From IMG/VR virus record IMGVR_UViG_3300036790_000282, positions 1-21,939 of that record: DNA of 21,939 bases; one strand, 5' to 3'. Below the pieces are notes generated by a model. The model searched no databases. It was not told the origin of the DNA and saw only the letters and a program-made list of their open reading frames with translations. The DNA comes from a virus. Shown one piece after another: positions 1 to 21,939 of the stretch. How positions within the stretch are numbered: the first letter of the stretch is position 1; each line of letters starts with the position of its first letter. The position numbers and the translations under genes were made by a program.

Positions 1-2
1 TG

Positions 3-164
3 TCGCGGGCGCAGAAGGGCAGAACCTTCTCGGATGAGACTCGAAAGCGAATGAGCGAGGCTGCAAAGAAACGCGTGCACCCGCCTCACTCCGAAGATAC
101 GAAGGCAAAGATACGCGAGTCGAACCGGCTTCGCAGGAGCAGATGTAATGGCAATCCCCAATAA
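3..164 (+). CDS. C-terminal end of a NUMOD3-motif protein (homing-endonuclease-like), 5' partial
   Basis: This frame is open from the left edge and ends at TAA 162-164, giving about 53 residues. It reads GRTFSDETRKRMSEAAKKR followed by HSEDTKAKIRESNRLRR. These are two consecutive NUMOD3-like motifs: Gly/His, Ser-(D/E)-(D/E)-T, a basic helix, then Ile/Met-Ser/Arg-Glu. NUMOD3 is a nuclease-associated DNA-binding module found at the C-termini of GIY-YIG and HNH homing endonucleases, so the missing N-terminal part probably held such a nuclease. The gene runs 17 bases into the prohead protease gene, which starts at 148, and the protease SD sequence lies inside it. Free-standing homing endonucleases between phage structural genes are well known. 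What I see is the motif pair; the nuclease itself is inferred. Confidence 0.6.
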   Translation, partial: SRAQKGRTFSDETRKRMSEAAKKRVHPPHSEDTKAKIRESNRLRRSRCNGNPQ

Positions 165-903
165 GGAAACACGAGCCTTCAGAGTGACCGAACTGCGCGT
201 GACGCAGTCCGAGTCGGGCAGTCGTACTCTGGTCGGATACGCCGCCGTTTTTGGCTCTCCGTCTGAGGATTTCGGCGGATGGACCGAGGTCATCGATTCC
301 GGTGCCTTCACTCGCACGCTCTCGGAGGGGGCTGATGTCCGCTGCTTGGTCGAGCACGACCCGGCCCGCATCGTTGGCCGCACCAAGAGCCGGACCCTCC
401 GCGTTACTACGGACGACCACGGCCTCCGCTTCGAGTGCGATCTGCCGGATACCTCCGTTGCTCGTGACCTGATTGTGTCCATCGAGCGCGGGGATCTCGA
501 CGCCTGCAGCTTCGGCTTCATCGCGCAGAAGCAGGAATGGCTGTACGACGAAACGACGGACGAAGCCACCCGAACATTGCTCGACGTGGACCTCCTCGAT
601 ACATCAGTCGTAGCGTATCCCGCTTATCTGGCGACCAGCGTAAGCGTTCGCTCCCTGCCGGATTCCATGCCGGTGGAGATGCGTTCGCGCTTCGAAGCCC
701 GCCGTAACGCTTCGATCGAAGTGCAGATGCCCGCAGAAGAGCGAGCGCTGACCGATCAGTGCACCTGTGCCTGTCCCCAATGTCTCTCCGGTGCCTGCGG
801 TATCTGCAGCGCCGACCCGCGCTGCGACGGCGTCGAGCAGAAGTCCGCCGACAACTGGCAAGCCGACACCATGCTCCGGCTGCGTATCGCCGAGGCCTCC
901 TAA
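148..903 (+). CDS. Prohead protease, HK97 family (peptidase S78/U35), with Cys-rich C-terminal tail
   Basis: This is the maturation protease that cleaves the N-terminal scaffold (delta) domain from the capsid protein inside the prohead. It has 251 residues. The core (residues 8-170) opens with the usual LVGYAAVFGSPSEDFGGWTEVIDSGAF stretch, split here at VF-GS, where the Phe and Gly-Ala-Phe positions are conserved. The catalytic His is H70 (VEHDP) and the Ser is S121 (DACSFGF). The acidic position before the conserved PAY motif is D151 (LLDTSVVAYPAY), where HK97-type proteases commonly have Glu. The start at 148 has AGGAG at 135-139. Residues 205-228 are unusual: seven cysteines in 24 residues (CTCACPQC, then GACGIC, then C228), which I do not know from this family. 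The capsid gene follows 72 bases downstream, as usual. Confidence 0.93.
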   Translation: MAIPNKETRAFRVTELRVTQSESGSRTLVGYAAVFGSPSEDFGGWTEVIDSGAFTRTLSEGADVRCLVEHDPARIVGRTKSRTLRVTTDDHGLRFECDLPDTSVARDLIVSIERGDLDACSFGFIAQKQEWLYDETTDEATRTLLDVDLLDTSVVAYPAYLATSVSVRSLPDSMPVEMRSRFEARRNASIEVQMPAEERALTDQCTCACPQCLSGACGICSADPRCDGVEQKSADNWQADTMLRLRIAEAS

Positions 904-975
904 GTTTTCACTCCCGTTCCGCGCTGCTCAGGCAAAAACGGACGGTATCTCACCCCAAAAAAGGAACTTAACAAA

Positions 976-2181
976 ATGACCTACCGTGAAATGGTCGAAA
1001 AGCGGAATCGCATCCTGGCAGAAGCTCGCCAGGCCATGTCGGCTCCGGAACTGTCCACCGAGCAGCGTGCGAAAGTCGATGCGATGCTCACTGATGCCAA
1101 CGCGCTGAAGGCCGACATCGAGCGGCTCGACGCGTGCGCGGAGTCTGAGGAGCGTTCGCTCCCGACCGGTCAACTGCCTCGCGAAGGCTTCGGCGGCGCT
1201 GAGGATCGGGCTGCAGACACCCGCAGCCACGAAGAGCGCAACGTCGCGACGAACAAGGCACTCCGCTCATTCCTGCGTGGCGAGCGCTTCGAGCAGCGCG
1301 ATCTGACCGTCGCCGCTGACGGCGGAGTGATGATCCCTGTCGCCGCTCTGCCGCCCGTGGTGGCTCAGCGCAGCGCTGGCTCCATCTACGACATCGTCGG
1401 CCATGTGCGGACGACCACGGGCGAGGACATCCGCTTCCCGCTGTGGGACGATAGTGCGAACGGCCTGGTGCTCGATTCCGTGGCCATCGGCAACGGCACC
1501 GATCCGAGCGTCAACGGCGTCACGATCAAGACGGACGGTCTTCGCACCGGCGATCCTCTCCTGCTCGACAACAAGCTCGTGCAGGACGTGAGCTACGACC
1601 TGGTCAGCTACGTCAACCAGGCGATGCAGCAGCGGTACCTCCGTGGCGTTTCGCAGGCGATCAATTCGGGTAACTCTTCGAACTTCGTCGGCCTCAAGGG
1701 GAACATCCCGACGCCGGTGACGACCGAGACTGCCAGCGTGATCGGCTACGACGACTTTGTCGCCCTGATCGCGGCTCTCGATCCGGCGTACCAGCCTGGT
1801 GCGGTGTTCACGTTCTCCAACACCACGTTGGGCGCGGTCCTGAAGATCAAGGACACGACTGACCGTCCGATCTTCATTCCGTTTTTGGACGGCGCGAAGT
1901 CCGGGTTCGCTGGAACGATCCTCGGCTACGCGGCCAAAATCAACCAGTATGCGGACACCGTCGCCGACAACAACGTCCCGGTGATGTTCGGCGACTTCGC
2001 GATGGGCTATCAGTGCCGCGAGGTCAACCCTGGCCTCGTGCTCAAGCAGTCGGCGCAGCGCTGGATCGAACTCAACCGGCTGGGCATCGTCGGCTTCGCC
2101 CGCGCAGGCGGCGCTCCGACGCTGGCGAACTCCACAACCTACTCGCCCATCGTCGGCCTGAAGGTCACGGCAGCGAGCTAA
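976..2181 (+). CDS. Major capsid protein, HK97 fold
   Basis: This protein builds the icosahedral shell and has 401 residues. Residues 1-60 are a charged, helical, coiled-coil type delta (scaffold) domain (MVEKRNRILAEARQAM onward). A polar linker at 60-105 follows, then the typical start of the mature protein around 105-125 (LTVAADGGVMIPVA), where the prohead protease would cut. The rest carries the family signature of a T/S-rich N-arm, a long conserved shell region (YDLVSYVNQAMQQRYLRG) and a C-terminal MFGDFAMGYQCREV segment followed by a final strand. The start is supported by AAGGA at 961-965. The position directly after the protease and the length are typical for the family. It is probably one of the most highly expressed genes in the window, and a hairpin lies just after its stop codon. 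Confidence 0.95.
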   Translation: MTYREMVEKRNRILAEARQAMSAPELSTEQRAKVDAMLTDANALKADIERLDACAESEERSLPTGQLPREGFGGAEDRAADTRSHEERNVATNKALRSFLRGERFEQRDLTVAADGGVMIPVAALPPVVAQRSAGSIYDIVGHVRTTTGEDIRFPLWDDSANGLVLDSVAIGNGTDPSVNGVTIKTDGLRTGDPLLLDNKLVQDVSYDLVSYVNQAMQQRYLRGVSQAINSGNSSNFVGLKGNIPTPVTTETASVIGYDDFVALIAALDPAYQPGAVFTFSNTTLGAVLKIKDTTDRPIFIPFLDGAKSGFAGTILGYAAKINQYADTVADNNVPVMFGDFAMGYQCREVNPGLVLKQSAQRWIELNRLGIVGFARAGGAPTLANSTTYSPIVGLKVTAAS

Positions 2182-2188
2182 TCCAACC

Positions 2189-2217
2189 GCTCCGGGGAGC
2201 GAATAACTCCCCGGAGC
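2189..2217 (+). promoter_or_regulatory. Perfect 10-bp hairpin just after the capsid gene
   Basis: GCTCCGGGGA at 2189-2198 pairs exactly with TCCCCGGAGC at 2208-2217 across a 9-base loop. No T tract follows, so a complete intrinsic terminator is unlikely. It starts 8 bases after the capsid stop codon. Its 3' arm contains GGAG, the only SD-like sequence for the small ORF at 2226. It could reduce read-through after the abundant capsid gene, protect the 3' end of the capsid mRNA, or mask that SD. Confidence 0.6.
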
Positions 2218-2225
2218 ACTTCACC

Positions 2226-2309
2226 ATGAAACGTCCCCGCAAACCAAAGCAGCCAAAGCCTGCTCCGCCCAAGCCTCTCTTCTTTTACATCTTTCCCGGC
2301 ATCATCTGA
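2226..2309 (+). CDS. 27-residue Pro/Lys-rich small protein (possible leader)
   Basis: The product would be 27 residues: a basic, proline-rich first half (MKRPRKPKQPKPAPPKP) and a hydrophobic end (LFFYIFPGII). GGAG at 2213-2216 is 9 bases before the ATG. The stop codon is 10 bases before the connector gene, which has no good SD of its own, so translation of this ORF may deliver ribosomes to the connector start. I recognise no homologue. The composition differs clearly from random reading of this GC-rich DNA, but the ORF is too short to be certain. Confidence 0.4.
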   Translation: MKRPRKPKQPKPAPPKPLFFYIFPGII

Positions 2310-2319
2310 GCCCTCCCTC

Positions 2320-3162
2320 ATGCCTCTCTCCTATCGCGAACTGAGCCAGCCCGCCATCGAGCCCGTGTCGCTCGACTTGGCAAGACAACATCTCAGGTGT
2401 TATTTCGATGATGACGACGGCTACATCGTGTCGCTCATCACGGCTGCACGTCAGCGCGTGGAAAAGATCACGAACCGCGCGATTTTCAATCGGAAGATGC
2501 TGCTCACGCTGGATTATTTCCCCTGGCCGGGCTGGGGCAGCACGACAGGCTCAACAGCACACGACTATTTCATGCACTGGTACTACCGTGGTCTGACGAT
2601 CCGGCTCCCGAAACCAGCGACCGTGAGCGTCGAGTCTCTCAGCTATCTCGCGAACGATGGCGTCACGGTTGTGACCATTGATCCGTCGAAGTACACCGTC
2701 GATCTGACGAGCGAACCTGCTCGCATCTCGCCGGTCCCCGGCTACACCTGGCCCTATCAGCAGAACTACATCCCTGGCCAGGTGCGGGTGACCTTCACCG
2801 CCGGGACGTATGAACTGCCGGTCACCGAGCCAATCGTCGTCCCGAACGCGGCACCTTACACGTACACGCTGCCCTCGACACTCATCACGTTCGGTGGACT
2901 CGCGGACGCGGATAACGCTCCAGTGGTCTGCACGAACCAGGGTGGAGTTCTGACGTTCAACGCCTCGCAGGCCGGTCAGACACTCACCGCCTCCTACACG
3001 GTTAACAACTGTCCGCAGACCATCGTCCAGGCGATGTTGCTGCTCATCGGCCACTGGTACAACCACCGCGAAGCTGTCTCCGCCGACAAGCTCACGGAGG
3101 TTCCAGAAGCGGTCGAGAGTCTGCTCGCGGGTGAAGAGTTCGACACGTATTGGGGCAACTGA
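2320..3162 (+). CDS. Head-tail connector protein (HK97 gp6-like)
   Basis: This protein is the adaptor ring that docks onto the portal after packaging. It has 280 residues, longer than the roughly 100-200 usual for the family. The N-terminal helices (residues 12-55, LDLARQHLRCYFDDDDGYIVSLITAARQRVEKITNRAI, here described as one stretch of D/E-rich then basic helix) and the C-terminal helix (231-250, PQTIVQAMLLLIGHWYNHRE) are the conserved parts. A VRVTFTAG strand at about 155-162 would normally lead almost directly to the C-terminal helix. Here a T/V/N-rich beta-type segment of about 65 residues (165-229) is inserted. There is no clear SD, since the upstream bases are pyrimidine-rich, so coupling to the 27-aa ORF is likely. 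Its stop overlaps the start of the next gene. Confidence 0.85.
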   Translation: MPLSYRELSQPAIEPVSLDLARQHLRCYFDDDDGYIVSLITAARQRVEKITNRAIFNRKMLLTLDYFPWPGWGSTTGSTAHDYFMHWYYRGLTIRLPKPATVSVESLSYLANDGVTVVTIDPSKYTVDLTSEPARISPVPGYTWPYQQNYIPGQVRVTFTAGTYELPVTEPIVVPNAAPYTYTLPSTLITFGGLADADNAPVVCTNQGGVLTFNASQAGQTLTASYTVNNCPQTIVQAMLLLIGHWYNHREAVSADKLTEVPEAVESLLAGEEFDTYWGN

Positions 3163-3515
3163 TGCCGAAGACGCCGAACCTCAATCGCAAAATCCAGATC
3201 CAGCAGCAGACCACCCAGGCGGATGCTGCCGGTCAGCCGCTCGACAACTGGACAACCGTCTGCACTTGCTGGGCTGAGATCGACATTCAGAACTCTGCGC
3301 TCATTTACAACACCGCCGCGTTTATGTCGAAAGTCGTGCACCGCATCACGATCCGCTGGTCCCGGAGCTACACCTTCGCGCCCAACATGCGCGTCGTATA
3401 TCCCGATCCGGCAACTGGCATCAATCGTGTGTTTAACGTCGAGGCCGTTCTGAACCCGCTCCAGAGCAATCAGTGGGTCACATTCCTGGCCTACGAGCTT
3501 CAGGCCCAGGAGTAA
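3162..3515 (+). CDS. Head-tail joining protein (Phage_H_T_join / SPP1 gp16-like stopper)
   Basis: This protein is the stopper that closes the connector and binds the tail. It has 117 residues from ATG 3162, which overlaps the TGA of the connector gene by one base and has GGGG at 3152-3155. An upstream TTG at 3150 is possible but less likely. The family pattern is visible: LNRKIQIQQQTTQ at the N-terminus, GQPLDNWTTVCTCWAEI, then HRITIRWSRSYTFAPNMRVVY and a final VTFLAYELQ. Length and position between connector and tail terminator are standard. Confidence 0.85.
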   Translation: MPKTPNLNRKIQIQQQTTQADAAGQPLDNWTTVCTCWAEIDIQNSALIYNTAAFMSKVVHRITIRWSRSYTFAPNMRVVYPDPATGINRVFNVEAVLNPLQSNQWVTFLAYELQAQE

Positions 3516-3518
3516 GTC

Positions 3519-3887
3519 ATGATCGAGACGACTCTCCAGACGCTGCTGACCACCAGCGCTCCGATCAGGGCAATCACGACCAGCGTCTATCCGGTCACGC
3601 TGCCGAAAGGCATCGAGACTCCGGTCATCTGGATCTCCTGGAAGACGGTAACGAGCGTCTCAAACCCAACCTTCACTACGACGGGCATCACCCGGACCCG
3701 CATCCAAATCGACTGCTGGGCTGCTCGCTATCTCGATGCCGCCAATCTCCGCGCCGCAGTCCGCTCCGTCCTCGACGGCTACCATGACGGTTCGATCGCC
3801 ATTCAGTCCCTGAGCGACACGGACATCTACGACGACGTGCTTCTGGAATACCGCGCCATCCTTGAGTTTTACGTCTGGCACGTCTGA
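3519..3887 (+). CDS. Tail completion/terminator protein (DUF3168, SPP1 gp17-like)
   Basis: This protein is the likely tail terminator or head-proximal tail protein. It has 122 residues. The sequence follows the DUF3168 plan: an N-terminal helix with short 'TTSAPIRAITT' strand, a basic Pro-rich strand (VYPVTLPKGIETPVIWISW), a central RIQIDCWAARYLDAANLRAAVRSVLDG segment ending in a helix, and a C-terminal LLEYRAILEFYVWH strand. AGGAG at 3508-3512 supports the start. In most HK97-like phages the gp10-like gene precedes this one; here the gp10-like gene lies after the tail chaperones. Confidence 0.8.
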   Translation: MIETTLQTLLTTSAPIRAITTSVYPVTLPKGIETPVIWISWKTVTSVSNPTFTTTGITRTRIQIDCWAARYLDAANLRAAVRSVLDGYHDGSIAIQSLSDTDIYDDVLLEYRAILEFYVWHV

Positions 3888-3923
3888 AAACGCCCCCAAA
3901 TTCTGGACTAAATCCCTCAAACC

Positions 3924-3943
3924 CCTGTGTGCCACCACACAGG
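3924..3943 (+). promoter_or_regulatory. 8-bp hairpin upstream of the major tail protein
   Basis: CCTGTGTG at 3924-3931 pairs perfectly with CACACAGG at 3936-3943 across a 4-base loop (CCAC). It lies in the 76-base gap before the major tail protein and ends 7 bases before that gene's SD (AGGAG 3951-3955). The motif CACACAGGA is repeated at 3936-3944 and 3946-3954, so alternative pairing of CTGTGTG with the SD-proximal copy is possible. There is no T tract. It may be an mRNA stabiliser or processing site for a highly expressed gene. Confidence 0.5.
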
Positions 3944-3963
3944 AACACACAGGAGTGTGCAAT

Positions 3964-4425
3964 ATGGCAACAAGCAAAGGACAAGTACCGGGCATCGGCG
4001 CGGTTATCTCTTACGTTGGCGCGACCGGCGCGGACGATCCCACCCCATCCGTCATCGGTGAGCCGACCGACGCAAAGTTCAGTGGACGCAAGCGCGACGT
4101 CGCCGATAGCACATCGTTCGCTTCCGGCGGCATCAAAGGCAAGCTGGGTACAATCCTCGACCTCGGCCAGATGAGCGTGACGTGCGTCCGAGTTCCCGCC
4201 GACCCGGGTCAGGTCGCAGTCGTCACTGCAAACGTGAACGGTGGCTCCTACGACTTTACCGTCCAGCTCCCGCTCGATGCCGAGGCCGACCAGACCACGA
4301 AGGGCGATCTCATCACCATCAGTGGCATCGTGACCGAGGCGAACTTCGATGTGCCGTTGACGAAGGTCGGCGAGTTCACCTTCACGGTGGACATCACCGC
4401 CTATACGGTCACCCCAGGCAGCTAG
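3964..4425 (+). CDS. Major tail protein (tail tube)
   Basis: This is the tail tube subunit, 153 residues from ATG 3964, with AGGAG at 3951-3955. An in-frame upstream extension to 3862 overlaps the previous gene and is not needed. The sequence is rich in T, V, G and D with alternating beta strands. Features usual for siphovirus tube proteins are visible: an early IGEPTDAKFSGRKRDVADSTSF segment, LGTILDLGQMSVTC, and a C-terminal FTFTVDITAYTVTPGS. Position before the chaperone pair and tape measure gene fixes the role. The 76-base leader with a hairpin is the largest gap in the head-tail block after the capsid-connector gap and suggests separate regulation of this abundant protein. Confidence 0.88.
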   Translation: MATSKGQVPGIGAVISYVGATGADDPTPSVIGEPTDAKFSGRKRDVADSTSFASGGIKGKLGTILDLGQMSVTCVRVPADPGQVAVVTANVNGGSYDFTVQLPLDAEADQTTKGDLITISGIVTEANFDVPLTKVGEFTFTVDITAYTVTPGS

Positions 4426-4492
4426 ACCTCTTCCGGGTGCGGTGATCGTATGCGCCGCCCCATCCTGTAACTCACACACCAGAGGAGAAATC

Positions 4493-4867
4493 ATGTCCCG
4501 CAAAATCGCACAGAGCAGCGTCGATCCGACACTGCCGAAGACTCCCGTCACCATCGACGGCAAAACCTATGACCTGTGCCTTGACCTGGGTGCTTTGGCG
4601 GAGGCCGAGTCGGCACTCATTGCCGAAGGTCATCATGGCGTGAATCTGCTGATGGCACTCCCAGCACAGACGCTGTCCAGCACGCGCATCATCTTCGCCG
4701 CCGCGCTTCGGACGTTCCATCCTGAGATTGCCTTCGAAGATGCGAAGAAACTCCTCACGCTGGGCGCTCTTTATGACATCGCTCTGAAAATCCAGGAAGC
4801 CTGGCAAGCGGCCACTCCTGAGCCCGAGAAGACCCCATCGGACCCTTCGCAGCCCGGCGACGAGTAA
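4493..4867 (+). CDS. Tail assembly chaperone, first component (lambda gpG-like position)
   Basis: This protein has 124 residues from ATG 4493, which has AGAGGAG at 4481-4487. An in-frame ATG at 4442 lacks an SD and adds a sequence that does not look like the family. The protein has a short beta-type N-terminus (VTIDGKTYDLCLDLGALAEAESAL) like other tail chaperones, a helical middle (IIFAAALRTFHPEIAFEDAKKLL) and an acidic Pro-rich tail (PEPEKTPSDPSQPGDE). It should bind the tape measure protein and recruit tube subunits. In many siphophages this gene is joined to the next by a programmed frameshift; see the next entry for why that is unclear here. Confidence 0.8.
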   Translation: MSRKIAQSSVDPTLPKTPVTIDGKTYDLCLDLGALAEAESALIAEGHHGVNLLMALPAQTLSSTRIIFAAALRTFHPEIAFEDAKKLLTLGALYDIALKIQEAWQAATPEPEKTPSDPSQPGDE

Positions 4868-4896
4868 CCGTCGGGCCAGCTCCCACCCGGGAGCAG

Positions 4897-5220
4897 ATGT
4901 GGATCTCATGGTGGTCCTTCGCCACCGTGGACCTCGGCCTCAGTAATGAGCAGTTCTATTCGCTCACGCCGCGCATGCTGCACGCGCTCCGCAAGCGCCA
5001 CGAGCGGCAACAGGAGCATCAGGACGCGATGTTGGCTCAGCTCACCTCCTGCCTGGTCAACTTCAGTTATCGCGCCCCCGAGAAGCCGACCAAATGGCAG
5101 GATTTCATGCCCGGCGACAAGTACCAGAGTCAGTCGAGCAAGAAACCCCGACGCCTCACAAAGAAGCGCCGACACGAAATCGTTCAGAACTTCCGGTCCT
5201 GGTTTCCCCGCCAAAAATAA
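4897..5220 (+). CDS. Tail assembly chaperone, second component (gpT / TAC-like)
   Basis: This protein has 107 residues. The N-terminal part (WWSFATVDLGLSNEQFYSLTPRMLHALRKRH) resembles phage tail assembly chaperones that carry a P..F...TP.EL-type motif, and the C-terminus is strongly basic. The start at 4897 has GGGAG at 4889-4893 but only 3 bases of spacing, which is short. The frame is open back to 4822 and reads across the end of the first chaperone gene, so a -1 shift between 4822 and 4867 would fuse the two. I see no canonical X-XXY-YYZ heptamer there. Both routes remain possible. Position between the first chaperone and the gp10-like/tape measure genes supports the call. Confidence 0.65.
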   Translation: MWISWWSFATVDLGLSNEQFYSLTPRMLHALRKRHERQQEHQDAMLAQLTSCLVNFSYRAPEKPTKWQDFMPGDKYQSQSSKKPRRLTKKRRHEIVQNFRSWFPRQK

Positions 5221-5715
5221 ATGGACAACATCACCATGACGCTGGACTCGAAAGAGTTGCAGCAGAAGCTCGACCAGCTCAAGGGCGAGCAGCTTGAAAA
5301 GATCATGCGAAAGGCTCTGCGTGACGGGGCAAAGGTCTATCAGGCCGCTGTCTCCGAGGCTGCACCAGAGCGAGTCGAGACGACCGAGGGCTCTGATGCG
5401 CTCCCTCCTGGTGCTCTGAAGTCCGACGTCATCGTCACCAAAGTGCCCAGCCAGGGCGGCCCGATCTATGAGGTCTGGTTCGGCAAGCTCACCCGGCACG
5501 TGGCCTTCTGGGTCGAGTATGGCCACCGTCTCGTTCGCGGGGGTACCTCGCGTGTGCTCAAGTCAGGGAAGACCCGGGGCAAGGGACGCGAGGTCGGCCA
5601 AGTAAAACCGCATCCCTTCTTCCGCGATGCGTTCGAGCATTCCACGGACGCCGCCGCAAAAGCCATCTCGGATTCAATCACCAAACAAGTAGACCGCGCA
5701 TTCAAGGGTAAGTAA
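5221..5715 (+). CDS. HK97 gp10-like tail component
   Basis: This protein has 164 residues and matches the HK97 gp10 family: an N-terminal LDSKELQQKLDQL helix, LRDGAKVYQAAVSEAAP, a central strand region with GPIYEVWFGKLTRHVAFWVEYGH and the C-terminal KPHPFFRDAFEHS motif. The HPFFRDAF motif is the clearest family signature. The gene starts on the base after the stop of the preceding gene and has no SD, so it depends on translational coupling; an in-frame ATG at 5236 is an alternative. Placement after the chaperones rather than before the tail terminator is less common. Confidence 0.85.
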   Translation: MDNITMTLDSKELQQKLDQLKGEQLEKIMRKALRDGAKVYQAAVSEAAPERVETTEGSDALPPGALKSDVIVTKVPSQGGPIYEVWFGKLTRHVAFWVEYGHRLVRGGTSRVLKSGKTRGKGREVGQVKPHPFFRDAFEHSTDAAAKAISDSITKQVDRAFKGK

Positions 5716-7958
5716 TGTCCGAAGCTCTCACAATCATCGTCAAGGGTGATGCGGCGCAGTTCACCCGCACGATGCAGACGGTGGACCGCGCCATTCAGAA
5801 GGCGCAGGGATCGGTGCGCAGCTTCGGCCACTCGACCACATCGAACACTCAGGCCGCATCTGCCGCCATCCGCCTTCTCGAAGGCGACATGACGAACATG
5901 GTCAGAGCCGCCGAGAACTTCGTCGGTCGGTCGCGGATGCTCTCCGGCGTGCTGAAGACCGCCTTCCCGGTCATCGGCGCTGTCGCTATCGGTGCCGTGA
6001 TCGCCGAGGGGACGCAGCGGCTCCTCAAGTTCATCGAAACCGCGAACCGAGTTCCGCAGGCACTCCAGAACGCGTTCGCATCATCAAATCTCACCATCAC
6101 GGCAAGCAATGACGCTCTTCAGAAGTCAAACGACGAGCTGCGGAATCAGATCTCGCTCCTGGAGAATCGACCGGGCAACGACATCGCCCTCGCTCTCGAT
6201 GATGCGCGCATAGCAGCGGACAAGCTGGCGAAGTCGCTGGGCGAGGACCGCAAGCAGTTCGCGGCGATGCTGAAGGAGAACTCCCTCGGCATGTTCGCCG
6301 GGGTGCTCACTCACCAGGGGAACACCAACGGCACAGCCGGACTCGTCAACTATTGGTCCCAGCAGCTCCAGCAAAGGGGCAACGCCGTTGTCATCGCGCA
6401 GCACCAGTATGGCGTCGGCAGCTCTCAGGACAAGACAGCTCAGGCCGCTCTCGCCCAGCGGCAGCGTGACGCCGAGGCGAGCGTCCGACAGCGGCTGTCT
6501 CAGCTTCAGGCGATGCAGCGTCATCACGTCTCCGGCTGGCGCAGCATGGGCAGCGGTGCTACCGCAGATCAGACCGGGAATATCGACATTGCGCAGGGCT
6601 ACCTTTCGCAGCTCTATGGCCGAGACAATGAGGCATCCCTGGAGAGCGATAACGCGAAGCTCCAGGCGAAGAAAAGCCAGCTTGAAAACTCCAGAAAGCT
6701 TTCCGAGCAGCAGAAGAAGGCGAACGAGCAGGTAGAGAAGAACGTCCGCGACATCCTGACTCAGCGCCGCCAGAACGATCAGCAGATGGCGGACTATGCC
6801 CGGACGCCGGGGCTCATCGCTCCGCATCGACTCCTGGGAATGAATGGACAGGCCGGGGCTGCTCCGCAGGGCCTTGCGCTCAACCGCGACCTCTCACAGA
6901 ACTCAGAAATGACGAAGGGTCTTGGCGATGCGAGCAAGGCGGCAGTCGGATGGCTCAAGAACATGAATGACGGCGTGGCCATTCAGAAGGCCAACGCCGA
7001 TGCGCTGGCCGAGCAGTCGCTCCAGATGGCGATCGCTACGGGGCGCATCTCCCGCCTCGACGCCGCTCAGGTGCAGGCGCAGCTCCACACGCAGGAGTAC
7101 ACCGAGACGCTGCGACAGCTCCAGAGCAACCGCGCAGCCATCACGGCACGGACGGACCTCTCGCCACTGGATAGGAAGCAGCAGCTCAGCGGGATCGACA
7201 ATCAGATCGCGACGCTGAACGGTGAGCGTGCGATGCAGTCGCGCAGCGATCAGGCAGCAATCCAGGCCGCCACGACGATGGGACAGCTCCGGGATGCCAC
7301 CGCGCAGCTCGCCATCCAGTTCAAGGATCTCGGCGGCCAGCTCTCTACGCTCGCAGTCGAGACGATCAATGGGATCAATCAGTCGCTGGCGACGGCACTC
7401 GTCAGTCACGCAAGCAACGGCCAGGAGTATCGCAGGAACATCACCAATGCGCTGTCGGGTCAGGCTCGCCAGCTCGGCGCTCGCGGTCTGAATATGGCCT
7501 TCCAGCAGGTGGAGGGGGGACTGTTTGGCAAGCGGGCCGACGGTAGCTCGGCTGCCTCGGCGCTGTGGGTACGAATGGCGGGTGTCGGCGGTGCAGTCGC
7601 ATCCGGCGCGTCTTCCGTGGGCTCCGGGATCTCCGGGCTCTGGGGTCGCCTCGTGTCACGGCTGCCTCACTTCGCCGGAGGCGGCTCAACGCCATCGAAC
7701 ATGCCCATCGTCGTGGGTGAGAACGGTCCCGAGATTTTCAACCCGGGCATGGCCGGGCAGGTCATCCCCAACCATCGTCTGGCATCCTCGCTGGGCAGCA
7801 CTCACACCAGCATCTCCGTTGACGCTCGCGGCTCTAACGATCCCGCAGCGGTTCATGCCGCAGCGCAGCGGGCGGTGCTCGCAGCAGTCCCGCACATCCT
7901 CGCCGCTTCGCAGGCGAAAGCTGCGGATGATCGCCGCCGCACCGTCGGCAACCGCTAA
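5715..7958 (+). CDS. Tape measure protein
   Basis: This protein sets tail length and is carried in the tail lumen. It has 747 residues. Its ATG overlaps the previous stop (TAATG at 5713-5717). An N-terminal region rich in T/Q/R is followed by a hydrophobic segment at about 80-98 (LKTAFPVIGAVAIGAVIAE). Long helical, Gln/Arg/Lys-rich stretches include a coiled coil at about 309-360. The C-terminal signature at about 652-690 (HFAGGGSTPSN, then VVGENGPEIFNPGMAGQVIPN) is shared by many tape measure proteins. If each residue spans about 0.15 nm, as is generally found for these proteins, the tail would be about 110 nm long; this is an inference. Confidence 0.93.
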   Translation: MSEALTIIVKGDAAQFTRTMQTVDRAIQKAQGSVRSFGHSTTSNTQAASAAIRLLEGDMTNMVRAAENFVGRSRMLSGVLKTAFPVIGAVAIGAVIAEGTQRLLKFIETANRVPQALQNAFASSNLTITASNDALQKSNDELRNQISLLENRPGNDIALALDDARIAADKLAKSLGEDRKQFAAMLKENSLGMFAGVLTHQGNTNGTAGLVNYWSQQLQQRGNAVVIAQHQYGVGSSQDKTAQAALAQRQRDAEASVRQRLSQLQAMQRHHVSGWRSMGSGATADQTGNIDIAQGYLSQLYGRDNEASLESDNAKLQAKKSQLENSRKLSEQQKKANEQVEKNVRDILTQRRQNDQQMADYARTPGLIAPHRLLGMNGQAGAAPQGLALNRDLSQNSEMTKGLGDASKAAVGWLKNMNDGVAIQKANADALAEQSLQMAIATGRISRLDAAQVQAQLHTQEYTETLRQLQSNRAAITARTDLSPLDRKQQLSGIDNQIATLNGERAMQSRSDQAAIQAATTMGQLRDATAQLAIQFKDLGGQLSTLAVETINGINQSLATALVSHASNGQEYRRNITNALSGQARQLGARGLNMAFQQVEGGLFGKRADGSSAASALWVRMAGVGGAVASGASSVGSGISGLWGRLVSRLPHFAGGGSTPSNMPIVVGENGPEIFNPGMAGQVIPNHRLASSLGSTHTSISVDARGSNDPAAVHAAAQRAVLAAVPHILAASQAKAADDRRRTVGNR

Positions 7959-7969
7959 GGAGATTTCTC

Positions 7970-8992
7970 ATGTCCACAGCTCCAATTGGTCGGCAAGAAG
8001 CGGTACGGGGTGTCACCAGCGGCGCGACGACGATCTCACAGAACGACACTCTCTTGGTGACCGGATGGTCAGCCGACGCCCAGGACGGCGCTCCCGTCCA
8101 GCGAGTGTCAATCCTGATTGACGGTGCAGCGGTCGGGAACGCCACGCTGGGAGGATCACGACCCGATGTGGCTGCGGCCTATAACAACTCCGCCTACCTC
8201 CACTCCGGCTGGAGCTTCAGTTATTCCGGTGCGGAACTAACTACGGGCACACACACAGTCACGACGGAAGCATACGACTCGCTCGGGCTCTCCGCCCAAC
8301 TAAGCGGCAGCTCCTCAATCACCGTAACTCAGGTGGGTGCAATGCAGCAGATCACAGTAGGGACCAGCACCTACACTCTCGTTTCGATGCCCTCGTCGCC
8401 TGCTCCGGCTGACATCTCCTTTGGGTATTCCGACACGGTTGCGACGGTGCCCAACCCCTTCACCCGGCAGATGCAGACGTATACCTGGCCGGGCGGCGAC
8501 CTGATTACCGTCACGGTCACTCTGCCCCCGATGACGACAGCGCAGAGCTTCGCATGGGAAGCATTCCTCGCCGAGCTGCGCGGCCAGGCGAACATCTTCC
8601 AGCTCGGTGATCCCCGCGTATCCGGCCCTCAGGGGACGGTCAACGGTAGCCCTCTGACGACACTCGCTTCTGCGGCTGGCGGGACGGGTAACGTCGCGAT
8701 GAGCACCACGCTCGGTGTGCAGGGCTTCGCGGATGGCGACTCACTCGCGGCGGGCGACTATGTCCAGGCCGGGTACCGGCTGTATCGAGTCCTGGAATCG
8801 ACCGGCCCCATCACCGGCGGACAAGCGGCGCTCACCATCTACCCTTCGATTCGGGCGACTCACGGGGACGGCACGGCGGTCGTCGTGCGGAATTGCAAGG
8901 GCGTCTTCCGGCTCGCCGGTAATGCCCGCCAGTTCCAGTCTTCACCAGGACGGCTCACTACCATGAGCTTCCAGGCCGTGGAGGTGAGATAA
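7970..8992 (+). CDS. Distal tail protein fused to an N-terminal Ig-like domain
   Basis: This protein has 340 residues in two parts. Residues 14-120 form a bacterial Ig-like domain of the type LLVTGWSADAQDGAPVQRV, SILIDGAAVGNATLG, SRPDVAAAY, SGWSFSY, then GTHTVTTEAYDSLG. Residues 128-340 resemble distal tail proteins that join the tube to the baseplate: TWPGGDLITVTVTLPPM, FAWEAFLAELRGQANIFQLGDPR, and a C-terminal MSFQAVEVR strand. Strong SD GGAG after the tape measure stop (TAAGGAG). The following gene starts in its stop codon (TAATG). An Ig domain at the N-terminus is an addition to the usual family plan and may decorate the tail end for surface adhesion. The distal-tail call rests on pattern and gene order. 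Confidence 0.72.
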   Translation: MSTAPIGRQEAVRGVTSGATTISQNDTLLVTGWSADAQDGAPVQRVSILIDGAAVGNATLGGSRPDVAAAYNNSAYLHSGWSFSYSGAELTTGTHTVTTEAYDSLGLSAQLSGSSSITVTQVGAMQQITVGTSTYTLVSMPSSPAPADISFGYSDTVATVPNPFTRQMQTYTWPGGDLITVTVTLPPMTTAQSFAWEAFLAELRGQANIFQLGDPRVSGPQGTVNGSPLTTLASAAGGTGNVAMSTTLGVQGFADGDSLAAGDYVQAGYRLYRVLESTGPITGGQAALTIYPSIRATHGDGTAVVVRNCKGVFRLAGNARQFQSSPGRLTTMSFQAVEVR

Positions 8993-9549
8993 TGCCGCGC
9001 TCGCTTAACTCCACAATGCTGGCCGGGTTGGTGAGCGGCAATATCTCCCCTGTCTACCTGGCTGACCTCACCTTTACGTCAGGCGTGTATCACGTCTGGT
9101 CCGGCGTGGGCAATCTGAGCTGGAACGGGAACGTCTATCAGGGCGTCGGCGACCTCGGTAATGTGAGCGATGTCGTCGAAGGACTGAGCGCCAGCCGCAC
9201 CGATGGGATGACCCTCACCCTCTCGGGCATCGACACCACACTCCTCAACGATTGCATGGCCGATGTTCAGGTCGGCGCTCCAGTCTATATCTGGTACGGC
9301 CTCTTCAGCGAGGGGCAGATACTCGGCGCTCCAGCAGAGCTGTTCGGCGGGATCATCGATAAGCCCTCCATCCAAATCGGTCCGGACACCATGACGATCA
9401 GCCTCGCGCTTGAAACGAGGATGATGATGTTCAAGCGACCCACGGCACGCCGCTACACGACAGCCGACCAACGCCGTCTCTATCCCACGGACACCGGCTT
9501 TAACTGGGTGGAAATCCTGAACGACATCGCCTTGCGCTGGGGGAGCTGA
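8992..9549 (+). CDS. Baseplate hub protein (DUF2163 / phage BR0599-like)
   Basis: This protein has 185 residues and starts in the stop codon of the distal tail gene. It shows the family pattern: VYLADLTFTSGVYHVWSGVGNLSWNGNVYQG near the N-terminus, SASRTDGMTLTLSGID, then ELFGGIIDKPSIQIGPDTMTISLALE, and the end R-Y-T-T-DQ-R-R-Y-P-TDTGF-VE-L-DIALRWG. In gene-transfer-agent-like and related siphophage tails this protein sits between the distal tail protein and the peptidase, which is exactly its place here. It likely forms part of the hub around the tip of the tube. Confidence 0.78.
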   Translation: MPRSLNSTMLAGLVSGNISPVYLADLTFTSGVYHVWSGVGNLSWNGNVYQGVGDLGNVSDVVEGLSASRTDGMTLTLSGIDTTLLNDCMADVQVGAPVYIWYGLFSEGQILGAPAELFGGIIDKPSIQIGPDTMTISLALETRMMMFKRPTARRYTTADQRRLYPTDTGFNWVEILNDIALRWGS

Positions 9550-9552
9550 TAT

Positions 9553-9990
9553 ATGACTCGTCTTGCTAAGTGGGATACCGTCCACTATCACCAGTTCCTC
9601 CTCGACCGGGCCAAAGTGTCATTCGCCTGGGGCACCAATGACTGTGCGCTCTACGCTGCCGATGGGGTGAAAGCCATCACCGGCACGGACATCGCCGACG
9701 CCTTTCGCGGGAAGTATCACGACGAGGCTTCCGCGTTCGCGCTCATCAAGAGCGTCACCGGTGGCTCGACTGTCGCCGACGCTGCGGCCTGGTGCGCCGA
9801 GAAGCACGGGCTCCCGGAGCTTCCGCATCCGCTCATGGCCCAGCGCGGTGATCTTGTCGTGGCAAAAAACGCCGATGGGACTCCTATCGCTGGCCTCGTT
9901 CATTTGAATGGACGCCACATCGTGACGGTATCAACCTCGGGAGCTGTGCTCCTGCCCATCACCGCTGTGCTCCGCGCCTGGCGCGTCTGA
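9553..9990 (+). CDS. NlpC/P60-like tail peptidase (DUF6950-type)
   Basis: This protein has 145 residues. SFAWGTNDCALYAADGVKAITG (here split around C31) is the Asp-Cys motif of NlpC/P60-like cysteine peptidases, with C31 as the likely nucleophile. RGDLVV at 98-103 is the usual strand after the Cys helix, and a His at 117 or 122 before a short strand is the likely base. Proteins of this size and type next to hub and tip genes help the tail pass through peptidoglycan. GGGGGAG at 9540-9546 gives a good SD for ATG 9553. The domain assignment rests on these motifs; the reaction (cutting D-Glu-diaminopimelate bonds) is family knowledge. Confidence 0.72.
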   Translation: MTRLAKWDTVHYHQFLLDRAKVSFAWGTNDCALYAADGVKAITGTDIADAFRGKYHDEASAFALIKSVTGGSTVADAAAWCAEKHGLPELPHPLMAQRGDLVVAKNADGTPIAGLVHLNGRHIVTVSTSGAVLLPITAVLRAWRV

Positions 9991-10034
9991 GCCGCAACGC
10001 AAACCAATAAACACGAACTTAGCAGAGGTGCATT

Positions 10035-13000
10035 TTGAGTAAGGCGCTCGTCGGTGCTATCGAAATCGGCGCAGCCGTAGGTCTGGCTGCGGCCACCGGC
10101 GGCGCTGGCGGCATTCTTGCCGTGGCCGAGCTGAAGGGCGGCGGCTTCCTTGCCGACCTGGCCGTGTCCGCGCTTATCTCCGGCGTGTCGATGGAAGCCG
10201 GGGCTGTTGCCGATGCCCTGACCCAGAACCGTGGCATGGGCATCACCACCCGTCAGCCTGCGTCGTATCGCCAGATCATTTACGGCACGCAGCGCGTCGG
10301 CGGGATCATGGTTTATTGCTCCACCACTGGCTCAAAGCACGACCAGTACAACATGGTCATCGTGCTGGCGACCCACGAGTGTGACGCGATCCAGAACCTT
10401 TACCTGGACGGGCGACGCGTAGCCTGGGAATCCGGTAGCGCGGGACAGGCGAAGAGTTCCCGCAACGGCTACACCTTCGGTGGAAGTGCTGCGGACCAGG
10501 ATCTCATCGGGCCAAATGGTCAACACTATAACTTCGGTTCACTCGTCTATTGCGAGGCTCGCTTCGGCGACCAAGCCGAAGACGACGTTATTTCCGGGCT
10601 TACAGCCAATGACCCTAACTGGGCCGCGACCGCGCAGGGAAGCCCATGGCTGGGCGGGTGCACCTATATATATCTTAAGCTCAAAGCAGATCCCAACATG
10701 TTTCCGCAGTTCCCGGAAATCCGCTTCACGATCAACGGGAAAAACAACATCTACGACCCTCGCACCGGTACCTCTGGCTTCACGACCAATTGGGCTCTGA
10801 TCGCCGCCGATGTGATCGTCGATCCTGTCTGGGGACTTGGCTCTAACACGGTCAATCAGGACCAGCTCGTCGCTGCGGCCAACGTGTGCGACGAGCAGGT
10901 AGCGCTCGCCGCCGGAGGAACCGAATCACGCCTCGCCTGTCATTGGCACTATGACACGAGCACGTCACCGGGCGATGTCCTCAATACCCTGATGACCACC
11001 AACGAGGGACGCATCTCTCGTGTCGGCGGCGAGTGGTTCATCTACCCGCCCTATTGGACAGGAGTCACTTTCAGCTTCGATGAGAATGCACTCCTCGGTC
11101 CCACCATCTCCTGGAACCCAAAGCGGTCTGTCAGTGACCTGGTGAACCGCGTCACCGGCACTTACATTGCGCCTAACTACCCCTACAACGTCGCGGGTAA
11201 TCTCTACGACGAGAACGGCTGGTACTCGGGCACGATCCAGAACAACTGGCCCTATGCCTTCCAGCCGACCAACTACCCTGATTTCGCCTGCGATCAGGAC
11301 CACGGCTACGGCACCGGTGTTGATGTCTACCTGACGCAGGACCTGGAAATTCCTCACCCGAAGGACCTGGTGCAGCCCACCTGTCTTTCGATCGCTCAGG
11401 CTCAGCGCACCGCAGCGGTGAGTCTCTTCCGCAACCGGCAGCAGGGTTCCGGGACTCTCATCATGAATATGTCGGCCTGGCAGATGGAACCTGGCGACAT
11501 CATGCAATTCAGCTTTGCGCCTCTGGGCTGGGTCAACAAGTATCTGGAGGTCAGCCTGCTCACCCTGAAGACAGGGCAGTCTCAGGACGCGAGCGGTAAC
11601 TCCGTCCCTTATCAGTATGTCGAGGTGCAGGTTCAGGAGGCCGATCCGTCTGTCTATGACTGGCAGACCAGCCTTGAGCTGAATGCCTATGATGTCGAGA
11701 CTGCGCCTCCAGCCACTCCCTACAATGTAGACGCTCCCACCGGCCTGACCATCGAGGATGACAGCACGACCCAGCTCGTGCTGCAGGACGGCACGACCAT
11801 GCCCCGCGTGCTCGTCACCTGGACTCCGCCCGAGGATACCTACGTTGCAAACGGTGGGCATATCGAGGTGCAGTATTCACTGGCAACCACGGCGAACAAG
11901 CCGATGCCAGAGATTCTCAATCCAGTTCACAATCCGAACGACAACACCTACTCCACAGGCTGGCTGGATGCGGGTAACTATCCAGGAATCGCCACGACTT
12001 GCTTCATCAATTCGATCAACGCCTCCCAGTACCAGAACATCACTGTGCAGGTGCGTGCGGTCCGCAGCAATGGAGCTTCCTCTGAGTGGGTGCAGGTCAA
12101 CAATCATGGTCTCAACACTTCCCAGCCCACCATCGCTGCGGGCGCGGTCACCTTTGCGGAAACTGGCGAAACTCTTGAAACGCTGGAGCCGGTGTCGGCT
12201 GCTTCCGCTGCGGTGGTCCTGACTGCCACGGGCAACCAGAGGAACCTTGTCCCGGACTCAGATCTCAAGTTCACATCCGCCTACTGGACCCTGAACGCGA
12301 GTATCCCCGTAGCCAATGCAGCCGGTGCCGATGGTGCCAATGCGTTCGTCTACACCGGCACGGGTTCCGCCTCGGGTTATCTCTACAATCGGTCCGCGCC
12401 CATCCCTGTCATTCCGGGGCAGTCTTACATCTTGTCCGGGTACATTGACGCCACGGCGGTCACCGCTGGCGACGATCCCTACTGGGGCGTGTATCACGCC
12501 GATATGTCCGCGATGATCGCGGGGCAGGTGCAGACGCCGGGGAGGAGCGGGCGAGTTTCTATCACGCTCACGATTCCATCTGGCGTCACCGAAGTGCGCG
12601 TGGTTTGTGATACCTCCGACTGCACCGTCACCAGTGGCAGCAAGCTGATCTTCTCGAATCCTCAGCTTGAGCTGGGCTCGGTGATGACGTCGTACAAGTC
12701 GAACAGTGCCGACGACACCAGTGATGGGTGGCTGCACGAAACCATGTCGTCTGAGGTGCAGTCCGCCATCGAGGCCGGAACCGGTCAGGTGCAGAACCTC
12801 GGCGGTGTCGCGGCATCGAGCATCACGCCGATCTCCACCCTCATGCCTGCACAGGCTGGGGCCGATGTGACGGCACAGGCGGGATTCGTCACGATCCTGA
12901 ATCCCAGCTTCGCAAATCAGGGCACAAACTGGTCGCTGCAGAGCGGATGGAGTATCCAGAGCGGGTATCAGCCACAGACCGGAAGCAACTATGTATCGCA

Positions 13001-14171
13001 GTTTAGTGCGTCGGCGACTTCTGCCTGCGTCAATCTGAGTAAGGTACCGTGTCAGGCCGGTGACGTACTGAGCGCCACGGCGATGGCGCTCATCAACACC
13101 AAGCCGACAGGCGCGGTCTGCGTCAGAATCAATTTCTACAATGCCTCCGGAACGGCCATTGCAACTATCGATGGCAACGACATCTCCGGCTCCACATTGA
13201 ACGCTGTCGTGTTCTCCCGCTGCACTGCCACAGCAGGAGCAGGGACGGCATATGCAAGCTTCGACTTTGCTGTGTTTACGACGGCGCACGCCATCGTCAA
13301 TCTCTATTCGATGACCTCCAACTTGAACTTGAGGTCACTGGACGAACTGCCCGATGGCCCGACCTACCAGCGTCCCCTGTACATCACCAATGGTGTTTAC
13401 ACCACATCGAAGGGGCTTGTTCAGCAGGGGTCCATCACCAACCTTGCCGAGGGTGGGGACGGCAGCGTGCTGTCGTACACCGCCAATAACAGCTCCATCG
13501 TGATGTCGTGGGTGGCTTTCTACATCTACGCCCCGGATGGGAACGTCTATACCTGCCCCGCCGGAAGCAAGACCTTCAGCAGCCTGGCGGCCAGTACCAA
13601 ATACTACTTCTGCGCCTACTACCATCTTGTCTCGAACGCGCTCGTGGTTTCATCCACCGGCACAGTGGCCTCGACCCTGCAATTCCAGGCTCAGACGGTG
13701 CAGGGCGACGGAAACGTCGGCGTCTGCATCGACTTCACCTGCTCGACCACCGGCTCCTCCGGACAGAGTGGAGGCACCAGCCCCGGAGGCGGAGGAGGGA
13801 GAGTCTGTTTCTCCCCCAACACTTTGGTTCTCGTTCAGCGGGATGGCGAGGAAGTCGCCGTCCCTATTGCAGAGGTACGACAGGGCGACCTGGTTACGAC
13901 GCTGCTCGGGACCCGGCGTCAGGTGTTCTATGTCTCGGCCACGCGGTATTGCGGCTCGATGCAGATCGTGCCAGAGGTCGGGCTCTCGACCCCGAACCAC
14001 CAGATGTGGGACGGCTCGGCGTGGGTGAATGCCTCGGTGCTCTATCCGACAGAGATTCCTTACGAGGGCACGATCCACAACCTGCACATCGACACCGAAA
14101 CCGATGATGAGCACAGCTACACGCTCGCCAATGGTCAGGTGGTCCACAACCTCTTTACGAATCCCGAATGA
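10035..14171 (+). CDS. Tail tip / central fibre protein (gpJ / megatron-like) with C-terminal Hint domain
   Basis: This protein has 1378 residues and starts at TTG 10035 with GAGGT a few bases upstream. Residues 4-60 are hydrophobic and Gly/Ala-rich, as in many tip proteins. The tip core spans about 60-540 (RQPASYRQIIYGTQRVGGIMVY, FPEIRFTINGKN, ISWNPKRSVSDLVNRVTGTY). A fibronectin-III-like domain lies at about 565-690 (PTGLTIEDD, VLVTWTPPEDTYVANGG). Two carbohydrate-binding-like jelly-roll segments follow at about 733-888 and 950-1091 (NLVPDSDLKFTSAYWTL; ILNPSFANQGTNWSLQSGW). A Gly/Ser/Pro-rich linker at about 1242-1257 leads to a Hint domain at 1258-1372 and a 6-residue tail LFTNPE. It is probably the host-recognition tip, and the Hint domain suggests self-cleavage or ligation. 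Its stop overlaps the next start (ATGA). Confidence 0.85.
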   Translation: MSKALVGAIEIGAAVGLAAATGGAGGILAVAELKGGGFLADLAVSALISGVSMEAGAVADALTQNRGMGITTRQPASYRQIIYGTQRVGGIMVYCSTTGSKHDQYNMVIVLATHECDAIQNLYLDGRRVAWESGSAGQAKSSRNGYTFGGSAADQDLIGPNGQHYNFGSLVYCEARFGDQAEDDVISGLTANDPNWAATAQGSPWLGGCTYIYLKLKADPNMFPQFPEIRFTINGKNNIYDPRTGTSGFTTNWALIAADVIVDPVWGLGSNTVNQDQLVAAANVCDEQVALAAGGTESRLACHWHYDTSTSPGDVLNTLMTTNEGRISRVGGEWFIYPPYWTGVTFSFDENALLGPTISWNPKRSVSDLVNRVTGTYIAPNYPYNVAGNLYDENGWYSGTIQNNWPYAFQPTNYPDFACDQDHGYGTGVDVYLTQDLEIPHPKDLVQPTCLSIAQAQRTAAVSLFRNRQQGSGTLIMNMSAWQMEPGDIMQFSFAPLGWVNKYLEVSLLTLKTGQSQDASGNSVPYQYVEVQVQEADPSVYDWQTSLELNAYDVETAPPATPYNVDAPTGLTIEDDSTTQLVLQDGTTMPRVLVTWTPPEDTYVANGGHIEVQYSLATTANKPMPEILNPVHNPNDNTYSTGWLDAGNYPGIATTCFINSINASQYQNITVQVRAVRSNGASSEWVQVNNHGLNTSQPTIAAGAVTFAETGETLETLEPVSAASAAVVLTATGNQRNLVPDSDLKFTSAYWTLNASIPVANAAGADGANAFVYTGTGSASGYLYNRSAPIPVIPGQSYILSGYIDATAVTAGDDPYWGVYHADMSAMIAGQVQTPGRSGRVSITLTIPSGVTEVRVVCDTSDCTVTSGSKLIFSNPQLELGSVMTSYKSNSADDTSDGWLHETMSSEVQSAIEAGTGQVQNLGGVAASSITPISTLMPAQAGADVTAQAGFVTILNPSFANQGTNWSLQSGWSIQSGYQPQTGSNYVSQFSASATSACVNLSKVPCQAGDVLSATAMALINTKPTGAVCVRINFYNASGTAIATIDGNDISGSTLNAVVFSRCTATAGAGTAYASFDFAVFTTAHAIVNLYSMTSNLNLRSLDELPDGPTYQRPLYITNGVYTTSKGLVQQGSITNLAEGGDGSVLSYTANNSSIVMSWVAFYIYAPDGNVYTCPAGSKTFSSLAASTKYYFCAYYHLVSNALVVSSTGTVASTLQFQAQTVQGDGNVGVCIDFTCSTTGSSGQSGGTSPGGGGGRVCFSPNTLVLVQRDGEEVAVPIAEVRQGDLVTTLLGTRRQVFYVSATRYCGSMQIVPEVGLSTPNHQMWDGSAWVNASVLYPTEIPYEGTIHNLHIDTETDDEHSYTLANGQVVHNLFTNPE
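13806..14150 (+). other. Hint (intein/BIL-type) autoprocessing domain within the tail tip protein
   Basis: This stretch encodes residues 1258-1372 of the tip protein. The first block has Cys1258 followed by FSPNTLVLVQRDGEEV and IAEVRQGDLV, the N-terminal splicing block (C-x4-T-x-V, then I-x-x-V-x-x-GD-V). TPNHQMWDGSAWVNASVL carries the T-x-x-H motif (T1319, H1322). The last block, IHNLHIDTETDDEHSYTLANG followed by QVVHN, ends in His1371-Asn1372. There is no endonuclease insert. The residue after Asn is Leu, not Cys/Ser/Thr, as in type A bacterial intein-like domains, so cleavage rather than normal splicing is expected. Cys, TxxH and HN are all present, so the domain looks active. Confidence 0.82.
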
Positions 14172-14521
14172 AGAAAATCTATGCAATCTCGACCGACGGC
14201 TCTCACCCGGCATCTCTCCTCGCAGCCTGGCAGAGCGATCACCGCACGGCTCTGCGAGCGTCCTGGTATCAGGACTCCGCCGATGGCATCTGCTGGCTGG
14301 TCTTCAAACCTCGGAATCTGCGGGAGCTGCTCACCATCCAGTCGATGCCTGGCCTGACGGTGCTGCCCGATCTTGAGGACCAGATGACCACACTGAGTCC
14401 TCATCATGTAGCTGCGATGCCGAGCGGTGCTCTCGTAACCACGGAGCACAACACGTATCAGGCAGCGTTGCGACTTTTCAATCACTATCAGTGGCACCCG
14501 TTTCATCCGCTCGAAAGGTAA
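14168..14521 (+). CDS. Hypothetical protein downstream of the tail tip
   Basis: This protein has 117 residues. Its ATG overlaps the stop of the tip gene (ATGA), so it is translated by coupling; there is no good SD. I do not recognise it. The sequence is neutral to basic with several Trp and His and no signal peptide or membrane segment. It has two short regular parts: an N-terminal KKIYAISTDGSHPASLLAAWQ and a C-terminal MPSGALVTTEHNTYQAALRLFNHYQWHPFH. Tight coupling to the Hint-bearing tip protein suggests a role with it, for example as assembly chaperone or in control of its processing, but nothing in the sequence proves this. Confidence 0.7.
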   Translation: MKKIYAISTDGSHPASLLAAWQSDHRTALRASWYQDSADGICWLVFKPRNLRELLTIQSMPGLTVLPDLEDQMTTLSPHHVAAMPSGALVTTEHNTYQAALRLFNHYQWHPFHPLER

Positions 14522-14524
14522 CCG

Positions 14525-15073
14525 ATGACCCTCACCGATCTTCAGGCCGCGCTCGCCTACCTGTATCCCGCCGCGTCCATGCCCGGGGCGAATAACTGGA
14601 GCCTCGCCACCGATGCTCAGGGGAACGCCTCCATCCTCCTCTGGAATAACACGCTCGGAACCCAGCCCACGACCGACCAGCTCGCCACAGCTCTCACGGC
14701 GACGCAGACGGCTGCTGCACGAGTGACTCAGATCGCGACGCTCACCGCCTCCTATGGGAAGGCGAGATACGGGACGCCGGTGTCGCTCACGGTGGGATCG
14801 ACCACGCTGACCTTCCCCACGGACACCGCGACTCAGACGAATGTCACGGGCTATCTGGTAGCGTTCACCGCGACCAATGCACCGGCTCAGATGCCGTTGC
14901 AGGATTCAAGCCAGACGGTCCAGATGCTCACCTATGCGGAGCTTCAGACCCTGGCCCAGGCAATCGCGAACGAGTCCATTAGCGCATTCACGACGCTGGT
15001 GAACCTGACCGCTCAGGTGGATGCTGCCGCCACGGTCGCTGCTGTCCAGGCGATCACCTGGCCGAGCGCGTGA
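14525..15073 (+). CDS. XkdW-like tail protein
   Basis: This protein has 182 residues. The N-terminus (LQAALAYLYPAASMPGANNW, then ILLWNNTLGTQPTTDQLATAL) follows the pattern of the Bacillus PBSX XkdW family: an initial helix, a Tyr-Pro, a Trp-Asn and a P-T-x-x-L turn. The rest is Ala/Thr-rich and probably helical, with the TYAELQTLAQAI and FTTLVNLTAQVDAA stretches resembling the C-terminal parts of DUF4376-type tail fibre accessory proteins. AAAGG at 14514-14518 is the SD. It is likely a fibre-associated or chaperone-like protein of the tail end. The next gene starts inside its stop codon (GTGA). Confidence 0.6.
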   Translation: MTLTDLQAALAYLYPAASMPGANNWSLATDAQGNASILLWNNTLGTQPTTDQLATALTATQTAAARVTQIATLTASYGKARYGTPVSLTVGSTTLTFPTDTATQTNVTGYLVAFTATNAPAQMPLQDSSQTVQMLTYAELQTLAQAIANESISAFTTLVNLTAQVDAAATVAAVQAITWPSA

Positions 15074-15366
15074 TCACGGAAAAGAGCCCCACGATGCCAG
15101 ACACGACGACACTCGACCTCATCCTCGCGGAACTGCGCGAACTTCGCAGCGACTATAACGACCACGCCCGCGAGACGGGTGAGCGGATGTCTGCTCTCGA
15201 AACTCAATTGAAATACAACATCACAGGAAACGGGCAGCCATCAAGACTCCAGTTGCTTGAGAGAGCCGTCGAGCAGCTTCAGGCCTGGCGCTGGAGAGTC
15301 GTGGGAATCGCGACGGGTGCATCCTCGACGATCTCCCTAATCGTCGCGTGGCTCGTTCGCAAGTGA
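15070..15366 (+). CDS. XhlA-like coiled-coil membrane protein (possible lysis accessory)
   Basis: This protein has 98 residues from GTG 15070, which overlaps the previous stop (GTGA), or 90 from ATG 15094. Residues 16-75 are heptad-like and charged (LDLILAELRELRSDYNDHARETGERMSALE), followed by one membrane segment at about 77-96 (VVGIATGASSTISLIVAWLV) and a basic end. This is the plan of XhlA-type hemolysin/holin accessory proteins, which sit near phage lysis genes. No endolysin or classical holin is found near it, so the lysis function remains an inference; a spanin-like or tail-membrane role is possible. Confidence 0.6.
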   Translation: MITEKSPTMPDTTTLDLILAELRELRSDYNDHARETGERMSALETQLKYNITGNGQPSRLQLLERAVEQLQAWRWRVVGIATGASSTISLIVAWLVRK

Positions 15367-15548
15367 ACGGCGTCATCGTAGATGTCCGAGGAAGCCCCCG
15401 CCCCGGTGCCAGCGATCACCATCCTCAGATGAGGGAGGGCGAAAGCCTTGGTGGTGAACTTCAGGGGCTGGCCATCTGGTGAGACGGCCAGCGTGTCGGT
15501 GGCAATTAAGGCCTGCTCCGAGTCGGTGAAGAAAATCAGCGAGGACAT
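15279..15548 (-). pseudogene. 3'-truncated Ntn-hydrolase (proteasome-like) gene, antisense to the late operon
   Basis: The first 60 residues (15548 down to 15369) read like the N-terminus of phage-borne proteasome/HslV-like proteins: SSLIFFTDSEQALIATDTLA, then DGQPLKFTTKAFALPHLRMVIAGTGAGASSDIYDD. From 15368 on, the frame is simply the antisense of the XhlA-like gene, and it stops at 89 residues, while such proteins are usually about 200 residues. The break coincides with the stop codon of the XhlA-like gene at 15364-15366, so the rest of the gene appears to have been lost by recombination at that point. It lies 6 bases downstream of the small basic gene in the same direction. The family call is moderate; truncation is visible if the call is right. 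Confidence 0.5.
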
Positions 15549-15554
15549 GAGAGC

Positions 15555-15767
15555 CTATTTCGCCGCTCTCTTCTGCTTCGCCCATCTGGCCCGCTCAGCC
15601 GCAGCGATACGGGCGCGTCCTTCGGCGCTCATCTTCCGCCTCTTCCCAGCGGAACGCCCGACTTGATGACCATCTCGGACTTCCGAACCCATAAGTAGAC
15701 CGGTGCGGACCTCGCGCAGACGCCTAATCTCTGCGTCAATCTCGGCAACGATCTGATTCATTTCCAC
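15555..15767 (-). CDS. Small basic protein with KRRKMSAEGRARI-type tail (probable DNA-binding)
   Basis: This protein has 70 residues from GTG 15767 or 68 from ATG 15761. Both follow an excellent SD (AAAGGAGGAGG, complement of about 15772-15782). The GTG is only 4 bases away, so the ATG with 10-base spacing is also plausible. Residues 1-25 form a charged helix (QIVAEIDAEIRRLREVRTGLL), and the C-terminal 25 are very basic (GKRRKMSAEGRARIAAAERA then RWAKQKRAAK). This tail occurs in small proteins of several GC-rich bacteria and resembles nucleoid-associated histone-like tails. It is transcribed against the late genes and likely expressed in the lysogen. A longer frame reaching 15962 lies inside the tail spike gene and is not the real start. 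Confidence 0.68.
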   Translation of the reverse strand: MEMNQIVAEIDAEIRRLREVRTGLLMGSEVRDGHQVGRSAGKRRKMSAEGRARIAAAERARWAKQKRAAK

Positions 15768-15797
15768 TAAACCTCCTCCTTTGATTAAGGATAACCA
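15768..15797. promoter_or_regulatory. 30-bp divergent start region with back-to-back SD sequences
   Basis: Only 30 bases separate the start of the leftward basic gene from the start of the rightward tail spike gene. On the + strand TAAGGA at 15786-15791 serves ATG 15798. On the - strand AAAGGAGGAGG (about 15782-15772) serves GTG 15767/ATG 15761. There is no space for promoters, so the leftward promoter must lie inside the tail spike gene, and the spike is probably read from upstream transcripts. Confidence 0.65.
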
Positions 15798-17693
15798 ATG
15801 AGCGACAGCACGACCACTTTCCATCTCGCCAAGTTCACCGCAGGACAGAGCGGTTGGGCGAATGCCATGAACGCGAACCTCGATACCATCGACGCGCAGC
15901 TCGCCGAGAGTCAGACCGGTCCTGTTGGCCCCACAGGCCCCGCTGGCGCGACAGGCGCACAAGGGCCAGCCGGATCGACAGGACCCACCCTCGTAAACCA
16001 GTTTGACAACAACTACTCGGTATGGATGGCCGAGTCAACAATCTATGTTCGCAACAACGCCACAGGTGCGACGGTGACAGGCACAGACCTGGCTGTGCTC
16101 ATCAACCCAATCCTCGTTGCCAACGCGGCGGTGGGAGGAAGTTTCTATTTCCACCCGGGCGTCTACAGCATCGGTTCTCTCACGCAGGAGACGGCTACCG
16201 GAGGCTCGGCCTTCTACTACGGCATCGGCATACCGTCGAATACTTTCTACACCTCCGTGGAATGGCGCTTCACCGGTGCGACAACCACGGTGTGGCTCGG
16301 CGAGGACGGAGCAACCACCTCTAACAGTACGGGAGTGGTCTTTAGCGTAACCCCTGACGCGATGGCAGCGGTCGCTTCCTCCAACGAAGTGGCGGTCGTC
16401 TGGCAAAGCCCAATCACCAACTGCACGCTGGTTGCAACCAACTGCTCAAACAGCGTCTACTTCTCCAACATCACCTTCCGCCTCCCGACGAATCAACGAG
16501 GGAACACGTCCGGCTCCATTATGTGGTTTGCCGGTAACGTCGGATACGAGAATGTAGTGGCGGATTTTGCGCTTCCTTACGAATCCATAGCAGCCGGGAA
16601 CGCCCCTGTGCAAGGCACGATCGGTTCCTGGGGACTAACTTCCTCCGTAAGTAGCGCCGGGAATTGTCAGGCATTCAGCAATACCTATGCTACCGGTTTC
16701 GATACCGGGTACGATTTCCTCTCTGAGCACATCTCCTGTGTCAGGACGGTCACTGCGATCTACTGTAACCTTGGATTTGTATTTGGGCGGCTAGGTGGCA
16801 GCGCCGCAGTGTTCCACCCTAGCTCGTGTTCATCTATCAGCAGCCAGGAAAACCTGACCGATATACAGTTCGGACCCGGTATGATGGCCGGTTCGCGTGT
16901 CGATCTGCATGCGGTGGACATCGAATTGGGAGGGGACTCCAACTGGTATTCACATACAAGCAATTTGTACCCGATTGTCTATGAGTGGAACGTCGGTAAT
17001 AGCGTCGGGCGAATCACCTTCAGCACAGTGAAGGCGGGCCTTGGTCTGATACCGTGCGGAAACTTTTTCACCTTGGGCGGAGCGAATTTTAGAACCGAGG
17101 GCTACTTAGCCGGGGCCGTTTCACAACGAGCCACGGCAGACGACTTTGCTCGCTCTTCTCTTGGTCCAAACTGGAGTGTAGGTCAGGGCAGCGCGGCCAT
17201 CTCCGGCAATGTGCTCCTGGGTGGAACGATTGGACCGGCTACCAACAACATCTACTGGGTCGCGAATTCCTTCAATGGTCCGCAATTTGCCCAGGTCCAT
17301 TTACATTACGCCGGAAATAACAACGGCATGGGGCCACTCGTCTATGGAAGCGGGAGTGGGGAGACGTTCTGCGGCTATTTGATCCAGGAGCCCGCTGGCG
17401 GTAACTCCCAAATGACTTTGTTCAAAGTTGTCAACGGAGCTTATACGACACTTGCGACGGAGTCGGGCACTCCAAGTCTTCAAAACGACCAAATAAGATT
17501 GGAAGTCATCCCAAACCCAAACGCGTCGTCGGTGACGTTGCACTGCTATAGAAACAACGTGCTGGTGCCCGCATTAACAACAGTGGATTCGAGCAGTCCG
17601 CTGTTCAGCGGAGCCCCCGGCGTCTCCATCTACAGTAACTCGGCTCAGTGCGGCGTGAGTCAATTTTCAGGCGGTAGTTTCGATCGTTTATAA
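15798..17693 (+). CDS. Tail spike/fibre with collagen-like repeats and C-terminal lectin-like domain
   Basis: This protein has 631 residues. Residues 1-40 (FHLAKFTAGQSGWANAMNANLDTIDAQL) are the typical N-terminal segment that attaches fibres to the tail. Residues 41-64 are eight G-x-y triplets (GPVGPTGPAGATGAQGPAGS), a collagen-like trimer rod. About 70-440 is Asn/Ser/Thr/Gly-rich with repeated short strands, suggesting a right-handed beta helix. Residues from about 445 (ARSSLGPNWSVGQG) to the end look like a jelly-roll, concanavalin-like carbohydrate-binding domain (IYWVANSFNG, YLIQEPAGGNSQMTLFKV, DQIRLEVIPNPNASSVTLHCYRNN). The 3' half is visibly less GC-rich than the neighbours, consistent with exchange among phages. 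SD TAAGGA at 15786-15791. It should bind host polysaccharide; an enzymatic activity cannot be read from the sequence. Confidence 0.8.
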   Translation: MSDSTTTFHLAKFTAGQSGWANAMNANLDTIDAQLAESQTGPVGPTGPAGATGAQGPAGSTGPTLVNQFDNNYSVWMAESTIYVRNNATGATVTGTDLAVLINPILVANAAVGGSFYFHPGVYSIGSLTQETATGGSAFYYGIGIPSNTFYTSVEWRFTGATTTVWLGEDGATTSNSTGVVFSVTPDAMAAVASSNEVAVVWQSPITNCTLVATNCSNSVYFSNITFRLPTNQRGNTSGSIMWFAGNVGYENVVADFALPYESIAAGNAPVQGTIGSWGLTSSVSSAGNCQAFSNTYATGFDTGYDFLSEHISCVRTVTAIYCNLGFVFGRLGGSAAVFHPSSCSSISSQENLTDIQFGPGMMAGSRVDLHAVDIELGGDSNWYSHTSNLYPIVYEWNVGNSVGRITFSTVKAGLGLIPCGNFFTLGGANFRTEGYLAGAVSQRATADDFARSSLGPNWSVGQGSAAISGNVLLGGTIGPATNNIYWVANSFNGPQFAQVHLHYAGNNNGMGPLVYGSGSGETFCGYLIQEPAGGNSQMTLFKVVNGAYTTLATESGTPSLQNDQIRLEVIPNPNASSVTLHCYRNNVLVPALTTVDSSSPLFSGAPGVSIYSNSAQCGVSQFSGGSFDRL

Positions 17694-17737
17694 GGACCCC
17701 TTGCGATGAAGTCACCCTGCTCGAAAGGACACAAGAC

Positions 17738-17920
17738 ATGGGATACGGCTGGGGCTCGAACTGGGGCTACAACTACGGCGGCGAGGATGAACTCCTCGTT
17801 GGAGACATCACTGCCTCGCTCATCTCGAACAACATCGCTCTCTCGGTGATCACCGCCGGGTGTGCCATCTCTGGCGTCCCATCGATCCAGGTGGACGCAA
17901 TCGCAGGAGTCGAACAATGA
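17738..17920 (+). CDS. Small hypothetical protein downstream of tail spike
   Basis: This protein has 60 residues. AAAGGA at 17724-17729 is the SD. The N-terminus is Gly/Tyr/Trp/Asn-rich (GYGWGSNWGYNYGGEDE), then a hydrophobic part follows with LLVGDITASLISNNIALSVITAG. Its stop overlaps the start of the next gene (ATGA), which supports it being real. I recognise no family. It may be a minor capsid or fibre accessory protein. It lies between tail spike and a short beta protein in the same operon. Confidence 0.62.
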   Translation: MGYGWGSNWGYNYGGEDELLVGDITASLISNNIALSVITAGCAISGVPSIQVDAIAGVEQ

Positions 17921-18219
17921 AGGTCATCCTTTTCAACCAAAATGACAATCTCGTGCAGCTCACCGGCGTCACCGACTCGACGGGCGCACCAGTGACAGGT
18001 GCGATGCTCAGCGGGACGCTTACGCCGGTGGCCGGTGGAGCGGTCGCGGCGAATCTCACGTTTGGCGATCTGAATGGGCAGCCTGGGAACTATCAGGCAT
18101 CACTCCTCGCTGCGGACGTGCCAGCCCCGGGGGCGTATACGCTGGTGGTGTCGGGCACGGCGAACGGCCTGACGCTCAGAGTGCAGGCGGATGCAAAGGT
18201 GCTTACGCGGAGGATATGA
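17917..18219 (+). CDS. Short Ig-like beta-sandwich protein
   Basis: This protein has 100 residues from ATG 17917, with AGGAG at 17905-17909 and an ATGA overlap with the preceding gene. A longer frame from 17860 lacks support. The sequence has the regular form of a small beta sandwich: VILFNQNDNLVQLTGVTD, DSTGAPVTGAMLSGTLTPV, FGDLNGQPGNYQASLLAADV, PGAYTLVVSG, and a final VQADAKVLTRR. Such single-domain proteins occur at the ends of phage tail-fibre operons. It is the last recognisable gene of the rightward late block. A function beyond tail or fibre association cannot be given. Confidence 0.68.
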   Translation: MKVILFNQNDNLVQLTGVTDSTGAPVTGAMLSGTLTPVAGGAVAANLTFGDLNGQPGNYQASLLAADVPAPGAYTLVVSGTANGLTLRVQADAKVLTRRI

Positions 18220-18334
18220 GGAACGTCTGACAGGTATGACGGCGCTGATATCCGGGATCGTGACCGCGCGGCGGCATTGATCCTGAGGGGAAAGCGACCG
18301 GACTTGAACAGGGGTGAATTCTCTGAACGACATC

Positions 18335-18352
18335 CTGAAGAGACTTCTTCAG
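18335..18352. terminator. 7-bp hairpin between the convergent late operon and DUF4238 gene
   Basis: CTGAAGA at 18335-18341 pairs with TCTTCAG at 18346-18352 across GACT. It covers the stop codon of the leftward DUF4238 gene (18349-18351) and lies 115 bases after the last late gene. Without a T tract on either side it is at best a weak terminator. The rest of 18220-18334 holds no gene that I can support. Confidence 0.35.
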
Positions 18353-19287
18353 ACACTCTCTCTCGCGACGAAGGAGTCCTTTGAAAAAAGTGTCCAATCA
18401 TTCTGGCACTGATCCTTAGAGTCAAGCCAGTGGAAGTCTGGTCGATGTGAATAGACTTGTTCATCTGCGGTGAGCATCAGGAACGTATTATGCATTGCAA
18501 TTCTCTTCGTCGTCAGCGGCGGCAGTTTTATCGGCTGTCTTGTTCCGTAGAGGAGAAGGTGACGCGTTGTAGGATAGCTGACCCACGGGGCGTTCACGAT
18601 GCCGTTGGGTTGATTGGGCGGACCGTCCAACGACACTGGGTTGTCCGAACCAATGAACTGACCAGTCTCACTGATTAGCCATCCCCACCGCCTCTGCATC
18701 AGTTCCGGCCCCGCGTCGGGCAGGAGTGCGGCCCCTTGTTTGAAATAGAATTCGACGGGTGGAGAGAACTCTATTTGTCCCGATTTAATGCCCTCTAGGG
18801 CTTGAGCATAATCTGTGCCGGGTTCACCTTTCGAAACTCCGGCGTTACGCAACGCTCGTGCCCATGCCTCTGGGCTACTTAGCGCTTCCTCTTGAAAGCT
18901 TATATCGTAGGCTCTTCGAACGACCTCTCTGAAGGTCGGCACCCTGATCCACTGTATCGCCAGATACTCAACGAGGAGGCCGAGTTCCCATGAGTCCTTC
19001 GGACCTCTCATATCTCTCGTGAGTCTTCTGAGCAAGGGAGCAAGTTTGTCCTCTATCTCCGCAAAATGCGATTCGATTACGAGGGGATCGGGCACAGACG
19101 GGTCATCGATCCTGTTAAAGTCTCGCCGGTGTCCAACCTCCGAAGGTTTGCACCTCCACTGCTTCTTCCTTTTCAGGTCTGTCACGTAGATCATGCCGTC
19201 CGGCTGATCGGTGTCGGTAAACCCGGCGAGCCAACACTGCGGCACAAAATGATGGGCACGAGCTTCGCCAGCGCGTGGGGAGGTCAT
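18349..19287 (-). CDS. DUF4238 domain protein
   Basis: This protein has 312 residues from ATG 19287, which has AAGGTG 9 bases upstream and overlaps the preceding stop (ATGA). The frame is open further to 19695, but that upstream part is Arg/His-rich shadow sequence over another ORF. The N-terminus has the DUF4238 hallmark ARAHHFVPQCWLAGFTD, then MIYVTDLKRKKQWRCKPSEVG, FNRIDDPSVPDPLVIESHFAEIE, and the C-terminal ISETGQFIGSDNPVSLDGP and TTRHLLLYGTRQPI parts are also typical. No biochemical function is established to my knowledge. It is transcribed opposite to the late genes and lies beside the attachment site, where genes expressed in the lysogen (lysogenic conversion or exclusion) are common. 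Codon use is less GC-biased than in the structural genes. Confidence 0.82.
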   Translation of the reverse strand: MTSPRAGEARAHHFVPQCWLAGFTDTDQPDGMIYVTDLKRKKQWRCKPSEVGHRRDFNRIDDPSVPDPLVIESHFAEIEDKLAPLLRRLTRDMRGPKDSWELGLLVEYLAIQWIRVPTFREVVRRAYDISFQEEALSSPEAWARALRNAGVSKGEPGTDYAQALEGIKSGQIEFSPPVEFYFKQGAALLPDAGPELMQRRWGWLISETGQFIGSDNPVSLDGPPNQPNGIVNAPWVSYPTTRHLLLYGTRQPIKLPPLTTKRIAMHNTFLMLTADEQVYSHRPDFHWLDSKDQCQNDWTLFSKDSFVARESV

Positions 19288-19529
19288 TGGCTCAGCACCT
19301 TTTTGAGAATCATCCGAGCCAGTGCAACGCTGTCCGTTACCGCACACGCAACTTTTGGCGTCGGCGTGTCGATGTCGTCGCGGGCCAGACGGACGGCGCA
19401 GATGATGGACGCGCAGATCGCGACGGTGCTGGCGTACCGGGCGCTCTGTTGGTTCTCCCACGCGATCTGGCGTTTCATCTCCCCCATCCCGGCCAGCATA
19501 GGCGAAAATGAGGCGAAAGTCATCCACAA
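19284..19529 (-). CDS. Small membrane-type protein in operon with DUF4238
   Basis: The frame gives up to 81 residues. The likely start is the Met at 19487 (MGEMKRQIAWENQQ) or 19499; no start has a good SD, and the first 14 residues from 19529 overlap the repeated integrase-site-like elements. The product has a polar N-terminus, a hydrophobic stretch (ARYASTVAICASIICAVRLA) and a second weakly hydrophobic helix (VACAVTDSVALARMILKKVL). The stop overlaps the DUF4238 start, so the two are probably made together. No family is recognised. Confidence 0.5.
   Translation of the reverse strand: MWMTFASFSPMLAGMGEMKRQIAWENQQSARYASTVAICASIICAVRLARDDIDTPTPKVACAVTDSVALARMILKKVLSQ
19500..19521 (+). repeat. 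Tandem arm-site-like repeat, copies 1 and 2
   Basis: AGGCGAAAATG at 19500-19510 is followed directly by AGGCGAAAGTC at 19511-19521, an 11-base tandem repeat with two differences. It is the farthest pair from the core. Confidence 0.6.
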
Positions 19530-19637
19530 GCGTCGAGGTATATCCTGCCGATATTGAAGAATTGAGGTTGGGGCTCAAGGTGTCAGTGGCTGTCTCACTG
19601 GCTATCTCGGTTGGCTGGGTCATCAAGCTTTCCACAC

Positions 19638-19648
19638 TGGCGAAAATG
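19638..19648 (+). repeat. Arm-site-like repeat, copy 3
   Basis: TGGCGAAAATG, 10 of 11 bases identical to copy 1. It is preceded by CATCAAGCT 18 bases earlier, which is also found upstream of copy 4. Confidence 0.6.
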
Positions 19649-19703
19649 CTCAGGGCGCTATGGCGCAAGCTGTGTGCGATCTTCTCGAACATCAAGCTAA
19701 TGG

Positions 19704-19714
19704 AGGCGAAAATG
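19704..19714 (+). repeat. Arm-site-like repeat, copy 4
   Basis: AGGCGAAAATG, identical to copy 1. CATCAAGCT occurs shortly before it, as before copy 3. Confidence 0.6.
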
Positions 19715-19836
19715 GCAAAGTCGGCGATGTTGTGCAGATGCGTGCGGTGGGGAGCGGCTCTGTGGGGCCTGGTGGCGTAGTCTCCCAGCCAATCGACGAG
19801 AAGCGGCGACAGACTTCCTGATTACCGCCCCAGCAG

Positions 19837-19870
19837 GGCCGCTGAGGGTTCGATTCCCTCTCCCACACCA
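19837..19870 (+). other. tRNA 3'-end-like sequence, candidate attP core
   Basis: GAGGG-TTCGATT-CCCTC at 19844-19860 is a perfect T arm with a 7-base loop, followed by TCCCACACCA ending in CCA. The 5' side has TGTGGGG at 19761 and GTGGGG at 19747 that could pair with the acceptor strand, but the lengths (over 107 bases) and the lack of D and anticodon arms argue against a complete tRNA. A phage att core that copies the 3' end of a host tRNA gene, so that integration restores it, is the best explanation. Exact core borders cannot be set without the host site. Confidence 0.6.
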
Positions 19871-19871
19871 G

Positions 19872-19878
19872 TTTCGCC
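19872..19878 (-). repeat. Arm-site-like repeat, inverted copy right of the core
   Basis: The complement reads TTGGCGAAAC, sharing GGCGAAA with the four copies to the left. A more degenerate inverted pair follows in 19913-19926 (complement GTGAAAATGACGAAAG). Confidence 0.4.
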
Positions 19879-19886
19879 AACGACAA

Positions 19887-19915
19887 AAAGCCCCGGGCAA
19901 TTGAGCCGGGGCTTT
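19887..19915 (-). terminator. Intrinsic terminator of the leftward integrase operon
   Basis: AAAGCCCCGG (19887-19896) pairs perfectly with CCGGGGCTTT (19906-19915) across 9 bases. Read on the - strand the stem ends in CTTTTTG, a five-T run, 22 bases after the stop of the last operon gene. Read on the + strand it follows the tRNA-like sequence, so it may stop transcription both ways and shield the operons from each other. Confidence 0.85.
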
Positions 19916-19936
19916 CGTCATTTTCACGTCACGCTT

Positions 19937-20386
19937 CTATTGCTGCTTCGCGATGACCTTGCAGATCGGCTTAATCTCTCGCCTGAGCCAGTTCTTCTTG
20001 CTGACGTAAAGCGGATTGTTCGCGCCGTCGAGCAGAACCAACTGGTACAGCACCACGGTGCCGGTCATCAGACTGCTGACCTTCTGATAGTCGGTGTGGA
20101 TTGTGAGCGAGTGCGGCGTCTGCGGATTCGTTACGAACGAGGCGGCGGGGCATTCGTCGGAGAAGCGGCGATAGACCTCCCAAATCTCCGAATGCTCGTA
20201 AGTGCTGGTGTTGGCACCGCCTCCGGCGACGACAACTCCGCCGACGTTCGTCGCTGCGCCTGCCGCGCTGGTCGCGCTGTCTGTTTCGGTGTTGGCAGCG
20301 ATGAGGACGACGGGACGTGTCTGAGCACTGGCAACCGCACATAGAGAGCCAAGGACAAGCAGCAACAGTACAGCCAGCGATTTCAT
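19937..20386 (-). CDS. Secreted small protein (internal start of the 255-residue frame)
   Basis: This start gives 149 residues. AAAGGAAGAAGG precedes ATG 20386 with 4 bases of spacing (AAAGGAAG is further away). The N-terminus MKSLAVLLLLVLGSLCAVAS-A|QTRP is a classical signal peptide with cleavage after ASA (residue 21). The mature part has a Gly/Ala/Val-rich segment (GAATNVGGVVVAGGGANTST) and a folded-looking C-terminus (EIWEVYRRFSDECPAASFVTN, TPHSLTIHTDYQKVSSLMTGTVVLYQLVLLD, SKKNWLRREIKPICKVIAKQ). Two mature cysteines could form a disulfide. Such a protein in an integrase operon suggests an exported product of the lysogen. The function is unknown. Confidence 0.55.
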   Translation of the reverse strand: MKSLAVLLLLVLGSLCAVASAQTRPVVLIAANTETDSATSAAGAATNVGGVVVAGGGANTSTYEHSEIWEVYRRFSDECPAASFVTNPQTPHSLTIHTDYQKVSSLMTGTVVLYQLVLLDGANNPLYVSKKNWLRREIKPICKVIAKQQ

Positions 20387-20704
20387 CGACCTTCTTCCTT
20401 TCGGTTCGTCTTCGTGGGACATTGTTTCGGGCCAGGGCCGAGCCGGGCAATCACTCGACCGGGGCATCTCCAGGATCTTCGCTTTCCGCTGACCTGGAGG
20501 CGGCTCGTCCGGATCGAAGCCAGGAGGGGCTTTAGAGTCGAGCCCGATGCACCAGAGTACTCCGGAGTGCTCCAGATACCAGGAGGCGATCACCAACTGA
20601 TCGCACGTCCGCCAGTATTCCGTGCTCGCGGGCTCGACCTGGCGAAGCTGATCGACGAGCCCACAGAGTTCGCGGAGCGTAATGTCGAGGACGTCCTTCG
20701 TCAT
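19937..20704 (-). CDS. 255-residue ORF: cytoplasmic-type N-terminal part joined in frame to a secreted protein
   Basis: The start at 20704 has AAAGGGG upstream and overlaps the preceding stop (ATGA), so it is well supported. Residues 1-55 are helical and acidic (DVLDITLRELCGLVDQLRQVEP, STEYWRTCDQLVIASWYLEH), then 56-105 are Pro/Asp/Lys-rich and look disordered. At residue 107 a complete signal peptide begins, itself with a strong SD (see the entry ending at 20386). A signal peptide in the middle of a protein is unusual. Either the longer product is a membrane-anchored protein, or a stop codon that once separated two genes has been lost. No homologue recognised for the first part. Confidence 0.6.
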   Translation of the reverse strand: MTKDVLDITLRELCGLVDQLRQVEPASTEYWRTCDQLVIASWYLEHSGVLWCIGLDSKAPPGFDPDEPPPGQRKAKILEMPRSSDCPARPWPETMSHEDEPKGRRSMKSLAVLLLLVLGSLCAVASAQTRPVVLIAANTETDSATSAAGAATNVGGVVVAGGGANTSTYEHSEIWEVYRRFSDECPAASFVTNPQTPHSLTIHTDYQKVSSLMTGTVVLYQLVLLDGANNPLYVSKKNWLRREIKPICKVIAKQQ

Positions 20705-21021
20705 ATCCGCACCCCTTTCATCCGACGGGCCTGGGCGCGACGACGACGCGCTTCCGCCGCGAACACGGTGTGCCGTGGATCGCCGGACTTCTTCAGAGTC
20801 TCTGCTATATCAGCGATTCGTCCGGCCTGAACCAGTAGGGCGTTCGTCTCAGCGAACTGCTCTCTCAGCACGTCATTCGCTCGGCGTGCACGCCGCTGAT
20901 CCCAGTCCTGAGGGTCAAAATGTCTGCCGATCTTCATCTTCCTACGACGGCTAGTGGGCAAATGAAAACCTTCGAAGAGCGACGCCAGTTCGGCGGTCGT
21001 CCGGATCGGAGTCGTGCTCAT
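20701..21021 (-). CDS. Basic hypothetical protein in the integrase operon
   Basis: This protein has 106 residues. GGAGGTG lies 6 bases before ATG 21021, and its start and stop overlap both neighbours (ATGA on each side). The sequence is Arg-rich: TSRRRKMKIGRHFDPQDWDQRRARRANDV in the middle and AAEARRRRAQARRMKGVRI at the end, with a helical ALLVQAGRIADIAETLKKSG stretch between. It could bind nucleic acid. Directionality factors (Xis) are small and basic and often sit by int, but I see no clear helix-turn-helix, so I do not assign it. Confidence 0.65.
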   Translation of the reverse strand: MSTTPIRTTAELASLFEGFHLPTSRRRKMKIGRHFDPQDWDQRRARRANDVLREQFAETNALLVQAGRIADIAETLKKSGDPRHTVFAAEARRRRAQARRMKGVRI

Positions 21022-21179
21022 CGCGCACCTCCGCGCCGGAAGATGACGTTCCTGTGAGCCTGCATCACGCTTCTGCTCCTCTCACCCTGATCTGGAGCAC
21101 AAGGCGGAAGTCGGCGAAGTTCGACCTGCATCCGGGAGATGCGGCGGCGAGCGCTGCGACTGCGAGTGATGATGGTCAT
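21018..21179 (-). CDS. 53-residue Arg-rich protein between integrase and the 106-aa gene
   Basis: The ORF reads MTIITRSRSARRRISRMQ, then VELRRLPPCAPDQGERSRS, and ends NVIFRRGGAR. GGGAGG is 6 bases before the ATG, an excellent SD. Its ATG overlaps the integrase stop (ATGA) and its stop overlaps the ATG of the 106-aa gene (ATGA). Spacing, SD and overlaps together make translation likely despite the short length. About a quarter of residues are Arg, so an RNA- or DNA-binding role, including as an excision factor, is conceivable. No family is recognised. Confidence 0.6.
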   Translation of the reverse strand: MTIITRSRSARRRISRMQVELRRLPPCAPDQGERSRSVMQAHRNVIFRRGGAR

Positions 21180-21939
21180 CGCGAACCTCCCTCGTCGCCC
21201 GCCAGCGTGACACTCGCCCCCATCCGTCCCATCGCCTCGATCATCTTCCGCTCAAGCCGATGCTGGCGCTGCTTCACCCAGGGTGAGTAGTACCTCTCTG
21301 TGATACGGATGGACGCGTGGCCCAGCATCTTGCTCACGTCCTCAAGCGGCACGCCAGCCAGCAGCATCTCGACGGCGAACGTGTCGCGCAGCATGTGAGA
21401 GTGGAATTCCAGGGGCTTCCCGTGCTCATCCCGGAATGAAAGATGCTTTTCGTTCAAACGCGCGATCTTCTGCGTCCAGGTGGTGGAGAGAGAGGCCAGA
21501 GTGCAGGTCCTCGACCAGAAGAAGTAGTCCGCGTGGATGCCGGGTCGAGCAGGAAGATCATTGAGCGCCCGAACGACATGATCGGGAACGATGACGCTGA
21601 TCGGGCGGCCCGACTTCTTCATCCTCGTCGTGAGCCGGTTCCCGACGATGGCCCGGCGTGGCAGGGCGGCGGCGTCGCCGATCCGGAGCCCGGTCCAGCG
21701 CATGAGGAGGAACAGCGCACGTAGCTCGTGCCCCAAGCGGTCGCACTCGCGCCGCTGCCCCTCGTCGTACTGATCGGTCGCGGCGAGGAGTTCCTCGAAC
21801 TGCTCCTGCGTGAGCGGTAGAGTCTGCTTCTGGTCGCCTTCGATCGCCTCCAGGTGATCGCTTGGATCGCGCTCGATGTGTCGGAGCTTCGTCGCCCACC
21901 AGAAGAATTGCCGCAGGTGACCCAGGAACGCCTTCTGGG
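21176..21939 (-). CDS. int: Tyrosine-recombinase integrase (N-terminus beyond the window)
   Basis: About 254 C-terminal residues are present; the frame is open to the right edge. The core-binding domain end reads LGHLRQFFWWATKLRHIERDPSDHLE. Counting from the Met at 21736, the catalytic residues are R18 (TGLRIGD), K40/41 (RMKKSG), H114 and R117 (HMLR), H140 (LGH) and Y149 (TERYY), i.e. the full R-K-H-R-H-Y set. The C-terminal segment MLLAGVPLEDVSKMLGHASIR is standard for phage integrases. It should recombine attP with a host tRNA-gene att site. The gene reads toward the attachment region 1.3 kb away and is the first of at least four tightly coupled genes. Confidence 0.93.
   Translation of the reverse strand, partial: QKAFLGHLRQFFWWATKLRHIERDPSDHLEAIEGDQKQTLPLTQEQFEELLAATDQYDEGQRRECDRLGHELRALFLLMRWTGLRIGDAAALPRRAIVGNRLTTRMKKSGRPISVIVPDHVVRALNDLPARPGIHADYFFWSRTCTLASLSTTWTQKIARLNEKHLSFRDEHGKPLEFHSHMLRDTFAVEMLLAGVPLEDVSKMLGHASIRITERYYSPWVKQRQHRLERKMIEAMGRMGASVTLAGDEGGSR

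Follow-up and report, generated by a model that had tools for sequence, protein, structure and literature searches.

The tail-tip protein encoded in a 21,939-nucleotide soil phage sequence (the window; positions 1 to 21,939 of IMG/VR record IMGVR_UViG_3300036790_000282) ends in a complete Hint domain, confirmed by profile matches and a predicted structure, and it is followed directly by a small gene whose relatives travel with such domains. Self-processing Hint domains are known from inteins, hedgehog, and bacterial secreted proteins; hedgehog joins cholesterol, and in bacterial secreted proteins Hint domains often precede toxins. We propose, with confidence just above even, that the window's domain is an autoprocessing C-terminal module, similar to A-type bacterial intein-like (BIL) domains, within an exchangeable host-recognition cassette that includes a dedicated partner gene. 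The proposal draws on fold, catalytic residues, conservation, cassette swapping, and partner co-occurrence, from which we infer the chemistry, its timing, and the role of the partner. Our search of the open-access literature found no published account of a Hint-ended phage tail tip, nor of a Hint cassette with a small partner gene. Where open-access papers mention phages together with a "Hint domain", the subject is terminases, helicases, a nicotinamide phosphoribosyltransferase, or homing elements, and in no case tails.

The J-like tip gene (10035..14171, + strand, TTG start) encodes 1378 amino acids, and the first part of its product matches PHROG families phrog_5616 (tail fiber, E 1.9e-51) and phrog_31 (central tail fiber J, E 5.7e-20). 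Its 3' end encodes, in order, a beta-rich domain (13425..13751, + strand; borders approximate, set by homology to loci L147/L171), the Gly/Ser/Pro-rich linker GSSGQSGGTSPGGGGGRV (13752..13805, + strand), and the 115-residue Hint domain (residues 1258-1372, 13806..14150, + strand), which was assigned from sequence, profile matches, predicted structure, and catalytic residues. The codons place Cys1 at C1258 (13806-13808), the Thr-x-x-His motif at T1319-P-N-H1322 (T1319 13989-13991, H1322 13998-14000), and the terminal pair at His1371-Asn1372 (14145-14150), all on the + strand. Only the C-extein LFTNPE follows (14151..14168, + strand), with Leu at +1 instead of a nucleophile, before the stop codon (14169-14171); similarly short tails occur in relatives. 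The partner gene (14168..14521, + strand, 117 amino acids) starts at the ATG at 14168, overlapping the tip-gene stop as ATGA, and belongs to a new, small family seen exclusively behind Hint-ended tail genes. The coordinates and residues named in an earlier, sequence-only reading of this DNA were exact throughout, and the absence of an endonuclease from the domain, also claimed there, is supported. Elsewhere in the window, an ORF on the - strand (21176-21937) resembles a tyrosine recombinase by eye (HxLRxxFA...GHxxIxxTxxYY), which suggests a temperate phage or prophage.

That reading had taken the tip C-terminus for a complete Hint domain and had named profile searches and structure prediction as checks; both gave a Hint domain. 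Searched alone, the domain matched Pfam Vint (E 9e-6, 26.0 bits, below the cutoff of 27), Pfam Hint_2 (E 0.0036), and the NCBIfam intein C-terminus model TIGR01443 (16.3 bits, over the cutoff of 15.6). No other model was among the matches listed, and we identified no BIL-A-specific model in the libraries. A relative, L137, reached 30.5 bits against Vint (PF14623). The AlphaFold model built from a nine-sequence input was confident (pLDDT 92.4, pTM 0.85). Its top-ranked structural match was Vint 8r2c (Z 14.0, 113/121 residues). Several inteins came within 1 of this score (Z up to 13.2; DnaB and DnaE about 13), and hedgehog 1at0 scored Z 12.4. These alignments span residues 1-117 of the model and begin with Cys1 at its first residue.

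Relatives were collected from Acidobacteriaceae genomes and viral contigs by searches with the Hint domain itself, in sequence collections that are metagenome-heavy and fragmentary. The relatives sit at the ends of tail genes, for the most part in acidobacterial phage DNA. They form two types, whose kinship shows in profile comparison (E 2e-12) and in the fold. Type 1, to which the window belongs, carries Thr-x-x-His and comprises 14 distinct sequences. Eleven columns, including Cys1, Thr, His, His, and Asn, are invariant across 13 of these, with a bias in the Cys1 column because some viral loci were retrieved by patterns containing Cys1; the fourteenth sequence (L208), retrieved by a profile search that prescribed no Cys pattern, also keeps all five catalytic residues. 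The full set of Hint catalytic residues reported from the window sequence thus recurs throughout the type. The residue after Asn, read earlier as a non-nucleophile, is other than Cys, Ser, or Thr in all 13 readable type-1 tails (L, L, A, L, Y, G, Q, L, L, Y, L, A, Y; the L146 tail is cut off). Type-1 tails measure 3-6 residues, with one exception of 26 (L152); taking both types together, 3-9 residues follow the domain except in L152. A Gly-rich stretch occupies the linker position in nearly all Hint relatives.

Type 2, with 12 distinct sequences in the alignment and three found later, has Glu in place of the block-B His throughout (Thr-x-x-Glu), and Cys1 (followed by Pro) and the His-Asn pair are invariant. 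Its predicted structure is again a confident Hint fold (pLDDT 90.2; Z 14.5 to the MchDnaB-1 intein). Across close pairs, dN/dS within the domain was 0.09-0.13 in type 1 and 0.06-0.07 in type 2, and by this measure the Hint domain is under purifying selection in both types (0.06-0.13). All type-2 proteins have a terminal Cys or Ser, 5-8 residues past His-Asn, compared with 10% of Hint-less tips, although kinship among the sequences weakens a simple probability. The ends are YNIMPNPC, TFILPC, PILPRS (twice), QIIES, FIPYC, YPILPC, NVALPAC, GMIGS, TQMISSS, NQMISSS, MRMDPC, AIIMSC, and QEIGS (genes compared: L003, L139, L140, L145, L154, L155, L179-L183, L186, L189, L197, and L204). This terminal Cys/Ser might play a role in a changed chemistry.

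Hint-bearing proteins span several tail families: phrog_5616/J, phrog_1101, phrog_2048, and the virion protein phrog_3287. Between the window tip and the protein of L171, only residues of about 1131-1372 are alike (38% identity, E 2e-29) and the remainder is unrelated; against L147 and L171, homology is limited to the beta-domain, linker, and Hint (E 4e-28 and 2e-29). Type-2 proteins behave similarly: L154 and L182 are 69% identical across their final ~256 residues and show no significant likeness in the rest, and the pairs L003/L181 and L179/L181 have the same C-terminal-only likeness. Because homology between otherwise unrelated tail proteins is confined to this region, the region is a swapped cassette, whose moving unit, as delimited by these alignments, is the beta-domain, the Gly linker, and the Hint domain. 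The L152 locus carries a type-1 Hint in a phrog_2048 tail gene (3960-5249) that is the counterpart of window 8992-9549; 26 Gly-rich residues follow that Hint, and the partner gene is absent. The sequence-only interpretation is partly supported, and it had missed both the exchangeable cassette common to unrelated tail proteins and the second type without the block-B His.

Counterparts of the partner gene lie directly behind most Hint genes, with intergenic gaps of -3 to 15; none follows the Hint genes of L136/L151, L152, and L172. We also weighed a programmed frameshift that would fuse the partner to the Hint and rejected it, as the gap varies over this range with no constant frame. Two partner-family profiles gave 31 matches among 17,883 ORFs, all immediately behind Hint-ended genes, and none at the 103 Hint-less tip loci (0/103). 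A reverse search with the type-2 partner alone retrieved three new copies (L189, L192/L197, and L204), each behind a type-2 Hint-ended gene. In leave-one-out tests, omitted members headed the untrained ORFs; so did the window's partner, though with a weak score (E 0.07). Alignment with hhalign did not link the two families (E 0.002, probability 5%), although they take adjacent ranks in profile searches. On this co-occurrence, the small gene at 14168-14521 is part of the Hint cassette. The partner family had no match in Pfam, PHROG, or the solved structures of the PDB. In genome G029 (L192:706-2223), the partner is enlarged to 505 amino acids through an insertion at residues 55-287 that resembles a separate 386-amino-acid gene in L155 (7214-8371), downstream of the cassette in another phage; this resemblance suggests a virion part rather than an inhibitor. 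Of the two roles proposed earlier for the downstream gene, partner or inhibitor, the former agrees with its co-conservation with Hint genes, and the latter fared less well: judged from this one enlarged partner, a chaperone or an accompanying tail component is the likelier role.

The cassette is rare among tips of this family. Across viral and bacterial contigs, a search with the tip body returned about 127 loci, nearly all without Hint; of the 105 with a complete tip and downstream room, only L003 and its duplicate L010 carried one. The tips of L106, L120, and L102 contain repeated SGGGGSGA...GSGYT..P.V units in the tip body, some of them splitting a conserved domain. Searches of GenBank phages by tblastn with the Hints of the window, L003, and L148 gave no convincing match, and a plasmid search with Hint returned only P-type ATPases and unrelated matches. 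A viral contig scan with the window Hint as a single sequence found no match, whereas alignment-based scans found relatives. In a phylum-wide sample, the first Hint alignment retrieved ordinary inteins and toxin-type Hints but no tail proteins, and the partner profile had no match; in family-level samples of Acidobacteriaceae, searches with both Hint and partner gave matches. The cassette thus looks concentrated in phages of Acidobacteriaceae, in small samples and with the host assignment taken from relatives. BFVD also holds predicted viral proteins with a Hint fold, some of them named only "Hint domain containing protein", from uncultured Caudovirales.

Several known systems resemble parts of this arrangement. 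A-type BIL domains keep His-Asn, lack the +1 nucleophile, and yield mainly cleaved rather than spliced products (PMC7664689, PMC7765530). The window domain shares with them Cys1, Thr-x-x-His, the terminal His-Asn, independence of a +1 nucleophile, and a location in variable proteins, bacterial in their case; it differs in lying at the very end of a phage tail protein with a short tail, in having a dedicated partner gene, and in being nearer to Vint by sequence. Vint, its best Pfam match and top-ranked structural match (PF14623; 8r2c), has been reported from eukaryotic proteins as a fusion with a VWA domain (PMC2362128); the window tip has no VWA match, its N-terminal part being J-like, and its score lies below the Pfam cutoff. 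Hedgehog Hog (1at0) is likewise a C-terminal Hint of the same fold, one that detaches the N-terminal part through a thioester, but the window domain lacks a sterol-recognition region (six residues follow) and retains the terminal His-Asn. Inteins such as DnaB and DnaE share the fold and catalytic residues; here, by contrast, there is no +1 Cys/Ser/Thr, no endonuclease, and no insertion within a conserved host protein. Unlike polymorphic toxins with Hint, the window protein has no toxin domain past it. Among phages, the intramolecular chaperone domains of K1F and T5 tailspikes and fibres are C-terminal and self-cleaved, and fibre-chaperone modules are swapped among unrelated phages (PMC10579305). 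Those domains cleave after Ser and have a different fold, whereas here the cutting domain would be the Hint.

In the mechanism that we favour, Cys1258, aided by Thr1319 and His1322, would form a thioester from the bond that follows the Gly-rich linker, and cyclization of Asn1372 would remove the LFTNPE tail. With no +1 nucleophile, the thioester would be resolved by water or an outside nucleophile, leaving the tip with a new Gly-rich C-terminus and releasing the Hint. Tips of the same family in L073, L076, and L117 lack Hint and end in a bare Gly-rich C-terminal tail, and this natural ending makes such a processed end plausible for the window tip. Beta-domain, linker, Hint, and small gene together form one cassette, probably for host recognition, that is swapped between unrelated tail proteins by phages of Acidobacteriaceae and related phages. 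The partner would most likely accompany the tip as a chaperone or as a further component, binding the Hint before or after processing. Counting against this reading, type 2 lacks the block-B His and keeps cassette and partner, so the full chemistry is not needed everywhere; the Hint genes without a partner, the weak score of the window's own partner, and the retrieval bias at Cys1 weigh against it as well.

The main rival builds on this second type. The Hint could be a non-catalytic structural domain that serves as a dock for the partner, itself then a part of the virion. Type 2 would fit, since it has Glu at the block-B His yet preserves the fold (pLDDT 90, Z 14.5), purifying selection, and the partner, and the insertion in the G029 partner, whose sequence another phage carries as a gene of its own downstream of the cassette, is what one would expect of an exposed virion part. 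A pure dock, however, has no need of the Cys1 and His-Asn that are invariant in both types, or of all five catalytic residues in type 1, and we regard this explanation as rather unlikely. Nor do we give much weight to a covalent role, in which the thioester would pass to a nucleophile other than water and the exchangeable cassette would join the tip to the partner, another tail protein, or a group on the host surface, with the Glu-for-His lineage and its C-terminal Cys/Ser representing an altered chemistry. The complete acyl-shift residues, the absent +1 nucleophile, the co-conserved partner gene, and the C-terminal placement of the Hint in a J-like tip protein would all suit such a bond. Against it, no acceptor was identified, no extension like a sterol-recognition region follows the Hint, and no common nucleophile was recognised in the partner; we consider it improbable.

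Two further explanations fare considerably worse. A small gene behind a Hint gene recalls the polymorphic toxins, with Hint freeing a C-terminal effector and the next gene encoding an immunity protein, and Hint domains do often precede toxins in bacterial secreted proteins. Yet the 3-9 residues past the Hint (26 in L152) leave no effector domain, and the carriers are tail proteins, making this scenario very unlikely. The window's Vint score, just below the curated Pfam cutoff, might in turn hint at a decayed intein or a functionless chance likeness. The confident fold match, dN/dS of about 0.1, the conserved context and partner, and the position at the protein end instead of inside a conserved enzyme site speak so clearly against decay or chance that we hardly credit it.

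A Hint domain at the tail tip together with a travelling partner gene suggests that phages have an undescribed means to complete or arm the structure with which they contact the host. Cleavage by the Hint would represent a new maturation route for receptor-binding tips, with a counterpart in the chaperone domains that tailspikes remove by self-cleavage, and ligation would provide a covalent tool where phage meets host.

Follow-up and report, generated by a model that had tools for sequence, protein, structure and literature searches.

A candidate attP with 11-nt-spaced repeats near the tyrosine integrase gene of a tailed phage

Gene content around the repeat region

The window analyzed here is an entire virus record of 21,939 bases. 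Its genes, including those for a prohead protease, an HK97-type capsid, and a J-like tail protein, are those of a tailed phage. Late genes extend along the + strand to position 18219 and are followed on the − strand by a DUF4238 gene (positions 18349 to 19290), small frames, and a tyrosine integrase gene. The DUF4238 gene (PF14022; E value, 7.4e-29) lies between the late genes and the candidate att region, a spot that often houses accessory cargo genes. At the C-terminal end of the J-like tail protein (window positions 13785 to 14171), a Hint-like domain was identified (Pfam Vint; E value, 1.1e-5, slightly below the curated cut-off) that terminates in HN and a few residues, and the protein could possibly be self-processing. 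No close relatives of the phage were found by DNA among phage records, nor among viral contigs when the integrase, DUF4238 protein, J-like protein, or capsid was used as a single query.

The integrase fragment carries the full catalytic set (R-K-H-R-H-Y). Its PF00589 domain lies 1.3 kb from the repeats and the tRNA-like sequence, with two genes between the latter and the integrase, and the presence of an integrase gene nearby, proposed in an earlier sequence-only reading of this DNA, was confirmed. As the N-terminus and the region upstream of the gene are located beyond the contig, a second attP, or the true one, could lie there. When a two-sequence integrase alignment was used as the query, two remote matches (23 to 24% identity) were returned among viral contigs.

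Coding statistics are weak across positions 19500 to 19936, between the late-gene/DUF4238 side and the integrase side. The + strand ORF covering the repeats scored 0.00 bits per codon, compared with 0.23 for one of five other + strand genes tested and 0.36 to 0.48 for the remaining four; given these neutral codon statistics, the stretch looks noncoding. A 21-nt stretch left of the tRNA-like sequence (19798 to 19818) has a 90% identical counterpart at 20160 to 20180, within the − strand frame between the tRNA-like sequence and the integrase, and may have been duplicated from that gene into the att region. Features of the region are listed in Table 1.

Table 1. Coordinates of repeats, candidate sites, and neighboring genes in the window
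Feature	Position	Strand	Basis
GGCGAAA	19501-19507, 19512-19518, 19639-19645, 19705-19711	+	Motif count
GGCGAAA	19872-19878	-	Motif count
Candidate outer P-arm integrase sites: AGGCGAAAATG / AGGCGAAAGTC in tandem, 11-nt period	19500..19521	+	Only period-11 tandem scoring >=7 in window
TGGCGAAAATG, candidate P-arm site	19638..19648	+	Motif count
AGGCGAAAATG and, at 9-nt spacing, the incomplete copy GGCAAAGTC (by eye); candidate inner P-arm site	19704..19722	+	
Candidate attP core resembling a tRNA 3' end, with T arm, short acceptor strand, and CCA	19844..19870	+	
TGGCGAAACTG, one inverted copy that includes the last two bases of CCA; doubtful as an arm site	19869..19879	-	
Perfect 10-bp inverted repeat, 9-nt loop, then T-rich sequence; likely transcription terminator	19887..19915	.	
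CGTGAAAATGACGAAAGCC, degenerate inverted motif pair, near the ~+71 spot of the P' pair of relatives	about 19910..19928	-	By eye
ORF(s) between core and integrase	19937..20704	-	Tested part 19937-20386 without family match
Small basic protein gene adjoining integrase	20701..21021	-	Weak unknown-function PHROG match only
Tyrosine integrase, catalytic part; N-terminus cut by record end	21176..21937	-	PF00589, E = 4.3e-19

Distribution of the GGCGAAA repeats

The 21.9-kb window has 10 copies of GGCGAAA against an expected 2.9, and none of 100 shuffles reached 10 or more copies. Half of them fall within 378 nt (19501 to 19878), and these are the five motifs that had been picked out earlier, the starts then given being those of 8-mers that include the preceding base. 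The extension of three copies to an identical longer motif was also borne out: GGCGAAAATG is found exactly at 19501, 19639, and 19705 (span, 19501 to 19714) and is absent from the rest of the window. All three end in ATG, and they share a single frame of a 90-codon ORF (19508 to 19780). The previously noted tandem pair is present with an 11-nt period, and its 19-nt sequence has matches in three viral contigs. Relative to the first G of GGTTC (19847), the tandem pair is at −347 and the single copies are at −209 and −143. Arm sites had been proposed on both sides of the core. Copies are present on the P side, whereas the P′ side carries only one inverted copy, which touches the core, and a degenerate inverted pair, the latter also anticipated and here located by eye.

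The sequence-only reading put the chance expectation for these motifs at about 0.05; the arithmetic is right but takes no account of the other motifs and locations that might equally have caught attention. Among 100 order-2 Markov copies of the window, some 7-mer occurred at least five times within 400 nt in 38 and some 10-mer occurred three times in 7; the raw cluster count alone is weak as evidence. At least one period-11 tandem scoring ≥8 was present in 87 of 200 Markov windows. A perfect 8-mer tandem with a period of 9 to 12, its 7-mer recurring to five copies in 400 nt, was obtained in 9 of 600 simulated windows, or in 3 of 600 when the tandem was restricted to period 11, making chance unlikely but not absurd on sequence alone.

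A tRNA-like sequence as the candidate core

The tRNA 3′-end-like sequence proposed as the core begins with a perfect 5-bp T stem and a TTCGATT loop (19844 to 19860), followed by TCCCACA and CCA up to 19870. The tRNA-like sequence of the earlier description is present, but the acceptor strand is one nucleotide short (10 nt after the T stem compared with 11 in a normal tRNA), and the sequence is an exact copy of no searched bacterial sequence. Folding of the stretch as RNA was ordinary (z = −1.72). ARAGORN at default settings identified no tRNA in the window, and an intact tRNA or tmRNA was rejected, as lowered thresholds gave inconsistent calls only. Rfam reported a subthreshold tRNA-Sec match (19.2 bits versus 47), and tRNA-Sec was consequently checked in 41 genomes of the order; 10 loci were fetched, and none of the four tRNA-Sec ends inspected matched the core. 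The nearest 3′ ends among the 47 tRNAs of the fetched loci belonged to tRNA-Cys and tRNA-Ser(TGA). These have the T arm in common with the core and differ from it at the terminus, so neither is claimed as attB.

Searches for the core itself returned no loci in the genome collection with an exact 24-mer, none in 12 and none in 298 genomes with up to three mismatches, and none in 399 genomes with the T arm plus ACACCA at free spacing. With up to two mismatches, no match was found in 396 genomes of the phylum, a set that may not include the host of the phage. The 27-nt core was found in no viral contigs. As a positive control, the core of Tunturiibacter phage Tunturi_4 matched host tRNAs exactly.

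Related integrases and their tandem repeats

Tunturi_4 carries the nearest integrase relative in phage records (39% identity to that of the window), and the closest relatives, loci L005 to L009, share 45 to 52% identity. Thirteen relatives were found in bacterial genomes, all labelled as Acidobacteriota-type organisms, and at an E value of ≤1e-15, 86 of the 298 genomes searched within the order carry one. Relatives in Acidobacteriaceae adjoin tRNA, tmRNA, or protein genes. Several are located directly to the right of tRNA-Phe, tRNA-Ala, tRNA-Lys, or tmRNA genes, while L005, L007, and L008 come after protein-coding frames (lexA, phosphatase, and ABC-type gene; by eye). In L007, from an Acidobacteriaceae MAG, four CRISPR-like repeats of the GTCTATCCCCGCACGTGCGGGGGAACC type were seen by eye at ∼4910 to 5125, a few hundred bases to the right of the integrase.

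The first catalytic arginine (GLR), which the window integrase retains, is replaced by alanine (GLA) in 11 integrases, including that of Tunturi_4, in which the lysine, HxxR, later histidine, and tyrosine are all retained. Alanine was found at this position in 13 of the 44 aligned sequences (window counted), two of which (L003 and L004) were also without other residues. The GLA-type integrase L014 belongs to an element in genome G010 whose two ends are both integrated, which suggests that the enzyme was functional.

Tandem repeats with periods of 7 to 30 were scored across the 230 nt that precede the integrase N-terminal motif in 37 of 46 loci; two duplicates, from the same places as L006 and L009, and seven loci with an unrecognizable integrase N-terminus were left out. 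The highest-scoring period was 11 in 26 of the 37, and a score of ≥7 at this period was obtained in 29, compared with 5.6% of 4,400 random windows from the same loci; every other period from 7 to 30 reached this score in at most 4 loci. Because the loci are related (seven, for example, have GTACGATA), they amount to fewer than 37 independent cases. The period-11 score of 6 obtained for L014 reflects sequence within the tRNA, and the arm pair of this locus is visible by eye only. A clear tandem pair was not found in three loci, and period-11 pairs were absent from −400 to +250 around two tRNA 3′-end fragments. Eight relatives (L005 to L010, L013, and L015) have the pair immediately before the integrase start. 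The motif of the pair varies from element to element, even among those at tRNA-Phe, where GCAAG, CGTAC, and CCGAAC types were found.

Both arms could be seen in a few elements. Tunturi_4 has a 25-nt core, the 3′ end of tRNA-Lys, just left of its integrase, with zero-mismatch copies in four of six genomes, within tRNA-Lys genes. Pairs of TTGGGAAAGT with an 11-nt period flank this core at positions 3239 and 3411 of its locus, a single TGGGAAAG lies at 3177, and all five TGGGAAAG copies of the 8.6-kb locus fall within 3177 to 3430 as two direct 11-nt pairs and one single. In G010, 16.4 kb separates two tRNA-Lys 3′ ends; TTGCATTACTT-TTGCATTAGCA is found ∼100 nt left of the core at the right end and TTGCCTTACTT-TTGTATTAGTT right of the core at the left end (by eye), the arm motif being TTGCATTA and the left-end copy diverged. 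Genome G208 (motif AACGTAC) has AACGTACA twice at +71 at the left end and, 46 kb away, CAACGTAC twice at −159 at the right end. Genome G231 (motif TCCGAAC) has three tRNA-Phe ends in a row, with pairs at +71; at −159 plus a further one at +229; and at −161. On its contig C6, these ends (L095, L094, and L091) are ∼123 and 15 kb apart, each with TCCGAAC tandem pairs, and the arrangement resembles a serial array of elements inserted at a single tRNA. The integrases of the G208 and G231 elements are 26 to 27% identical to that of the window. In L088 and L095, the integrase is on the P′ side, to the right of the tRNA, and oriented towards the core, the same arrangement as in the window. From their position and repetition, the tandem pairs of these relatives would be arm sites.

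The 11-nt pairs are common around related integrases, but the window pair lies farther out, 347 nt from the core on the P side versus 100 to 161 nt in four relatives. Direct pairs on the right side of relatives are 62 to 73 nt from the first G of GGTTC; the window has no direct 11-nt pair at ∼+71 and no period-11 pair scoring ≥7 except at 19500.

Interpretation of the region as an attP

Taken together, the window is probably home to a lambda-type attP in which GGCGAAAATG would be the arm motif and the tRNA-like stretch the core, the host being absent from the collections. For a temperate Acidobacteriota phage, positions ∼19500 to 19930 would form the attP of a tyrosine integrase system of this type. 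Copies of AGGCGAAAATG would act as arm-type sites for the N-terminal domain of the integrase, which would bind the copies of the tandem pair one helical turn apart, and the catalytic domain would act at the core, with its resemblance to a tRNA T arm and 3′ end. The observed features are the repeats, the 11-nt spacing of the tandem, an integrase gene close by, and relatives with the same geometry; binding of the copies by the integrase, use of the tRNA-like stretch as core, and an acidobacterial host are what we infer. Given the 11-nt pairs and two-sided motifs of relatives, arm-type sites are the best reading of the repeats, and to that extent the earlier proposal is supported. The short and unmatched core, the inverted and degenerate repeats on the far side, and the 347-nt distance of the tandem do not fit it. 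In a more novel variant, the core would be a tRNA mimic, matching no tRNA 3′ end any more; the left arm would be unusually long (∼350 nt), and the arm sites would face opposite ways on the two sides. The integrase would have kept the T-arm shape as core and moved to a different target or a diverged tRNA. This variant is considered improbable.

As the main alternative, the real attP could be located off the contig, ahead of the integrase start, as in most relatives. The 19500 to 19930 stretch would then be an additional or decayed att site, or what remains of a tRNA together with leftover arm sites. The eight relatives with a pair immediately upstream of the integrase start, a region that is off the contig here, invite this explanation, and so do the core without a host match, its acceptor strand one nucleotide short, and the degenerate P′ side. 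However, the L088 and L095 integrases point towards the core as in the window, three identical 10-mers inside 214 nt do not have the look of decay, and in Cluster J mycobacteriophages attP is placed 3′ of int (PMC3706429). On balance, such a displaced attP is unlikely.

Two further explanations dispense with the integrase. The repeats could be operators of a transcription regulator acting at divergent starts near 19499 (− strand gene) and 19508 (+ strand ORF), as the tandem pair sits between the − strand gene start and the + strand ATG, and some regulators also use short direct repeats. Against this, the copies at 19638 and 19704 are 130 to 200 nt inside the + strand ORF, the codon statistics of that ORF are neutral, the inverted copy touches the tRNA-like end, and no regulator gene was recognized among the proteins scanned; a role as operators is very unlikely. 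That the cluster arose by chance, or consists of translation-start sequences in which AGGCGAAAATG is a ribosome site plus ATG, the copies having no common function, gains something from the ATG ending every GGCGAAAATG in a single frame of ORF 19508-19780 and from the frequencies with which Markov windows reached five 7-mers in 400 nt (38/100) or three 10-mers (7/100). Yet exact GGCGAAAATG is found nowhere else in the window and so stands at no other gene start, the tandem with its cluster arose in only 9 of 600 simulations, and the position beside a tRNA-like end and an integrase agrees with that in relatives. We give this explanation little credence.

Integration sites of Acidobacteriota phages are little described, and a literature search found no papers on their att sites. 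Comparison of the loci provides a usable rule, namely, that arm pairs of these integrases would be one helical turn (11 nt) apart with an element-specific motif. As the motif changes between elements even at one tRNA, it may be an address label, which may keep elements sharing a tRNA apart. What was a vague repeat cluster in the window becomes a probable, testable attP.

Comparison with known att systems

The attP of phage lambda has arm-type sites on both sides of its core and adjoins the integrase gene, and the lambda core is not in a tRNA gene. The window would differ from lambda attP in its sites, host-factor sites, and arm lengths.

In the Cluster J mycobacteriophages (Omega and BAKA), a tyrosine integrase is encoded with attP 3′ of int; the core is 44 bp, identical to a host tRNA-Leu, and ∼100 bp from int, and pairs of 10-bp imperfect direct repeats (TGCATAC...) on both sides of it are putative arm sites (PMC3706429). 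The tyrosine integrase, the attP on its 3′ side, the tRNA or tRNA-like core, and the short repeat pairs are alike in the two systems, whereas the window has an 11-nt period, a core unmatched in a host, two genes from core to integrase, and right-hand sites that are inverted and degenerate. The attP of ICEMlSym(R7A) has five arm-type motifs of ∼10 bp in 283 bp, all five shown to be necessary for efficient integration (PMC11963761). The five motifs of the window can be likened to these ∼10-bp arm-type motifs, although motif and host differ.

Tunturi_4 is unlike the window in that its core is tRNA-Lys, its direct pairs lie on both sides of the core at ∼−100 and +72, and its integrase starts just to the right of the core. 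The two are alike in having related integrases, a tRNA-like core, and 11-nt tandem pairs, and the last copies of these pairs, TTGGGAAAGTC in Tunturi_4 and AGGCGAAAGTC in the window, have 8 of 11 letters in common (by eye).
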